Notes: generated from the letters alone by a model not told the origin. A stretch of 64,000 bases of DNA from Thalassospiraceae bacterium LMO-JJ14 (GCA_021555105.2 CP134604.1:248001-312000); one strand, 5' to 3'; positions 1 through 64,000 are shown, counted from the first letter of the stretch. Numbers and translations: made by a program.

Positions 1-1
1 C

Positions 2-1369
2 AAGGACGTGGCGGGCTCGGGCAAAAGCGCCATCAGCTTCGATAAGGTGCCACTGGATACCGCCGGCCCCTATGCCGCCGAGGATGCCGACGTGACGCTC
101 AGGCTGCACCGGATGATGAAGCCGCGCCTGACCCGCGAACACATGGTCGGCGTCTATGAGCGCCTTGAGCGTCCGTTGATATACATTCTCGAGCGCATGG
201 AGCGGACCGGCATCAAGGTCGATGCCCAGAAACTCAAGGCATTCTCCGCCGACTTCGAGAAACGCATGGGCGAGCTTGAAATCCATGCGCACAAGCTGGC
301 AGGGCGCGAATTCAACGTCGGCTCGCCGAAGCAGGTCGGCGAAATCCTGTTCGATGAAATGTCGCTGGAAGGCGGCAAGAAGGGCAAGACCGGCGCCTAT
401 TCGACCAGCGCCGATGTCCTTGAGGACCTCGTCATTCAGGGTCATGAACTGCCCAGGACGATCCTCGACTGGCGGCAACTGCAGAAGCTGAAAAGCACCT
501 ACACCGACGCACTTGTCGAAACCATCAACCCCGATACGGGGCGCGTGCATACCTCGTTCAGCCAGGCCGTGACATCGACCGGGCGGTTGTCGTCGAACGA
601 TCCGAACCTGCAGAACATTCCGATCCGGTCCGATGAAGGCCGGAAAATCCGCCAGGCCTTCATCGCCGACAAGGGCCATGTGCTGATGTCGGCCGACTAT
701 TCGCAGATCGAACTCAGGCTGCTGGCCCACGTCGCCGATATCGATGTCCTGAAACAGGCCTTCGCGGACGGGCAGGATATCCATGCCATTACCGCGTCCC
801 AGGTCTTCGGCGTGCCGATCGACGGCATGGACCCGATGGTCCGCCGCCAGGCCAAGGCCATCAACTTCGGCATCATCTACGGCATTTCCGGGTTCGGCCT
901 GGCGCGCCAGCTCGGCATTCCCAGGGGCGAGGCGCAGCGCTACATCGATGCCTATTTCGAGCGTTATCCGGGCATCAAGGACTACATGGATAAGACCAAG
1001 CAACTGGCGCACGATCAGGGTTATGTCGAAACGCCGTTCGGGCGCAAATGCCATATGCGGGGCATCAATGAAAAGAACCAGGCACTCAGGGGCAACGCTG
1101 AACGCGCCGCCATCAACGCCCCGATTCAGGGCGGGGCGGCCGATATCATCAAGCTCGCCATGACCCGCGTACCGGCCGCTCTTGAAGACGCAAAGCTAAG
1201 CGCGCGCATGCTTTTGCAGGTGCACGATGAACTGATCTTCGAAGTGCCGGAAGGCGAAGTCGAAAAAACCCGCGCGCTGGTCAAGGACGTGATGGAAAGC
1301 GCCGCGCAACTCAACGTGCCGCTGGAAGTCGACATCGGCACCGGCGACAACTGGGACGAGGCGCACTAG
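2..1369 (+). CDS. polA: DNA polymerase I, C-terminal part (partial at window edge)
   Basis: Repair and Okazaki-fragment polymerase. The reading frame is open to the first bases of the window, so the 5' part lies outside and the GTG at 8 is not the real start. About the first 40 residues hold the end of the 3'-5' exonuclease domain (YAAEDADVTLRLH, the Exo III motif with its Asp). The polymerase domain follows with motif A (SADYSQIELR), motif B (RRQAKAINFGIIYG) and motif C (QVHDELIFE), so proofreading and polymerase both look intact. Its TAG stop overlaps the TAG stop of convergent msrQ in the four bases CTAG. Confidence 0.97.
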   Translation, partial: KDVAGSGKSAISFDKVPLDTAGPYAAEDADVTLRLHRMMKPRLTREHMVGVYERLERPLIYILERMERTGIKVDAQKLKAFSADFEKRMGELEIHAHKLAGREFNVGSPKQVGEILFDEMSLEGGKKGKTGAYSTSADVLEDLVIQGHELPRTILDWRQLQKLKSTYTDALVETINPDTGRVHTSFSQAVTSTGRLSSNDPNLQNIPIRSDEGRKIRQAFIADKGHVLMSADYSQIELRLLAHVADIDVLKQAFADGQDIHAITASQVFGVPIDGMDPMVRRQAKAINFGIIYGISGFGLARQLGIPRGEAQRYIDAYFERYPGIKDYMDKTKQLAHDQGYVETPFGRKCHMRGINEKNQALRGNAERAAINAPIQGGAADIIKLAMTRVPAALEDAKLSARMLLQVHDELIFEVPEGEVEKTRALVKDVMESAAQLNVPLEVDIGTGDNWDEAH

Positions 1370-2055
1370 GCCGCGCGGAGCTTCCGCTTCAACGGCTCTA
1401 CGGCGCGCATCATCATCAGCGAAGCGAAGATCGCACCATAGACCAGCGGTTCATACTGCAAGCCCTTGCGCATCATGAAGAAATGCAGGCACGCCGCCGC
1501 ACCGGCGACATAGACGGCCTTGTGCAGTTTGTTCCAGTTCCTGCCGCCGATCCGCTTGATCCAGCCCTTGGTCGAGGTAACGGCAAGCGGGATCAGGCAC
1601 ACAAGCGCCAGCATGCCGACCGTGATGTACCAGCGCTTGACGATATCTTCCCAGATCGCCGTCCAATTGAAGAACTGGTCAAGCACGACATAGTTGGATA
1701 CATGCAGCACCACATAAAAGAACGCGAACAGACCTAGAAGCCGGCGCAGACGCACGACCTGCTTCCAGCCGCTGAGAATGCGCAGCGGCGTCACCGCAAG
1801 CCCGATCAGCAAGAAGCGGAGCGCCCAGTCACCGAGATAGCGGTTGATGAATTCGACCGGGTTCGCCGTCAGGCCACGGCCGCCGAGAAGGACCGCGTCG
1901 GCGACCAGCCAGCCGAGCCACGCCAGCGGTGCCAGACACAAAACCCAGACCGCAGGCTTGATGACCCAGACCATCGGATCGCGGCGCTTTGCATGTGCGC
2001 GATGGACTGTTTCAGCGGAAGCACCGGCATTCATCATTGTGTCGGATGTCGTCAT
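1366..2055 (-). CDS. msrQ: MsrQ, haem-binding membrane subunit of methionine sulfoxide reductase
   Basis: Inner-membrane cytochrome b-type protein that passes electrons to periplasmic MsrP for repair of oxidised methionines. It has about six hydrophobic segments and the family signature around LRRLLGLFAFFYVVLHVSNY, followed by conserved His residues in NKLHKAVYVAGAAACLHFF. The gene lies 28 bases downstream of msrP on the same strand. The frame runs open further upstream inside msrP. I chose the ATG at 2055 (MTTSDTMM), giving 229 residues. An ATG at 1974 (MVWVIKPAV) would give 202 residues, nearer the E. coli length, so the start is uncertain. Confidence 0.92.
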   Translation of the reverse strand: MTTSDTMMNAGASAETVHRAHAKRRDPMVWVIKPAVWVLCLAPLAWLGWLVADAVLLGGRGLTANPVEFINRYLGDWALRFLLIGLAVTPLRILSGWKQVVRLRRLLGLFAFFYVVLHVSNYVVLDQFFNWTAIWEDIVKRWYITVGMLALVCLIPLAVTSTKGWIKRIGGRNWNKLHKAVYVAGAAACLHFFMMRKGLQYEPLVYGAIFASLMMMRAVEPLKRKLRAA

Positions 2056-2083
2056 GCGCCAGGGCGGTACTTTGGGGCGGCTC

Positions 2084-3052
2084 TTAATGCCATTTGCGCA
2101 AATCCATGTCCGTGTACAGACCGGCGACCTCTTCTTCATAGCCGTTGAACATCAGCGTCTTGCGTTTGAAGATTTCACCGATCCTGCGTTCCGAAGCCTG
2201 TGACCAGCGCGGGTGACTGACGGCCGGATTGACGTTGGAGTAAAATCCGTATTCCCGCGCCGCCGCTTCGTTCCAGCTGGTCGGCGGCATGGCGCTCTGG
2301 AACTTGATTTTAACGATCGACTTGATCGATTTGTAGCCGTACTTCCACGGCACAACGAGCCGCACCGGCGCCCCGTTCTGGTTCGGCAGAACTTCGCCGT
2401 ACAGACCGACCGACAGAAAAGACAACGGGTTCATCGCCTCGTCGATCCTGAGCCCTTCCTTATAAGGCCATTTCAGAACCGGATAGCGCTGCCCCGGCAT
2501 TTGTTCCGGATCGAGCAGTGTTTCGAAGTAAACATACTTGGCGTCGGACGTCGGCTCGAAGCGCTTGAGGACATCCGCGAGCGGAATACCGACCCACGGC
2601 ACCACCATCGACCACGCTTCGACGCAACGGAAACGATAAACCCGCTCTTCCAGCGTATGCGGTTTGATCAGGTCTTCGAACGAGATTTTGCCGGGCTTGG
2701 CGCATGCCCCTTCGACGGCGATGGACCAGGGCTCCGGCTTGAAGTCCTGGGCGTTCGCCTTGGGGTCGCGCTTGCCTGTGCCGAATTCATAAAAATTGTT
2801 GTAGCCCGTGATGTCTTCGTAATCGTTAACCGGATCGTTTTCCGGCAGGCTATCCGCCGACCATCTGGTTTTCTTCACGCCCGAAAGCGGCGTGCGTGCC
2901 GCCAATGCCGGCAAGGACGGCAGCGCACCCGCCGCCAGTCCGACACCCGCCAGTGCCGCCGTTTTGAGAAAGGCGCGGCGGTTGTCGAAGACGGATTTCG
3001 GCGTTATTTCCGAGCCGAGTACGTCCGAGGCCTTGCGGTTTTTGATTAGCAT
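2084..3052 (-). CDS. msrP: MsrP, periplasmic molybdopterin methionine sulfoxide reductase
   Basis: Catalytic subunit of the MsrPQ system, which reduces methionine sulfoxide in periplasmic proteins. The N-terminus has a Tat signal (NRRAFLKTA at residues 24-32, followed by a hydrophobic stretch and ALA), as expected for a protein that folds with its Mo cofactor before export. The oxidoreductase molybdopterin-binding domain follows; Cys143 in FRCVEAWSM fits the Mo-ligating cysteine of the sulfite-oxidase fold. 322 residues, usual for the family. It forms an operon with msrQ. Confidence 0.95.
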
Positions 3053-3244
3053 TGAACTCTCCTGTTCACGCGAATTTCCAGTATTGTCATGCCCGCCGGT
3101 ATAAACGGCAAGCAGCGGACGGTTGCCATCTGTCCCTTAGATAGCGTATTCGATGGTTTGGGCGCCACTAACGACCGTTCACAATTTCGCCAGCAGGCGT
3201 TATCAGTAACACGTTCCCCGGGCGCCGGTCGTCGGAAGTATCAT

Positions 3245-3913
3245 ATGCGCGTTCTTTATCACCTCTGGCTTTCGCCCTTTTCCAGAAAAGTCCGTATCGT
3301 TCTGGGCGAGAAGCGGATCGACTTCGAGATGAAAGCCGAGAATGTCTGGCGCCGACGCGAGGAGTTCCTGGCGATCAATCCGATGGGCGAAGTCCCGGTC
3401 CTGGTCGAACCGGACGGCACAGCGCTTTCCGGCTCGCAGGTGATTTCTGAATTCCTCGACGAAATGCATCCCGACCCGCCGCTGCTGGGCCGCCAGCCTT
3501 TTCAGCGTGCCGAGGTGCGGCGCCTCGTCGACTGGTTCGACCGTAAATTCAATACCGAGGTCACCGAGAAACTCGTCGGTGAAAAATTCATGAAACGGTT
3601 TCTCGGCCTGGGTGAGCCGGACTCGGCACAGGTCCGCGCCGGTCACAGCAACGTCCACACGCACATGGAATACATTTCCTATCTGGTCGAGCGCCGTAAA
3701 TGGCTGGCCGGTGATGAACTGTCACTGGCCGACATCACCGCCGCCGCGCATCTCTCGACCCTGGATTACATCGGCGACGTGCCGTGGAGCGCGCATGAAA
3801 GCGCCAAGGACTGGTATGCGCGGATCAAGTCACGGCCGAGCTTCCGGCCGTTGCTGTCGGACCGCATTCCGAGCGCCCCGCCGCCCAAGCATTACGCCGA
3901 TCTGGATTTCTGA
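3245..3913 (+). CDS. glutathione S-transferase family protein
   Basis: Cytosolic GST-fold protein of 222 residues. An N-terminal thioredoxin-like domain contains LSPFSRKVRIVLGEK and the cis-Pro region NPMGEVPVLVEPDG with SGSQVISEFL for glutathione binding. A helical C-terminal domain follows, with the N-capping LADITAAAHLS. The open frame reaches back to 3089, but the ATG at 3245 is preceded by GGAAG and starts the domain correctly (MRVLYHLWLSPFSRK). The C-terminus (PPPKHYADLDF) resembles GSTs that in many alphaproteobacteria sit directly before queG; no queG follows here. Confidence 0.88.
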   Translation: MRVLYHLWLSPFSRKVRIVLGEKRIDFEMKAENVWRRREEFLAINPMGEVPVLVEPDGTALSGSQVISEFLDEMHPDPPLLGRQPFQRAEVRRLVDWFDRKFNTEVTEKLVGEKFMKRFLGLGEPDSAQVRAGHSNVHTHMEYISYLVERRKWLAGDELSLADITAAAHLSTLDYIGDVPWSAHESAKDWYARIKSRPSFRPLLSDRIPSAPPPKHYADLDF

Positions 3914-3960
3914 GATCGTCCACGCATGCTTCGAGACGGCGTCTCGAAGGATGGGGCAGT

Positions 3961-4716
3961 TCAGTCGGTCTTAACGTCCATCTTTTCGATGTTGATGCGG
4001 GCCAGTCGCCCGGCCTCGCCGTCGGGATCAAGTTCAAGCACCCTGAGCCAGTCGGCGCGCGCGGCCTCATCGTTACCGCCAAGCCGGAACAGGATACCGC
4101 GTTCCAGCAACGCCGGCGGATCGTCCGGCGTCAAAAGCAGGGCCGTCTCTATATCCGCTTTGGCCTTCCCGAGTTCATCCAGATACCTGTAGGCGCTGGC
4201 GCGGAAGGTATAGGCCTCGGCGAATTTCGGATCCGCGGAAATTGCGTTGGTCAGATCCTCGACCGCGCCTTTGTAGTCCGCCATGGCGGCACGGGCCTGG
4301 GCCCGGTCAGCCAATACCTCCGGGCGGCCCCGAAGCAGCTTGACCGCTTCGCTGAGCGCCGCTTCGGCACGCGGCGCATCGCCCTCTAAAAGCCAGGCCT
4401 GCCCGGCCTGGGCAAGAATCTGCCCCTTGAATTCAGGCTCGGCGACAATGGTTTCAGCCAGCACTTCGAGCCTGCGGGCGGCATACTCCGGCTGCCCCGA
4501 ATACAACAACGCGACCGCGGCGCAGTGCTCGGCGGCAGCCCCACCCCCCAGGGCTTTCCAAGCCGTCGCCATCTCGAACGCGCCATTCGGCTTGGACGGT
4601 GCAAGCGCCATGCACTTGGCGTATTCCCGGGCATGATCGATTTCGTCCGCACGGGCGGATAGCGGCACACACAAGGCCGCCATGCAAATAATCACCTGCA
4701 GACGAAGACTGGTCAT
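3961..4716 (-). CDS. exported tetratricopeptide-repeat protein
   Basis: 251 residues. A Sec signal peptide (about residues 1-23, ending SARA-DE) is followed by several TPR-like helical repeats, the clearest being ADYKGAVEDLTNAISADPKFAEAYTFRASAYRYLDELGKAKADIETALLLTPDDPPALLERG. TPRs mediate protein contacts, so a periplasmic scaffold role is likely, but no specific function can be assigned. The gene lies opposite to its neighbours, convergent with the GST and divergent from the SDR. Confidence 0.8.
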   Translation of the reverse strand: MTSLRLQVIICMAALCVPLSARADEIDHAREYAKCMALAPSKPNGAFEMATAWKALGGGAAAEHCAAVALLYSGQPEYAARRLEVLAETIVAEPEFKGQILAQAGQAWLLEGDAPRAEAALSEAVKLLRGRPEVLADRAQARAAMADYKGAVEDLTNAISADPKFAEAYTFRASAYRYLDELGKAKADIETALLLTPDDPPALLERGILFRLGGNDEAARADWLRVLELDPDGEAGRLARINIEKMDVKTD

Positions 4717-4837
4717 CGCCCTGCCCTGCCTTTGAGGTTATAATTCCGATAAAGCATATCCAGGCTTCTACGGCGCTCCGCCGGCTCCGGCAAGTCCGCA
4801 GAAGAAACCCTGAGAAATATGTGCAAGGAGTGTATCG

Positions 4838-5728
4838 GTGACAAGACGCGGCGGCCCCCGGCTATTCTGTTTCGGCATCGGCTATTCCGCCGAGGCCCTG
4901 ATCCGGCAGCTTTCGGTTGCCGACTGGACCGTGTGCGGGACCGCCCGCGACCCGGACAAGGTGCGGCGCCTGATCGCCAGCGGCGTTGATACGCATCTTT
5001 GGAGTGGGGAAGTTCTCAGCAGCACCATCCGGGACAGGTTGAATGCATCGAGCCATGTTCTTGTTTCCGTCCCGCCGGATGAAAAAGGCGACCCGGTCCT
5101 GAACGCCGCCCAGGAAGCCATTCAGGCCATGCCATCGCTGAATTGGCTCGGCTATCTTTCAACGACAGGGGTTTACGGCGACACGGGCGGTGCCTGGGTC
5201 AAGGAAGACGCCGCGGTGAATCCGTCCAGTGCGCGTTCGATACGGCGGGTCGATGCGGAACAGGGCTGGCTTGCCCTGCAGCGCGATCATGGTGTCCCTG
5301 TGCATGTTTTCCGTCTGGCGGGGATTTACGGGCCGGGCCGCTCCGTCTTCGACCAGATCCGTGCCGGACGCGCCAAAAGAATAAACAAACCCGGCCATGC
5401 TTTTTCACGTATTCACGTCGATGATATTGCCCGTGTCCTGGCCGCATCCATCGCCAAGCCCAATCCGGGCGCAATCTACAATGTCTGCGACAACGAACCG
5501 GCCCCACCCGCCGAGGTAACGGCATATGCCGCGCACCTGCTCGGAAAAGACCCGCCGCCGCTGGAGGAATTCGACACCGTCAAGGAACGCATGAGCCCGA
5601 TGGCGCTCAGTTTCTGGAACGACAACCGGCGTGTCGACAACGCCCGTATCCGCAAAGAACTGGGCGTGCGGCTTAAATATCCCGATTACCGCTCAGGTCT
5701 GCAGCATATCCTGATTGAGGAAGGCTGA
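4838..5728 (+). CDS. SDR-family NAD(P)-dependent epimerase/dehydratase-like protein (YeeZ-like)
   Basis: Extended/atypical short-chain dehydrogenase of 296 residues. The N-terminal Rossmann fold has FCFGIGYSAEALIRQL, a GxGxxxxxL-type nucleotide-binding loop, and the substrate region has STTGVYGD. The GTG start at 4838 follows AAGGAG at about 8 bases spacing. Its substrate is unknown. Similar genes in alphaproteobacteria occur next to queG and the GST above. The stop codon directly abuts the stop of the convergent carbonic anhydrase gene. Confidence 0.85.
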   Translation: MTRRGGPRLFCFGIGYSAEALIRQLSVADWTVCGTARDPDKVRRLIASGVDTHLWSGEVLSSTIRDRLNASSHVLVSVPPDEKGDPVLNAAQEAIQAMPSLNWLGYLSTTGVYGDTGGAWVKEDAAVNPSSARSIRRVDAEQGWLALQRDHGVPVHVFRLAGIYGPGRSVFDQIRAGRAKRINKPGHAFSRIHVDDIARVLAASIAKPNPGAIYNVCDNEPAPPAEVTAYAAHLLGKDPPPLEEFDTVKERMSPMALSFWNDNRRVDNARIRKELGVRLKYPDYRSGLQHILIEEG

Positions 5729-6367
5729 TCAGTGAACCGGCTCGAAACCGCCGCTTTTTGAATCGTAGATTTCCAGCTGTGCGGTTTCGATGTCGAAGAA
5801 CCAGCCATGCAGTTTTAACGATTTTTCCGCGATGCGCTCGCGTATCCAGGGGAAAGTGGTCAGGTTTTCAAGCGACACCAGAACCGAATTTCGTTCGCAC
5901 GCACGCTGCGTTTCCTCAGGCGTCGCATCCGGCATGGTCGCCAGCACGCGGCGATGTGCAGATGACAGCATGGAAACCCATGCCGGGACGAAATGATAAC
6001 CGTCCTTGACGATTTCCTTACCCCGGATCATGGCTTCGATGCCGCCGCAATGTGCATGGCCGAGAACGATGATGTTCGGCACGTCGAGACCCAGAACGGC
6101 GAATTCCAGGGCCGCGCTGGTGCCGTGAAAAGTGCCTTCCTCTTCCATCGGGGGTACCAGATTGGCGACGTTGCGGATCATGAAGATGTCGCCGGGCTCG
6201 GCACGGAACACCAAGGCCGGGTCGACCCGGGAATCCGAGCATGCAATGACGGCGGCCTGCGGCTTCTGACCGGCCTCGACCAACTGGCGCAGGCGGATTT
6301 CGTGATCTTCGGGCATGCCGTTGCGAAATGCGCGATACCCGCTCAGCATCCGTTCGATTGCATCCAT
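5729..6367 (-). CDS. beta-class carbonic anhydrase
   Basis: Zinc enzyme interconverting CO2 and bicarbonate in the cytosol. The zinc ligands are visible: Cys43 in IACSDSRVDP (with the Asp45/Arg47 dyad) and His104/Cys107 in GHAHCGGI. 212 residues, normal for the class. The gene starts 2 bases after the alpha/beta hydrolase stop on the same strand, so the two are probably co-transcribed. Confidence 0.95.
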   Translation of the reverse strand: MDAIERMLSGYRAFRNGMPEDHEIRLRQLVEAGQKPQAAVIACSDSRVDPALVFRAEPGDIFMIRNVANLVPPMEEEGTFHGTSAALEFAVLGLDVPNIIVLGHAHCGGIEAMIRGKEIVKDGYHFVPAWVSMLSSAHRRVLATMPDATPEETQRACERNSVLVSLENLTTFPWIRERIAEKSLKLHGWFFDIETAQLEIYDSKSGGFEPVH

Positions 6368-6369
6368 AG

Positions 6370-7137
6370 TTATGCTTTCTCCAACAGTGTCGCGACCGTC
6401 CGTGTCAGGCGATCCAGATCCTGCGGTTCTGATAGTCTGTGATCACCGGCTTTGACAAACTGAATTTCCACATCCGCGCTTTTGATCTGCTGCATGATCT
6501 TCAAAGCCGTCTGCCAGGGGACATCGGCATCTTCGATCCCGTGGATCAGGCGCACGGGCATGTCGAGGTCGATTTCACGGTTGAGCAGCAGATGGTTATC
6601 CCCCTCATCCAGCAAGGATTTGCGGATTCTGTAAGGTTCCTGATCGTCATAGCAGTTGGGAATATCGCAATACCCCTGACGATCCATTTGTGACAGTTGA
6701 TCCGGGGTCAGCGCCGGCGGGATCAGATCTCGGGTAAAATCCGGCGCCGCGGCGATCCCGACAAGACCGGCGACCCGATCCGGCCGTTCAAGCGCACACA
6801 GCAGCATGATCCAGCCGCCCATCGACGAGCCGACAAGGATCTGCGGCCCTTCGGCAACGTTATCAAGGACATGCACCGCATCGTCGGCCCAACGGCCGAT
6901 GGTCCCGTCCTCGAACGCGCCGGAAGATTCACCGTGACCGAAATAGTCGAAGCGTGTAAAGGCATGCCCCCGGGATATACAGAATTTCTCTAGAGCAATT
7001 GCCTTACCGCCCTGCATATCGGATTTGAACCCGGTCAGGAACATCACACCCGGCGACTTGCCAGCGGTGTGGCGGTAGGCAATCATCGAACCATCCTCAC
7101 GGGTAAGGATTTCTGGGGCTTTTGTTTGATCGGACAT
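6370..7137 (-). CDS. alpha/beta hydrolase (ABHD10-like serine esterase)
   Basis: 255-residue alpha/beta-hydrolase. The nucleophile elbow is GSSMGGW with Ser105; LIHGIEDADVPW and AGDHRL supply the expected acid and histidine. The early FDYFGHGESSG is typical of ABHD10-type hydrolases, some of which are thioesterases or depalmitoylases. The substrate is not known. It is first in a two-gene operon with the carbonic anhydrase and divergent from the glycosyltransferase pair. Confidence 0.88.
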   Translation of the reverse strand: MSDQTKAPEILTREDGSMIAYRHTAGKSPGVMFLTGFKSDMQGGKAIALEKFCISRGHAFTRFDYFGHGESSGAFEDGTIGRWADDAVHVLDNVAEGPQILVGSSMGGWIMLLCALERPDRVAGLVGIAAAPDFTRDLIPPALTPDQLSQMDRQGYCDIPNCYDDQEPYRIRKSLLDEGDNHLLLNREIDLDMPVRLIHGIEDADVPWQTALKIMQQIKSADVEIQFVKAGDHRLSEPQDLDRLTRTVATLLEKA

Positions 7138-7160
7138 GCAGGCTCCCGTATTAAACTGTA

Positions 7161-8369
7161 ATGGTCATGAAAGACAGCGCACACCTTAACATCGACGACG
7201 ACGAGATGGCACGTCCTGAAGGCCGGCCGCCGACGGTTCTGCAGATTCTGCCCGCCCTGGGCGGTAGCGGCGGCGTCGAGCGCGGCACCGTCGAAATCGC
7301 CGGCGCAATCAACGCCGCGGGCGGGCGGGCGATTGTCGCATCGGAGGGCGGATTGCTGGTGCACGACCTGTCGCGCGTCAACGCCGAACACGTTATCCTG
7401 CCGGTTGCCTCAAAAAATCCCGTTGTCATGTACCGCAACGTCCAGCGCCTCATCGACCTGATCCGCCAAGAGCACGTCGACGTGGTACATGTGCGATCGC
7501 GCGCCCCGGCATGGAGTGCGTATTTCGCCTGCCAACGGACGAAAGTGCCGCTGGTGACCACGTTTCACGGCACCTATTCGATCGGCAACTGGATCAAACG
7601 CAAATATAACGCGGTGATGACGTTCGGCGACCGGGTCATTGCCATTTCCTCATTTATCGGCGGCCATGTGCGCCGCCACTATGGCGTGCCTGTAGATAAA
7701 ATCCGCGTCATTCACCGCGGCGTCGATCTGGAACGATTCGATCCGGAAAAAATATCCGCCGAACGGGTCATCAAGCTGTCGACGGACTGGCGGCTGCCGG
7801 ACGGTGTGCCCATCATCATGCTGCCGGGCCGACTGACACGCTGGAAAGGCCAGTTGGTCGTCATCGACGCCATCGCCAGGATGGCGCGCAAGGATATCCG
7901 CTGCCTTTTGGTCGGCAGCGATCAGGGGCGCGAGGAATACCGCCGTGAACTGGAAAACCGCATCGTGCAGCACGGCCTTGAGGAAGTGGTACGGATCGTC
8001 GATCACTGCGATGACATGCCGGCAGCCTATAAACTGACCGATCTCGTTATTTCTGCCTCGACCGATCCGGAAGCCTTCGGGCGCATCGTCTGCGAGGCCC
8101 AGGCCATGGGCCGGCCCGTCATCGCCACGGATCATGGCGGCGCCAGGGAAACCGTTATACCCGAGGTCACGGGCTGGCTGACGCCGCCCGGCGATTCCGA
8201 CGCCCTGGCCAAGGCCATCGAAACCGGTCTGTCGCTGGACAGCGCCGCGCGCAACAAGCTCGCCGACACGGCCATTGCTCACGTCCGCAAAAACTTCTCG
8301 AAAACCCAGATGTGCGACAAAACGCTCGATGTCTATAACGAGGTGCTGGCGGACCGGGGCCGCGCCTGA
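7161..8369 (+). CDS. glycosyltransferase family 4 (GT-B fold)
   Basis: Transfers a sugar from a nucleotide donor to a cell-surface glycan. The N-terminal acceptor domain begins with VLQILPALGGSGGVERGTVEIAGAI. The C-terminal donor domain has the GT4 E-x7-E motif in STDPEAFGRIVCEAQAMGRPVIATDHGGARETV. 402 residues. The next gene, a GT9 heptosyltransferase-like enzyme, begins 5 bases after this stop, which suggests lipopolysaccharide core or another surface glycan. Confidence 0.92.
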   Translation: MVMKDSAHLNIDDDEMARPEGRPPTVLQILPALGGSGGVERGTVEIAGAINAAGGRAIVASEGGLLVHDLSRVNAEHVILPVASKNPVVMYRNVQRLIDLIRQEHVDVVHVRSRAPAWSAYFACQRTKVPLVTTFHGTYSIGNWIKRKYNAVMTFGDRVIAISSFIGGHVRRHYGVPVDKIRVIHRGVDLERFDPEKISAERVIKLSTDWRLPDGVPIIMLPGRLTRWKGQLVVIDAIARMARKDIRCLLVGSDQGREEYRRELENRIVQHGLEEVVRIVDHCDDMPAAYKLTDLVISASTDPEAFGRIVCEAQAMGRPVIATDHGGARETVIPEVTGWLTPPGDSDALAKAIETGLSLDSAARNKLADTAIAHVRKNFSKTQMCDKTLDVYNEVLADRGRA

Positions 8370-8374
8370 TCGCG

Positions 8375-9325
8375 ATGACGGACAACGGATCAGCGCGCAA
8401 AAACATCCTCGTCATTAAATTGGGCGCGCTCGGCGACGTTATTCAGGCATTGGGGCCTATGGCGGCGATTCGCCGCCGGCATGGCGCCGATCATATTACA
8501 GTGCTGACGACCGAGCCCTATGGCGAGCTCATCAAGGCCGCCGGTGTCTGCGATGAGGTGATCATCGATACGCGGCCGAAGTTCGCGGACATCTGCAAAT
8601 GGCTGTCGCTCAGGAAAACCCTGCGTTCAGGGGATTTTTCGCGGGTCTACGATCTGCAGACCTCGGATCGCTCCAGCAGTTATTTCAGGTTGTTCTGGCC
8701 CGGACCGCGCCCGGCGTGGTCCGGCATCGCCGCCGGATGCGCGTTCCGCCACGACAATCCAAAGCGCGATTTCATGCATACCGTCGAACGCCAGGCCGAG
8801 CAGCTTGCCAAGGCAGGTATAGAAGACGTTGCGCTCACCGATCTGGGGCCTGTCGTCAGTGATATATCGCACCTCAAACTGCCGGAAAAATATTGCCTGA
8901 TCGTGCCCGGCGGGGCCGAACACCGCCCCGCCAAACGCTGGCCCCGGGAGAGTTATCGTGCCCTTATCCAAAAGCTGGACGGCGCAGACATCACCCCCGT
9001 GCTCTGCGGCACGGCATCCGAACGGCCGCTCTGCGCTGCCGTGATCGAAGGCTCGATCACGGCCCGGAACATTGCCGGAGAGACATCGCTGGTCGACCTT
9101 GTCACGGTTGCCAAGCGCGCCGCCTTTGCCGTCGGCAATGACAACGGCACGATGCACATTACAGCGTTTGCCGGCATCCCGTCGGTCGTTCTTTATTCGC
9201 ATGCCTCCGACCCGGCGCTCTGTGCGCAGCGGGGCGCCAATGTGACGATCCTGCGCCGTCAGCCGCTCAGCGCAATCGGTGTCGAAGAAGTTTACGCGGC
9301 ACTGCCTGTTGAAGGCGGTTCTTGA
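8375..9325 (+). CDS. glycosyltransferase family 9 (heptosyltransferase-like)
   Basis: GT-B enzyme of the ADP-heptose:LPS heptosyltransferase family, 316 residues. It begins with NILVIKLGALGDVIQALGPM, the characteristic N-terminal glycine-rich strand. The C-terminal part has KRWPRESYRALIQKL and GNDNGTMHITAFAGIPSVVLY, matching the GT9 nucleotide-sugar site. It is translationally close-coupled to the GT4 gene. Exact acceptor unknown. Confidence 0.92.
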   Translation: MTDNGSARKNILVIKLGALGDVIQALGPMAAIRRRHGADHITVLTTEPYGELIKAAGVCDEVIIDTRPKFADICKWLSLRKTLRSGDFSRVYDLQTSDRSSSYFRLFWPGPRPAWSGIAAGCAFRHDNPKRDFMHTVERQAEQLAKAGIEDVALTDLGPVVSDISHLKLPEKYCLIVPGGAEHRPAKRWPRESYRALIQKLDGADITPVLCGTASERPLCAAVIEGSITARNIAGETSLVDLVTVAKRAAFAVGNDNGTMHITAFAGIPSVVLYSHASDPALCAQRGANVTILRRQPLSAIGVEEVYAALPVEGGS

Positions 9326-9396
9326 CGCCTTGCGCGGCGCGCTTTAACTACGCCCTGAAACTTGTTGCTACGTTTGAATTTTAAGGCATTCGATCC

Positions 9397-11382
9397 ATGG
9401 TTGCGATCACCCTCCCGGACGGTTCCGTCCGCAATTACGACAACCCGGTCTCCGGTGCGGAAGTTGCCGCGTCGATCGGCCCCGGCCTTGCCAAGGCGGC
9501 GATGGTCGTCAAGGTCGACGGTGAATTGTGGGATCTCGACCGCACCATCGAACGCGATGCCAACGTCGCCATCATCACCGACAAGCAGGAAGACGACGCC
9601 CTTGAAGTGCTGCGCCACGACTGCGCGCACCTGTTGGCCATGGCCGTGCAGGAGCTTTACCCGGGAACGCAGATCACCTTCGGTCCGGCGACCGATGAAG
9701 GCTTCTATTACGATTTCTTTCGTGACGAGCCGTTCTCGACCGAGGACTTCGAGGCCATCGAAGAGCGTATGGGCGAGATCGTCGACCGCGACATTCCGAT
9801 TGTCCGCGAGGTCTGGGACCGCGATGCTGTCGCCGCCTTCTTCAAGGAAAAGGGCGAAACGTTCAAAGCAGAGTGGGTCATGGAACTGCCCGAGGGCGAA
9901 GACATCACCATGTACCGCCAGGGTGAGTGGGTCGATCTCTGCCGCGGACCGCATCTGGCAACGACGGGACGGATCGGCAAGGCCTTCAAGCTGATGAAGC
10001 TGGCCGGCGCATACTGGCGCGGCGACGCCAGAAACCCGCAGTTACAGCGTATCTACGGCACCTGCTGGCGCAACGACAAGGAACTGAAGGCGTACCTGAC
10101 GCGGATCGAGGAAGCCGAAAAGCGCGACCACCGCAGGCTCGGCAAGGAAATGGACCTGTTCCATATCCAGGAAGAAGCGCGCGGTTCCGTATTCTGGCAT
10201 CCGAAGGGCTGGTCACTTTACCGGACCTGCGAAAAATACATGCGCCAGCGTCTCGATGAAGCCGGCTATGTCGAGGTGAAAACGCCGCAACTGGTGGACC
10301 GCGCACTCTGGGAGCGTTCCGGCCACTGGGAGAAATTCCGCGAACATATGTTCATCGCCGAGGTGGACGAAGGCGCTGATCATGCGCACGACCATGATCA
10401 CGAAGCACCGCTTTCAGACGATGCCGCCGCTTCGGTGCATCATCTGGCGCTGAAACCGATGAACTGCCCGTGTCACGTGCAGATTTTTCGCCAGGGCATC
10501 AAAAGCTACCGCGATCTGCCGCTGCGCATGGCCGAGTTCGGTTCGTGTCACCGCTATGAGCCGTCCGGCGCCTTGCACGGGCTGATGCGGGTACGTGCCT
10601 TTACCCAGGACGATGCGCATATTTTCTGCACCGAGGACCAGATCGAAAGTGAAACGAAAATTTTCATCGATCTGCTGGCCTCAATCTACAAGGACTTCGG
10701 ATTCGATGAATTCGTCGTCAAGTTTTCCGACCGCCCGGATGTCCGCGCCGGTTCCGACGAAACATGGGACAAGGCCGAGGCGGCGCTGCTCGACGCCACG
10801 AAAGCCGCCGGCACCGATCTGATCATGAACCCCGGCGAAGGGGCGTTCTATGGTCCCAAACTCGAGTTCGTGCTCAGGGACGCCATCGGCCGCGACTGGC
10901 AGTGCGGCACCCTGCAGGTCGATTTCGTGCTCCCCGAACGCCTTGATGCGGAATATGTCGGGGAAGACGGCAACAAGCACCGTCCGGTTATGCTGCATCG
11001 GGCTATTCTGGGCTCATTCGAGCGTTTCATCGGCATCCTGATCGAAAACTTCGCCGGTCGTCTGCCGATGTGGCTGTCGCCGGTACAAGCCGTGGTCGCG
11101 CCGATCACCAATGATGTCGACGGCTACGCCGAAGAGGTCGTCGCCACGCTCAGGGCCGCCGGTGTCAGGGTTGAAGCCGACCTCAGGAATGAAAAAATCA
11201 ATTACAAGATTCGCGAACATTCCCATGCCAAGGTCCCGGCCATCATCGTCGTTGGCGCCCGCGAGGCGGAAAGCCGCGCCGTGGCGCTGCGTACCCTCGG
11301 CGGCAAGGATCAAGAAATTCTTGCGCTGCAAGAGGCAGTCGATAGACTTAGCCTGGAAGCGCTTGGTCCACTTGGTGGATAA
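9397..11382 (+). CDS. thrS: threonine-tRNA ligase
   Basis: Charges tRNA-Thr. Domains in order: TGS domain (about 1-62); editing domain with HDCAH at 74-78; class II catalytic core with [43 protein letters not shown] and [10 protein letters not shown]-terminal anticodon-binding domain from about residue 560. 661 residues, slightly long because of a His/Asp/Glu-rich insertion ([12 protein letters not shown]) before motif 2. The motif reads MNCPCH where many bacteria have MNCPGH. First gene of the block with infC, rpmI, rplT and pheST. Confidence 0.98.
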
Positions 11383-11456
11383 GCCTTTTACGTTTCATTT
11401 TGAAATCATGCCCGCCCATGCGGGTCTTTGGTGTAACTGATACAGGAGATATTTCC

Positions 11457-11996
11457 ATAGCTCGTAGACCCGGCCTACCGGCGCCGCCGTCCAAGGATGG
11501 ACCCCGCGCCAACGAAGAAATTCAAGCTGACCCCGTTCGTCTCGTAGACGCTGACGGAGAAATGGTCGGCGTTATTGGTCTCCAGGAAGCAATCGACATG
11601 GCGGTTGAGGTCGGATTGGACCTCGTCGAAGTTTCGCCGAATGCCGATCCGCCCGTCTGTAAAATTCTCGATTACGGGAAATACAAGTACGAGGCGCAGA
11701 AAAAGGCCAACGAAGCCCGTAAAAAACAGAAAATCATCGAAGTTAAGGAAATCAAGATGCGCCCCGGCATCGACGACCACGATTACGAGGTCAAGATGAA
11801 GGCTGTGCGCCGGTTCCTCGATGACGGCGACAAGGTCAAGATGACGATCCGTTTCCGCGGCCGTGAAATGGCGCACCAGGAACTGGGTCTGAAGGTCCTG
11901 GAGCGCGTTCGCGAGGAAGTCGGCGAGATCGCCAAGGTCGAACAGCATCCGCGCCCCGAAGGCCGGCTCATGACCATGGTCATCGCACCGCGCTGA
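11457..11996 (+). CDS. infC: translation initiation factor IF-3, non-ATG start
   Basis: Binds the 30S subunit and enforces start-codon and initiator-tRNA selection. The protein shows the N-domain ([22 protein letters not shown]), the lysine-rich linker ([18 protein letters not shown]) and the C-domain ([17 protein letters not shown]). No ATG or GTG starts the frame near the conserved N-terminus. A strong AGGAG (11444-11448) is followed by ATT at 11451 and ATA at 11457. ATA has the better spacing (8 bases) and gives 179 residues, close to the E. coli length. Rare start codons are the known basis of infC autoregulation. Confidence 0.93.
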
Positions 11997-12017
11997 GAAA
12001 TTCTCATTTCGCACGGC

Positions 12018-12053
12018 AAAAGCCATTCCCGGTCCCCCGGGAGTGGCTTTTTT
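12018..12053 (+). terminator. rho-independent terminator after infC
   Basis: GC-rich hairpin of about 14 bp: AAAGCCA and TCCCGG pair with CCGGGA and TGGCTTT around a short loop, with one mismatch. It ends in six T residues and lies 21 bases after the infC stop. The preceding A-run could make it act in both directions. It implies that rpmI-rplT has its own promoter in the 12054-12278 gap. Confidence 0.85.
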
Positions 12054-12278
12054 CCTATATGGGCCGTCACCCGGCAGCGGATCACCCCCCTTGCAAAGCA
12101 GAACCGGGAAGGCTATAACCCGCGCGCCGTCACACGTTGACGGACGAGCGGTATGGCTAAAAGGGCATGCCTCGCCGCTTGAACCCCCAAGCCTGCAGCG
12201 CCGGATCGTTCAAGGCGCTCAGCGTTTGAGAGAGCAATAACTTGGCGCACCGCGCCACAGAGATGAAGGAAGAGGGAA

Positions 12279-12476
12279 ATGCCCAAACTGAAGACCAAGT
12301 CGAGCGCCAAAAAGCGCTTCAAGCTGACGGGTACCGGCAAGGTGCGCGCGGCCGCCGCATTCAAGCGGCACAATCTCCGCAAACGATCCAATAAGATGAA
12401 GCGTAACTCCCGCGGGTTAATGACCCTGTCGGCGCCAGACGCACGGATCGTTAAATCCTACATGCCGAACGCCTGA
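12279..12476 (+). CDS. rpmI: 50S ribosomal protein L35
   Basis: Small basic ribosomal protein of 65 residues. It begins [22 protein letters not shown] and contains [19 protein letters not shown], the invariant L35 pattern. A GGAAGAGGGA ribosome-binding site precedes the ATG. It sits 16 bases before rplT, the usual pairing. Confidence 0.98.
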
Positions 12477-12492
12477 GCGGAGGAGATTAGTC

Positions 12493-12858
12493 ATGGCACG
12501 TGTATCACGCGGCAAAACGTCGCACGCCCGTCACAAAAAGGTCCTGAAACTCGCCAAGGGTTATCGGGGTCGTAACAGCACCAATTTCCGCATCGCCATT
12601 GAACGCGTCGAGAAGGGCCTGCAGTACGCCTATCGCGACCGCCGCCAGAAGAAACGGCAGTTCCGTCGCCTCTGGATCCAGCGTATCAATGCCGGTGCAC
12701 GCGAAAACGGCGTCACCTATTCGGTGTTCATGAACGGCCTGATGAAGGCCGGGGTCGAGCTTGACCGCAAGGTCCTCGCCGATCTCGCCATGAACGAGCC
12801 GGAAACGTTTAAAGCGTTGGTGGAACAGGCCCAGGCCGCTCTCAGCCAGAACGCTTAA
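12493..12858 (+). CDS. rplT: 50S ribosomal protein L20
   Basis: 121-residue 23S rRNA-binding assembly protein. It begins [35 protein letters not shown] and contains [24 protein letters not shown], the conserved L20 signature. GGAGGA lies just before the ATG. Co-transcribed with rpmI. Confidence 0.98.
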
Positions 12859-12889
12859 TTCCCGAGTATCGGGAGCATCCGAGTTTTGG

Positions 12890-12940
12890 AACGGGAGTAG
12901 CGCCCAGGGCTTATACTGGGCCGTTGCTCCCGTTCTTTTG
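12890..12940 (+). terminator. terminator or attenuator between rplT and pheS
   Basis: Long hairpin: AACGGGAGTAGCGCCCAG pairs with CTGGGCCGTTGCTCCCGTT across an 8-base loop, followed by CTTTT. It lies 20 bases before the pheS ATG. A perfect terminator this close to the start codon can act as an attenuator of pheST as well as an end for rplT. A smaller hairpin (CCCGA/TCGGG) lies just upstream at 12861-12873. Confidence 0.75.
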
Positions 12941-12959
12941 TTTAGAAGGCAGTGCAACG

Positions 12960-14033
12960 ATGGAAAATCCGGACCAGCTTCGCGACGCCATCATGAAGGA
13001 CGTCGACGCCGCAAACAGTGTCGATGCGCTGGAAGATATCCGTGTTTCGGTTCTCGGCAAGAAGGGCCGTATCACCGACATGATGAAGGGCCTCGGGCAG
13101 ATGGCGCCGGAAGAGCGGAAAGCCGCAGGTCAGGCGCTGAACGCACTGAAGGACGAAATCGCCGCCGCGCTGGACCACAAGAAGACCGCGCTTGCCGACG
13201 CCGATCTCGACCGCCGCCTGATGACGGAAAAAATCGACGTCACCCTGCCCCCCGCACCCGAAGCGCAGGGCGCCGTCCACCCCATCAGCCAGACCATCGA
13301 CGAGATCACCGCGATATTCGGCGAAATGGGCTTCACCGTTGCCGAAGGCCCGGATATCGAGGACGACTGGCACAACTTCACGGCATTGAACATTCCCGCC
13401 GATCACCCGGCCCGCCAGGAGCATGACACGTTCTATCTGCCGGGCGAGCATGGCGAGCGCAAGGTGCTGCGCACCCACACCAGTCCGGTACAGATCCGCA
13501 CCATGACGGCCGGCACGCCACCGATCCGCATCATCACGCCCGGCCGCACGTATCGCTCGGATTACGACGCCACGCATTCGCCGATGTTCCATCAGGTCGA
13601 AGGCCTGGTGATCGACAAGACCTCGCACATGGGTCACCTGAAGGGCTGCCTGATCGAATTTTGCAGCGCGTTCTTTGAAGTCGACGACCTGCCCGTCCGC
13701 TTTCGCCCCAGCTATTTCCCGTTCACCGAACCGAGCGCCGAAGTCGATATCGGCTGCACGCGCGAAGGTGGCGAATTCCGCATCGGTCACGGTGACGACT
13801 GGTTGGAAATTCTCGGCTCCGGCATGGTCAATCCGAACGTGCTTTCCAACTGCGGGATCGACCCGAGCGAATATCAGGGCTTTGCCTTCGGCATTGGCAT
13901 CGAACGGCTGGCGATGCTGAAATACGGCATTCCCGATCTCAGGACATTCTTCGAGAGCGACCTGCGCTGGCTCCGTCACTACGGATTCCGCTCGCTCGAA
14001 GTGCCCGGTATGGTGGGGGGGCTGGTCCGATGA
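12960..14033 (+). CDS. pheS: phenylalanine-tRNA ligase alpha subunit
   Basis: Catalytic subunit of the alpha2-beta2 PheRS. The N-terminal coiled coil (residues 1 to about 90) is followed by the class II core with [42 protein letters not shown] and the C-terminal [18 protein letters not shown]. 357 residues. The ATG at 12960 begins [15 protein letters not shown]. An upstream TTG at 12924 lies inside the terminator stem and is rejected as a start. The stop overlaps pheT by 4 bases (ATGA). Confidence 0.97.
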
Positions 14034-16435
14034 AATTCACCCTGGGATGGCTCAAGGAACACCTGGACACCACAGCCTCGCTGAAGGAAATAACCGATGG
14101 CCTGACGATGGTCGGCCTCGAACTTGAAGGCGTCGAGGATCGCGCCAAGGGGCTCGAGACATTCGTCACCGCACGCGTTGTCGAAGCCAGGCAGCACCCC
14201 GATGCGGACCGGCTTCGTGTCTGCACCGTCGACCCGGGCAACGGTGAGACGGTCGAGCTCGTGTGCGGCGCACCGAACGCGCGCACCGGCATGATTGGTG
14301 TCTTTGCGCCCGGCGGATCGTATATTCCCGGCATCGACGTGACCCTGAAGCCGACGGAAATCCGCGGTGTCATGTCGAACGGCATGCTGCTGTCGGAACG
14401 CGAAATGGGCATTTCCGACGAGCATGACGGGATTGTCGATCTACCCGAAGACACCCCGGTCGGGCAGGCGGCCATCGACGTCATGGGCCTGAACGATCCG
14501 ATCATCGACATTGCCATCACGCCGAACCGGGGCGATTGCCTGGGCGTGCGCGGCGTTGCCCGCGATCTGGCCGCCGCCGGTCTGGGCTCGCTGAAACCGC
14601 TGGCCAACGGCCCGGTGCCCGGCAGTTTCGAAAGCCCGATCAAGGTGCATCTGGAATTCGAAGACGCGGACAACAAGCCGTGCCCGTATTTCGTCGGCCG
14701 TTACGTCAAGGGCATCACCAACGGCGAAAGTCCGGCATGGCTCAAGGAACGCCTTCTTGCCATCGGGCTTCGGCCGATTTCGGCGCTGGTCGACATCACC
14801 AACCTGATGACGTTCGATCTGAACCGTCCCCTGCACGTTTTCGATGCCGACAAGGTCAAGGGCGACATTCGCGTCCGTCTCTCGAAGCCGGGCGAAACGC
14901 TGCTGGCGCTGAACGACAAGGAATACACGCTCGACGGTGAGATGACGGCGATCTGTGACGACAACGGGCCGGAAGGGCTCGGCGGCGTCATGGGCGGCGA
15001 GGTTTCCGGAGTAACGGCCGAAACCGTCAACGTCTTCATCGAAAGCGCATATTTCGATCCTGTGCGGACCGCCATGACCGGACGTAAGCTCAACCTGCAA
15101 TCCGATGCGCGCTATCGGTTCGAACGCGGGATCGATCCGGCGTTCCTGGAAACCGGCATGGAAATCGCGACCCGCCTGGTGATGGATCTATGCGGCGGCG
15201 AGCCGTCCGAAGTCGTCGTGGCCGGCGCCAATCCGGACCCCGGCCGCAGTCTCGATTTCCGCCCCAACCGCGTCAGGGAACTGACCGGCGTCGAGGTCAC
15301 GCGCGATGAAATCCAACGCATCCTTGCCGTGCTCGGCTTCGACATCTCCGGTGACGGCGATACGTGGCAGGTAAAAATACCGACCTGGCGCAGCGATATC
15401 GTTCATGAGGCATGCCTGGTCGAGGAAGTCATCCGCATCAACGGCTTCGATTCAATCCCCGCCACGCCTTTGCCGCGCGAAAGCTCGCTGCCGAAACCGG
15501 CATTGAGTGCAGAACAAAAACGCCGCGTCATTGCCCGCCGGACCCTCGCTGCGCGTGGGCTGACGGAAGCGGTCACATATTCGTTCATGGGCGAAAAGGA
15601 AGCGGCGCTGTTCGCCGATATTCCCGACAGCATCAAGATCGGCAACCCGATCAGTTCCGAACTGTCGGTGATGCGCCCGAGCGCGCTCGCCAACCTGATC
15701 CAGGCCGCCGGGCGAAACGCCGCACGCGGCTTCGCCAATGCCGACCTGTTCGAGGTTGGACCGGAATACCACGGTGACGGCCCTGACGATCAGCGCATCG
15801 CCGCCAGCGGCATCCGCACCGGTCTGACGGGTACCAAGCATTGGTCGGTGCCGGCGCAGGCGGTCGACGCCTATATGGCAAAAGCGGATGCCATGGCCGT
15901 GTTGGGCGCACTCGGTGCACCGGTCGACAAGTTGCAGGTCTTCACCGACGTCGCGTCCTACTATCATCCGGGCCGCGCCGGGGAACTGCGCCTCGGCCCG
16001 AAGAACACGCTGGCCCGCTTCGGTGAAATCAATCCGAAGGTGCTCCGTGAACTGGACGTCAAAGGCCCGGTCGTTGCTTTCGAGATTTATCCGGATGCCG
16101 TGCCGTACCCGAAATCGAAATCGGCGGCACGGCCGTTGCTGACGCTGTCGGCTTTCCAGCCGATCGAGCGCGATTTTGCTTTCGTTGTCGATACAGATGT
16201 CGAGGCGGCGAAAGTCGTACAAGCGGCACGCAGCGCGGAGAAAAACCTGATCAACGACGTTCGCGTGTTCGACGTGTTCGAAGGGGCGTCATTAGGCGAA
16301 GGCAAAAAATCGCTGGCCATTACGGTCGTGCTGCAACCGACCGAAAACACCCTGACCGACGAAGAGATCGAGGCGATCTCGCAGAAGATCGTACAGGCGG
16401 TCGAGAAGGTGACGGGCGGGACACTCAGGGCCTGA
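14030..16435 (+). CDS. pheT: phenylalanine-tRNA ligase beta subunit
   Basis: Structural and editing subunit of PheRS, 801 residues. Order: N-terminal tRNA-binding (EMAP-like) domain with [21 protein letters not shown] and [17 protein letters not shown]3/B4 editing region with PFVGRYV-type sequence ([11 protein letters not shown]) and [12 protein letters not shown]5; catalytic-like core; C-terminal ferredoxin-fold anticodon-binding domain ([12 protein letters not shown]). Translationally coupled to pheS by ATGA overlap. Confidence 0.97.
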
Positions 16436-16444
16436 GGCAATAGC

Positions 16445-16552
16445 GACGTCGTCTCCCCGCGGCGAAGGCCGGGGCCCAGGGCATCAGATTCGATTTCACC
16501 GATGATCGTTTACATTGAAATACCGGATTCCGGCCTTTGCCGGAATGACGGC
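16445..16552. repeat. REP-like palindromic intergenic repeat, copy 1
   Basis: About 108-base element with inverted ends (CGACGTCGTCTCCCCGCGG at the left, GCCGGAATGACGGCG at the right) and internal pairs such as GGATTCCGGCCTTTGCCGGAAT. A second copy in the opposite orientation lies at 40245-40338. This looks like a dispersed, non-coding palindromic repeat family. Confidence 0.65.
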
Positions 16553-16562
16553 GGCATGTCCT

Positions 16563-16680
16563 TTACGCCGGCGCATACACCTTCACCGGCTGTGTCCGTC
16601 CCTTGACCGGCGTTTCGCAGATCAGTTTGCACGGGTAATCCGTGTGCACCGCCATATGCATCGCCTCGTCCATCATGGCG
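16563..16680 (-). pseudogene. duplicated 3'-end fragment of the class III cyclase gene
   Basis: About 107 bases (16571-16677) match 18168-18274, the 3' end of the cyclase gene, without gaps and at roughly 92% identity. Read on the minus strand it encodes the same C-terminal peptide (ending VKVYAPA and a TAA stop) but has no upstream part of the gene. The two copies bracket the membrane-protein gene at 16860-18149. The rest of the 16.4-16.86 kb gap holds the REP-like repeat and an AT-rich leader of the membrane gene. Confidence 0.8.
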
Positions 16681-16859
16681 CTGGTGTTATGCTATACTTA
16701 ATCACTGGTTTTTCAGGCCCCTGCAACACAGATGAGGGACCACGAACCAAGACGTTGCATTGCAACAACCCCTACAAGCTTACCCGTTTAAGGAGACAAA
16801 TAAAGAATCGATGGTTATTATGACGTGTTCGACCGGTCATAATCTTGGAGGCAGGGCAA

Positions 16860-18149
16860 ATGGCGAATTTTTGGCGCGACGGCAGACACAAAATAGCGTG
16901 GGCAACTACCATCATTGCCGTCATCCTTTTTCAACTTACTTTGACCACGATCCAAACCATCGATAGAGGCGAGTTCCGTACGTTAAATCTCGAAGATTTT
17001 TTTATTTCAACCGTTATACTTATGCCGTCGGTGTTTGTAATTATTGCTATTTTCCAATGGCTTGGAAACCGCTTCGGGGAGTCAAAGTCATATGAGACCC
17101 CAGGGCTGTCGCTTAAAGAGACGACCAATATCGAAGGGCTTACAAATAACGGCATTGTCGCGCTCGGCGAGTTCAAGCAACGTTCTCAACGGTTAATGCG
17201 CTCTGCCAACGGTGTTCTCATCATTATCGTGTTAGTACTCGTCCTGTCGGCTTTGTTTATCGTATTCGCCGGTTATATCTCCCGGCTCGGCGCGCAAGGC
17301 CTGACCACGATCAACAACCTGACTAACGAGCGTTCGAATATAGAAACAGAGCTGACCCGCCTTGATGAAGACATGGAACTCGCAGCCGGCGATATTAAGC
17401 GCATTGAGGGAATCTTGGCACGAACTTCAGAACGTAATACCGATCGTTTGGATTCCACATTGAATTCCAGAGATGACGACATCCTGCGAGAAATCCTTTC
17501 ACGGCATAGGTCAAACCGCTTTGGCGCTGTGGGCCGTGAGCCAGGGACAGAGCGACCTCTCACATCGATTGATGCCATCGCACTGAAAGAAAGGCTGGCC
17601 ACGCGACTGGACAATTTTAAGTCACTAAAGAAACGCAAAGAAACGGATTTAACCGGCGTCAATGCGCTTTTGACCGCGCATCGCTCGGTTGGTGCAGAAG
17701 ATGGGGATGCGGGAAACGGAAATGGCCAGCAAGGAGACTCCGGGACCGGCGTGACGGTGAATGGGCTAACGTCTATTCTCGTTGCCGAGGGGATTACACG
17801 GTTCGGCGTGCTCGCCATCGCGATTTACTTGGTGCAAATCCTGATCAACCTATACCGCTACAACACACGGTTATCGGCCTACTACCTTGCCCATTATGAT
17901 TCGCTGCTACTCGACGGCGCGGAACCTGATAAAATCGAAAACATTCATGCAGTCCTGTGGCCCGACCTTCATTTTGGCAAGCAACCAACCACGATCCCGA
18001 ACAAGATTGTCGATGCCTTCAGTACACATTTGTCAAAATTAGGAGAAATTCTGTCTCGCCGAGGGAAAGACAATTCTCCGGGCGAAGTTACTTCGGAAGA
18101 CACAACCGGCGACAGGCCCGACAAATCGAAAACAAAGACACAAAAATAA
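16860..18149 (+). CDS. predicted membrane protein with coiled coil, function unknown
   Basis: 429 residues from the ATG at 16860 (GGAGG 10 bases upstream). Visible segments: TM1 near residues 12-32 (IAWATTIIAVILFQLTLTTI), TM2 (FFISTVILMPSVFVIIAIF), TM3 (VLIIIVLVLVLSALFIVFAGYI), a charged coiled-coil loop (NIETELTRLDEDMELAAGDIKRIEGIL), a TM segment near the C-terminal third (ITRFGVLAIAIYLVQILINLY) and a hydrophilic tail. I do not recognise the family. Base composition is visibly more AT-rich than in pheT or the cyclase, and the gene sits between copies of the cyclase 3' end, which suggests acquisition. Its stop is 1 base from the convergent cyclase stop. Confidence 0.75.
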   Translation: MANFWRDGRHKIAWATTIIAVILFQLTLTTIQTIDRGEFRTLNLEDFFISTVILMPSVFVIIAIFQWLGNRFGESKSYETPGLSLKETTNIEGLTNNGIVALGEFKQRSQRLMRSANGVLIIIVLVLVLSALFIVFAGYISRLGAQGLTTINNLTNERSNIETELTRLDEDMELAAGDIKRIEGILARTSERNTDRLDSTLNSRDDDILREILSRHRSNRFGAVGREPGTERPLTSIDAIALKERLATRLDNFKSLKKRKETDLTGVNALLTAHRSVGAEDGDAGNGNGQQGDSGTGVTVNGLTSILVAEGITRFGVLAIAIYLVQILINLYRYNTRLSAYYLAHYDSLLLDGAEPDKIENIHAVLWPDLHFGKQPTTIPNKIVDAFSTHLSKLGEILSRRGKDNSPGEVTSEDTTGDRPDKSKTKTQK

Positions 18150-18150
18150 A

Positions 18151-19485
18151 TCAAGCCCGTTCAGCAGGAGCATACACCTTCACCGGCTGTGTCCTTCCCT
18201 TGACCGGCGCCTCGCAGATCAGCTTGCACGGGTAATCCGTGTGCACCGCCAGATGCGTCGCTTCGCCCATCATGATGTAGGTGCCGTACTGCTTGTTCAG
18301 TTGCTCGAGACGGGCGGCGATGTTGACGTTGTCGCCATGCACCGTGAACACAAGCCTGTCCTGCGCACCGACGGCGCCGACATTGATTTCACCGGTGTTG
18401 ATGCCGCAGCGGGTTTTCAGAACCGCCCCGTTAAAGGTTCGCGTGCGGGCGACCTCTTCTATTTCCAGCGCCGTGCGGATGGCATTCAGTGCATGATCCG
18501 GATCGTCCTTAATGGCGTTGAACGTGATCAGCATCAGATCGCCCTCGAACAGAGTGATCACGCCGCCGTGGCGATCGATCACTTCGCCCATGGCGCCGAA
18601 ATATTCATTCAGGGTCTTGGCCAGTTCCGGCGCCGTCATGTTTTCGGAAACACCCGAGAACCCCTCGATATCGGTGAAGATGATCGTCGCTTCGCGGCAC
18701 TCGCCGTCGCCGGGCTGGATTTGGCGATCCGATGACGTGATACGCGCCGCGACTTCCTTTGAGACGAAGCGCGACAGATCTTCCGCCGCGGTCTGCTCAA
18801 GTACGGCCCGGAAAAATGCGCGCCGGGCGCGGACGACGACAATGCAAAGGACGACCGTGACCAGAAAAATCGACACCATCTTGTCTATTTCGGCACCGAC
18901 CAGGATCGCGTTGGATGTCAGATAGGTGATGTAGTTGCGCGTGATCATCGGATTGCCCGCTTCGGCGACCATGACATACCCCACCAGCACGCCCCATCCG
19001 GCAATCGCCGCGAGACCGGTGATCATGATGTATCTCGGCTCGAAGCGGAGTGCGCGAAGGGCAATGAAGATGAAAACATACATGATCGTCGGCGCCTTCA
19101 GATAGAAGCTTGCCGGCTGCTCGTACTGGATATGGAAACTCCAGATCAAAAGCATCAACAGCGCGATATCCATCAACACCGATAGCGTCAGCAACCAATG
19201 CGGCAATGCGATCCGGTATGAAAGGACAAGACGTGTCATCGTGAAAACGAAATATGCGGCCAAGGCGAACGGCACGACCTGAAACGCGGTGTCGTTCATA
19301 TTCACCTGCTGCGAGGCAACCCAGAGTGCGCCGAACAGCACGATCAGGATGAACTGAACCCACGAGATCAGCCGTTCGCTGACACATTGACGCGTCTCGA
19401 TTTGCTGAATGACCCGGGCCGGCATTTCCTGACGGACCGGCTCACCAAAAATGAAATCGGATAGTTTCTGCCACATGGCAGGCAT
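18151..19485 (-). CDS. adenylate/guanylate cyclase (class III) with N-terminal membrane domain
   Basis: 444 residues. The N-terminal half has about six hydrophobic segments (for example FILIVLFGALWVA, YFVFTMTRLVL, LLTLSVLMDIALLMLLIWSF, MIVSIFLVTVVLCIVVV-like stretch). The C-terminal class III catalytic domain has TIIFTDIEGFSGVSEN (metal-binding Asp), GGVITLFEGDLMLITFNA and VFTVHGDNVNIAARLEQLNKQYG. It converts ATP or GTP to the cyclic nucleotide; which one is not decidable here. The last part of the gene is duplicated at 16563-16680. An ATG nine bases in (MWQKL) is an alternative start. Confidence 0.9.
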   Translation of the reverse strand: MPAMWQKLSDFIFGEPVRQEMPARVIQQIETRQCVSERLISWVQFILIVLFGALWVASQQVNMNDTAFQVVPFALAAYFVFTMTRLVLSYRIALPHWLLTLSVLMDIALLMLLIWSFHIQYEQPASFYLKAPTIMYVFIFIALRALRFEPRYIMITGLAAIAGWGVLVGYVMVAEAGNPMITRNYITYLTSNAILVGAEIDKMVSIFLVTVVLCIVVVRARRAFFRAVLEQTAAEDLSRFVSKEVAARITSSDRQIQPGDGECREATIIFTDIEGFSGVSENMTAPELAKTLNEYFGAMGEVIDRHGGVITLFEGDLMLITFNAIKDDPDHALNAIRTALEIEEVARTRTFNGAVLKTRCGINTGEINVGAVGAQDRLVFTVHGDNVNIAARLEQLNKQYGTYIMMGEATHLAVHTDYPCKLICEAPVKGRTQPVKVYAPAERA

Positions 19486-19768
19486 CTTAGCCGCAACCGC
19501 CTATCAGGCCAGTCACTAAATGGAGAGGGATGCGTGACTTCAGCGCGCCGATGGCGGAATACGGAAAACGACCGGGCGGGAATGACGCCTGAACCCCAAA
19601 AGCCGGGCAACGCCACGGAAAAAGATCACGGTGTTTTGGTGGCTCTGTTTGAAATCGATCTGCGTTAACATCGTCGTGGTCCCAGGCTTGGTGTTCATCA
19701 TTCATTACTAAGCCCAGTTCAGCCTGTTGGCTGTGATCGTGATCACGTGTAAATGGTTAATATCCCTT

Positions 19769-20470
19769 TTAGTCGTAAGCGACCCCAGGGCCATGCGCCT
19801 CTCCGGCGCCTTCGCGGATCGCCTGCTTGACGGTTTCGCGCTTGTTCTCCAGATGGCGGCTCAACACTTCGGAAAGTTTCCGGCCATCGCGCGCTTCGAG
19901 CGCGGCGAGCATTTCCTCGTGCTCGCGCATCGCCTGATCCCAACGGGCATCTGTCATGTTCGCGCGGAACCGCGCCAAACGGATGCGCCCGGCGAGCGCA
20001 GTATACTGGGCTTCCAGCGTCGGGTTCTTCGCCGCTTTCAGGATCGTTTCGTGGATCTGCTGATTGACGCGAAAATAATCGCGCAGCTCACGACGCGTAT
20101 GGTGCAACGCCATCTGGTAATGCAGGGCCTTGATCTCGGCCAGCTCGTCGTCGCCGAGGCGCGCACAAGCCAATTCGCCGGACAACGCTTCAAGCGCGCC
20201 CATCACCGGAAAGATTTCGTCGATGTCGTCTTCGCTGAGCGTTGCCACGCGCGCGCCCCGGTTCGGGAGGAGTTCGAGCAGCCCTTCATTGCCGAGCACC
20301 TTGAGCGCTTCGCGAAGCGGGGTGCGGGAAATGCCCAGCATGTCGCAAAGGCGCTGTTCAGGCACCCGGTCGCCGCCTTTCAGTTCGCCGGAAAAAATCA
20401 TGCCCCGAAGCCGCTCCACCAGTTCTTCGTGCAACGTTGTGCGGGGGGCGGGCTCGGCGATCTGGTTCAT
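19769..20470 (-). CDS. GntR-family transcriptional regulator (FCD subfamily)
   Basis: 233 residues. N-terminal winged helix (LRGMIFSGELKGGDRVPEQRLCDMLGISRTPLREALKVLGNEGLLELLPNRGARVA) and C-terminal all-helical FCD ligand-binding domain, usually for small carboxylic acids. It overlaps the preceding YdiJ-like gene by 4 bases (ATGA), so both are made from one transcript. The likely target is the palindrome at 23500-23520 in the divergent promoter region, a local operator for the whole cluster. Confidence 0.92.
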   Translation of the reverse strand: MNQIAEPAPRTTLHEELVERLRGMIFSGELKGGDRVPEQRLCDMLGISRTPLREALKVLGNEGLLELLPNRGARVATLSEDDIDEIFPVMGALEALSGELACARLGDDELAEIKALHYQMALHHTRRELRDYFRVNQQIHETILKAAKNPTLEAQYTALAGRIRLARFRANMTDARWDQAMREHEEMLAALEARDGRKLSEVLSRHLENKRETVKQAIREGAGEAHGPGVAYD

Positions 20471-23400
20471 GATACGCCTTCTCGTTCGCCCAGGGCTATC
20501 TCGAGGACCCGCGCGACATGCATCGCATTGCGGGCCGCGCCGTCGGCAATCTGGTGGCGGCAGCTCGTACCGTCGGCAACGATGATGGTCCCCGCATCGG
20601 CTTCGCGGACTTTCGGCAGCAGGCTCAACTCGGCCATCTTGATCGACGTCTCATAGTTCGCCGCCTCGTATCCGAACGCGCCGGCCATGCCGCAGCAACT
20701 GCTCTCGATGGTCTCAACGTTGAGACCGGGGACAAACCGCAGGGTTTTCTCGACCGCCCCCATGGCGGCAAAGGCCTTCTGGTGGCAATGCCCGTGCAGC
20801 AACGCCTTGCTCTCTTTGATGGGCTGCAGATCAAGCTTGAACGTCCCCGCATCGATCTCGTGGGCGATAAACTCCTCAAACAGCATGGCATGTGCGGCGA
20901 TCGTCTCGGCCTCGTCTTTTGCCAGCAAAGAGCTGAATTCGTCCTTCAGGGTAAACAGGCACGACGGCTCCAGCCCGATGATCGGCACACCGGCGCGGAC
21001 GAACGGCAGTACCGCATCTGCCATCCGCCGGGCTTCGGCGCGCGCTTGGTCGACCAGTCCCGCCGCCAGGAATGTCCTGCCGCAACAAAGCGGGCGCTCG
21101 CCTTTCGGTGGCCGGGCAACGACGACACGGTAGCCGGCGGCGTCCAGTACACGTTTGGCGGCATGCAGATTTTCCGGCTCGAAGTATGTCGAGAATGTAT
21201 CGGCGAACAGCACCACCGCCTGGCCCACAGGGCAGCTATTCGGATGCACGCCGGCAGCGCCTGTATCGAAAACATCCCAGCGCCATTGCGGCAACGTGCG
21301 TTTCGCCGAGAACCCGAGCAGCCACTCCGACAGCAGCGCCAGCCCCGGTACCTTGTCGCGAAGATTGAGCAGACCCGCCATTTTCGATGCCATCGGCGCA
21401 TAGCGCGGCAGATAGGCGATCAGTTTGTCCTTCAGTGAAACCCCGTGGCGCTTGTTGTAGTGATACAGAAACTCCGTCTTCATTTTCGCCATGTCGACGC
21501 CGGTCGGACACTCGCGTTTGCAGCCCTTGCAGCCGACGCAGAGCTGCATGGTGTCCTTCATGGCATCCGAGGTGAAGGCATCCATGCCAAGCTGGCCGGA
21601 AATCGCCAGGCGCAGGGTATTGGCGCGGCCCCGCGTCAAATGTTGTTCTTCGCCGGTAACCCTGAACGACGGGCACATCACGCCCGGATCGGATTTGCGG
21701 CATGCGCCGTTGTTGTTGCACATCTCGATGGCGCCCGAAAACCCGCCCCAATCCGACCAGTCCATCGCCGTTTCGATTTCGAGCGGCTTGTAGCCCGGCT
21801 TGAAACGAAACAGCGATCGGTCGTCCATTTTCGGCGGATCGACGATCTTGCCCGGATTGAACAAACCATCTGCGTCGAAGGCCTGTTTGACGTTACGGAA
21901 CGCCTGCGTCATTTCCGGCCCGAACATGGCTTCGTGGAATTCGGAGCGCACCAGCCCGTCGCCGTGCTCGCCGGAGTGTGAGCCTTTGTATTCACGCACC
22001 ATCTCGAACGCTTCCTCGGCGATGGCGCGCATTTGTTGGGCACCCAGTTCCTGCTTCAGGTTGATCACCGGGCGCACATGCAGCGTGCCGACCGAGGCGT
22101 GGGCATACCAGGTGCCTTCGGTGTTGCGTTTGTGAAACACCTGCGTCAAGCGGTCGGTGTATTCGGCAAGGTCTTCCAGCCGTACCGCGCAATCCTCAAC
22201 AAAGGAAATCGGTTTCCCGTCCCCCTTCATCGACATCATGATGTTGAGGCCGGATTTGCGAACTTCCCACACCGCTTTCTGGAATTCCGGATCGACGGCC
22301 TCGACCACGGCGTCGGGAAAGCCGAGATCCCCCATCATTTCGCCGAGTTGCTTCAGGCGTTTGAGATTTTCTTCCGGGTCCGGCTCGGCGAACTCGACCA
22401 AAAGGATCGCGTCCGGCTCGCCCTTGACGAACCGGTTCACGGTATCGGTAAACATCGGGATCGCGCGGCTCAGGCCGATCATCGTGCGGTCGACCAGTTC
22501 GACGGCAACCGGGCCAAGCTTGACGAGATGCTGCGCCGCGTCCATGGCGTCATAAAATTTCGGGAAATGACAGACGCCGAGGGCCTTGTTGGTCGGCAGC
22601 GGCTGCAGATCGACATCGACGGAGGTCGTGAAGGCCAGCGTGCCTTCCGAGCCGATCAAAAGGTGTGCAAGGTTCGGATGCGCAGGCGTGTTGTGCACCG
22701 TCTGGTTGTCCCAGCCGCCACGCGCCGGACCGGCGGGCATCAGGGCATCGATGTTGTAGCCGCCGACACGGCGCATCAGATCCGGAAACTTCGCCTTGAT
22801 CAGTTCTTCGTTATCGCGGCCGATCCCCAGCAGCCCGGCGACCAGATCGCGTTGCGTGTCGTTCAGGTGCGCCATGGTCATGTTGTCGCTGACCTCGCCG
22901 AAATGCATGGCGGATCCGTCCGCCAGGATGGCGTCCACGGCGCGCACATTATCGCGCATGGTGCCGTAACGGATCGATCGCGATCCGCATGAGTTATTGC
23001 CGGTCATGCCGCCGATGGTGGCGCGGCTGGACGTCGACACGTCGACCGGAAACCACAGGCCGTGCGGCTTGAGGAAGGCATTCAGATGATCGAGCACAAT
23101 CCCCGGCTCGACACGCGCCGTCCGCGACCCGGCGTCGAACTCAAGCACTTTGTTCATGTACTTGGAAACGTCGACGACAATGGCCTCGCCGACCGTCTGG
23201 CCGCATTGCGACGTGCCGCCGCCACGGGGCAGAACGGGCATGCCTTCATCGCGGGCGATATCGATGACGGCGTGCACGTCATCAGCGCTTTGCGGGACGA
23301 CAACGCCGACAGGCTCGATCTGATAAATCGACGCGTCCGTGGAATACCGGCCGCGCGTGAACGGATCGAACATGACGTTGCCGCCGGTGGCATTTGCGAT

Positions 23401-23487
23401 GCGCTTTGCCAGTTTTTCGTCACCAATCCGCCCGGTCGGGCGCAGGCCAAAGTTCTCACGCGGCATCGTCTTCTCCTGTTGTGCCAT
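20467..23487 (-). CDS. YdiJ-like FAD/Fe-S 2-hydroxyacid dehydrogenase
   Basis: 1006 residues, the length of E. coli YdiJ (a D-2-hydroxyglutarate dehydrogenase). N-terminal PCMH-type FAD domain with PVLPRGGGTSQCGQTVGEAIVVD and IGGMTGNNSCGSRSIRYG; C-terminal flavin-oxidase cap; 4Fe-4S region with MCNNNGACRKSDPGVMCPS and CVGCKGCKRECPTGV; cysteine-rich CCG domains with HGHCHQKAF and SSCCGMAGAFG. It would oxidise a 2-hydroxyacid to a 2-oxoacid and pass electrons on. The substrate is inferred only from the family. Divergent from the aminotransferase operon and co-transcribed with the GntR gene. Confidence 0.92.
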   Translation of the reverse strand: MAQQEKTMPRENFGLRPTGRIGDEKLAKRIANATGGNVMFDPFTRGRYSTDASIYQIEPVGVVVPQSADDVHAVIDIARDEGMPVLPRGGGTSQCGQTVGEAIVVDVSKYMNKVLEFDAGSRTARVEPGIVLDHLNAFLKPHGLWFPVDVSTSSRATIGGMTGNNSCGSRSIRYGTMRDNVRAVDAILADGSAMHFGEVSDNMTMAHLNDTQRDLVAGLLGIGRDNEELIKAKFPDLMRRVGGYNIDALMPAGPARGGWDNQTVHNTPAHPNLAHLLIGSEGTLAFTTSVDVDLQPLPTNKALGVCHFPKFYDAMDAAQHLVKLGPVAVELVDRTMIGLSRAIPMFTDTVNRFVKGEPDAILLVEFAEPDPEENLKRLKQLGEMMGDLGFPDAVVEAVDPEFQKAVWEVRKSGLNIMMSMKGDGKPISFVEDCAVRLEDLAEYTDRLTQVFHKRNTEGTWYAHASVGTLHVRPVINLKQELGAQQMRAIAEEAFEMVREYKGSHSGEHGDGLVRSEFHEAMFGPEMTQAFRNVKQAFDADGLFNPGKIVDPPKMDDRSLFRFKPGYKPLEIETAMDWSDWGGFSGAIEMCNNNGACRKSDPGVMCPSFRVTGEEQHLTRGRANTLRLAISGQLGMDAFTSDAMKDTMQLCVGCKGCKRECPTGVDMAKMKTEFLYHYNKRHGVSLKDKLIAYLPRYAPMASKMAGLLNLRDKVPGLALLSEWLLGFSAKRTLPQWRWDVFDTGAAGVHPNSCPVGQAVVLFADTFSTYFEPENLHAAKRVLDAAGYRVVVARPPKGERPLCCGRTFLAAGLVDQARAEARRMADAVLPFVRAGVPIIGLEPSCLFTLKDEFSSLLAKDEAETIAAHAMLFEEFIAHEIDAGTFKLDLQPIKESKALLHGHCHQKAFAAMGAVEKTLRFVPGLNVETIESSCCGMAGAFGYEAANYETSIKMAELSLLPKVREADAGTIIVADGTSCRHQIADGAARNAMHVARVLEIALGEREGVS

Positions 23488-23499
23488 GCGATGCTACTA

Positions 23500-23520
23500 T
23501 ATTGTATGCAAAATGCAATA
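23500..23520. promoter_or_regulatory. palindromic operator, probable GntR site
   Basis: Inverted repeat of the form TATTG-N-AT-N5-AT-N-CAATA lies 12 bases before the YdiJ-like ATG, in the 140-base gap between the divergent transcripts. GntR/FCD regulators bind palindromes of about this size, and the regulator gene is in the adjacent operon. Binding is inferred. Confidence 0.6.
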
Positions 23521-23627
23521 ATGAAAAACAATTGGCGGAAATTAGGGCTTGCGTGCCGATTAAATTGTATTCATTATCGGCACAATCAAAAACTCACGGA
23601 CTATTCTGCCGCCGACGGAGGACCATC

Positions 23628-24803
23628 ATGGCTTATAAAAGCGGACGACATTTCTTGCAGATTCCGGGCCCGAGCCCGGTCCCCGACCGCATTCTCAGGG
23701 CCATGGACATGCCGGTGATCGATCATCGAGGCCCAGAATTCGGCGAGATGGGCGTGCGCGTCCTGGAAAAACTGAAGGGCGTGTTCAAGACCGAAAGCCC
23801 GGTCATCGTCTTCCCGGCGTCGGGCACCGGCGCATGGGAAGCGGCGCTGGTCAACGTGCTCAGCCCCGGCGACAAGGTTCTGATGTATGAAACAGGGCAG
23901 TTCGCGACACTGTGGCACGAACTGGCGACGCGCATTGGTCTCGAGCCGGAATTCATTGCCGGCGACTGGCGTCACGGCGTCGATCCGGAGAAAGTTGCGG
24001 CGCGACTGAAGGAAGACACCGATCACGAAATCAAGGCGGTCTGCTGTGTCCACAACGAAACGTCGACCGGCGTCACGTCCAGGATCGGCGAAGTGCGTAA
24101 GGCCATCGACGCGACCGGGCATCCGGCACTGTTCATGGTCGACACCATTTCCGGGCTGGCCTCCGCCGATTATCGCCATGATGAATGGGGTGTCGACGTG
24201 ACGATTTCCGGCTCGCAGAAAGGCCTGATGCTGCCGCCGGGGATCAGCTTCAACTGTGTGTCGCGCAAGGCGCTCGATGCCCACGAGAACAGCGGCTTCA
24301 AGAAATCCTACTGGGACTGGGGCCCGATGCTCGGCAACAACGCCAGCGGCTTCTTCCCCTACACGCCGGCAACAAACATTTTGTACGGCCTCGAAGAGGC
24401 GCTCAAAATGCTGCTCGACGAGGAAGGCCTGGAGCACGTATTCACCCGCCACCAGCGCCATGCCAAGGCCTGCCGCATCGCCGTCGAGGCCTGGGGCCTT
24501 GAAACCCTGTGTCAGGTGGAGGAGGAACATTCCCCGGTGCTGACAGGCGTCCTTCTGCCCGACGGCCATGATGCCGATGCGGTCCGCGCGCTGATCCTTG
24601 ACAAGTTCGACATGTCGCTCGGCACCGGTCTCGGCAAGGTCAAAGGCAAGGTCTTCCGTATCGGACATCTGGGCCACTTCAACGATCTGACGTTGATGGG
24701 GACGCTCAGCGGCGTCGAGATGGGCCTCGCGCTTGCCGGTGTGCCGATCAAGAAGGGCGGCTGTCAGGCGGCCATGGATTTCCTCGCCGAGACCGCGGAC
24801 TGA
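23628..24803 (+). CDS. class V aminotransferase (alanine/serine-glyoxylate aminotransferase family)
   Basis: PLP enzyme of 391 residues. It begins HFLQIPGPSPVPDRILRAMD, has the substrate loop GTGAWEAALVNVLSPGDKVL, HNETSTGVTSRIGEVR and the PLP lysine in SGSQKGLMLPPG. The ATG at 23628 follows GGAGGA; the open frame to 23394 crosses the operator and is rejected. It starts a three-gene plus-strand operon with an enoyl-CoA hydratase and a CoA-transferase. Likely to interconvert an amino acid and glyoxylate or another oxoacid. Confidence 0.9.
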   Translation: MAYKSGRHFLQIPGPSPVPDRILRAMDMPVIDHRGPEFGEMGVRVLEKLKGVFKTESPVIVFPASGTGAWEAALVNVLSPGDKVLMYETGQFATLWHELATRIGLEPEFIAGDWRHGVDPEKVAARLKEDTDHEIKAVCCVHNETSTGVTSRIGEVRKAIDATGHPALFMVDTISGLASADYRHDEWGVDVTISGSQKGLMLPPGISFNCVSRKALDAHENSGFKKSYWDWGPMLGNNASGFFPYTPATNILYGLEEALKMLLDEEGLEHVFTRHQRHAKACRIAVEAWGLETLCQVEEEHSPVLTGVLLPDGHDADAVRALILDKFDMSLGTGLGKVKGKVFRIGHLGHFNDLTLMGTLSGVEMGLALAGVPIKKGGCQAAMDFLAETAD

Positions 24804-24806
24804 CCC

Positions 24807-25592
24807 ATGAGCGATGATCATATTCTGGTTAGCCGTGACGACGCCGATATCGTCACGATCACGCTCAACCGCCCGGAAAAACTCAATGCCCTGACCAAGA
24901 CCATGTGGGGCGCACTTGGCGATACCTTCACCGCGCTTGCCAAGGACGACACCGTTCGGTGCATCGTGCTGAGCGGTGCCGGCGGCAAGGCGTTCAGTCC
25001 CGGCAACGATATTTCCGAGTTTGAGACCGATCGTTCGAACTCGGAACAGGCCGCCGCTTACGGTGCATTGATGGCAAAGAACATCGATGCCATGCGCGCC
25101 TGCCCACATCCGACGGTCGCCGCCATTCGCGGCATCTGCGTCGGCGGCGGCATGGAAATCGCCGGCCTTTGCGATGTCCGCATCTGCGGCGAAAGCGCAC
25201 GCTTCGGCGCGCCGATCTCGAAGCTCGGTCTTGTCATGGGCTATCACGAAATCGGCGCTTTGAAATCTCTGGTCGGCGCCGGACCGGCACTGGAAATCCT
25301 GCTCGAGGGCCGCATCTTCGACGCCGAAGAGGCGCTTCGCCTAGGTGTCGTCTCGCGCGTCATGCCCGATGACGGCGTCATGGATGAAGCAATGGCCGCA
25401 GCCGCTCGCATCGCCGCCGGCGCACCGTTGGTGCACCGCTGGCATCGGAAATTCCTGCAGCGCCTTGAAGATCCTACACCCCTGAGCGACGATGAAATCG
25501 CCGAAGGTTTCGCCTGCTACGACACCGAGGATTTTCAAACCGGCTACAAAGCCTTTCTGGAAAAAAAGACGCCGAAATTCAATGGGCGCTGA
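24807..25592 (+). CDS. enoyl-CoA hydratase/isomerase family protein
   Basis: Crotonase-fold enzyme of 261 residues. The oxyanion-hole segments are SGAGGKAFSPGNDISEF and CVGGGMEIAGLCDVRIC. The residues after GGGMEIA decide between hydratase, isomerase or hydrolase chemistry and do not settle it here. It begins 3 bases after the aminotransferase stop. With the CoA-transferase downstream it suggests breakdown of an acid through a CoA thioester. Confidence 0.9.
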   Translation: MSDDHILVSRDDADIVTITLNRPEKLNALTKTMWGALGDTFTALAKDDTVRCIVLSGAGGKAFSPGNDISEFETDRSNSEQAAAYGALMAKNIDAMRACPHPTVAAIRGICVGGGMEIAGLCDVRICGESARFGAPISKLGLVMGYHEIGALKSLVGAGPALEILLEGRIFDAEEALRLGVVSRVMPDDGVMDEAMAAAARIAAGAPLVHRWHRKFLQRLEDPTPLSDDEIAEGFACYDTEDFQTGYKAFLEKKTPKFNGR

Positions 25593-25610
25593 GACGAAGA
25601 GGAAACACCG

Positions 25611-26819
25611 ATGACAAAACCGTTCGGCCCGCTCGCCGGCATGAAAGTAATCGAACTGGCGCACATCATGGCCGGACCCGTATGCGGGCTGATGCTCGCC
25701 GATCTTGGCGCAGACGTCATCAAGGTCGAAAAGATACCAGGCGGCGACGATTCCCGGCGTTTTCTGCCGCCCGACATAGACGGCGAGTCCGCGGCCTACA
25801 TGATGATGAACCGCAATAAGCGCGGCATCGCCCTCGACCTCAAGACCGAAAACGGCAAGAACGTGCTGCGCAAGCTTTTAGCCGATGCGGATGTAGTCAC
25901 GGAGAATTACCGTCATGACACTATGCAAAAACTGGGGTTCGGGTATGAAGACCTGAAGAAGGTCAATCCGGGTCTGATCTATTGTGCCATTTCCGGCTTC
26001 GGGCGCTCGGGCCCGTATGCGGAACGCGGCGGTTTCGACCTGATTGCCCAAGGCATGAGCGGGTTGATGTCGTTCACCGGCGAAGGCCCGGGGCGGCCGC
26101 CGTGCAAGGTCGGCGCACCGGTCACGGACATCACGGCCGGCATCCTGGCCGCGCTCGGCGTTGTCTCTGCCTATGTTCACAAGCTCAAAACCGGTGAAGG
26201 TCAGGTCGTCGACACCTCGCTGTTCGAAGCCGGCATCGTGCAAACCTATTGGCAAAGCGCGATTGCGCTTGCAACCGGCATTGCCCCCGGCCCGATGGGA
26301 TCGGCGCATCCATTGAATGGACCATATCAGGCATTCGAAACCAAGGACGGATGGATCACCATCGGCGCCGCCAACCAGCGCAACTGGGAACGCTTGCTGG
26401 ATGTGATGGAAGTGCCGGAGATCGCCGCCGATCCGCGCTTTGCGACAAATTCCGATCGTATGTCACATCTGAAAGAACTCGAAGCGGTTCTGACCCCCGT
26501 ATTCAAGAGCCGCAGTAAATCCGAGTGGCTGTCCAGACTGGAAGCCGCCGGTGTCCCGGCCGGGCCGGTGATGGACGTCTGTGAAATGTTCGAAGACCCG
26601 CACGCCCAGGCCCGCGACATGATCCCGACGGTCGAGCATGCACGGCTGGGACCGGTACGCACCCTCGGCCTGCCGATCAAGCTTTCCGAAACACCGGGCA
26701 AGGTCGCCAGCGCCGCACCCGTTTTCGGACAGCACACCGAAGAAATTCTCAAGGAATACGGTTTTACCGGCGACGACGTGGCGGCATTTGCCGAAGAGGG
26801 CGCCGTCAGCGTTTCCTAG
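25611..26819 (+). CDS. CaiB/BaiF family (type III) CoA-transferase
   Basis: 402 residues, usual for class III CoA-transferases, which move CoA between carboxylic acids through an aspartyl anhydride. It has the N-terminal PLAGMKVIELAHIMAGPVCGLMLADLGADVIKVEKIPGGDDSR and the catalytic Asp region GEGQVVDTSLFEAGI. It probably activates the substrate of the neighbouring crotonase. Third gene of the operon. Confidence 0.93.
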   Translation: MTKPFGPLAGMKVIELAHIMAGPVCGLMLADLGADVIKVEKIPGGDDSRRFLPPDIDGESAAYMMMNRNKRGIALDLKTENGKNVLRKLLADADVVTENYRHDTMQKLGFGYEDLKKVNPGLIYCAISGFGRSGPYAERGGFDLIAQGMSGLMSFTGEGPGRPPCKVGAPVTDITAGILAALGVVSAYVHKLKTGEGQVVDTSLFEAGIVQTYWQSAIALATGIAPGPMGSAHPLNGPYQAFETKDGWITIGAANQRNWERLLDVMEVPEIAADPRFATNSDRMSHLKELEAVLTPVFKSRSKSEWLSRLEAAGVPAGPVMDVCEMFEDPHAQARDMIPTVEHARLGPVRTLGLPIKLSETPGKVASAAPVFGQHTEEILKEYGFTGDDVAAFAEEGAVSVS

Positions 26820-26831
26820 GCGGTCGATCCG

Positions 26832-27545
26832 TCAGGCCAGCGCCGCTTCGACGGCGTCGAGCTGTGAGCGCACATCGATATCAACAATCGATACGACTTC
26901 AAGCGAACGGTCATCATGCACGTGCGTGCCGGCGTCTGAAGGCTGATGGGATTTCAGGATATCGTCCCGGGCATGCAGCAAGGCCTCGATGGTCGGACGA
27001 TAAAGCACCAGCAGATGGCTGATCCATTCGTTCACGGTCTCCGACGGCGCATCGTGGCCGATATGAAAATGCGGCAATAGCTGGCACACGACAGATGCGT
27101 CGAACCAGGCCTCGCCGGTAACCCAGCGGTTCGTGGTGAACAGCCGTGTTGCCCGGGCGTTGTAATCCATCGAAACCGCGACAAGATGCGCCGGTGCATC
27201 ATCGCCAGAAGTACCTTCGATATTTTCCGGGAAACCGTAAGGGCGCAAAAAAGTATGAAAATGACCATGCTCGTCGCCCCACGCATTGCCGCGTTCGGTG
27301 GGCGGGTGCGCGTGATAGTAATACTGCGCATGGCTGTTGGTGCAGTAAACATCGCCATCCGGATAATGATCCCACTCGTAGAACGACTTTGTGGGGCGCA
27401 ATATTTCACTCACAACATTGCTGCCGGCTTCGGTCAGTTCATGCTCGGATGCCAGGACACGTCGACCGGCGGCCCGCATCTCTTCGAGCGTTGCTTTTGG
27501 CAGCGCTGAAATGAGCGGAATGTCCGCAGGGCAGAGCGTGCGCAT
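26832..27545 (-). CDS. conserved hypothetical protein, histidine-rich
   Basis: 237 residues, no signal peptide. The middle part is rich in His, Tyr and Asp (FYEWDHYPDGDVYCTNSHAQYYYHAHPP, GNAWGDEHGHFHTFLRPYG, FHIGHD), which could bind a metal. I do not assign a characterised function; it may match a DUF6969-type family. It overlaps the end of the HtrA-like gene by one base (TAATG-type junction), so the two are probably translated from one message. Confidence 0.75.
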   Translation of the reverse strand: MRTLCPADIPLISALPKATLEEMRAAGRRVLASEHELTEAGSNVVSEILRPTKSFYEWDHYPDGDVYCTNSHAQYYYHAHPPTERGNAWGDEHGHFHTFLRPYGFPENIEGTSGDDAPAHLVAVSMDYNARATRLFTTNRWVTGEAWFDASVVCQLLPHFHIGHDAPSETVNEWISHLLVLYRPTIEALLHARDDILKSHQPSDAGTHVHDDRSLEVVSIVDIDVRSQLDAVEAALA

Positions 27546-28504
27546 TACGATGCCGTGAGCGGTAACTTTATTTCTCGCAACCCGCTTCCCCTGCGTACCC
27601 TGAGTGTGAGCGTATCCCCCGGCCGCTTCATAAACATCGTCAACTCGAGCATATGCATTGTGGCGATCGCTTTGCCGTCGATATGCGTCACCACATCCCC
27701 GGCATCCAGGCCCGCCTTGAACGCCGGGCCGTCAATGGCAACGCTCTCGATCAACGCTCCGCTTTCAACTGCGGCCTTAGCCTGGGGCAATGGCCCTGCC
27801 CTGAAACCCGCAACGCCACGAACCACACGGCCATGTGCTTTCAGATCCGTCACGACGCGCATCAGTAAAGGTACGGAAGTGGCGAAATTGACGCCGATAT
27901 CAGCGTCACTCTGTTTGGTGAAAATCGCCGACACCATGCCGACGAGACGGGCCTTGGCGTCGATCAGCGCGCCGCCTGACCCGCCGGGGTTCACCGCTGC
28001 ATCCGTTTGAATGAAGTCCTCGACAGGGTTGAAGCCCACGCCCGAGCGATGCACAGCGGACACGACTCCGCAGGTCACCGAAAGACCAAGACCGAACTGA
28101 TTGCCGATAGCGCACACAGGTGCGGCCAATTGCGGTTGCGGGGCCATCTCAAGGACCGGAATTTCAACCGGGATTTTCAACAAGGCAATATCGGTCATTG
28201 TATCGCGGCCGATGATCTCGGCTTTCAGTGCCCTGCCATCCTCAAGCAAAACGTCGACATTTTCCGCCTGACCGAGAACGTGAACGTTAGTGGCGACATA
28301 GCCCCCCGGCAGCACGGCAACGCCGGTGCCTTGCGGGTCGCGCGGTGCGTTGGCGGCATCACGCCCTCTTGCAACCAAGGGCCAGTCCGGTTTAACCCGG
28401 ACAACGGACTGCAGGACCGCCGGGTCCAACGCAAAAGCCGGCAGGGGTGCTGTCATCAGCACGCCAACCGCAATCATCAGCAGGACTTTCCCAAGTGCCT
28501 TCAT
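27545..28504 (-). CDS. HtrA/DegP-like serine protease with PDZ domain
   Basis: Periplasmic chymotrypsin-fold protease, 319 residues. Signal peptide (about 1-25, ending AFA-LD). Catalytic triad His75 (TNVHVLG), Asp105 (DTMTDIALLK) and Ser176 in NPGGSGGAL, where the usual HtrA form is GNSGG. One C-terminal PDZ domain (LIESVAIDGPAFKAGLDAGDVVTHIDGKAI). Single PDZ and short length make it DegS-like in size, but the cleaved signal peptide argues for a soluble form. Confidence 0.9.
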   Translation of the reverse strand: MKALGKVLLMIAVGVLMTAPLPAFALDPAVLQSVVRVKPDWPLVARGRDAANAPRDPQGTGVAVLPGGYVATNVHVLGQAENVDVLLEDGRALKAEIIGRDTMTDIALLKIPVEIPVLEMAPQPQLAAPVCAIGNQFGLGLSVTCGVVSAVHRSGVGFNPVEDFIQTDAAVNPGGSGGALIDAKARLVGMVSAIFTKQSDADIGVNFATSVPLLMRVVTDLKAHGRVVRGVAGFRAGPLPQAKAAVESGALIESVAIDGPAFKAGLDAGDVVTHIDGKAIATMHMLELTMFMKRPGDTLTLRVRRGSGLREIKLPLTAS

Positions 28505-28561
28505 AAGAAACAGGATGACGCGTCGGCACAGGTCAGTAAACTGAAACCGGGGAGAACACGA

Positions 28562-29602
28562 ATGTCACGATTAACCGATGATCCTGTAAACGCGTTCGCG
28601 CGGGCAGAGCTCGCGTTTGCGCCGACGCCATTACTCGCACTTGATAATATCGCGCGCCAATCCGGACATCCCCGGCTTTTTGTCAAACGTGACGATGCAA
28701 CCGGGCTTGCCATGGGCGGCAACAAGGCCCGCCAGCTTGAGTATTACTTCGGCGAAGCGCTCGCCAAGGGTGCCGATACGGTGCTGATCACCGGCGCTGT
28801 TCAGTCCAATTTCGTCCGCCAATGCGCGGCGGCGGCTCGGAAGCTGAATCTCAATTGCGAAATCCAGCTCGAGGATCGGGTGCAAGGCATGCCGCCAGGA
28901 CAGGAACAGACCGGTAATTTGCTCCTCGATCGCATTCTCGGCATTCCCATTCACCGCTTTCCCGTCGGTGAAGACGAGAGCGCGGCAGATAACAACCTGG
29001 AAAAAATCGCCGATGACGTCCGCGCGCGGGGCGGCAAGCCTTACGTTATTCATTTAGGCGCGGATCACCCGCCGCTGGGCGCGCTCGGGTATGTCGATTG
29101 CGCACGCGAAATCCTCGAACAAATCGATGCACTTGGACTGACGCTCGGCGCGGTCGTTGTCGCCAGCGGCAGCGCCGCATCGCATGCCGGCGTTATCACC
29201 GGGCTTCGCCACTACGGATCGGCCGCGAAAGTTCACGGCATCTGCGTTCGCCGTACGGCCGATCTTCAACATACCCGCGTCCTTAAGCGAAGCTGCGATC
29301 TGGGCCGCATGCTCGGTAAACCGGACCTGGTTTCAGAGGCAGACATCATCACCACCGACGCCTTTCTGGGCGAAGGATACGGCAAACCGACACCGGGTAC
29401 GATGGCCGCCATTGAGCGCGGTGCACGCGAAGAAACGCTCTTACTGGATCCTGTCTACAGCGGCAAGGCATTCGATGGGTTCCTGAGCCTGTTGCAAGAT
29501 GGGCAGTTGTCTCCGGACAGCGCGTCAGTATTCATTCATACCGGCGGCACGCCCGGCATTTTCGCCTATGCGCATCTTTGGCAAACAGCGCGGGCTTCAT
29601 GA
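28562..29602 (+). CDS. D-cysteine desulfhydrase / ACC deaminase family PLP enzyme
   Basis: Fold type II PLP enzyme, 346 residues, that would release pyruvate, ammonia and sulfide from D-cysteine or a related amino acid. It has PTPLLALDN, the PLP lysine (Lys55) in DDATGLAMGGNKARQLEYYFGEAL, VQSNFVRQCAAAARKL and the phosphate-binding VVVASGSAASHAG. The open frame extends back to 28007 but that part lies antisense to the HtrA-like gene. The ATG at 28562 follows GGGGAGA. It overlaps the next gene by 4 bases. Confidence 0.9.
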   Translation: MSRLTDDPVNAFARAELAFAPTPLLALDNIARQSGHPRLFVKRDDATGLAMGGNKARQLEYYFGEALAKGADTVLITGAVQSNFVRQCAAAARKLNLNCEIQLEDRVQGMPPGQEQTGNLLLDRILGIPIHRFPVGEDESAADNNLEKIADDVRARGGKPYVIHLGADHPPLGALGYVDCAREILEQIDALGLTLGAVVVASGSAASHAGVITGLRHYGSAAKVHGICVRRTADLQHTRVLKRSCDLGRMLGKPDLVSEADIITTDAFLGEGYGKPTPGTMAAIERGAREETLLLDPVYSGKAFDGFLSLLQDGQLSPDSASVFIHTGGTPGIFAYAHLWQTARAS

Positions 29603-30078
29603 AACTGCCCCGCACCATACGCCTTGATCCTTCCGACACGCATGTTTTCCAGATCGCGGCGGAACCCGGCGAGTGGGCGGTTACCGGGACTTTCGCCTTC
29701 GTCGATTGTCAACCCGCCGAGATGGACAACAAGTCCCAGCTCGCGTTCAAATCTGGCTGGCTCGGCCTCTCCAGCTTCGGCTTCTCGACCCTTGTGCAGG
29801 TTTCGGTTGTCCCCGAAGGAGAGGACGAAGCTGCCGCCCGCGCACTGGCGTCGCATCTTTTCGAGACATACGGCGCCCCGGATATGTTGATGGCGCTGAC
29901 TGCGGCAAAAAGCGAAATCGCCTATTCTGCATCTCTTTGCGATCAGCCTGCCGGCACTCTGCTGGCCATCGAACGCGACATGACCGAAGACGGTATCGCA
30001 GAGAAAATACGCGTCATGCCGCGCCCGGACGACGAAGGCGGGCATGCTCAGATATGGTCGATTTCCGAAGAGAGCTGA
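29599..30078 (+). CDS. conserved hypothetical protein (DUF6505-like)
   Basis: 159 residues from the ATG at 29599, which overlaps the preceding stop (ATGA). Soluble, no signal peptide; begins MKLPRTIRLDPSDTHVFQIAAEPGEWAVTGTFAF. It resembles the small alphaproteobacterial DUF6505 family of unknown role. Probably co-translated with the D-cysteine desulfhydrase-like gene. Its 3' end overlaps the opposite-strand gene at 30048 by 31 bases. Confidence 0.75.
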   Translation: MKLPRTIRLDPSDTHVFQIAAEPGEWAVTGTFAFVDCQPAEMDNKSQLAFKSGWLGLSSFGFSTLVQVSVVPEGEDEAAARALASHLFETYGAPDMLMALTAAKSEIAYSASLCDQPAGTLLAIERDMTEDGIAEKIRVMPRPDDEGGHAQIWSISEES

Positions 30079-30482
30079 GCCGGGTTCTCGCGCCGAAACC
30101 TCCCGAGATAACACCTTAATTGCCATGGCGTCAGAATGTGACGTGCGCGGATTCCAAGTGTCCGTTTCACGGCCTCAACGCAGGTATAAGGCGCAATCGG
30201 CATTTCCCGCAACACCGGCGCCATGCGCTGCACGGCAATCGCGTCCAGGCCTTTGCTATTAAAGGATGCGATGAGTTCCGAGGGCGTCAATTCGCCCAGC
30301 AGGGTGATTTCGGTGCCATTGGACAAGGGGTCGAGCAGGTGCCATTGCCCGCCACCCTGTGTCGCGACCAGGCAATGCTGATATCCCGGCTTCAGGACCT
30401 GCAGATATTTCAGCGTGGAAGGACCGAAGATCACGACCGCCAGGGATTGACCGCGCGGGCGCATGCCTGCCGGGGCGCTCAT
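30048..30482 (-). CDS. phage-related hypothetical protein with possible papain-like fold
   Basis: 144 residues from the ATG at 30482. It contains PGYQHCLVATQGGGQWHLLDPL and APYTCVEAVKRTLGIRARHILTPWQLRCYLGRF. The His-Cys, Trp-Asp and CVE-VK pattern is reminiscent of small cysteine-peptidase-like phage proteins, but no function is assigned. It overlaps the upstream gene (30479-30850) by 4 bases, so the pair is an operon. Together they look like a remnant of phage origin among housekeeping genes. Confidence 0.6.
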   Translation of the reverse strand: MSAPAGMRPRGQSLAVVIFGPSTLKYLQVLKPGYQHCLVATQGGGQWHLLDPLSNGTEITLLGELTPSELIASFNSKGLDAIAVQRMAPVLREMPIAPYTCVEAVKRTLGIRARHILTPWQLRCYLGRFRRENPAQLSSEIDHI

Positions 30483-30850
30483 TCTACGATCCCCTTGGCA
30501 ATCAGGTAAGGCTCCAGCGTATCGAACGCATCGACCCAGATGACCCAATCCACCGCCTCCTCATCATCGTCGGTATAAGGATATCGATCCAGAAATCCAT
30601 ATTCTCCCATAACTTCCAGATGCAGATCGAACAACACGCCGTTGCGATATAACCTGGAGACGATGCTGTAGATATCATCCGGCAGACAGGGCCGCTCGTT
30701 GATCGGCTCGCGCTGTTCGGCCTTTGCCCTTTCCGCACGAGCCTTTTCACTGCGCATGAACCAGAACCATGCCTCTTCGGCAGCAAAAAATTTAAGGACC
30801 GGCTTTAAAGGGACATCCCTACGAGTGAGTACTTTTTGGTTACGCAGCAT
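30479..30850 (-). CDS. phage-related hypothetical protein
   Basis: 123 residues from the ATG at 30850 (AGGAAG upstream). It contains FFAAEEAWFWFMRSEKARAERAKA, CLPDDIYSIVSRLYRNGVL and YLIAKGIVE, an arrangement I associate with small uncharacterised proteins in Rhodospirillales prophages. Acidic C-terminal half. An in-frame ATG at 30931 exists but lacks a good ribosome-binding site. The 192-base AT-rich gap between this gene and the aminotransferase at 31043 probably contains both divergent promoters. Confidence 0.6.
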   Translation of the reverse strand: MLRNQKVLTRRDVPLKPVLKFFAAEEAWFWFMRSEKARAERAKAEQREPINERPCLPDDIYSIVSRLYRNGVLFDLHLEVMGEYGFLDRYPYTDDDEEAVDWVIWVDAFDTLEPYLIAKGIVE

Positions 30851-31042
30851 TTTTGACTTCCTTTCAGATAAGCAATCGTTTGCTGTTTTGTTAATCAAAC
30901 CCAAGCACGACGGGATGCCCATGTCGGACATCCTTTTTATATATGCGTTTACTTAATTTCTATTTTAACGAGATTTTAAATCCGGCTGCTTCTTTTGACT
31001 CTTGCGCTTGAGGGTATAAAAAAGGTGCTCGGAGGATGCGCC

Positions 31043-31900
31043 ATGGCACACAACCAAACGGGTAAAGTCTGGACCTATGCTGACGGTGAGTGGTTCGAGG
31101 GCGACAAGGCCGTGCTTGCCCCCCGCCATCAGGCATTCTGGCTGGCATCGACCGTCTTTGACGGTGCGCGCTATATGTCGGGCCGTGCCCCGGACCTCGA
31201 CCGGCACGTCGAACGGCTGATGAATTCGGCCCGCATTCTGGGCCTTGCCCCGACGTTGACGCAGACGGAAATCGAAACCCTCGCCTGGGAGGGGATCCGC
31301 AAATTCGACAAGGATGCGGATCTGTATATCTGCCCCATCTTTTATGCCGAGGAAGGTGCCGTGGTGTTGCCCGACCCTGACAGCACACAGTTTACAATGG
31401 TCGTGCGTGAGGCCGCGATGCCGCCTTTCGAAGGTTTCAGCGCATGCCTCAGCAGCTTTCGCCGGCCGGCCCGCGATATGGCGCCGACGGAAGCCAAGGC
31501 TTCATGCCTGTACCCTAATGTGGCGCGCAGCGTTGGCGAAGCGCAGCAGAAAGGCTTCGATCTCGGTGTGGTGCTGGACCCGAACGGGAACGTCGCGGAA
31601 TTTTCCTACGCCAATCTGTTCATGGTCTCGGATGGTGTCGTCGCCACGCCCGAGATCAACGGCACGTTTCTGAACGGCATAACGCGCCAGCGCATCATTC
31701 AATTGTTGCGTGACGACGGGCATCAGGTTGTCGAGCGAGCCATCGACTTTAATGAGGTCCTTGCAGCCGACGAGCTGTTCGCCACAGGCAACTACGCCAA
31801 GGTCAAACCGTGCACGAAAATCGAGGACCGGGAACTGCAGCCGGGTCCGGTGGCGACGCGTGCGCGGGAGCTGTATTTCGAGTTTGCAAAAACGGCATAG
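31043..31900 (+). CDS. class IV (branched-chain type) aminotransferase
   Basis: PLP enzyme of fold type IV, 285 residues, of the branched-chain amino-acid aminotransferase family. Visible: FDGARYMSGRAPDLDRHVERLMNSARILG, the PLP lysine (Lys152) in EAKASCLYPNVARS, and the phosphate-binding AEFSYANLFMVSDGVVATPEINGTFLNGITRQRII. GGAGGA precedes the ATG at 31043. A role in valine, leucine or isoleucine synthesis is likely, though D-amino acid or ADC lyase activity cannot be excluded. Confidence 0.88.
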   Translation: MAHNQTGKVWTYADGEWFEGDKAVLAPRHQAFWLASTVFDGARYMSGRAPDLDRHVERLMNSARILGLAPTLTQTEIETLAWEGIRKFDKDADLYICPIFYAEEGAVVLPDPDSTQFTMVVREAAMPPFEGFSACLSSFRRPARDMAPTEAKASCLYPNVARSVGEAQQKGFDLGVVLDPNGNVAEFSYANLFMVSDGVVATPEINGTFLNGITRQRIIQLLRDDGHQVVERAIDFNEVLAADELFATGNYAKVKPCTKIEDRELQPGPVATRARELYFEFAKTA

Positions 31901-31909
31901 CCGCCGCCA

Positions 31910-32836
31910 TCAACCGAGCAGTGTCCCGAGAAAAATTATCAACCCCACATCACGGTTCGATTTGAAGCGCGCCAGGCAGTTCACCGGGTCGTCGATGTCC
32001 AGCGTCGCCACCTGCCAGGTGAGCTGCAGGGCGGCGAGCGCAAGCATCAGAAAATAAAACCATCCCATACCGGCAGAAACTCCGGCAGCAGACAGCAGGA
32101 CGACGGCGATTGTATAAAAAATACTGACGACCGGGCGGGTGTTGCGGCCCAGCTTGATGGAGGACGATTTCACGCCGACAAGAATGTCGTCCGCCTTGTC
32201 CTGATGGCCGTAGACCGTGTCATAGCCCAGCGTCCAGAAGAAGCCTGCCGCGTACAATATGACCGCCGGCCAACCGACGGCGCCTTGCACGGCACACCAG
32301 GCAAGCAAGGCCCCCCAATTGAACGTCAAGCCGAGAAACGCCTGCGGCCAGTAGGTGATACGTTTCATCAACGGATACACGACAACAAGGCCGAGCGAGG
32401 CAACCCCCAGCATGATCGTCGCCGTATTGAACTGCACCAGCACGAGAAGCCCGCTCAGCAACAACCCGGCGAGAAACATAAAAGCGGCCCTGAGCGGAAT
32501 TTCTCCGGACGCGATCGGCCGGTCGGCTGTGCGGGCGACTTTTGCATCGATGTCCCTGTCCCACAGATCGTTCACGACACAACCGGCACTGCGCATGACG
32601 AAAGCGCCGACGGCAAACAGCAATATGAACCATGGAGACGGATCGGCGCCAAGAACGGCATGGCTCGCGATGGTCACAGACCACAGGCACGGCAAAAGCA
32701 GGAGCCAGGTGCCGATAGGACGGTCGGCACGCATCAGCCGCATATACGGTTTCGCGAACCCGGGCGACAGGCGGATCATCCAAGCATCCTGCCGAATGTC
32801 GCTTGCGTGGTGGGTGGATGTTCCCCGATAAGACAT
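31910..32836 (-). CDS. ubiA: 4-hydroxybenzoate octaprenyltransferase
   Basis: Membrane prenyltransferase of ubiquinone synthesis, 308 residues with about eight TM segments. The first Asp-rich motif is NDLWDRDIDAKVARTADRPIASG, the second YDTVYGHQDKADD, both characteristic of UbiA. The start is taken at 32836 (MSYRG); 32779 (MIRLSPG) is possible. The longer open frame to 33355 overlaps rsmE and is rejected. Divergent from rsmE. Confidence 0.95.
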   Translation of the reverse strand: MSYRGTSTHHASDIRQDAWMIRLSPGFAKPYMRLMRADRPIGTWLLLLPCLWSVTIASHAVLGADPSPWFILLFAVGAFVMRSAGCVVNDLWDRDIDAKVARTADRPIASGEIPLRAAFMFLAGLLLSGLLVLVQFNTATIMLGVASLGLVVVYPLMKRITYWPQAFLGLTFNWGALLAWCAVQGAVGWPAVILYAAGFFWTLGYDTVYGHQDKADDILVGVKSSSIKLGRNTRPVVSIFYTIAVVLLSAAGVSAGMGWFYFLMLALAALQLTWQVATLDIDDPVNCLARFKSNRDVGLIIFLGTLLG

Positions 32837-32944
32837 TCGGCGTTTATAGCTGAACCTGGGGGCAAGGTGAAAGTCCCCATCAGCACAGTTCCTGTTGTTT
32901 ACGCCACTCATCGGGCGAACGATAATCCGCGTGGGGAGAAACAT

Positions 32945-33685
32945 ATGGCCGCGACACCATCCATCCGTCTGTTTGTCGACATGCCGCTGCAGAACGATGC
33001 AGCGCTGCAGCTTTCCCGTGCGCAAAGCCATTATCTGGTGAATGTGATGCGCAAGGGGGCCGGCACCGCGTTGTTGCTTTTCAACGGCACCGACGGCGAG
33101 TGGGCGGCTGAGCTTTCCGCACCGGACAAGAAGTCCGCCGGCGTGAGCGTTCTCAACCAAACCCGTCCACAGGTCGAAGAGCCCGATGTCTGGCTGCTGT
33201 TTGCGCCGCTTAAAAAAGACCGCACGGATTTCCTCGTCGAAAAGGCGACCGAGCTTGGCGCCTCGCGCATACAGCCGGTCATGACAAAATTTACCCAGGC
33301 GTCGAGACTGAACACGGAGCGCCTGCAGGCAACCGCGACGGAAGCGGCTGAACAATCGAGACGGCTATCCGTCCCGGTGGTTTCGGAACCCGGATCGCTC
33401 GACAGCATCCTTGCCGCCTGGCCGCATGACCGGCCGCTGATCTATCTTGACGAGACCGGCCACGGACAGCCGCTGGCCAATATTCTGGCAGGTAAACCGA
33501 ACGGCCTGGCTTTCCTGATCGGGCCGGAAGGAGGCTTTGCCGCCGAGGAGCTTGACGCACTCGGCAAACTGACCTTTTCTGTCGCCGCCGATTTGGGTCC
33601 CAGAATATTACGGGCCGAAACGGCGGCAACGGCAGCCCTGGCAATTCGCCAGTCCGTTGCCGACATTTCAGATTCCACTTCCTAG
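32945..33685 (+). CDS. rsmE: 16S rRNA m3U1498 methyltransferase
   Basis: SPOUT-class rRNA methyltransferase, 246 residues. It has the N-terminal PUA-like domain ([33 protein letters not shown]), [29 protein letters not shown], and the knotted AdoMet site [16 protein letters not shown] and [16 protein letters not shown]. The ATG at 32945 follows GGGGAGA. It lies 13 bases before gshA. Confidence 0.95.
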
Positions 33686-33698
33686 ATCGGAGAGACCC

Positions 33699-35066
33699 AT
33701 GTCCGGCGCTTCAGCGAAAAACGACACCCCCATCGACAGCAAGGATGTGCTGGTCCGGTATATGGAGAGCGGCTGCAAACCGCCCGAGCAATGGCGTATC
33801 GGCACCGAACATGAAAAATTTGCGTTTCGGCTGTCGGACCTGAAGCCTTTGACCTATGACGGCGATCAGGGAATCCGTGAACTGCTGATGCGCCTGACCC
33901 GCTTCGGCTGGGAACCGGTCTATGAAGGCGAAAACGTGATCGCCCTGTCATCCAAGGACGGCGGCTCCGTCTCGCTGGAACCTGCCGGTCAGGTTGAGCT
34001 TTCCGGCGCCGCGGTGGAAAACATTCACCAGACCTGCGATGAAGTATCGAGCCACCTGCAACAGGTTAAGGCGATCGCCAAGGAAATGGGTATCGGCTTC
34101 GTCGGTCTCGGCTACAGGCCCAAATGGCCGGTCGACGATATTCCGTGGATGCCCAAGGGCCGCTACAAGATCATGCGCGAGTACATGCCGAAGAAAGGCA
34201 GCCTCGGCCTCGAGATGATGAAGTCGACTTGCACCGTGCAGGTGAACCTGGATTTCTGCTCCGAGCAATCGATGGTGGAAATGTTCCGTATCTCCCTCGC
34301 CCTGCAGCCGATCGCCACCGCGCTGTGGGCCAATTCGCCGTTCCGAAACGGCAAGCCGAGCGACTATCTGTCGTTCAGAAGTCAAATCTGGACCGACGTC
34401 GACCCGGACCGCAGCGGCATGCTGCCGTTCGTGTTCGAAGACGGCATGGGCTTCGAGCGCTATGTCGATTACGCACTCGATGTGCCGATGTACTTTGTCT
34501 ATCGCGACGGCAACTATATCGATGCCTCCGGGCAATCGTTCCGTGATTTCATGGAAGGCAAGCTACCCGCCTATCCCGGTCACAAGCCTGTTCTGTCCGA
34601 CTGGGTCGATCATCTGTCGACGATTTTCCCCGAAGTGCGGCTGAAAACGTTCCTCGAAATGCGCGGCGCCGACGGCGGCCCCTGGAACCGGCTGTGCGCC
34701 CTGTCGGCATTCTGGGTCGGTCTGCTCTATGACAACGAGGCCCGTGCAGCGGCGTGGGATCTGGTAAAGGACTGGACCGCTGAAGAACGCCAGACACTGC
34801 GCGACGAAGTACCCAAGACCGCGCTGAAGACACCGTTTCGCGACAAGACGGTGCGTGACATCGCCTGCGAAGCCTTGTGCATTTCCCATCGCGGGCTGAA
34901 GAACCGTAAGCGGCTGGATAGTGTTGGCATGGATGAAAGCCACTTCCTGCAGCCGATCTTCCAGACCGCCGAAAGCGGCCTGACGCCTGCCGATGAGCTG
35001 GTTGCTGCCTATGAGAGGCTGTGGAACGGCAACGTCGACCCGGTGTTCACCGAGTACGCTTACTGA
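33699..35066 (+). CDS. gshA: glutamate-cysteine ligase
   Basis: First step of glutathione synthesis. 455 residues, of the plant/alphaproteobacterial (class II-like) type: [14 protein letters not shown] near the N-terminus, [34 protein letters not shown] and [29 protein letters not shown] in the core. The ATG at 33699 has CGGAGAGA upstream. Probably co-transcribed with rsmE. Confidence 0.95.
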
Positions 35067-35114
35067 GCCGGCAAGGCGTATTGGCGTGCCCGGTTCGGAC
35101 CAGGCAGAACCTCA

Positions 35115-35187
35115 CATCCATAAAAGGGCGCACATTGAAAATGGTGCACCCGGCAGGATTCGAACCTGCGGCCCCAGGATCAGGAAT
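35115..35187. repeat. island boundary repeat containing a truncated tRNA-Arg 3' half
   Basis: 73 bases match 40391-40463 with about 8 mismatches and no gaps. The copy holds the acceptor 3' strand, T arm, variable region and 3' side of the anticodon arm of tRNA-Arg plus about 30 bases beyond its 3' end, then diverges. It is the expected remote att copy of an element integrated at the 3' end of the intact tRNA gene. Bases 35191-35298 hold no gene I can support; on the minus strand a short run before a stop could be a relic of an integrase tail. Confidence 0.85.
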
Positions 35188-35298
35188 TTTGATGAACGGG
35201 CTAGCGGCGAGACGGGAGGAACACGGAAGACAAGGGTGAGGTTAGGCCTGCGACTTCACGTCTATCCTGCTCTATCGCCCGTTAACCTGCTTTTTCCG

Positions 35299-35421
35299 CT
35301 TCATTTGTGCCATGAGTGTGCCACGGGATAATTTGTGCGTGGCGGCTATAAAAATCCCATAGCCTTTGCATATACTCAGGAATGGGACGCAAGCAGGATT
35401 ACGCGATGCATCTGATTTTTA
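35299..35421. repeat. promoter/leader block P1 of Sel1 gene 1
   Basis: About 122-base block ending in the first codons of the Sel1 gene at 35406. A closely similar copy is at 36610-36732 and a shorter one at 38185-38260. Shared landmarks are GGATAATTTGTGCGTG, CTATAAAAATCCCAT, TTTGCATATAC and CAGGAATGGGACGCA. It probably carries the promoter and leader of each cassette and serves as a homology block. Confidence 0.75.
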
Positions 35422-36296
35422 TAGCGCTCGTTGGCTTCGCCGCGTTGATGTGGTCACCGCTCGCCACAAGTTCGAACGAGCGGAAAACCATCGACGGGGT
35501 CCCCTGTGCCGTGGTCGCAACATATTCGAATGACCCGAGTGACATGACCCGCGAACAATTATTCTACGCCGCCCATGCCTATGACAGTGGTGACTGTGGT
35601 GCAGAAGACGACGCCCGCGCATTCCCATTTTACAAGGAAAGCGCTGAACGAGGCGATGGTTTGGCCATGATCCGCGTAGGATATTCTTACCTGAACGGAA
35701 CCGGCGTCGAGCGAAACGCAGAAAAAGCAAAGTACTGGTTCCGAAGTTACGCATTGGCGCACCCTGACGAGAACGTCAACGAGTGGACGGGCATGGTCGA
35801 TACGTTTTTCTACGGTGAACCATTGCCCGACCTGTTTCTTGAAGTAATGAAACAGGCTACCCAAGACTATAACAGCGAGGCTGATGTGTTATTGCGCAAC
35901 TACCACGACCTTTCGTCCGGCAATGGTGTTAAAGCCGATCCGTCTCGTGCGAGAACCTGGTTGTTTCAAGCCGTCGAATTAAATGACCCTCGCGCGCATT
36001 TTGAATACGCTGAATTGCAACGTGATAGAGGGAACCCGAGCGGATACGTTGTTCACATTCGAATTGCCGCCGAGTTCAATTCTTCGAAAGCGCAGGCGGA
36101 AATTGGGAAGCTATATCTCACCGGAAACGGCGTTATGCATTGGCCATACAAAGCATTGGTTTGGTTCCTTTGTGCGAAAGCAGGCGGGCAGGATGTCGAT
36201 GCATTGATCGCCAAAGCTGAAGCTCAGCTAGATGCCCTTAACATTAAACTAGCACAAGAAGAGGCAACGAAATTCATAGAGAAGAACACTCACTGA
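35406..36296 (+). CDS. exported Sel1-repeat protein, cassette 1 (putative immunity protein)
   Basis: 296 residues from the ATG at 35406. The signal peptide is hydrophobic (MHLIFIALVGFAALMWSPLA). Sel1-like repeats include AFPFYKESAERGDGLAMIRVGYSYLNGTGVERNAEKAKYWFRSYAL and GKLYLTGNGVMHWPYKALVWFLCAKAGG. AT-richer than the core genes. The stop directly abuts the stop of the convergent tip remnant at 36297. Some known immunity proteins against secreted toxins (Tli5-type) are Sel1-repeat envelope proteins, so immunity is the likely role here; that is inference. Confidence 0.75.
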   Translation: MHLIFIALVGFAALMWSPLATSSNERKTIDGVPCAVVATYSNDPSDMTREQLFYAAHAYDSGDCGAEDDARAFPFYKESAERGDGLAMIRVGYSYLNGTGVERNAEKAKYWFRSYALAHPDENVNEWTGMVDTFFYGEPLPDLFLEVMKQATQDYNSEADVLLRNYHDLSSGNGVKADPSRARTWLFQAVELNDPRAHFEYAELQRDRGNPSGYVVHIRIAAEFNSSKAQAEIGKLYLTGNGVMHWPYKALVWFLCAKAGGQDVDALIAKAEAQLDALNIKLAQEEATKFIEKNTH

Positions 36297-36611
36297 TTAT
36301 ATCTTTTCGCCACATTTCGCTTCGTACTGTTTGCGCAGGTTCATCAGCTTAGTTTGCGATTCTGCCAGTTTCCTTTCGAGAAATTTTAATCCTTTTTGGG
36401 ATTTTTCGACCGCGCTCTCCCCCCATCACCGGCAGCTTGACGCTTCACCGGGGTGACCACCTTCGGGTGGGTTGTCCCACTCGAAGACTTTTCCGTCCCG
36501 TTCCGCATGTTCGGATCGAACTTTGCTGTCGCCCCGCGTGCGCCAGATGTATTTTCCGGATTTCTTTCCGCTTTCCGCCAATGCGACCCGGATCGCTTTT
36601 TCGGTTTGGCT
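36297..36611 (-). pseudogene. decayed MuF-like toxin module, cassette 1
   Basis: Minus-strand remnant. It reads TEKAIRVALAESGKKSGKYIWRTRG and ERDGKVFEWDNPPEGGHPGEASSCR in frame with the intact protein at 39322-40155, then a TGA (36426-36428). After it, still in frame, comes a coiled-coil tail (KGLKFLERKLAESQTKLMNLRKQYE) resembling the end of the cassette 2 module. The central variable part is deleted and an in-frame stop also lies at its 5' edge, so it cannot make protein on its own. Confidence 0.75.
36428..36604. repeat. MuF homology block M1
   Basis: Minus-strand coding repeat shared with 37972-38172 (M2) and 39755-39949 (M3). It covers the segment from TEKAIRVA to NPPEGGHPGE and is strongly conserved at DNA level. 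M1 lacks about 20 bases at its 5' coding edge compared with M2 and M3. M1 directly abuts promoter block P2. Confidence 0.8.
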
Positions 36612-36732
36612 TCATTTTAGCATGAGCATGCCGCGGCATAATTTGTGTGTGGCTGCTATATAAAGCCCATGGCCTTTGCATATACACAGGAATGGGACGC
36701 ATCCAGGATTGCTCGATGCATCTGATTTTTAA
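36610..36732. repeat. promoter/leader block P2
   Basis: Second copy of the P block. It keeps the ATG and first codons of the cassette 1 type signal peptide (MHLIF at 36716) but then runs into a stop after seven codons. The working Sel1 gene 2 starts further downstream. This marks a recombination scar inside the start region of an immunity gene. Confidence 0.75.
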
Positions 36733-36797
36733 CGACTAATCCTTACATAGAGCTTTTCATGCAGGTATTACTGATACAAATGCTCAAGAAACATGCC

Positions 36798-37538
36798 ATG
36801 CGACATATCATTCTGATTTTCTGTATTATGACATTATTCCCCACACCCGTTCTGGCAACAATGTGGGGCGCTGATTGCGAGCGTGACCTTTCGTTCGCTG
36901 CAGAAATCAGTATTTCAGACTTTAATCGCCAATTCGCCACAAATGGCTCGTTCGATGAGAGCTATCCTCGATACCTTGCCATCAGATATGCACCCTGCGT
37001 AGACGCCGTCGCTATAGAGGCGGAAAGATACGATTGGGTTAGGCATCCCAATAGTCGCGTGCCATTCATGACAGAGTTCTACAAAACCCGGGATCTACTG
37101 AAAGGCGACCCCGCCGATATTTATGCACTTGCAAAGACATATCAAACGGACGGACCGGAGTTAGACCGGTTGTTACGTTCGCTGTTTCTTCATTGGGCTG
37201 CGGAAAGGGAATATGCGCCCGCTCAGTTTGAGGTGTTAAAAGATCTTATTGAGCAAGACTCGATCACCAATGATACGACAATTAACCGAATTGCGCTTGT
37301 TGCGGCAGAGGGGTACATCCCGGCCATGCTGTTTGTTGCTCAAAACTTCTTAACCGGTGAGCATGTGCAAGAAAATTTAGGCCTAGCGTATTATTGGCTG
37401 AGGCGCGCCAAAAACGCGAACGCCGACATTGCTAACATTACAAAAGAACCACTTGAGCAACTTTGGATAAGACTCTCCGCGCAAGATAAGAAATTCTTCT
37501 CCCGAGCCGAACGGGCCTATGGCGCAGTTACGCCATAG
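36798..37538 (+). CDS. exported Sel1-like protein, cassette 2 (putative immunity protein)
   Basis: 246 residues from the ATG at 36798 (MRHIILIFCIMTLFPTPVLA signal peptide); ATGs at 36759 and 36780 are possible earlier starts. Sel1-like repeats include PAQFEVLKDLIEQ and YIPAMLFVAQNFLTGEHVQENLGLAYYWLRRAKN. Sequence differs from cassettes 1 and 3 although the layout is the same. It converges on the orphan MuF module at 37586 with 47 bases between the stops. Confidence 0.72.
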   Translation: MRHIILIFCIMTLFPTPVLATMWGADCERDLSFAAEISISDFNRQFATNGSFDESYPRYLAIRYAPCVDAVAIEAERYDWVRHPNSRVPFMTEFYKTRDLLKGDPADIYALAKTYQTDGPELDRLLRSLFLHWAAEREYAPAQFEVLKDLIEQDSITNDTTINRIALVAAEGYIPAMLFVAQNFLTGEHVQENLGLAYYWLRRAKNANADIANITKEPLEQLWIRLSAQDKKFFSRAERAYGAVTP

Positions 37539-37585
37539 GCCTCAGCACGTTTTCATTTCCCGGATTCACAACGCTTAAGAGCAGC

Positions 37586-38257
37586 TTACGCATCTTCATA
37601 CGCCGTTTTGAGATTCAACCATTTTGACTGTAGCTCTTTAAGTTGCTGCTCTAACTTCCTCAATCCCGTTTCACTTTGCTTTAGGTCTGCTTCGATTTCC
37701 TGCAGCACCCTCGACGATATTCTTTCTCCGGCTTGGAAAATCCATCCTGCGAAACGACCCAGTGGATGTGGCGCCATTGTCAGAATACCGCCAGCCTGGG
37801 CAACTTTATTGACGTGATAATAGAAGTCTTTGTCCGCACGGTGTTTCTCGACATCCAACCGAGCATTATGAACCTTGGCGCGGGCTGTAAAGAGTTCCCC
37901 GTCGACAAGGAAATATGCTTTCCGTATTTGCTCCAACGCCAACTCTTCACGATTACAGTTGATCTCCATCGCCCGGCAGCGGCAGTTAGGCGCTTCGCCC
38001 GGGTGACCACCTTCGGGTGGGTTGTCCCACTCGAAGACCTTGCCGTCCCGCTCTGCGTGCGCGGAGCGCACCTTGCTGTCGCCCCGCGTGCGCCAGATGT
38101 ATTTTCCGGATTTCTTGCCGCTTTCCGCCAATGCGACCCGGATCGCTTTTTCAGTGTCGTCGCCGGGACGCCTTGCTTGCTTGGCTTCATTTGAGCCATG
38201 AGCATGCCACGGGATAATTTGTGCGTGACTGCTATAAAAATCCCATGGCCCTGCCAT
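37586..38257 (-). pseudogene. orphan MuF-like toxin module, cassette 2 (no native N-terminus)
   Basis: Frame is open but lacks the peptidoglycan-binding N-terminus seen in cassette 3. It enters at RRPGDDTEKAIRVALAES, carries the MuF-like block (DGKVFEWDNPPEGGHPGEAPNCRCRA) and then a distinct C-terminal tip of about 130 residues. The tip has helices, a hydrophobic stretch (AGGILTMAPHPLGRFAGWIF) and a coiled-coil end (LRKLEQQLKELQSKWLNLKTAYE). The only ATG in range (38257) lies in promoter block P3, so expression is doubtful. It could be a stored tip that can recombine onto the complete gene. Confidence 0.7.
37972..38172. repeat. MuF homology block M2
   Basis: Second copy of the MuF coding block, near-identical to M3 over most of about 195 bases, including the CCGGGACG edge missing from M1. 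It abuts promoter block P3. Confidence 0.8.
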
Positions 38258-38260
38258 ATC
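38185..38260. repeat. promoter/leader block P3
   Basis: Third, shortened copy of the P block (GGGATAATTTGTGCGTGAC, GCTATAAAAATCCCATGG). It lacks the CAGGAATGGGACGCA part and the old start codon. It lies 43 bases before the Sel1 gene 3 ATG. Confidence 0.7.
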
Positions 38261-38302
38261 TCTAACATGGTCGATCAACGTTTTCGTATTTAGAGTGTTC
38301 CC

Positions 38303-39328
38303 ATGTTTCGCATCCTTGCAATCCTCTGCCTTTTGCTTTCTTCCTCGGCTTTTGCCGAGGATACGGACGATCCTGTCGCGATCTTGCTTAAAGGTAATAA
38401 TCTGCAAGAGAGTGATTGCCCGGAACTCGTACGCTTCCTTAATAATCAATCTGTGTCCAAACAGGAAAGGCATGAAGACGCCCCGATTACGGTCGCGCTT
38501 TCATACCGTATTCTGGTTCTTGGCTGTCCGATGCGGTTCATGACAACACCGATCAATGCACTCCTTCGATCGGAAATACCGGCAACCCGCGAAGACGTCT
38601 CCGTCTCTCTCGGCGCGGCATATGAATACGGAGTGCGCGTAGACCGTGATCTCGACGAGGCGCGCTATTGGTACCGCAAACTTGCGTACAGGCTTATCGG
38701 TCAACCTGAATTTTATTTGAAATTTACCCGCCAACGTATCGCACGAATCAACCCCGTTCACCGGCTCATGAGTTCGGAAGACTGGTCTGCGGCAATGGAC
38801 AAGGGCGCGTTGGCGTCCGTGATTTTCGAGGAAGAACTTCTAGCCGTTCAAGAACTCATGAACGGGCCTGTCAGCGGCATCGTCCGGGCGAGCGAGCATC
38901 TTTATCGCGGCACCGGCGGTTTTCCGCGCGACAAGAAAATCGCCAAAAAAATTCTCTATGATGCCGCGCGGGATGGCAAACCGGAAGCTCAGTACGCCTT
39001 CGCCATCGCTCTATTGGATCGTCGTTTTTCCATTCTAGGCCAAGAGCGTCAATTCCAACGAATGCAGGCAGAACGTTATCTAACGATGGCTGTGAATCAA
39101 AATCATCTTCCGGCTATCCTCAAACTTGCGGAGATATGTGAAAGCACAACCAATTGGCACAATGATGTCGCAGCCTATGCGCTTTATCGAAAGGCGGCGC
39201 ACGAAGGCGCAACAGGCTTTGAAAAGCAACTGGAACGACTTCGCGCACGTAATCAACTATACTTGGACAGCGAACTTGAACGGATCGAAAGATGGATTAA
39301 TGACGGGATAGGTCCCGCCTGCTATTGA
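38303..39328 (+). CDS. exported Sel1-repeat protein, cassette 3 (putative immunity protein)
   Basis: 341 residues. Signal peptide MFRILAILCLLLSSSAFA. Sel1 repeats: SVSLGAAYEYGVRVDRDLDEARYWYRKLAYRL, YDAARDGKPEAQYAFAIALLD and AAYALYRKAAHEGATG. It ends convergently with the complete toxin gene, with a 7-base overlap of the coding ends (39322-39328). This is the pair in which both partners look intact. Confidence 0.78.
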   Translation: MFRILAILCLLLSSSAFAEDTDDPVAILLKGNNLQESDCPELVRFLNNQSVSKQERHEDAPITVALSYRILVLGCPMRFMTTPINALLRSEIPATREDVSVSLGAAYEYGVRVDRDLDEARYWYRKLAYRLIGQPEFYLKFTRQRIARINPVHRLMSSEDWSAAMDKGALASVIFEEELLAVQELMNGPVSGIVRASEHLYRGTGGFPRDKKIAKKILYDAARDGKPEAQYAFAIALLDRRFSILGQERQFQRMQAERYLTMAVNQNHLPAILKLAEICESTTNWHNDVAAYALYRKAAHEGATGFEKQLERLRARNQLYLDSELERIERWINDGIGPACY

Positions 39329-40155
39329 TCCGAACATTCTAGCAATTCAAACTTTCGCCAAGTATTCCGCAATATAGCTAGTGCTTCGTTGACGTCTTTG
39401 AGAGCGTATTCGCGGTCTTTCTCGATCAGTTTGAACTCTTCGGCCAATCGAGCATATTCCAGTTCCAGTTCCCCATACGCAACCAGTATCCTGACGAGAT
39501 CGGCCGGCGCACCCGGGTCCAGCCGCCGCCGTAAGAGCGACTCAATTGAAGCACCGCTATAGTACACGCGAGCCTCAGTCGCGAGCTTCGCCTTCTGCGC
39601 CCGGTTTGCTTTAAGTTTCATGGATTGCTCGTTCACACGATTATCTTGGATGTTGAAACGCGTCTTAGCAGCGTCAAGGTTATTTCCATCAACTTCGAGT
39701 TGAAGCTTAAGCCGCGCACATGCAGCTTTGTTGTCTTTCACATCCTCCGCCAAGCACCGGCAGTTGGGCGCTTCACCGGGATGACCGCCCTCGGGCGGGT
39801 TATCCCAGTCGAAGACCTTTCCGTCCCGCTCTGCGTGCGCGGAGCGCACCTTGCTGTCGCCCCGCGTGCGCCAGATGTATTTTCCGGATTTCTTTCCGCT
39901 TTCCGCCAACGCGACCCGGATCGCTTTCTCAGTGTCGTCGCCGGGACGCACCTCGCCCGTCCGGCGGAGGCCTTTGTCGCGCTGCAGGTCGGTAACGGCA
40001 TCGAACAATTGGTCATCGGGATAAGGTGTCATGCCGTAGCCGGGCGTCTTGTAATACCCGAGCCGTCTGAGCGCGATCTTGGTCTCCATTGCATCATCAA
40101 GATCGACGTTCGCATTCGATGCCAGCGGCGCTTTGAGAGAGAAACGTTTGGTCAT
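39322..40155 (-). CDS. peptidoglycan-binding / MuF-like protein with variable tail (putative phage polymorphic toxin)
   Basis: 277 residues, the only full-length member of the array. N-terminal domain (about 15-80) resembles phage peptidoglycan-binding modules (METKIALRRLGYYKTPGYGMTPYPDDQLFDAVTDLQRDKGLRRTGEVRPGDDTEKAI). Then a MuF/SPP1-gp7-like block (about 85-135: YIWRTRGDSKVRSAHAERDGKVFDWDNPPEGGHPGEAPNCRC). The C-terminal tip (about 140-277) is helical and coiled coil. MuF-domain proteins are a known class of polymorphic toxins carried by temperate phages. No catalytic motif is evident in this tip, so toxicity is inferred from architecture and the paired Sel1 gene. Confidence 0.78.
   Translation of the reverse strand: MTKRFSLKAPLASNANVDLDDAMETKIALRRLGYYKTPGYGMTPYPDDQLFDAVTDLQRDKGLRRTGEVRPGDDTEKAIRVALAESGKKSGKYIWRTRGDSKVRSAHAERDGKVFDWDNPPEGGHPGEAPNCRCLAEDVKDNKAACARLKLQLEVDGNNLDAAKTRFNIQDNRVNEQSMKLKANRAQKAKLATEARVYYSGASIESLLRRRLDPGAPADLVRILVAYGELELEYARLAEEFKLIEKDREYALKDVNEALAILRNTWRKFELLECSDQ
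39755..39949. repeat. MuF homology block M3 (within the complete gene)
   Basis: Third copy of the MuF coding block, inside the intact gene. Upstream coding sequence for the peptidoglycan-binding domain is present only here, so this is the likely acceptor for tip exchange. Confidence 0.8.
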
Positions 40156-40176
40156 GGATCAGGTCCTTTCAGACAT

Positions 40177-40207
40177 AAAAAAAGCCCCGCCGGAATTGGC
40201 GAGGCTT
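40177..40207 (-). terminator. rho-independent terminator upstream of the MuF gene
   Basis: On the minus strand AAGCCTCGCC pairs with GGCGGGGCTT around AATTCC, followed by seven T. It lies 22 bases before the MuF-gene ATG, the same layout as phage genes at 56.2 kb, and may be the end of a former upstream phage gene. Confidence 0.75.
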
Positions 40208-40244
40208 CGGTTGCAATTAGGTATTGAGCGCAGGGGTGCCCCCA

Positions 40245-40338
40245 CGCCGTCATTCCGGCTTATACCGGAATTCAGGTGTCCGTCGTTATGGACCCCGGCC
40301 GGAGCCCGTGCCCGCGTAAGCGGGGGCCGGGGTGACGG
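40245..40338. repeat. REP-like palindromic intergenic repeat, copy 2
   Basis: Begins CGCCGTCATTCCGGC and ends GGGGCCGGGGTGACGG, matching the reverse complement of the 16445-16552 element at its ends and in the CCCCGGCC core. It lies between the MuF gene and tRNA-Arg. A perfect hairpin (GGTTCGAGC/GCTCGAACC, 40367-40387) follows before the att repeat. Confidence 0.65.
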
Positions 40339-40390
40339 ATTTTAGTTTAAAGTGAATGGTGCGCCCGGTTCGAGCAATGCTCGAACCTTT

Positions 40391-40463
40391 CATTCATAAC
40401 AGGGCGCACATTGGAAATGGTGCGCCCGGCAGGATTCGAACCTGCGGCCCCAGGATTAGGAAT
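40391..40463. repeat. att-like direct repeat overlapping tRNA-Arg
   Basis: Partner of 35115-35187 (about 89% identity over 73 bases). It covers the 3' half of the intact tRNA-Arg gene and 30 bases past its 3' end. The pair bounds the Sel1/MuF island. Confidence 0.85.
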
Positions 40464-40494
40464 CCTGTGCTCTATCCTACTGAGCTACGGGCGC
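40421..40494 (-). tRNA. tRNA-Arg (anticodon CCT)
   Basis: 74 bases fold as a complete tRNA: acceptor GCGCCCG/CGGGCGC, D arm GCTC/GAGC, anticodon stem CAGGA/TCCTG with loop TTCCTAA (anticodon CCT, decoding AGG), T arm with TTCGAAT, discriminator A, no encoded CCA. Its 3' end faces the island, the usual geometry for integration by a tyrosine recombinase. Confidence 0.95.
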
Positions 40495-40592
40495 ACGGGT
40501 TTTGACTACACCAGCCGTTGCCTGATGGCAATCACGCGGCACGGATGCCGATTGCCCAATTCAGACTGGAACGTGCAGGGAGCTGAAAAAGA

Positions 40593-41114
40593 TTAGCGGC
40601 CAATCATCGTGGTCGGTACGGAGACGCTAAGCATCACAGATTCCGTGCCGGGATTGGTATCGCCGAGACTGGCATTCGAACTGTGCGAGAAGGATATCCC
40701 TAGGCGGGATTTGTCACGGAACCGGTAAGCGATTTCGAGCCGCGAGCGGAATTCAAGGGCATGGCCCAAATCAAGGTCGTCGGTTTTGCCGCGCCACCAC
40801 GTCGGTGCGAATGAGGGTTGGATGATCCAGTTATCACCGAGTTGCAGATCGATCAGGACACCGGCGCCGACAAAACTCATGCCATTGGTGACGTAGGCCG
40901 CGTGTGCAAAAGGCTTGAAAATCCAGAGTTCCTTGTCGGAGCGGTATTCCAGAGAAAACTCGCCGCCCTCGTCCTTCTGGCGATTGATATCGAAATAACC
41001 GCCGGAAAAGGTGATATAGGCCGGGTCTTTGGCGAGCTTGAAACCGTCGGCCAGTGCTGGCTGGACTGCGCATATCAATACTGCCAAAAACACTCCCCGC
41101 AACATTACCTTCAT
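40593..41114 (-). CDS. PagL-like lipid A 3-O-deacylase
   Basis: Outer-membrane beta-barrel enzyme that removes the 3-O acyl chain of lipid A. 173 residues from the ATG at 41114, with signal peptide (ending QPALA-DG), alternating beta-strand pattern and the PagL catalytic motif HSSNAS (His144, Ser146). It ends with an aromatic-poor strand rather than the typical terminal Phe. Family assignment rests on the HxSN motif and barrel size. Confidence 0.8.
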   Translation of the reverse strand: MKVMLRGVFLAVLICAVQPALADGFKLAKDPAYITFSGGYFDINRQKDEGGEFSLEYRSDKELWIFKPFAHAAYVTNGMSFVGAGVLIDLQLGDNWIIQPSFAPTWWRGKTDDLDLGHALEFRSRLEIAYRFRDKSRLGISFSHSSNASLGDTNPGTESVMLSVSVPTTMIGR

Positions 41115-41195
41115 GACGGTTCCCCCTGTCAAACCAAGGGGGCACTGTACTTCCAGCCATACCCACGGTCAATTACCGCTTCATTCAGCCCTGGG

Positions 41196-42155
41196 TCAGA
41201 TTCGCTCCTTCATGCTTTCGGTCGCGCGCACAAGCTGAGAGCGGATTCCCGGTTCCATTGCCGAATGTCCGGCATCCGGTACGATCCGGTAATCGATTTC
41301 CGGCCACATACGCACCAGTGCGTCGGCTGTGCGGATCGGGCACACCATATCGTAGCGGCCCTGCACGACGACGCAGGGCAGATGGCGCAGATTCGGGACT
41401 CCATCAAGGATTTCCGTATCCCCGATAAAGACGTCATTGATGAAATAATGCGCCTCGATCCTGGCCAGTGACAGCGCGCCGCTGGACGCCTGCGGGGGCG
41501 CCTCACTTGGCGACGCCAGCAGGTTGGAGCATGAAGTCTCATACCCGGCCCAATATGCCGCGGCTTGCATGTGCACCTCCGGCGACTGGTCCATCAGACG
41601 CTTGTGGTACGCCGCCATCAGATCGCCCTGCTCATCGTCGGGGATATATTCAGAAAACCGCCGCCAGGCTTCCGGAAAAACCGTGTGCATCCCATAAAGG
41701 AACCAGTCCAGTTCGGCGGTGCTGCCCAGGAATATACCACGCAGAACAAGCCCCAGACAGTGCGACTTGTGGCGAAGCGCATAGACCAGCGCCAGCGTTG
41801 AGCCCCATGATCCGCCGAAAACCAGCCAACTGTGTATATTCAAGTGCGCCCGTAGCCGTTCGATGTCATCGACAAGATGATCCGTTGTATTGCATTCGGT
41901 CGACGCAAATGGGCGCGAACGCCCGGCACCGCGCTGATCGAAAATAACGATGCGATAATGGTCCGGGTCAAAAAAGCGCCGGTGTGCCGGATTGGACCCC
42001 GCACCCGGCCCGCCATGCAGAAAGACCACCGGGACCCCCTGCGGATTGCCCGACTGCTCGAAATAAAGCCGGTGACCGTCGCTGACATCAAGCATGCCCC
42101 GGTCATAGGGTTCGATCTTCGGGTAGAGGTCCATGTGGCGGGGGGCTGTATCCAT
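41196..42155 (-). CDS. pip: proline iminopeptidase
   Basis: Alpha/beta-hydrolase peptidase removing N-terminal proline. 319 residues with HGGPGAGSNPAHRRFFDPDHYRIVIFDQRGAGRS, the oxyanion and early family signature, nucleophile Ser116 in GGSWGSTLAL, and VVQGRYDMVCP and PDAGHSAMEP supplying Asp and His. Length and motifs are typical. Confidence 0.94.
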   Translation of the reverse strand: MDTAPRHMDLYPKIEPYDRGMLDVSDGHRLYFEQSGNPQGVPVVFLHGGPGAGSNPAHRRFFDPDHYRIVIFDQRGAGRSRPFASTECNTTDHLVDDIERLRAHLNIHSWLVFGGSWGSTLALVYALRHKSHCLGLVLRGIFLGSTAELDWFLYGMHTVFPEAWRRFSEYIPDDEQGDLMAAYHKRLMDQSPEVHMQAAAYWAGYETSCSNLLASPSEAPPQASSGALSLARIEAHYFINDVFIGDTEILDGVPNLRHLPCVVVQGRYDMVCPIRTADALVRMWPEIDYRIVPDAGHSAMEPGIRSQLVRATESMKERI

Positions 42156-42195
42156 ATCGACACCTTAGCAATCGTTGGCGCGTCAAGAAAAGGTC

Positions 42196-43068
42196 TCAAC
42201 GCACTTTCATCGGGGCGAAGCGGCCGGCACGTATCGCTTCAGTTATTTCTATATAATCCTGATCGTCCGGTTTCAGTACCCCATGGCGGACGGCAAAATC
42301 GATAATGACCAGGGCCGCATTAAATTTGAAATCGTCGGTTTCGCGAATACGCGCGATCACGTCATCCATCGGCCAAAGGAAAAAGGCATCGACTTCGCCG
42401 TCCGTCGGCACCGGTTCGAAAGTCTCGGGCAGTTCGACGTCATAGTTGAACAGCACGTCGTGGCGCAACCCTTCGGCACGTTCGGTCAGATACGAGACAG
42501 TACCGATCGGCACGGCCGTTTCCGCAAGCACCGCCGGCATTCCGGCTTCCTCGGCACATTCCTTCATCAGATTATCGCGAACCGACAGGCCAACGGGCTG
42601 TCCGCCGGCAACGATCTGATCGAGTTTCCCGGGCCCGGTCTGCTTTTGCATCGATCGCTTGCCGATCCACATGTGCAGCAAGCCGCCTTTACGGACATAG
42701 CCGTTCAGGTGCACGCCGTAGCCCATGGTACCGAACCGGGGCACAGTGGCGCGCTCGATCGTCAGCAACGGCGGCGCGTAAAAATTCTCGGACACGGGGT
42801 AATGCTCACCGCGCCAACCGGGAAACATACCCTGCGCGCGGAGTTGTTCGAGCAACGCCGCTACGGCTTCGGTGCGGTCTTCCGCCGTGGGAAGCCCCGG
42901 CGACAAGGTGACCACATCGTCGCTGACTTCGAAAACTCCCGGATATCCAGCCAGCGCTTCGGCGAAAGCATGATCGACACGCCCCAGCGCCTGCCCGCAA
43001 ACCATCAGCGGGCGATAATTTTCCGGTGTAAATCGGGCGCAGATATCTAGCCGTTCGATCAGACTCAA
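42196..43068 (-). CDS. Nudix hydrolase (DUF4743 / TPK-associated type)
   Basis: 290 residues. An N-terminal DUF4743-like domain (ERLDICARFTPENYRPLMVCGQALGRV) is followed by a Nudix domain with GQPVGLSVRDNLMKECAEEAGMP, which matches the GX5EX7REUXEEXGU box with its metal-binding glutamates except that the first conserved Glu position reads differently. This family is related to the Nudix part of eukaryotic thiamine pyrophosphokinase-like proteins. Substrate unknown. Confidence 0.85.
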   Translation of the reverse strand: MSLIERLDICARFTPENYRPLMVCGQALGRVDHAFAEALAGYPGVFEVSDDVVTLSPGLPTAEDRTEAVAALLEQLRAQGMFPGWRGEHYPVSENFYAPPLLTIERATVPRFGTMGYGVHLNGYVRKGGLLHMWIGKRSMQKQTGPGKLDQIVAGGQPVGLSVRDNLMKECAEEAGMPAVLAETAVPIGTVSYLTERAEGLRHDVLFNYDVELPETFEPVPTDGEVDAFFLWPMDDVIARIRETDDFKFNAALVIIDFAVRHGVLKPDDQDYIEITEAIRAGRFAPMKVR

Positions 43069-43087
43069 ATAACGTCTCCCGGCAAGA

Positions 43088-43396
43088 TCAGATGGCTCCG
43101 GCCAGACTTTTCTGCGATGTCAGCACGGTTCGCACCAAATGTAATCCACGCAGGTCGTTGGCCAATCGCCAGTTTGTCTCCGCATCGGCGTCTGCAAGCT
43201 GCAGATCGACATGCATGGCATCGCCGGTCTCGCCGGTTCGCATGGCATAGACATGTGATGGTGTCAGACCGCGCTTGGTAAACGGCTCCAGGATACGACT
43301 CAACGTATTCGGATCGCACTGGGCGACGACGGAAAAGCAGGCGGTGAAAGTTTTCGGTGTCTGGGCCGGTTCGGCGCGGCCCGCATTGGTGCTCAT
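43088..43396 (-). CDS. small ACT-domain protein
   Basis: 102 residues from the ATG at 43396. It reads as one ACT fold: FSVVAQCDPNTLSRILEPFTKRGLTPSHVYAMR, then a beta strand MHVDLQLADADAET and LRGLHLVRTVL. ACT domains bind amino acids or act as regulatory subunits, as in small acetolactate synthase subunits. It is not next to ilv genes, so its partner is unknown. Confidence 0.72.
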   Translation of the reverse strand: MSTNAGRAEPAQTPKTFTACFSVVAQCDPNTLSRILEPFTKRGLTPSHVYAMRTGETGDAMHVDLQLADADAETNWRLANDLRGLHLVRTVLTSQKSLAGAI

Positions 43397-43577
43397 GATA
43401 CATTCTTTCAGATGAGTGATCGGTATATACGCGCGCATAAAAATCAAGCGCGTGTCCCGGCGACCTCAGAGGGTCACCGGGTCCGTAATTCGTCCGATCA
43501 CACATAGCGAAAAGAATGTTTTCATGTGGCCAAGCATACGCCGCACAGAAAAGGCGTCAAGACCAAGAAGGCTTGGC

Positions 43578-43949
43578 TCAGCCGTTGGCGGCGCGTCTGC
43601 GGCGGTCTTCCTTCGACGGTTTCACATAAGCCCGCTCGCAATGGGTCGCACAATACGGGCGTCCTTCGGCGACCTTGTCACCGCAGAAGTGAAAGTCATC
43701 GGTCGCCGGATCGCCGGTCGGCCAGACGCACATGCCGGGACGCAGTTGCGCCATCGAAACCACGTTGGTTTTCTTTTCCGGTTTCGGCTTGATCGGCGAG
43801 CCCCGCTTCGGTAATCCAAGTCTGTGCACTTTGCCGACCACCGCGTTTTTGGTGATCCCCATCCGCGAACCGATTTCGCTGGTTGTATGCCCTTCGTTCC
43901 AGAGCGCGATCAGCGTTTTAATATGGTCCGGTGTCCACTCGAAGGTCAT
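43578..43949 (-). CDS. gcrA: GcrA cell cycle regulator
   Basis: Alphaproteobacterial transcription factor that acts with sigma-70 at GANTC-methylated promoters. 123 residues from the ATG at 43949: N-terminal helix-turn-helix MTFEWTPDHIKTLIALWNEGHTTSEIGSRMGITKNAVVGKVHRLGLPKRGSPI, and a C-terminal sigma-binding part with CVWPTGDPATDDFHFCGDKVAEGRPYCATHCERAYVK. An in-frame upstream ATG (44069) would run across the regulatory sites and is rejected. Confidence 0.95.
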   Translation of the reverse strand: MTFEWTPDHIKTLIALWNEGHTTSEIGSRMGITKNAVVGKVHRLGLPKRGSPIKPKPEKKTNVVSMAQLRPGMCVWPTGDPATDDFHFCGDKVAEGRPYCATHCERAYVKPSKEDRRRRAANG

Positions 43950-43986
43950 TACGGTCTCCTCGGCCTGCCTGATGCGGCAAATGATT

Positions 43987-44010
43987 GAATCCCCTGTTCG
44001 CGGCCGATTC
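43987..44010. promoter_or_regulatory. two GANTC (CcrM) sites upstream of gcrA
   Basis: GAATC at 43987-43991 and GATTC at 44006-44010 lie 38 and 57 bases before the gcrA start. GANTC is the methylation site of CcrM and the context read by GcrA in alphaproteobacteria, so methylation-dependent control of gcrA itself is plausible. Confidence 0.6.
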
Positions 44011-44071
44011 TTACGTAAAACCGCGAGCCCAGACACCATATTTTGTTTCTTATTACCATGCAATCGCACGA

Positions 44072-44080
44072 TGTGGATAA
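44072..44080 (-). promoter_or_regulatory. DnaA box between gcrA and the mutase gene
   Basis: TGTGGATAA is the exact complement of the DnaA box TTATCCACA. It is 123 bases upstream of gcrA. In Caulobacter DnaA activates gcrA, so a box here is meaningful, though a single 9-mer can occur by chance. Confidence 0.55.
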
Positions 44081-44207
44081 CTGCACAATATTTTGCGTTG
44101 ACGCGCTAAAATAGCCATTTTCCATTTCGCACGTGCAAAAAACATGGAAGCGGGACCAGCGCCTCGTCTATAATCGCCAGCCTTGGGAGAAGAGATCGGA
44201 GGATTAC

Positions 44208-46361
44208 ATGGCGGGTACCGATAAGCCGGGACTTGAAGATTGGCGTGCGGCTGCTGAAAAAGACCTCAAAGGAAAAAGCGCCGACGCGCTAAACTGGGAA
44301 ACGCCGGAAGGCATTACCGTCAAGCCGCTGTATACCGCTGCCGATCTTGAAGGCCTCGAGCACATCGACACGCTGCCGGGCTTTGCGCCGTTCCTGCGTG
44401 GACCGCGTGCCACCATGTACGCGAACCGGCCGTGGACGATCCGCCAGTACGCCGGGTTCTCGACCGCCGAGGATTCCAACAAGTTTTACCGCGAAAATCT
44501 TGCCGCCGGACAAAAGGGCCTCAGCGTTGCTTTCGATCTGGCGACGCACCGCGGCTACGACAGCGATCATGCGCGGGTCATCGGCGATGTCGGCAAGGCC
44601 GGCGTCGCCATCGACAGCGTCGAGGACATGAAGATCCTGTTCGACGGCATCCCCCTGGACGAAATGTCCGTGTCCATGACCATGAACGGCGCCGTGCTGC
44701 CGGTGCTGGCCGGCTATATCGTCGCCGCCGAGGAACAGGGTGTTTCCGCCGACAAATTGTCGGGCACCATCCAGAACGACATTCTGAAAGAATTCATGGT
44801 GCGGAACACTTATATATATCCGCCCGAACCGTCGATGCGCATCGTCGCCGATATCATCGGCTACACTGCCGAGTACATGCCACGTTTCAATTCGATTTCG
44901 ATTTCCGGCTATCACATGCAGGAAGCGGGCGCGACCTGCGTGCAGGAGCTCGCGTATACATTGGCCGACGGGGTTGAGTATGTGCGCGCTGCCCGCGCCA
45001 AGGGCCTCGACGTGGACAAGTTCGCGCCGCGCCTGAGCTTCTTCTTCTGCATCGGCATGAACTTCTTCATGGAAGTCGCCAAGCTCCGCGCCGCACGCAT
45101 TTTGTGGGCCGAACTGATGACGGAGTTCGAGCCGAAGGACCCGCGCTCAAGCATGCTGCGCACCCACTGCCAGACGTCGGGCGTGTCGCTGACGGAAAAA
45201 GACGCCAACAACAATGTCATCCGCACAACGATTGAGGCGATGGCCGCGGTGTTGGGTGGCACCCAGTCGCTGCACACCAATGCGCTCGACGAAGCCGTCG
45301 GCCTGCCGACCCGCAACTCGGCCCGGATCGCGCGCAACACGCAATTGATCATCGCCGAGGAAACCGGCATCCCCAACGTCATCGATCCGCTCGGCGGCAG
45401 CTACTATGTCGAAAGCCTGACCAACGCGATGGTCGTTGAGGCGAAGAAGCTGATCGACGAGGTCGAGGACATGGGCGGCATGACCAAGGCCGTCGACGCC
45501 GGGCTTCCGAAGCTCCGCATCGAGGAAGCGGCTGCGCGCCGTCAGGCCCGCATCGACCGCGGCGAGGAAGTCGTCGTCGGCGTCAACAAGTATCAGCGCG
45601 CCGAAGAAGAGAACATCGATATCCTCGACATCGACAACGCCAAGGTGCGTGAGTCCCAGGTGACGCGTCTGCAGACGATCCGCAATACCCGCGATCAGGC
45701 GGCCTGCGACGCGGCGCTCAAAGCGCTGAGCGATGCGGCGGAATCCGGCGAAGGCAACCTGCTTGCGCTCGCCGTCGAAGCGACCCGCAAGCGCGCCACC
45801 GTCGGCGAAATCTCCGACGCGCTGGAAAGTGTCTATACCCGCTACCGGGCCGAAATCCGCTCGATCTCCGGCGTCTATGGCGGTGCATACGACGCCGACG
45901 AGAGCTTCGGCAAGATTCGCGCCGACGTCGCCCGGTTCGCCGAAGCCGAAGGCCGCCGCCCGCGCATGCTGGTCGTCAAGATGGGCCAGGACGGCCACGA
46001 CCGGGGCGCCAAGGTGATCGCCACCGCGTTTGCCGATATCGGCTTCGATGTCGACGTCGGCCCACTGTTCCAGACGCCGGAGGAATCGGCGCGCGAAGCC
46101 ATCGAAAACGATGTCCATGTGATCGGCGTCTCATCTCAGGCCGCCGGCCACAAGACGCTGGTCCCGGAGCTGATCGACGAGTTGAAGAAACAGGGCGCCG
46201 ACGACATCATGGTGGTGTGCGGCGGCGTCATCCCGCCGCAGGATTACGACTTCCTGTATGGCAAGGGGGTCGCCGCGATCTACGGACCCGGCACCAACAT
46301 CCCGACGGCGGCGGCGGAAATTCTGGCACGGCTTTCCGGCAAGGCAGAAGCGGCGGAGTAA
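44208..46361 (+). CDS. scpA: methylmalonyl-CoA mutase (adenosylcobalamin-dependent)
   Basis: Interconverts succinyl-CoA and methylmalonyl-CoA in propionate metabolism. 717 residues from the ATG at 44208 (CGGAGGATT upstream). N-terminal TIM-barrel with [47 protein letters not shown] and [13 protein letters not shown]-terminal B12 domain with the DxHxxG motif in [11 protein letters not shown] (Asp595, His597) and the [14 protein letters not shown] loop. Single-chain form. No pcc genes or epimerase lie nearby. Confidence 0.97.
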
Positions 46362-46411
46362 ACCCGCTTCAATCCACCCGGCACCTGATACAACGAATTG
46401 AGCCCCGCATC

Positions 46412-46984
46412 ATGAGCGATAAACCGATCAGCCGCTTCCCGGTCCCCGACCTGCAGGACTTGCCCCCGGACCTCCGCGACAAGATCCTCGCCGTACAGGA
46501 AAAAGCCGGCTTCGTGCCGAACGTTTTCCTGGCACTGGCGCACAGACCGGACGAGTGTCGCGCCTTCTTTGCCTATCACGATGCGCTGATGGAAAAGAAC
46601 GAGGGACTGAGCAAGGCGGAACGCGAGATGATCGTCGTCGCCACCTCCAGCGCCAACGGTTGCCAGTATTGCGTGGTGGCGCACGGCGCGATCCTGCGTA
46701 TCCGCGCCAAGGACCCTCTCGTCGCCGATCAGGTCGCCGTCAATTACCGCAAGGCCGACATCACCGAACGGCAAAAGGCGATGCTCGATTACGCGTTGAA
46801 GGTCTGCCTGCACGCCGAGACGGTCAGCGACGAAGATTTCGACACGCTACGAAGCCACGGCTTCGACGATGACGACATCTGGGATATCGGCGCCATTACC
46901 GCCTTCTTCGGCATGAGCAACCGCCTCGCCAACATGACCGCCATGCGCCCCAACGATGAGTTTTACACTCTCGGGCGCGGCTGA
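46412..46984 (+). CDS. AhpD-like peroxidase-related (carboxymuconolactone decarboxylase fold) protein
   Basis: 190 residues. Helical CMD/AhpD fold with the redox pair in SANGCQYCVVAHGAILR (CxxC followed by His, the AhpD catalytic arrangement). Begins SRFPVPDLQDLPPDLRDKILAVQEKAGFVPNVFLALAHRPDECRAFF, matching the uncharacterised peroxidase-related family. Probably has alkyl hydroperoxidase activity. Lies 50 bases after the mutase on the same strand. Confidence 0.9.
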   Translation: MSDKPISRFPVPDLQDLPPDLRDKILAVQEKAGFVPNVFLALAHRPDECRAFFAYHDALMEKNEGLSKAEREMIVVATSSANGCQYCVVAHGAILRIRAKDPLVADQVAVNYRKADITERQKAMLDYALKVCLHAETVSDEDFDTLRSHGFDDDDIWDIGAITAFFGMSNRLANMTAMRPNDEFYTLGRG

Positions 46985-47038
46985 GCCGGCACGGCAAACG
47001 ACCCCGCGCCGACCCCCGGTCGTGCCGCAATAAACTTA

Positions 47039-47812
47039 CTAAATGGACACCGGGTCGTTGGACAGAAACAACGCGCCGCCGTAACCGGCCTCGGCCGGGA
47101 TACGCACCATCCTGCCCTCGGGCGTCTCGACGCTTTCCGGGCGCACGGTAACGACCGGCGTGTTGCGTGTCGTCTCGATCGCCTCGTCGACCGAAGCGAA
47201 AGCGCAAAGCCGCTCGACATTCAGCCGTGTCGCAAAAACGAGCTTATATTTATTATCTCTGGCCGCCGCGAGCAGCACCGGGGGCGCAATCCACATGGCT
47301 TTCGTCACCTCGCCATCGTCATGTGCGACGTGCTGATCTTCCGCATAAGGCGCCACAAAAAAATGTGTGTCGAAGCGTTTGCTTCGCGACGGCGGCGTGA
47401 TCCAGTGCGCGAACGGAACAAGCCGGTCGACAGCACAGGCAAGACCCTCGGCGCGCAGCATATCGGCGAAGGCCAGTTCACCCTTGCACACCGCATCCCG
47501 GTACTGTTGCTGCAGACGTCCGGCGGTTGATTTCGAAACCATATCGCCTGTCGAACTGCGGCGCGCCAGCAGGATGCCGCTTTCTTCGAAGGTTTCCCGG
47601 ATCGCGGCGATTTTAAAGGCATCACCGGCCTCCTCGCCGGCGTGCGCATGATCCGAGGCATCGACCCGCCCACCCGGAAAGACAATGGCCCCGCCGGCAA
47701 AGGCGATCGCTTTCTGGCGCACGACCATCAACGTTTGCAGCGGATGGTTTTGCACCTTGCGTAACAGAATAAGCGTCGATGCCGGGCGTGCCTCGGCCGG
47801 ACCATCCGTCAT
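47039..47812 (-). CDS. Nudix hydrolase (NUDT19-like)
   Basis: 257 residues from the ATG at 47812 (AGGAAA upstream). The Nudix box is split as in the NUDT19/RNAse-associated group: FPGGRVDASDH, then AAIRETFEESGILLAR containing the REUXEE core. Members act on CoA or nucleotide diphosphates; substrate here unknown. It is the last chromosomal gene before the prophage-like region, ending about 140 bases before the toxin-like gene. Confidence 0.85.
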   Translation of the reverse strand: MTDGPAEARPASTLILLRKVQNHPLQTLMVVRQKAIAFAGGAIVFPGGRVDASDHAHAGEEAGDAFKIAAIRETFEESGILLARRSSTGDMVSKSTAGRLQQQYRDAVCKGELAFADMLRAEGLACAVDRLVPFAHWITPPSRSKRFDTHFFVAPYAEDQHVAHDDGEVTKAMWIAPPVLLAAARDNKYKLVFATRLNVERLCAFASVDEAIETTRNTPVVTVRPESVETPEGRMVRIPAEAGYGGALFLSNDPVSI

Positions 47813-47949
47813 GAAACTTTCCTGCATAATTGTCGGATCCGTTGACTGGCGCCGGACAAGATTAAAACGCCGACACAGCGGATACAAATCCTCCGGCGGA
47901 AGAGCCGATGACCCTTCCGCCCGGCGTTCGTCATTTCGGGCATAACCGT

Positions 47950-49503
47950 TCAGCCGAAGCCGAATCCGAGATCGTCCGAATATCGCTTTGTCACCTTGTC
48001 CGCACCGTGATCCGCAAGGGCAGACGCGAATGCGCCTTCTGTTTTCGGCCCGATATCGCCATCGACCTTCAAAGGTTCGGGCTTCGGCGCCCGGCGCTTC
48101 TCAGCTGCCTCGGCATCGAGATCGTTGAGGCTCGACTGCAGCGTCTCTGCCGCGACCTTCGGTTTCCGTGCGCCGAACAACGGCTGCACATCTTTCTCGA
48201 CCGTATCGCGAAGACCCGGCTTAGCCCGAACGGGCGTCTGTCCAGCATCGGCCATATGTTTAAAGCCGCCCATGGCAACGGCTTCCTCGGTTTTCGCCGC
48301 GCCCCGCTTGGCAACCGTGGCCGCCAGCCCAGCCCGCGTTTTCTGCCCCGGATCGCCGTCGACTTTCAACGCCTGACCCGCCAGATTGAGACCCACCTGC
48401 AGCACCTTCGCGGCGTTGGCGAGACCGTCCTTCCCGGCGCGTTTCGCCACCGCCCCCGCGATACGGCGGATGCCGTCGGCGAGCGGGCTACCGTCCGCCG
48501 ATTTGGCAGGTGTCGCTTTTTCCGGTACCTGGCGGATTGGCTGCACCGGCTTCATGCGCCCGGTTTCGTCATGCGGTGCCGGATCGTTGCCATAGTTGAG
48601 CACATAGAAATCGCGTCGCCTTTTCTCCAGTTCCGTCCGTAACGGATCGTTCGATTGCAAATCGTGATACCAGCGCCCGAGATCGAGCGCCTCGGCCTCG
48701 GTCAACTGATCGGCGGACTTGAACAGCAGTTCGTCGCGCCCGCCGTCTTTCTCGGACGGCATCAGCGCCGCCTTCATCTTCGCCGCGTCGGGCGAGGATG
48801 CGTCGGATACTTCATTGGGTTCAGGCTTGCCCCTTTCCGGTTTAGCCGTGTCGCCTTTATCGGCATGCGGGCCGAAACCCTGGGCTTCGTCGTTCGGGTC
48901 CAGATCGTTCTGGTCCGGCACCCCGCTTTTCGGCGGATCGGCCTCATGCTCACCCGATTTCAGCTTTGCCCGGCGGGCTTTCTCGGCCTTGATCTTCTGC
49001 GCCAACGCCATTCCTTCAAGAATATCCTTAGCGCTGACGGCCGTGTCCACCGTACCGATGATTTTCTTACTGGCCTTGGTCAACGCGGACATTTCGCTGG
49101 GCGCCGCGCGCCTCTTCAAACCGGCATCGACAGCGGCCTGAACGCCTTTGTCCGCGTGGCCGGACGATGCCCGCTCATCCGGACCACTCAATGAGCCGGC
49201 GCCGAAGAAATCCAGCTTCTTATTTTCCTCACGCAGACGTTCCTCAAGATTGGCAAGCCCCTCGTCGGAGACATCTTCGATATTCAACAGCCCCCGCTTC
49301 ACCATCGCCGCATCGCCGGTGTAGCCGCGATCACGGACGTCGAAGACCAGTAAGTTGTATTCCGCGCGCTCGTGATACTTCCCAGCGCCAGGAAAAGCTT
49401 CTCTCACTTTAGCGATTGCATTTTCGAAATCTGAATCGCTGCTATTCGGCTTCAACTGCCTGAAATACTCGGGGACGCTCCCGGGTTTTCTTTCTATATC
49501 CAT
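47950..49503 (-). CDS. peptidoglycan-binding protein with variable N-terminal tip (putative phage toxin A)
   Basis: 517 residues. The first roughly 100 residues (MDIERKPGSVPEYFRQL to DVRDRGYTGDAAMVKRGLL) form a tip not shared with the other prophage copy. A low-complexity acidic/Lys linker follows. From about residue 270 to the end it matches the 56211-57815 protein: TEAEALDLGRWYHDLQSNDPLRTELEKRRRDFYVLNYGND, then repeated modules with LKVDGD-GxKT and KVDGDIGPKTEGAFASAL, which are peptidoglycan-binding repeats. A divergent Sel1 gene starts 94 bases beyond its 5' end. Phage-borne effector or virion protein; toxin role inferred. Confidence 0.72.
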   Translation of the reverse strand: MDIERKPGSVPEYFRQLKPNSSDSDFENAIAKVREAFPGAGKYHERAEYNLLVFDVRDRGYTGDAAMVKRGLLNIEDVSDEGLANLEERLREENKKLDFFGAGSLSGPDERASSGHADKGVQAAVDAGLKRRAAPSEMSALTKASKKIIGTVDTAVSAKDILEGMALAQKIKAEKARRAKLKSGEHEADPPKSGVPDQNDLDPNDEAQGFGPHADKGDTAKPERGKPEPNEVSDASSPDAAKMKAALMPSEKDGGRDELLFKSADQLTEAEALDLGRWYHDLQSNDPLRTELEKRRRDFYVLNYGNDPAPHDETGRMKPVQPIRQVPEKATPAKSADGSPLADGIRRIAGAVAKRAGKDGLANAAKVLQVGLNLAGQALKVDGDPGQKTRAGLAATVAKRGAAKTEEAVAMGGFKHMADAGQTPVRAKPGLRDTVEKDVQPLFGARKPKVAAETLQSSLNDLDAEAAEKRRAPKPEPLKVDGDIGPKTEGAFASALADHGADKVTKRYSDDLGFGFG

Positions 49504-49584
49504 TTTTATTCTCCTGAATGAGACGCCAAACCGTCTCTCGACATCATTCTGGCGTAACAAGTTGAGCGATAGCCTCGCTCGTGG

Positions 49585-49606
49585 CATGCTTGCCGACATG
49601 GCAAGA
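49585..49606. repeat. 22-base repeat at the Sel1 gene start (copy 1)
   Basis: Exact match to 50160-50181. It contains the ribosome-binding region, ATG and first codons (MAR) of the immunity-like gene. Confidence 0.8.
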
Positions 49607-50107
49607 ATTCTATTTTTGCGGAAGTCCAAGGTGCTGTTTTGGCTTCCCTTGGTCGCGCTATGTTCTACTTCACCAGCGGCAGCTGATGGGACGTTGGAAC
49701 TTGATAAAGCGCTCAATCAAAAAAATTATCTATCGGCGCTTCGCATCGGCGAAGAACTGGCGAGTAACGGCAATGCACGCGCCCAATACGTGCTGGGAAC
49801 CATGTACGTGCAAGGCAACGGAGTTCCGAAAGACATTCCGGGCGGCGTCGCGTGGCTTGAGAAGTCAGCGCAGCAAAACAACCCCGACGCGCTCGGCCTG
49901 TTGTCATTGCTTCATTACTGGGGTGTCGCGCCCAACTCCGAGAAGGTCAAAGCTTGGGTGTACGCTTACAAAGCCTTTGCACTTGGGGAAGAAAAAATTT
50001 CTGAACTCGAAGCTCGGACACTTTCTGAACTGACCAAGGACGAAATTGATGCCGGCGCTCTACAGATTAAAGAATGGGGAAAGAAGTGGAACATCGAACT
50101 CCCTTGA
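49598..50107 (+). CDS. exported Sel1-repeat protein next to toxin A (putative immunity protein)
   Basis: 169 residues from the ATG at 49598. Signal peptide MARILFLRKSKVLFWLPLVALCSTSPAAA. Sel1 repeats: ARAQYVLGTMYVQGNGVPKDIPGGVAWLEKSAQQNNPDALGLLSLLHYWGVAPNSEKVKAWVYAYKAF. The only plus-strand gene among minus-strand phage genes here, and divergent from the variable tip of toxin A. Same protein class as the island immunity candidates. Confidence 0.75.
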   Translation: MARILFLRKSKVLFWLPLVALCSTSPAAADGTLELDKALNQKNYLSALRIGEELASNGNARAQYVLGTMYVQGNGVPKDIPGGVAWLEKSAQQNNPDALGLLSLLHYWGVAPNSEKVKAWVYAYKAFALGEEKISELEARTLSELTKDEIDAGALQIKEWGKKWNIELP

Positions 50108-50159
50108 TACCTCGCACCTCTTTGGAATCCCGTGATCTTTGAAAAGATCCTGAGCCGGA

Positions 50160-50226
50160 CATGCTTGCCGACATGGCAAGAGCACTGTCTTTCCCGAAGC
50201 TCAGAAGCCGAATTAGGCGCCAATAA
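50160..50226 (+). pseudogene. truncated second Sel1-gene start after the immunity gene
   Basis: A 22-base exact copy of the Sel1 gene start (50160-50181) is followed by an 18-codon frame (MARALSFPKLRS...) ending in TAA at 50224-50226. It looks like the 5' stub of a former immunity gene left by cassette replacement. It runs into the terminator of the next phage gene. Confidence 0.6.
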
Positions 50227-50249
50227 AAAGCGGCCCCAGTGGGGCCGCC
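50222..50249 (-). terminator. rho-independent terminator of the secreted phage protein gene
   Basis: On the minus strand GCGGCCCC-ACT-GGGGCCGC is followed by TTTTTATT, an ideal terminator, 32 bases after the stop of the gene at 50282-50836. Confidence 0.88.
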
Positions 50250-50281
50250 GGTTCGGACAAAGGTCCTAAAAAATAAAATGT

Positions 50282-50836
50282 CTAATTGGATGATAGAATC
50301 GGCACCACGATCAAAATGCCGTACTTGCTGAAGTGCTCCTGTCCACCCAGCATTAATGCCATATCCAATTTAGTCTCACTTAGAATTATATCCATATTGC
50401 ATACGTCGCGATTATGTTTTGCACCATATGTAATCGTGACGAAATTGTACGCGCTCCCGGTTTTAGCCAATCCAACCAATTCCTTCTCAAACTTCAAAAG
50501 GTAACCCGAGTATTCCGGCTTTAAATCTTCCGGCCTCACCGGTAGCGCCAGCGGTTCCTTTGACCAATCGATACCGTCCAGTAACGGCCCCGCAGAGCTG
50601 AGCTTGAAACGCCCGATTTTTCCGAACTCGATGGCGTCCGGCGTGATCGTCACGTCGCCGTATATATCCTGATACCCTTCGTATATCATTTGCCACACCC
50701 CCAGCATGTTCGGCGGGCAGCCCGCCTTGGGCGGGAACAGGTTCGGCGCCGGCGGTTGCGGCCCATCATCGGCGGCTACACCAGCCGCCCCCGCGATCAT
50801 CCAAACCGCAAAAATCAATATCGCAAACTTTCTCAT
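50282..50836 (-). CDS. exported hypothetical protein of the prophage
   Basis: 184 residues from the ATG at 50836. Signal peptide MRKFAILIFAVWMIAGAAGVAA. The mature part contains APNLFPPKAGCPPNMLGVWQMIYEGYQDIYGDVTITPDAIEFGKIGRFKLSSAG and two further Cys, suggesting a small beta-rich periplasmic domain. No family recognised. It ends at a strong terminator. It could be a lysis accessory or superinfection factor; unproven. Confidence 0.65.
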   Translation of the reverse strand: MRKFAILIFAVWMIAGAAGVAADDGPQPPAPNLFPPKAGCPPNMLGVWQMIYEGYQDIYGDVTITPDAIEFGKIGRFKLSSAGPLLDGIDWSKEPLALPVRPEDLKPEYSGYLLKFEKELVGLAKTGSAYNFVTITYGAKHNRDVCNMDIILSETKLDMALMLGGQEHFSKYGILIVVPILSSN

Positions 50837-50970
50837 ACGATCCTCCGTCGCCAAGACTACGCCCATGCTATGCACAGATTAACGAATAAACTTGTCATTG
50901 CCGTCGAAATGAAAGCCGCGTTGCGTCCCTTCAAAATCGCGCAGCCGGGCATAGGCATGGTCGGTTGTCG

Positions 50971-51162
50971 TCAGCGCGTCCTGTCCTCGGCCTCAAAGCC
51001 GGGCGGGTCGATGTCCGCCGGGACTGGTTCCGCCAGCGTTAAGAAAAACACCAACGCCAATCCCGTGCCGACGGCAATTGGCACGCCGAGAACGGCGCCG
51101 ATCCAAAGACGCCACTGTAACAGCTCTTGCAGTCGCTGAATTTCGAGCTCGCGTGGATCCAT
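50971..51162 (-). CDS. small membrane protein of the prophage
   Basis: 63 residues: a short amphipathic N-terminus (MDPRELEIQRLQELLQWRLW), one TM helix (IGAVLGVPIAVGTGLALVFFLTL) and an acidic tail. Placed after the terminase gene, 71 bases downstream. Size and topology would suit a lysis or envelope accessory protein. Confidence 0.6.
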   Translation of the reverse strand: MDPRELEIQRLQELLQWRLWIGAVLGVPIAVGTGLALVFFLTLAEPVPADIDPPGFEAEDRTR

Positions 51163-51232
51163 GTGCTTCTACCTCCTCTGGTTGCACTTCCCGTTATGAA
51201 CGGGCCAGCGGGACTTTTTCACACCCCCGGCA

Positions 51233-52741
51233 TTAAACGTCGAAATCGGTTTCTATGCGGACTGGTGCCTTGCCGGTCCGCCATGCCGTCATGGCACGGG
51301 CGCGGGGATCACGGGTTCTTGTCGTCTCGCCGAAGCGGACCGGCTCGGCAAGCAGGCACCCGGCGACGGCGTCCAGCCCGTCATCCGGCCCCGTGCCGCC
51401 CGGTTGCCATTCCCGCATTTCCCGAATGAACGGACTGTCCCAGACACGGCCGGCGACATTCAATCGCCCGGCGGCAAGGACGGCATCGAAGGCTTCAAGG
51501 ATGCGTGCCGTCTTGTTGCGGCTCGAGGCGTGCTCGATCACGGATGCGCTAATCCCGGCCCGGTGCAGTTCACGGCGGAAAAGTCCCGGCAGAAACTTGC
51601 CGATGCCGTTGGTCTCGATCGTCACAGCCGGCACAAAATGGCGGCGCACGAACGAAACCGCCTGACGGCATAATTGCGTCGCTTCGTCGATTTCGTGGGC
51701 AAGTTCCGGGACGTGGGTCAGGTACTCGACGCCATGCAGCCAGTAGCCGCCATCCTGATCCGTGAACACGACGGCGATGACACTGGCGTCGCCGCGTCCA
51801 GGTCGCCCGAAGCTCGGATCCCAGAAGCACGACGCCGATAGGAGCCGGCGTTTGCCCAGGTTCAACAGAGGCTCGCCGTTTCCCTCGCGGTATTCAAGCT
51901 CCTCACCGTAGGTTTGCAGCCGGTCCGGATCGAGCCTCGAATCGACGACATTCGACGGTGACAGCATCATCTGGCTCATGAACTTGGCGGGGCCGGACCG
52001 GCTGCGCATAGCTTCGATCCGCTCAACCGAAAACCGCTCCGGCCAGCGCGACCTGCCGGCATCGTCATAAACCGGCAAGCTCAGTCGGTGAAAGCCGTCA
52101 AGATACGGCCTGTCCTCGCCGGCATCCGGTCGGGCCTCTTCGGCATAGACCGAATAGTAGGTATGCGGCGTGCCGACGAACAACCTGAGCCCGCCCGGCA
52201 CCAGGATAAAATCGACCTCGTCCAGACGCTCGCGCAGTTCATCACGCTTCAACGGCGTATCGCAGGTGTTCGGCACCTCGACGTCATCGCAGATCACGAT
52301 ATCGGCACGTGACCCCGTAATGTTCGCGCCGATCCCCTTCGCCAACATCGACGGATCGCGATGCTCGCGCGCTCGATTGACGGTAAACCGGTCGGATGCC
52401 CATTCCTCGCTCGCCGCCGGGCGCAGGCCCTGCGCCAGCGGATGGCGTTCGAGAATACGCCGGACATTCCGGACCATCTTTTGCGCAAGCTGGTGATCGG
52501 CCGCCAGGACCATGATCCGAAGCTCGGGGTCCATCAGCAAAAGCCAGGCCGCGAACAACCCGACCAGCGTTGACTTGCCCGAGTTCCTGAATGCCATGAG
52601 AAGCAACTCGCGATCCCCGCCAAGCCAGCGGGCTGCCAGCCAGCAAGAAACATCGAAATGCAACTTCGGTGTGCCGAGCCCCTGCACGTCATTCCAGGCA
52701 GCAACAAAAACGGGCAGGGTCGGCTTTTGCATGTTCGTCAC
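51233..52741 (-). CDS. phage terminase large subunit
   Basis: DNA-packaging motor ATPase and nuclease, 502 residues. Walker A-like FRNSGKST (51-58), Walker B IVICDDVE (148-155), and C-terminal nuclease region with SASCFWDPSFGRPGRGDASVIAVVF, VTIETNGIGKFLP and GPDDGLDAVAGCLL carrying the acidic residues. It overlaps the upstream small gene by 4 bases (ATGA). Confidence 0.92.
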   Translation of the reverse strand: MTNMQKPTLPVFVAAWNDVQGLGTPKLHFDVSCWLAARWLGGDRELLLMAFRNSGKSTLVGLFAAWLLLMDPELRIMVLAADHQLAQKMVRNVRRILERHPLAQGLRPAASEEWASDRFTVNRAREHRDPSMLAKGIGANITGSRADIVICDDVEVPNTCDTPLKRDELRERLDEVDFILVPGGLRLFVGTPHTYYSVYAEEARPDAGEDRPYLDGFHRLSLPVYDDAGRSRWPERFSVERIEAMRSRSGPAKFMSQMMLSPSNVVDSRLDPDRLQTYGEELEYREGNGEPLLNLGKRRLLSASCFWDPSFGRPGRGDASVIAVVFTDQDGGYWLHGVEYLTHVPELAHEIDEATQLCRQAVSFVRRHFVPAVTIETNGIGKFLPGLFRRELHRAGISASVIEHASSRNKTARILEAFDAVLAAGRLNVAGRVWDSPFIREMREWQPGGTGPDDGLDAVAGCLLAEPVRFGETTRTRDPRARAMTAWRTGKAPVRIETDFDV

Positions 52742-53094
52742 TCCCTGGTTTGTTGGTTGTCATCTGTTTTGGCATAGGCATCGACGGTCGCTTCGGCACG
52801 GGCCAGAAGTGACGCAGTGTCATGTCCTGCCGCCGGCACTTTGCCAGCCGGTGCATCGACAATCCCCGCCAGCTTCAACAGTGCTTCGATATGCTGCAGC
52901 GCTGCTTTGCAGGCCGCCTGATGCTGCTGAAATTCCTTCGCATCGCTTGGCGGATCGGCGAAAGCAACACCCCTGTAATTTTGCAAGGCATGGCGGATCG
53001 AGACCGGCAGCGATTTCCCCAAAACGTCGCGCGCGGTCTCTAGCGGCGGTTTCCTTGCCGCTCGCCGCACACGCACTTCAGGTTCGGATTTCAT
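52738..53094 (-). CDS. small phage protein, possible terminase small subunit
   Basis: 118 residues, basic N-terminus (MKSEPEVRVRRAARKPP) and helical body (FQQHQAACKAALQHIEALLKLAGIV). It directly precedes and overlaps the terminase large gene, the normal place for a small subunit, but no DNA-binding motif is clear. Confidence 0.6.
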   Translation of the reverse strand: MKSEPEVRVRRAARKPPLETARDVLGKSLPVSIRHALQNYRGVAFADPPSDAKEFQQHQAACKAALQHIEALLKLAGIVDAPAGKVPAAGHDTASLLARAEATVDAYAKTDDNQQTRE

Positions 53095-53138
53095 AGAAGT
53101 CTCCTAACGTCAGGTTAAATGCAGACGACCGATATCGG

Positions 53139-53621
53139 TCAGCGTTCTCCGGGGTGGAAGCCTGTTCCGAACGCCCCCGAGTTCGATGACATCTGGCCCG
53201 ATGAAATAATCTTTCCACCTGTGCCAACAATCGTGTTGAGAATGCTGTTGCGTGATTGGAGCAGGCTCTGACGCTGCTGAGCGCGCTGGTTTTCACGCAG
53301 GCTTTCTATGCCGAAGTCCACCATTCGCCTGTCATCTGCGATGCTCTCTTCTGTCTGCGAGGATATGCCCTGCAGCAAGGCGTTCGCTGAGCCCCCGGCG
53401 GATGACACGCCGCGCGCGCCGAACGATGCGCGGGCCGTTGCCTGTTCGCGCTTGGCCTGCTCGCGCATGTCCTTTTCGCGCCGTTCCTGCTGCATGCGCT
53501 GCGCCTCGATCTGGCGATTGGCGGCCGCCTGCTGAGCGCGTTGCTGCGCGCGTGCCTGTCCTTGTGCTTGTACCGTATTTACCGCTGTCGACAACGCCGC
53601 GACAATTGCTGCTTCACCCAT
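53139..53621 (-). CDS. phage internal virion-like protein (T7 gp14-like)
   Basis: 160 residues, Gln/Arg/Ala-rich helical protein (NTVQAQGQARAQQRAQQAAANRQIEAQRMQQERREKD) with a Gly/Ser-rich end. Composition and place right after the tail tubular-like gene match T7-group internal core proteins, which are ejected into the host envelope. Good AGGAGA site before the ATG. Confidence 0.6.
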   Translation of the reverse strand: MGEAAIVAALSTAVNTVQAQGQARAQQRAQQAAANRQIEAQRMQQERREKDMREQAKREQATARASFGARGVSSAGGSANALLQGISSQTEESIADDRRMVDFGIESLRENQRAQQRQSLLQSRNSILNTIVGTGGKIISSGQMSSNSGAFGTGFHPGER

Positions 53622-53646
53622 AATCTTCTCCTAAGCTGTTTGTTGA

Positions 53647-55563
53647 TTATCCGTTTGCGGAAATTTTTGTCGCCACCGACAGAAGCGTGAACGGCAACGG
53701 CACGTCCTGGCGGATCGACCACAGAGCATCCGGGCCGACAGTCCGCCAGCCGAGCGCGCGCACCGTCTTGTCACCGGTGAACGATGGCCGCGGCTGATCG
53801 AGAAGCCCCGGACCCAGTGACTGGAACGGCACTTCCGCATACCCGCGTCCGACATCGAGCGTCAGCGCGGACGTATCCTGCAGCCGCAATGTGACCGAGA
53901 TCGGGCGCACCTTTGTGCCGAGACCGCTATTCGACCCGGACAGGATCGGCGGCATCGGCTCGACGATATGCTCATACGCAAGTCCCGCCTCGACGGAGGA
54001 TGCCTCATAAGCAAGCGAGATTGCCCCCGATGCAGCCGTCGCATCATCGCGTGGCGCGCCATCGGCGAGTACGGCGAGTGCCCGTCCTTCAAGGTGGTCG
54101 AAGCCGCTCCATGTATCCGTCGGCGTTTCCGATGCGGCCGTGACGCCGCTATCGGTGGAAAGCGACGCATCGAATTGTTCGATCAGATAGGCGCCGCCCC
54201 TGACGATCAGCAGATACGTATCCATGCCGACGACGGCAACGGAAATGAAAGCGCCGTCGGTCGACTGCACAGACCACGCATTGACGTTCTCGGCACGGTA
54301 GACGGTGAGCGTCCCCAGGGTCCCGTCCCCCATGACTACATGCAGCAAGCGCTCGGCATTGTCATAATCCTGATCCAGCGGCGTCTTGATGAGATGTTGT
54401 GCCGTGGTTGCCAGATCCGTTGCCTGATAGGCCTGTTCCACATCGGCGAACAAAAATTCGCGGATGCCGGAGCCGTCCCGCGGCACGAAGATCGTCGCGC
54501 CGTCGACATCCCTGGGCGGTACCGAACGGTCGACCGGCGAGCCGATGCGGGTTTGCCGCTTGAGCTGCAGGTTCTGCGGCGTCAGCGGCTCACCCGTCAC
54601 CATCCATTCCGCGCCCGAGGTAAACACCTGCAGGTGCCGGCCGGAAAACACGGCGCGAATGGCGTTGACCTGATCGGACAGGATGGCGAATTCAATCGCC
54701 TCGTCATCCAGCCCCTCGCCGAGATCGAAATTGAACAGGTCGGCTGACTTGGAAATCCACAGCCTGTTCGGCAGATCGCGCGACCCACCGATGACCAACC
54801 GGTCCTGATGGAAGCAAACCGAAGTCGGCCAGCCGCGAATCGCGGAAAACGCCTGCTCCTCCCAGTCCTTGGTCGCTGCCGTGTTGGCCAGCGTTTCCTT
54901 GACCGTTGCGGTAGCGGATGTCGCCGAGGCCACCGCCGTGATCAAAACTTCCTTGTTGCCGATCCGTATACGTCCGTTCACATGAGCAGCGTCGAACACG
55001 TTTGCCGACGCCGTCAGCGTAACCGAGCCCGAGGTCGCGCTCGGCGTCAGGGTCACTTCATCATCGGCGTACTTGTGGTGCGGCTGCTGGATACGGTCGA
55101 CGGACGCACCCGTATCCTGTTCATCGAGAAACGACCACGTCGAGATACTCCACGATGTATGCGACGATCGGGTGATTTTTCTCGGTTCCACATCCGGATG
55201 CACGACGAACAGAGTATCGGCGCTTTGCACCCAGCTTATCTGCGAGACCTGCGCCGATGTCCATGGCGTCCCGAAATCGCATACCTGGACACCGTCCTTG
55301 TAAACATCGACGTGTTCGTCGGTGAAGACCAGCAGGTAGACCTGTTCGGTATTGAACTCGAATGCCAACAGCCGCCCGGACCCACGGGCCGTATCGATAT
55401 AGCGAAGACCGGGCCGGCGCGTGACGCCGCCGGTCGGATGAACGATGACATTTCGGAGCTTTCCGGCACCGTTCCCATAGGAGCGGAGATCCCCGCGCCC
55501 GAGCAGACGCGGTGAGATCTCGCCCCCGGTGAAGTTGGATTTATCGATATTGATCTGAACCAT
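53647..55563 (-). CDS. phage tail tubular / stabilisation protein (gp12-like)
   Basis: 638 residues. Begins with the conserved KSNFTGGEISPRLLGRGDLRSYGNGAGKLRNVIVHPTGGVTRRPGLRYI, followed by repeated beta propeller-like strands (LAFEFNTEQVYLLVFTDEHVDVYKDG). It is typical of podovirus tail nozzle proteins that follow the gp11-like adaptor. It begins at the last base of the upstream gene stop. Confidence 0.85.
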   Translation of the reverse strand: MVQINIDKSNFTGGEISPRLLGRGDLRSYGNGAGKLRNVIVHPTGGVTRRPGLRYIDTARGSGRLLAFEFNTEQVYLLVFTDEHVDVYKDGVQVCDFGTPWTSAQVSQISWVQSADTLFVVHPDVEPRKITRSSHTSWSISTWSFLDEQDTGASVDRIQQPHHKYADDEVTLTPSATSGSVTLTASANVFDAAHVNGRIRIGNKEVLITAVASATSATATVKETLANTAATKDWEEQAFSAIRGWPTSVCFHQDRLVIGGSRDLPNRLWISKSADLFNFDLGEGLDDEAIEFAILSDQVNAIRAVFSGRHLQVFTSGAEWMVTGEPLTPQNLQLKRQTRIGSPVDRSVPPRDVDGATIFVPRDGSGIREFLFADVEQAYQATDLATTAQHLIKTPLDQDYDNAERLLHVVMGDGTLGTLTVYRAENVNAWSVQSTDGAFISVAVVGMDTYLLIVRGGAYLIEQFDASLSTDSGVTAASETPTDTWSGFDHLEGRALAVLADGAPRDDATAASGAISLAYEASSVEAGLAYEHIVEPMPPILSGSNSGLGTKVRPISVTLRLQDTSALTLDVGRGYAEVPFQSLGPGLLDQPRPSFTGDKTVRALGWRTVGPDALWSIRQDVPLPFTLLSVATKISANG

Positions 55564-56132
55564 TACGAACGCACCTCCACCAGCGAGAAGTCTTCAAGGT
55601 AAACGGAGGATTCCTGTTGCCCGTCGATCAGCTTGGCTTGCTGAAATGCGCTTTCGGCAAGCCGGGTGAGCACTTCGGAACGGGACGTGGAATCCGTCAG
55701 CGGAATACAAAATTCTGCCGCCAGACGCACGATCAGCGCCTGATCGAAGAAGGCCGGAAAGGTTTCTTCTTCGGGCCGAAAGATATAGGTCAGTGTCACT
55801 TCGGACGCGTCCGTGTGCAGCCGGCGTTCGGCGATGCGGTATTGTATGCCGCGGCCGCGACCGCTGATCCCCGCCGACAGCACGCGCAGAAAATCGCTCG
55901 GAAGCTGGTACGCATACGCATAGTCGGCGACCGGTTCGGCGGCGAGCCTGGCGAGGCCGATCTGCCCCGTGGCAAAACTCCACGGATACGCGGATAAAAG
56001 CGCGTCGCGAACAGGGCCGTAAAGGCTGGCCGCGACTTCCGCCTCGGCGGTGCCGTCCTCGAACGACGTGATACCGTCCGCGCCCAGTTTCATGAGTGCG
56101 CGCGAACAGATTGCGATGCCGGATAAAGCCAT
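55563..56132 (-). CDS. phage tail tubular protein A-like (gp11-like adaptor)
   Basis: 189 residues: SGIAICSRALMKLGADGITSFEDGTAEAEVAASLYGPVRDALLSAYPWSFATG is the common N-terminus of gp11-type adaptor proteins that ring the portal. Directly upstream of the gp12-like gene, as in T7. Confidence 0.82.
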   Translation of the reverse strand: MALSGIAICSRALMKLGADGITSFEDGTAEAEVAASLYGPVRDALLSAYPWSFATGQIGLARLAAEPVADYAYAYQLPSDFLRVLSAGISGRGRGIQYRIAERRLHTDASEVTLTYIFRPEEETFPAFFDQALIVRLAAEFCIPLTDSTSRSEVLTRLAESAFQQAKLIDGQQESSVYLEDFSLVEVRS

Positions 56133-56163
56133 CGTCTTGTCTCCTTCAATGATGTGTGGACAT

Positions 56164-56184
56164 AAAAAAAGCGGCCGGAGCCGC
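56164..56184 (-). terminator. rho-independent terminator after toxin B
   Basis: On the minus strand a short GCGGCTCC/GGCCGC-type hairpin is followed by seven T. It lies 26 bases after the stop of the gene at 56211-57815. Confidence 0.7.
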
Positions 56185-56210
56185 AGTGGTCGAATATCGG
56201 CGACGCGCGC

Positions 56211-57815
56211 CTAGTCGGAGAATCCGAGCATCGACGTATAGGACTTCGTCAGTTTCTCAGGCCCGTTTTCGGCGAGCGCCGAACGGAATGCATCCGTGGT
56301 CTTAGGCCCGATATCACCGTCGACCTTGAGCGGTTCCGGTGCGGGCTTGTTCCGCTCTTGGGCCGCCTTTGCGCCCAGATCGTTCAGGCTCTCCTGCAAC
56401 GTCTCGGCCGCGACTTTCGGCTTCCCAGCCCCGAACAGAGGCTGCACCTCTTTCTCGACGGTCCGTTTGAGACCCGACGCCGAGCCGCCGGTGTTACGCT
56501 CGGTCTCGGCGAAGTTTCTGAATCGTCCGATACCGAACGCTTCCTCGGCCCTGCCGGCGCCGTGACGCGCAACGGTGCGTTTCAGCGCCGCCTTGGTCTT
56601 CGGCCCGGAGACCCCATCGACCTTGAGCACGTCGCCAAACATCGACAGGCCCGACTGCAACGCCTTCACCACGTTTGTCTCGCCGTCATCATGCACGGGC
56701 TTGGCGATCCGCGCCGCGAACCGTTGCAGTGCGTCCGCCACCGGCTCACCGTTCGGTGACGCCAAAGCCTTCGGTTTCTCAGGCATCTTGCGCACCGGTT
56801 CGGGTGCGATCATGCGCCCGGTGGCATCGTTATCAACGGGTTTGTCGCCGTAGTTGAGAACATAGAAACCACGGCGCAGGTTTTCGATCTCAAGGCGTCT
56901 GGGATCGTTGGATTTAAGTTTCCATGACCATTGACCGAGCGCCTTGGCCTCGTCCTCGGTCAGATCGTCGACGGGTTTGAGCATCAGATCGTCGAGGTCA
57001 CTTTCGAATCCGCCCGCGCCCAGGTCTGTGCCCTGGTCCGTGCCTTGATCCGTACCACGGCCATTCTTGCCGCTGGCGACAATCGCCATTGCCTTGGCCC
57101 GCGCGGACTCCGGCACGCTGTCAGAAGTCGCATCACCGTCGTCAGTTTGCGGCGCGTTCGTTTCGGCATCCTCGGCAGCATTCCGCGCCGCCTCGGCCCC
57201 AAGTCCCACGCCCACAGGCGCTTTGGAAACTTCGTCCGGTTCGGCTCTCGGTTTTTCGACATCGTCCGGGACCAGTTCACCACCTCGTTTCCAGTACTCA
57301 CGGATCGCTTTGCGGCGCTCTGCACCCGGCTTTGTCTGGGAGATAATCTTTTCCATATCGCGGAGATGACCCCGGCGTTGCGCCAGATCACCTGCGCCAT
57401 AGCCAAAATCACCCATTTCATCGAGTTCCTGTTCGGTGAACATCTTGTCGATGCGTGCGTCCGCACCGGATGCATCCAGCGCGCCCTGCGCAAGTTCAAC
57501 GCAGTTTTTACCGAATAGCTCATATTCGCCCGGATTGGCCCGCGCATTGGCAATGTATTCCGCTGCCTTCTGCGCTTGCTCCTTCGTCATGGGGATTGAT
57601 CGCTCAATAACGGTCGACTTGCCTTTGCGCTCGGAATCATCCCGCACTACCCCCGGCGCACCACCGATGACGGCGCCGACTTTCCCGGCAATTGTTTTAT
57701 CTCGAAGATGCTTTCCGATGATCGGCTCATCGATGCCCGGACCGGTCACGCCAACCGAAAAATGTCCGAATTCGTCGCTTTTGTCGGCATAAATTGTCAG
57801 TTTGTAATCGCTCAT
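56211..57815 (-). CDS. peptidoglycan-binding protein with papain-like N-terminal tip (putative phage toxin B)
   Basis: 534 residues. The tip (about 1-125) has a His in DEFGHFSVGV (His18) and a Cys in ELFGKNCVELAQGAL (Cys105). That His-before-Cys order and spacing fit permuted NlpC/P60 or LRAT-like papain folds, which act as amidases, acyltransferases or peptidases. An acidic low-complexity linker with GTDQ repeats follows, then from about residue 277 a C-terminal half shared with the 47950-49503 protein, with peptidoglycan-binding repeats (VLKVDGVSGPKTKAAL, LKVDGDIGPKTTDAF). A divergent membrane-protein gene lies next to the tip. Confidence 0.75.
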   Translation of the reverse strand: MSDYKLTIYADKSDEFGHFSVGVTGPGIDEPIIGKHLRDKTIAGKVGAVIGGAPGVVRDDSERKGKSTVIERSIPMTKEQAQKAAEYIANARANPGEYELFGKNCVELAQGALDASGADARIDKMFTEQELDEMGDFGYGAGDLAQRRGHLRDMEKIISQTKPGAERRKAIREYWKRGGELVPDDVEKPRAEPDEVSKAPVGVGLGAEAARNAAEDAETNAPQTDDGDATSDSVPESARAKAMAIVASGKNGRGTDQGTDQGTDLGAGGFESDLDDLMLKPVDDLTEDEAKALGQWSWKLKSNDPRRLEIENLRRGFYVLNYGDKPVDNDATGRMIAPEPVRKMPEKPKALASPNGEPVADALQRFAARIAKPVHDDGETNVVKALQSGLSMFGDVLKVDGVSGPKTKAALKRTVARHGAGRAEEAFGIGRFRNFAETERNTGGSASGLKRTVEKEVQPLFGAGKPKVAAETLQESLNDLGAKAAQERNKPAPEPLKVDGDIGPKTTDAFRSALAENGPEKLTKSYTSMLGFSD

Positions 57816-57954
57816 AACCCTTACTCCTGTTCAAAGTTGGATGATTTCCAGGACACGCCCGGACCGTTTGGCGCAAACGCACCGTAAGAACCCGCAAACA
57901 CGGGATTGGGAAAACTCATAAATTTTCAGGAAGTCTTCGAATTTACGTTCTGGC

Positions 57955-58039
57955 CCGTTCATAATCGAAACTGACAACCACCTGGAGAACACACATGCCA
58001 ATGCAAGAGCTATTCATGCGCAGCCGAAACGGCATCGTG
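57955..58039. repeat. 85-base repeat R at the start of membrane gene 1
   Basis: Matches 59577-59661 with 5 mismatches. It contains leader, ribosome-binding site (TGGAGA), ATG and 15 codons (MPMQELFMRSRNGIV) of the putative immunity gene. A 24-base partial copy is at 58528-58551. Confidence 0.85.
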
Positions 58040-58528
58040 GCGACACTGATCGTTATAACTGTCGTGATGTACCTTTTGCCGCAGGCCTACATCTTGGTGC
58101 AGGTCGTGAAGACAAATGAATCGGTTTCCACACTTATCAGTATCGCGTCGATTGAAATTCTCTGGATATATTACTGGTACCCACTGGCAGGACTTTCCGC
58201 AGTAAACGCGTTGATAATTTTTCGCACAGAGCGATTGAGAAAACGTGTCGCCTTTTGCCTCGTGGCAGCAGCTATGTGGCTCTTTTTTATCGTAAATCTT
58301 ATAACAGTAATCCAATTCGCAATACCAGGGTGGCTTACATTTGTGCTCGGCATTTCAATACTCGCGTACCCCCCCTACTTTTTGCTCCGATGGATACTTC
58401 GAGATGAATGCCGGTTTTCCGGTTCGGTTCTTGAACACCTTGCCTTCTATGCCGCTTTCGCGCTGCCCCAGATGTATATTGTTTTTCGCGGCATGCTGGA
58501 CCCCAAATTCTTTGAGTTCTTTTTCTGA
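57995..58528 (+). CDS. multi-TM membrane protein next to toxin B (putative immunity protein)
   Basis: 177 residues with about four to five TM helices: VATLIVITVVMYLLPQAYIL, IEILWIYYWYPLAGLSAVNALIIF, VAFCLVAAAMWLFFIVNLITVIQFAI, WLTFVLGISILAYPPYFLLRWI. AT-rich, plus strand, divergent from toxin B. Its end (PYFLLRWILRDECRFSGSVLEH) resembles the end of the 58840 gene. Integral membrane immunity proteins are known for several envelope-targeting toxins; here the role is inferred. Confidence 0.7.
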   Translation: MPMQELFMRSRNGIVATLIVITVVMYLLPQAYILVQVVKTNESVSTLISIASIEILWIYYWYPLAGLSAVNALIIFRTERLRKRVAFCLVAAAMWLFFIVNLITVIQFAIPGWLTFVLGISILAYPPYFLLRWILRDECRFSGSVLEHLAFYAAFALPQMYIVFRGMLDPKFFEFFF

Positions 58529-58563
58529 TGCCGACGCAAGAGCGATTCATGATTTTGCACGTG

Positions 58564-58632
58564 CACTCCAATCGAAAAGTGGCCTACGCGGCCGTCCTGA
58601 TCAGCATAAACCGTCAGTTTGTAATCGCTCAT
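58564..58632 (-). pseudogene. orphan N-terminal tip fragment of a toxin B relative
   Basis: Minus-strand frame beginning MSDYKLTVYADQDGRVGHFSIGV, aligned with the toxin B start (MSDYKLTIYADKSDEFGHFSVGV). Homology stops after 23 codons, where the sequence runs into a reverse-oriented partial R repeat (58528-58551). It is a displaced tip start left between two membrane genes. Confidence 0.75.
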
Positions 58633-58839
58633 TTGATATACTCCTTTGTTGGATAAGCTTCTGGTTTACCTACCTCATAAAAGGCAGGTTCATGTTTGCC
58701 ACTTGGCAATGGCCCACACATACAAATGCGCCAAACTATTAGGCGCCTAATAGCTGGTGTAAGTGCGGAAATTTATGTGCCTTAGGAATGAAAAAACCGT
58801 CCGAACCTTACATAGTCCGGGTGCATGATATCGGAGGGC

Positions 58840-59292
58840 GAAATGCAGCACCGCAACGGCACCGAGGTGCTTCGGATAATCGTCGTATTCAGCACGCTGG
58901 CGAGCGCCTTGGCGCTAACACTTTGGTTGCCTTATTCGATCGTTTATGAAGCCGCCGCGGGGAACAGCGATGTCCATACACACATCCGTTTAAACCGTTT
59001 TTATGGGGATATTCCGGGACTTATTGGCATTGCCCTCGCAACGTCGTTTTTTACTTTCAGGGCTCGTTCGATCAGCAGGCATATTTTAATACCCGTGACG
59101 TGTTACGGCATTTACGTTTTCCCGATGAGTTATCTGGCATCGTCGCTGACGATCATTCTGCGCACGTGGTATTCGCTGGCGATTGCAGTGCTTGTGCTGG
59201 GCGTGCCTCTATATCTATTCATAAGATGGCTTATGCGCCGCACTCAGTTTCCTGTACTATCGCTATATGAGCGGGGAACTCTTTTTCGCTGA
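58840..59292 (+). CDS. second multi-TM membrane protein (putative orphan immunity protein)
   Basis: 150 residues starting at MQHRNGTEVLR; an earlier in-frame ATG at 58825 (MISEGE) is possible. About four TM helices: VLRIIVVFSTLASALALTLWLPY, IPGLIGIALATSFFTF, ILIPVTCYGIYVFPMSYLASSL, LAIAVLVLGVPLYLFIRWL. The last helix and following basic segment (PLYLFIRWLMRR) echo the gene at 57995. It follows the orphan tip fragment and has no complete toxin of its own. Confidence 0.65.
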   Translation, partial: EMQHRNGTEVLRIIVVFSTLASALALTLWLPYSIVYEAAAGNSDVHTHIRLNRFYGDIPGLIGIALATSFFTFRARSISRHILIPVTCYGIYVFPMSYLASSLTIILRTWYSLAIAVLVLGVPLYLFIRWLMRRTQFPVLSLYERGTLFR

Positions 59293-59400
59293 TCGTGTTA
59301 CCACTCGCATTGGGGAGCCTGCTGTCCCACATATTTGTCATCACATCCAATTATTTCATGTGACTGACGCTGTTGTACCTCTACCCACAAGTTTGGCAGC

Positions 59401-59526
59401 ATGCAGAAATGGTGTGAATTGCCATGGATAGAACGTTATTTGATTTGTGCGGTCTTTATCGCTTCTGAAGCCATACATCTCTTTGGGTACTGGGTTGAGA
59501 ACGACTGGTATTACACCGTGATATAG
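59401..59526 (+). CDS. possible small membrane peptide
   Basis: 41-codon frame with one hydrophobic segment (YLICAVFIASEAIHLFGYW). It lies in the 59293-59692 stretch that otherwise contains only the R repeat copy. It may be a broken end of another immunity-like gene; coding status is uncertain. Confidence 0.3.
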   Translation: MQKWCELPWIERYLICAVFIASEAIHLFGYWVENDWYYTVI

Positions 59527-59576
59527 CACCGCCTAGGCACTTGGCTTCCGTCGAATCCATTTTTTCTTTCGCCGCT

Positions 59577-59661
59577 CCGTTCATAATCGGAACTGACAAC
59601 CACTTGGAGAACACACATGCCAATGCAAGAGTTATCCATGCGCAGCCGTAACGGCATCGTG
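59577..59661. repeat. 85-base repeat R, stub copy
   Basis: About 94% identical to 57955-58039, including ATG (59617) and the codons for MPMQEL and MRSRNGIV. It breaks off 31 bases before the holin stop. It is a stub of an immunity gene and marks the far edge of the tip/immunity array. Confidence 0.85.
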
Positions 59662-59692
59662 CGCCAGGGATCGATGGACGACGGAGCCGGCA

Positions 59693-60088
59693 TTACGCCG
59701 GCCCCTTCCATACCTTGACGCCTTTCTCGACCGAGCGGCCGACGACGTAGCCGCCAACACCGATCTTGAGCAGATCCCACATGTCGTCCGGGATCTCGGC
59801 GCTTGCCGTACCGAAAATCGGCACCAGGATGTAGTTGTTGGCGACGATCACACCGAACAGGCACATCAGCATCGGCCGCCAGTTACGCTGCAGCCAGCTG
59901 TCGCCGTTGGCCTCGGCGACGATGATACTCGCCGCGGCCTCGATTTCCTTCATTTGCCCGTCCAGCACTTTCTGCTGCAGGACGGACTTGATCTTCGCCG
60001 CCTGGTCCTTGTCCTCGACACTCTGGTCGATGATGTCGAACATCCCCTTCAACAGGGGCCCGGCGACACTTGCGATTAATCCGATCAT
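59693..60088 (-). CDS. phage holin (3-TM superfamily)
   Basis: 131 residues. Begins MIGLIASVAGPLLKGMFDIIDQ and contains SWLQRNWRPMLMCLFGVIVANNYILVPIFG, the RNWRP-x-M signature of the 3-TM holin family, and a last hydrophobic segment (DLLKIGVGGYVVGRSVEKG). It permeabilises the inner membrane at lysis. Confidence 0.85.
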   Translation of the reverse strand: MIGLIASVAGPLLKGMFDIIDQSVEDKDQAAKIKSVLQQKVLDGQMKEIEAAASIIVAEANGDSWLQRNWRPMLMCLFGVIVANNYILVPIFGTASAEIPDDMWDLLKIGVGGYVVGRSVEKGVKVWKGPA

Positions 60089-60099
60089 GATACCTCTCC

Positions 60100-60444
60100 T
60101 CAGTTCCGGTTATCGCCGCTGTTCGAGTGCGGTGTCTGTTTGAGCAGAATGTCGACGATCCGGTCGGTTTGACGGGCGATGCCCCGGGTTCGCTCATCAA
60201 GGCCGGAAAGCTGTGAGTCGAGCAGCTTTTGCTGCTGCTCGATCAACTCGATCCGGTCCCACTGCTTGCGGCGCAACGCGACATTGTCGTCAACCGCAAT
60301 TTCCAGCGCGTTGATGCGGCTGCCGGTTTCTGCACGCCATGCCGCTTCCGTATAGAGAAGCGCCACGGTCTGCACGACGAGCGCGGCGATGATGCCGATC
60401 GGCACGCGCTTATCCATGTGCCAGGCCTGGTTATCCTCGCTCAT
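60100..60444 (-). CDS. phage membrane-anchored coiled-coil protein
   Basis: 114 residues: an N-terminal TM helix (PIGIIAALVVQTVALLYTEA) and a long coiled coil (NALEIAVDDNVALRRKQWDRIELIEQQQKLLDSQLSGLDERTRG). Next to the holin, this could be an i-spanin-like lysis protein. It overlaps the upstream gene by 4 bases. Confidence 0.65.
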   Translation of the reverse strand: MSEDNQAWHMDKRVPIGIIAALVVQTVALLYTEAAWRAETGSRINALEIAVDDNVALRRKQWDRIELIEQQQKLLDSQLSGLDERTRGIARQTDRIVDILLKQTPHSNSGDNRN

Positions 60445-60641
60445 GCGCCACCCCCCTCGGGGTGCGCCGCCTGTGCCGCGCGGACCTCCTCAAGTAACGC
60501 CGTCATCACCGTTGAGCGCTGACCGGGTGCCGTCGCTTCGATGATATCGGCAAGCACGACCATCAGGTCATATTCGCGTTCCGTCGCCGGTGCGTTCCTG
60601 CCAAGGGTTTCGCGCTGATTGCGTTTCCAGGATTTACTCAT
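60441..60641 (-). CDS. small phage protein
   Basis: 66 residues, hydrophilic and helical (REYDLMVVLADIIEATAPGQRSTVMTALLEEVRAAQ). It overlaps the next gene by ATGA and lies 8 bases after the tail fibre stop. Function unknown. Confidence 0.6.
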   Translation of the reverse strand: MSKSWKRNQRETLGRNAPATEREYDLMVVLADIIEATAPGQRSTVMTALLEEVRAAQAAHPEGGGA

Positions 60642-60649
60642 GTCTCACC

Positions 60650-62335
60650 TCAATAAGTTGCGATCAGGCCGACACAGTCGTGCAGCCGGATCTGTTTGCT
60701 GTTGGCTGTCGTAATTTCATAGACAAGCGAGGCGCCGCTTTCCGCCGACACATCGGCTTCGAGCCGCCACAGTTCCTGACTGTCCGCCGATATATCCCCG
60801 ACCTTTGTCCAGGTGCCGGTGACCTTGGTGGTGCCGCCATCGATGGATATTTTGCCGACGATATCCGTACCGAAGGTGACACTGTCGACCGGCTCAAGAG
60901 TGAAGTAGCCGATGACATCCAGCGGGTCGGCGGTGCTCAGTGTCACCGCCGACGGCGTCAGCGTCATGTCGCCCGGCGATGCCGTTTCATAGAACTCGAC
61001 CCCGGCGATACAGGCCTCGCCATGCGGTGAGTTCACGTCGATTTCAATGCGGTGGTAACGATAAGCGCTAGACGTCGTGATCCCGCTGTCAACCGTCAGG
61101 ATGGCGCTGTTGGCATCGGCAATGGTGTTGCTCGCCAGCAGTACGTTGGAGGATGAAAAATTATCCGTAGAACCATACAACTTGAATGTCTGAGTCCCGT
61201 CACCATCACGGTCATAACCGACATCGTTGGTCGCATAGACGACATACTTCGAAATCGTCTTGGTGTTGCCGCTTCCCCAATCCTTGCCGATGTAGGCCAG
61301 GGCGCCGCTGGTCACGGTTTTATAAGCACCGGCAGCATACCCCTTATCCGTTGTCCCGTCGAAAGCCGCCGCAAGCCCGCCGCCCAACGTCATATCGCCG
61401 ATCACTGTTCCTGTTCCACCCGCAACGAGGGCTTGTGACGGGTTGTGATAATAATCCCCGGCGGCGTCATACGTGGCATTTAGCGATGTTGCCAGACTGT
61501 CGCTCTCGAAGTCGTCCGACAGCCAGAACTTGCCGACGCTTCCGGTGATGACGGTGGCGTCGTTTGCCGCCATGGCATAAGCGAGCGCGCTGACCGCCAT
61601 GTCACGGGCAAGCTGATCGGTTCCCGCGAAAAGTTTGGCAATGGCCTGGGCAGTCCGCAATGGTGTCATCGCCTTGGTGTTGTCGCCGCCGATTTCGGCC
61701 TCGCTTTGCGTTGCGATTCCAATATCCGCCAATGCCGGAAAGGGATGACGGTGATCTGCGGCGCTTAGTTGCCCCGATGATCCGGCGCTTCCCCCGCTGC
61801 TCCCAGCAGACGGCACTGCCTGAGAAATAACCGCGACATCGCCCAGGTCGGCAACGGCAGTGATGGTCACATCGCCTTCGGCATCGAAGGTCAATGCACC
61901 GTCCGCACGCGCGGCCGCACCCGGAAGTTCCAGCACGGCTGCAGCGTCGGTGCGCTGCAATCTGACAGTCCGCCCAAGATCGTCATTGATCTGCTGCAGG
62001 ACGGCAGTTTGAAAATCCAGCTCGTCATTGATGACCTTGGCGCGGAATTCACCCGACGCCTGAAAGTCGGATGTCCGGGCGATGGTCAGGCGCCGTAATA
62101 TCAGAATTACAGAACCGTCATCCGGAGGCATCGCAAAAATCACGGTGCCGCCGGTACTTTGGCCTGCACCCGTAACCGTATATGCGGTGCTCAGTATCTG
62201 CAGAACTCCGTCGACATAAACTTCTAGATCGGGTCCTGCAAAGACAGGGAAGGGATACGCATAGGTCGTCGTGACGCCGTCGCCGGTATAATTTATACGC
62301 GGCGCAACATCACCGATCTGAATATGATCCGTCAT
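60650..62335 (-). CDS. phage tail fibre protein 1
   Basis: 561 residues. The N-terminal part resembles the T7 fibre virion-attachment domain (INYTGDGVTTTYAYPFPVFAGPDLEVYVDG, LRRLTIARTSDFQASGEFRAKVINDELDFQTAVLQQINDDL). A collagen-like/low-complexity linker (AGSSGGSAGSSGQLSAADHRHPFP) and a beta-rich receptor-binding region follow, ending NSKQIRLHDCVGLIATY. Host recognition role. Confidence 0.85.
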   Translation of the reverse strand: MTDHIQIGDVAPRINYTGDGVTTTYAYPFPVFAGPDLEVYVDGVLQILSTAYTVTGAGQSTGGTVIFAMPPDDGSVILILRRLTIARTSDFQASGEFRAKVINDELDFQTAVLQQINDDLGRTVRLQRTDAAAVLELPGAAARADGALTFDAEGDVTITAVADLGDVAVISQAVPSAGSSGGSAGSSGQLSAADHRHPFPALADIGIATQSEAEIGGDNTKAMTPLRTAQAIAKLFAGTDQLARDMAVSALAYAMAANDATVITGSVGKFWLSDDFESDSLATSLNATYDAAGDYYHNPSQALVAGGTGTVIGDMTLGGGLAAAFDGTTDKGYAAGAYKTVTSGALAYIGKDWGSGNTKTISKYVVYATNDVGYDRDGDGTQTFKLYGSTDNFSSSNVLLASNTIADANSAILTVDSGITTSSAYRYHRIEIDVNSPHGEACIAGVEFYETASPGDMTLTPSAVTLSTADPLDVIGYFTLEPVDSVTFGTDIVGKISIDGGTTKVTGTWTKVGDISADSQELWRLEADVSAESGASLVYEITTANSKQIRLHDCVGLIATY

Positions 62336-62414
62336 AACTTTACTCCTGGTTCATTGAATTGAAGAGACGCATACGCACTGAGGAAGCGCGGTTCGCTTGC
62401 CTACGCGTACGCCG

Positions 62415-64000
62415 TCAGTACATCGCAATCAGGCCGACGCAGTCGTGACAGCGGACCTGCTTATTGTTGGCCGATTTCAGCCGATAACTCAGCGATGCCC
62501 CGGCCTGCGACGAAACATCCGTCTCGATCCGATATAGTTCCTTACCCACCGCGCCGAGATTGCCGACCTTGGTCCACGTCCCCATCGTAAACGTGACGCC
62601 GCCATCGATGCTGATCTCCATCGTCAGGTCGGTTCCCGGTGTAATGCTCTCCTGCGGTTCAAGAACCACATATGCCATCACGTCCGAAGGATTGGCGGTA
62701 TCAAGTGTCACCGCTGAGGGCGCCAGCGTCATGTTCGCCGGCGCGCCAAGGTCAAAACCGAAATTATCGATCCTGTCGTATGAACCCGGCGCATTGACGC
62801 CGACGGCGATATACACGTCTGCGCTCGAGGCCGCCGTCATGGTCCGCAGCAGAACATCGTTCTTGTAGACCTTGAACGTCGAGCCTTCCCGGTTGATCCG
62901 GAACGCATCGCCGCCGGCAACGGAAATCGTCGCTTCGGAGCTATTGTCGCCCATCAGATAAAACGTGTTTGATGCATGCATGATGCCAAACGGAATGTTG
63001 GCGCCTGACAGTCCGAAATCGACGCCCACAGTCGAATTGAATGACCCGATTGCCGAGGCCAGCAGGCAGGCGACTTTTAAACCTGTCGTGCCGCTGGTGC
63101 TACCCACCGTCGTCCAGGTAAAGGACAGGTCAAAATCTCCGCTGACCACGGCTGTCCGATAGATGCCCAAGTTGTACGTCGTCGGCATGACGCTGCCGTC
63201 CGGTGTCAGCGTGAAACTGCCGACAGCGCCGGCATAATCGGCCGACGCAAACGTCACAAATGGCGGATTATGATAATAGTCACCGTTGGCATCATAGAGT
63301 GCGCCGGTAGCCACACCGAGACTGTCGATCGCAAAGTCGTCAGCAAGCAAGAACGGACCAACGTTTCCCGTAATGCCTGCGGCATCGTTCGACGCCATGA
63401 CATAGGCGAGTGCGCTCGCCGCCAGATCTCGTGCCGTCTGATCCAGGGGAACGCCCAGTGCGGCAAAAGCCTGCCCCGCGCGGAGCGGCGTCATGGCCTT
63501 GGTGTCGTCCGTACCTGCCACCGCATCGGCCTCGGACGCGATACCGAAATCCGTCAGTTCCGGCAAGGGATGCGCATGGTCGGCGGCGCTTACCTGCCCG
63601 GATGATCCGGCCGCTCCTGAACCGCTGTCCGCAAGCGGCAAGGCCGTTGAAACGGACAGGCCCGTGACGGTGTCGATAAAACTGCTGATTCCGGCGTTCC
63701 CGTCCGCATCGAATACGACGGCCCGCCCGGACCTCGAAGCCGTATCCGGCAGCGTCAGTGCCGCCTGTGTATCCGTTTTCGAAAGCCGGAGCGAGCGGAC
63801 AAGGTCGTCGTTGACCTGCTGCAGCCCTGCCGACAGGAAATCCAGTTCGCCGTTGATAATCCCGGCTTTGAAATCGCCGGATGTGACGAAGTCCGACGTG
63901 CGCCGAATGCTCAGGCGACGGACAAGCGTCACCGCAGCATTGGCAGGCGGGGGCGAAACGAAATCGACAACACCCCCGGCGCGTTCGCCCGCGCCTGCGA
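62415..64000 (-). CDS. phage tail fibre protein 2 (partial at window edge)
   Basis: Paralogue of fibre 1. The frame is open to the window end and reads GAGERAGGVVDFVSPPPANAAVTLVRRLSIRRTSDF, so the real start lies outside and the GTG at 63932 is internal. N-terminal domain, linker (SGAAGSSGQVSAADHAHPLPELTDFGIA) and last segment (NKQVRCHDCVGLIAMY) match fibre 1. The central region (about 350 bases to 900 bases from the 3' end) is different. Confidence 0.85.
   Translation of the reverse strand, partial: AGAGERAGGVVDFVSPPPANAAVTLVRRLSIRRTSDFVTSGDFKAGIINGELDFLSAGLQQVNDDLVRSLRLSKTDTQAALTLPDTASRSGRAVVFDADGNAGISSFIDTVTGLSVSTALPLADSGSGAAGSSGQVSAADHAHPLPELTDFGIASEADAVAGTDDTKAMTPLRAGQAFAALGVPLDQTARDLAASALAYVMASNDAAGITGNVGPFLLADDFAIDSLGVATGALYDANGDYYHNPPFVTFASADYAGAVGSFTLTPDGSVMPTTYNLGIYRTAVVSGDFDLSFTWTTVGSTSGTTGLKVACLLASAIGSFNSTVGVDFGLSGANIPFGIMHASNTFYLMGDNSSEATISVAGGDAFRINREGSTFKVYKNDVLLRTMTAASSADVYIAVGVNAPGSYDRIDNFGFDLGAPANMTLAPSAVTLDTANPSDVMAYVVLEPQESITPGTDLTMEISIDGGVTFTMGTWTKVGNLGAVGKELYRIETDVSSQAGASLSYRLKSANNKQVRCHDCVGLIAMY

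What the first reader, a model, noticed from the sequence alone, without database searches (positions are those of the whole stretch)
35406..40155. Tandem array of convergent toxin-tip / Sel1-immunity cassettes
Three cassettes in a row share the plan promoter block - Sel1 gene -> <- MuF module. The convergent 3' ends are 0, 47 and -7 bases apart, so the variable tip always touches its partner gene. The flanking P and M blocks are conserved, while tips and Sel1 genes differ. Only the last MuF module has the complete N-terminus with a peptidoglycan-binding domain. This is the layout expected of a polymorphic toxin with stored tip-immunity pairs. MuF-domain phage toxins are known; I do not know of a convergent Sel1-paired array of this type.
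Basis: partly seen in the sequence, partly recalled or inferred. Interest (0 to 1): 0.88.

Follow-up and report, generated by a model that had tools for sequence, protein, structure and literature searches.

The report
Swappable phage-type toxin and immunity cassettes
A marine alphaproteobacterium carries a row of three interchangeable pairs, each a variable toxin-like tip facing a secreted guard protein, whose tip and guard are swapped as one unit between species; the design is known from other bacterial weapons but this face-to-face, phage-linked version is new.

Summary
Three Sel1-type genes (+) each face a MuF-motif module (-), with 3' ends 0, 47 and -7 nt apart. Only the last module has a full N-terminus. 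Two congeneric genomes are about 85% identical on both sides, yet unrelated from the end of the Sel1 signal peptide to the MuF motif: a natural one-piece swap. All 25 pairs examined are convergent. Tips are predicted long helical hairpins with a Cys at each base; partners carry secretion signals, which points to an encounter in the periplasm. A second, independent three-cassette array lies in a prophage starting 11 kb downstream, and related toxins sit in prophage structural gene blocks. No carrier has a T6SS. tRNA 3'-end duplications bracket several solitary pairs. One correction: both 'stored' tips here are broken while all three Sel1 genes are intact, so the array stores immunity rather than usable toxins. 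Best reading: a MuF-type polymorphic toxin with convergent periplasmic immunity. Toxicity is inferred, not shown; superinfection exclusion remains a real rival.

The parts
39322..40155 (-). Full-length toxin: PG_binding_1-like N-terminus (aa 24-69), MuF C-terminal motif (aa 85-135), helical-hairpin tip 1 (aa 135-277)
   Evidence: Pfam, AF2 model pLDDT 86.6, 100-genome search
38303..39328 (+). Sel1-1, predicted secreted partner of tip 1; 3' end overlaps the toxin by 7 nt
   Evidence: nearest relative is the partner of the nearest tip (G002)
37586..38209 (-). Orphan MuF-tip 2 module; no N-terminal domain of its own; ends early, before the conserved C-terminal Cys
36759..37538 (+). Sel1-2, intact partner of tip 2 (likely start at 36798)
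36297..36599 (-). Orphan MuF-tip 3 remnant; stop in the MuF end, most of the tip deleted
35382..36296 (+). Sel1-3, intact partner of tip 3 (likely start at 35406); relative of the Sel1 paired with tip 3-type toxin in G005 and G044
38174..38259 (+). P block of cassette 1 (conserved 5' block of Sel1-1)
36598..36731 (+). P block of cassette 2
35288..35421 (+). P block of cassette 3
40418..40494 (-). tRNA-Arg(cct), intact, at one edge of the array
35107..35187 (-). att-like duplicate of the tRNA-Arg 3' end plus downstream bases (74/81 identical), at the other edge

Best explanation
It is a polymorphic toxin locus of phage (MuF) type. The full-length protein has a peptidoglycan-binding N-terminus and a MuF C-terminal motif, which inference suggests handle carriage and docking, then a variable hairpin tip that acts on the envelope of a target cell. 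The gene facing each tip makes a secreted Sel1/TPR-like repeat protein that sits in the producer's periplasm and binds and neutralises that tip. New tips arrive together with their guard as one cassette joined at the MuF motif. The older cassette is pushed away from the N-terminal part, its tip decays, and its Sel1 gene is kept as immunity against relatives still using that tip. Shown here: layout, co-variation, one-piece swaps, decay of orphan tips, prophage linkage. Inferred: toxicity, periplasmic site, delivery by phage particles or lysis, neutralisation by binding.
For: Tip-Sel1 Mantel r 0.86, P 1e-4, unaffected by N-terminal distance (r -0.02; partial 0.86); still 0.85 with ends trimmed and 0.74 without the overlapping group. 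Natural swap L035/L037: about 85% DNA identity over 4.6 and 8.2 kb flanks, no match over the 1.2 kb of Sel1 and tip; L075/L079: 93% up to the MuF end, then no match. 25 of 25 compiled pairs convergent. Second array in prophage L034, and G005 prophage array L036. Toxin genes in prophage structural contexts: L150 after a head-tail connector, L148 beside holin and terminase, L089 near a tail gene. Other proteins with the same MuF motif end in known envelope enzymes: YkuD/Tlde1 (E 1e-8) and, weakly, phage lysozyme/pesticin. A Cys at each tip base in nearly all MuF-type tips, and a second register-matched pair in one group. A MuF toxin with neighbouring immunity genes has been shown to be toxic to bacteria (Bxa, PMC11699363).
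Against: No tip matches a known toxin domain; PDB fold search gave no hit at E<=1e-3, only generic coiled coils, colicin hairpins and weak alpha-pore toxin hits. No tip is strongly hydrophobic. Many pairs are solitary with no phage genes nearby, so delivery is unknown. Pfam recognises Sel1 in only 10 of 25 partners. Distances are between related sequences and many genomes are MAGs.
Confidence: 0.72

Rival explanations
1. Superinfection exclusion: the tip is the part of a virion ejection protein that crosses the envelope, and the prophage's periplasmic Sel1 protein binds it and blocks DNA entry of phages with the same tip, as T4 Spackle does with the gp5 lysozyme. The array is then a record of phage types.
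For: Toxin genes in prophage structural blocks; partners carry secretion signals; convergent orientation suits expression in a lysogen; tip-Sel1 co-variation; Spackle precedent PMC7677548.
Against: Intact toxin genes persist in solitary loci among housekeeping genes, where a virion part has no use; related MuF tips are Tlde1/YkuD enzymes, a typical interbacterial toxin.
Confidence: 0.13
2. Remnant of phage head proteins with no present function; Sel1 genes are unrelated neighbours.
For: MuF motif resembles head-morphogenesis proteins; orphan modules are degraded.
Against: Tip-Sel1 co-variation, 25 of 25 convergent pairs, intact ORFs in many genera, exact cassette swaps.
Confidence: 0.05
3. T6SS effector-immunity pairs, as for Sel1 immunity proteins of Klebsiella.
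For: Sel1E neutralises VgrG4 (PMC7108748); Tlde1-like tips in relatives.
Against: T6SS sheath gene VipB absent from 17 of 17 carrier genomes, 9 of them near complete.
Confidence: 0.03

Closest known systems
MuF polymorphic toxins of temperate phages (PMC5576092; Bxa, PMC11699363)
   Same: MuF motif followed by a variable C-terminus with an adjacent partner gene; prophage linkage
   Different: Only the C-terminal half of MuF, behind a PG-binding domain; often solitary; partner is convergent, large, repeat-type and secreted rather than a small downstream ORF; hairpin tips match no known toxin domain
Orphan cdiA-CT/cdiI and rhs-CT/rhsI modules (PMC3150448)
   Same: One full toxin followed by displaced, N-terminally truncated tip fragments each with its immunity gene; a conserved motif marks the junction; tip and immunity exchanged together
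   Different: Immunity genes are on the opposite strand with their own 5' blocks; no CdiB/TPS or Rhs parts; orphan tips here are broken
Pore-forming (ionophoric) colicins (PMC9517006)
   Same: Immunity gene on the opposite strand with its own promoter; envelope-acting toxin
   Different: No sequence relation; immunity is a secreted repeat protein, not an integral membrane protein; no receptor or translocation domains recognised
T4 Spackle superinfection exclusion (PMC7677548)
   Same: Periplasmic protein proposed to bind a virion-borne envelope-acting domain
   Different: Sel1 fold, cassette arrays with many types, solitary chromosomal copies

Membership tests
Polymorphic toxin systems | Constant N-terminus joined to unrelated or strongly diverged C-terminal tips | tested here: met
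   N-terminus vs tip distance r about 0; swaps at the MuF end
Polymorphic toxin systems | Adjacent partner gene that co-varies with the tip | tested here: met
   Mantel r 0.86, P 1e-4
Polymorphic toxin systems | Tip is toxic and partner neutralises it | not testable with these tools
   needs expression assays
MuF polymorphic toxins | MuF (PF04233) domain | tested here: met
   17 of 17 toxins match, but in the window toxin only profile positions 59-110 of 112
MuF polymorphic toxins | Gene in the portal/terminase module of a prophage | tested here: inconclusive
   true for L150, near for L148 and L089; false for the window array and solitary loci
MuF polymorphic toxins | Small ORF directly downstream on the same strand | tested here: not met
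   partner is convergent and 180-459 aa
CDI/Rhs orphan module arrays | Truncated tip fragments plus immunity genes beside a full toxin | tested here: met
   modules 2 and 3
CDI/Rhs | CdiA/Rhs repeats with VENN or DPxGL junction | tested here: not met
   Pfam finds only PG_binding_1 and MuF beyond chance coiled-coil hits
Pore-forming colicins | Pore-forming domain homology | tested here: not met
   no Pfam or fold hit to a colicin pore domain
T6SS effectors | T6SS in the genome | tested here: not met
   VipB absent in 17 of 17 carriers
Superinfection exclusion proteins | Partner blocks phage DNA entry | not testable with these tools
   no infection assay possible

The most novel reading that the evidence does not exclude
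The cassettes are a protein-based memory of phage types: each Sel1 gene is a type-specific periplasmic exclusion factor against one hairpin tip carried by phage particles, collected in arrays as tips decay and moved between genomes in tRNA-bracketed, integrase-less units.
Probability: 0.1. Interest if true: 0.9.

Novelty: new variant of a known kind. Interest (0 to 1): 0.62.

Why it matters
It adds a phage-linked toxin/immunity family to the Rhodospirillales with an unusual face-to-face layout, a new tip architecture (long helical hairpin with a Cys at each base) and a repeat-type secreted guard. The many natural tip-guard pairs in one fold make it a ready system for asking how specificity is swapped, and whether MuF proteins really travel in phage particles, which was predicted in 2012 and is still open.

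Tried and rejected
T6SS delivery: no sheath gene. Obligate link to the neighbouring prophage type: its capsid family occurs in 156 of 317 order genomes and in about 11 of 17 carriers, no clear enrichment. Tips in cultured phages: among the listed hits only the MuF region matches, no tips; the prophage toxin has no match in phage records or viral contigs. Viral contigs: 74 of 75 readable MuF ORFs end within 60 aa of the motif, i.e. plain head proteins. Strong promoter in the P block: none beyond chance. PADLOC: no hit. PDB sequence search: Sel1 repeat proteins for the partner, nothing usable for the toxin. An empty tRNA site to prove insertion was not found. Complexes of tip and Sel1 could not be modelled with the tools. 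A disulfide was not measured in the models, only inferred from sequence register.

Full report
OBSERVATION. The window is G000:C1:248001-312000 of a 3.89-Mb one-contig genome. Named relatives of the same loci are Rhodospirillales MAGs, one labelled Hwanghaeella. Reading leftwards from tRNA-Arg: the full toxin (39322-40155, -), Sel1-1, P block, orphan MuF-tip 2, Sel1-2, P block, orphan MuF-tip 3, Sel1-3, P block, then an 81-bp 91% copy of the tRNA 3' end. The MuF blocks are 82-91% identical to one another.

STATE OF THE ORPHANS. Module 3 has a stop in its MuF end and only about 40 residues of tip. Module 2 ends before the C-terminal Cys present in nearly every other tip; residues resembling a tip end continue past that stop for about ten codons (direct reading). 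Neither module has its own N-terminal domain. All three Sel1 frames are open with signal-like N-termini. What is kept is the partner gene. In CDI, orphan immunity is expressed while the orphan toxin appears not to be made (PMC3150448), which is the closest parallel.

RELATIVES. The full toxin finds MuF-bearing relatives in the same genus and order, and its PG-binding N-terminal domain is widespread in the order. A MuF-motif profile finds 19 of 317 order genomes at E<=1e-8, 17 of them with strong matches. Open flanks show that hairpin-tip genes are followed by a convergent, secreted helical-repeat gene at -40 to +47 nt where both frames are intact. I compiled 25 pairs (20 MuF-type loci or frameshifted relatives and 5 prophage pairs) and all are convergent. 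In other Alphaproteobacteria the same motif carries other C-termini with same-strand or convergent partners.

CO-VARIATION. In 18 MuF-type pairs tip and Sel1 distances correlate at r = 0.86 (P = 1e-4); N-terminus vs Sel1 gives -0.02 and N-terminus vs tip 0.00; the partial correlation is 0.86. Trimming the ends, which share bases in overlapping pairs, leaves 0.85; dropping the overlapping group leaves 0.74 (P = 9e-4). The window's own pairs behave likewise: tip 1 and Sel1-1 are both nearest to G002, tip 2 and Sel1-2 both nearest to NORP128 and G260. The P value assumes exchangeable loci; relatedness is partly handled by the N-terminal control.

SWAPS. G005 (L035) and G002 (L037) hold one pair each downstream of the same gene, gshA by my reading. 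Their DNA is about 85% identical for 4.6 kb up to the Sel1 signal-peptide region and for 8.2 kb from the MuF end on, with no match between. L075 and L079 match at 93% up to the MuF end and then not at all. These are metagenome assemblies, so chimeras are possible in single cases, but the pattern recurs.

SECOND ARRAYS. A prophage starts at about 51.2 kb of the window (terminase E 4e-77, tail protein E 3e-147, holin E 3e-33) and runs past its end. In it (L034:11267-15921) a long coiled-coil toxin and two orphan tips alternate with three convergent secreted repeat genes. G005 has the like (L036). MuF-type toxins also lie after a head-tail connector (L150), beside holin and terminase (L148) and near a tail gene (L089).

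TIP STRUCTURE. AF2 models of the window toxin (pLDDT 86.6) give two long helices, 143-198 and 218-271, after the MuF strands. The L082 toxin is also helical through the tip, at lower confidence (77.5). Cys residues lie near both ends of nearly all MuF-type tips; one group has a second inner pair at positions that match across a hairpin (for example 9/151 and 51/105), as expected of disulfide staples. Partners carry signal-peptide-like or membrane-anchor N-termini (by eye). Together these suggest meeting in the periplasm; this is inference. Fold searches give no confident match; weak hits include colicin E hairpins and the alpha-pore toxins SmhB and AhlB.

MOBILITY. Besides the window, tRNA-Phe 3'-end copies (47-51 bp, 96-100%) bracket solitary pairs in G088 and G187, and a tRNA-Met copy brackets a related MuF gene in L117. 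I recognised no integrase in the G088 or G187 intervals. Insertion is likely but an empty site was not found, and in the window a deletion history is also possible because G002 and G005 carry a pair beside the same gene without the tRNA copy.

MECHANISM. Best reading: phage-type toxin with convergent periplasmic immunity (0.72). The convergent layout lets the guard be made independently of the toxin operon, as in ionophoric colicins, whose immunity gene lies on the opposite strand with its own promoter (PMC9517006). Sel1 proteins can be immunity proteins (PMC7108748). Main rival: superinfection exclusion (0.13), by analogy with Spackle (PMC7677548).

COMPARISON. MuF toxin genes are described as followed by a small ORF in 89% of cases (PMC5576092). 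The convergent, repeat-type, secreted partner, the hairpin tips and the array were not found in the papers searched; that search covers open-licence papers only.

Noticed in passing
window 56211-57815 (-) and 57995-58528 (+): Prophage gene with PG_binding_3 and PG_binding_1 domains and weak endolysin hits faces away from a small, apparently multi-membrane-span protein on the other strand: possibly another toxin/immunity pair.
   Followed up: partly
L245 902, 2645, 7773, 19195; L246 2583, 5340, 6491: Repeated 29-53-nt tRNA-Phe 3'-end fragments (plus the full tRNA at L245:902) punctuate stretches of ordinary genes in two relatives, like boundaries of tRNA-bracketed cassettes; no integrase recognised by eye.
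   Followed up: partly
L034 9546-11163: HipB/HipA-like gene pair (by eye) between the prophage array and the capsid gene.
   Followed up: no
L092 5707-6633, L100 5731-6756: MuF-motif proteins ending in a YkuD/Tlde1 domain or a lysozyme/pesticin-like domain in other Alphaproteobacteria.
   Followed up: partly
L145 8247-15001: Very large open frame (over 2251 aa), adhesin-like by eye, directly beyond the tRNA-Phe bracketed toxin pair.
   Followed up: no
L045 4385-5523: Transposase genes (IS3-like by eye) follow directly on the tip 1-type toxin, whose frame is cut short.
   Followed up: no
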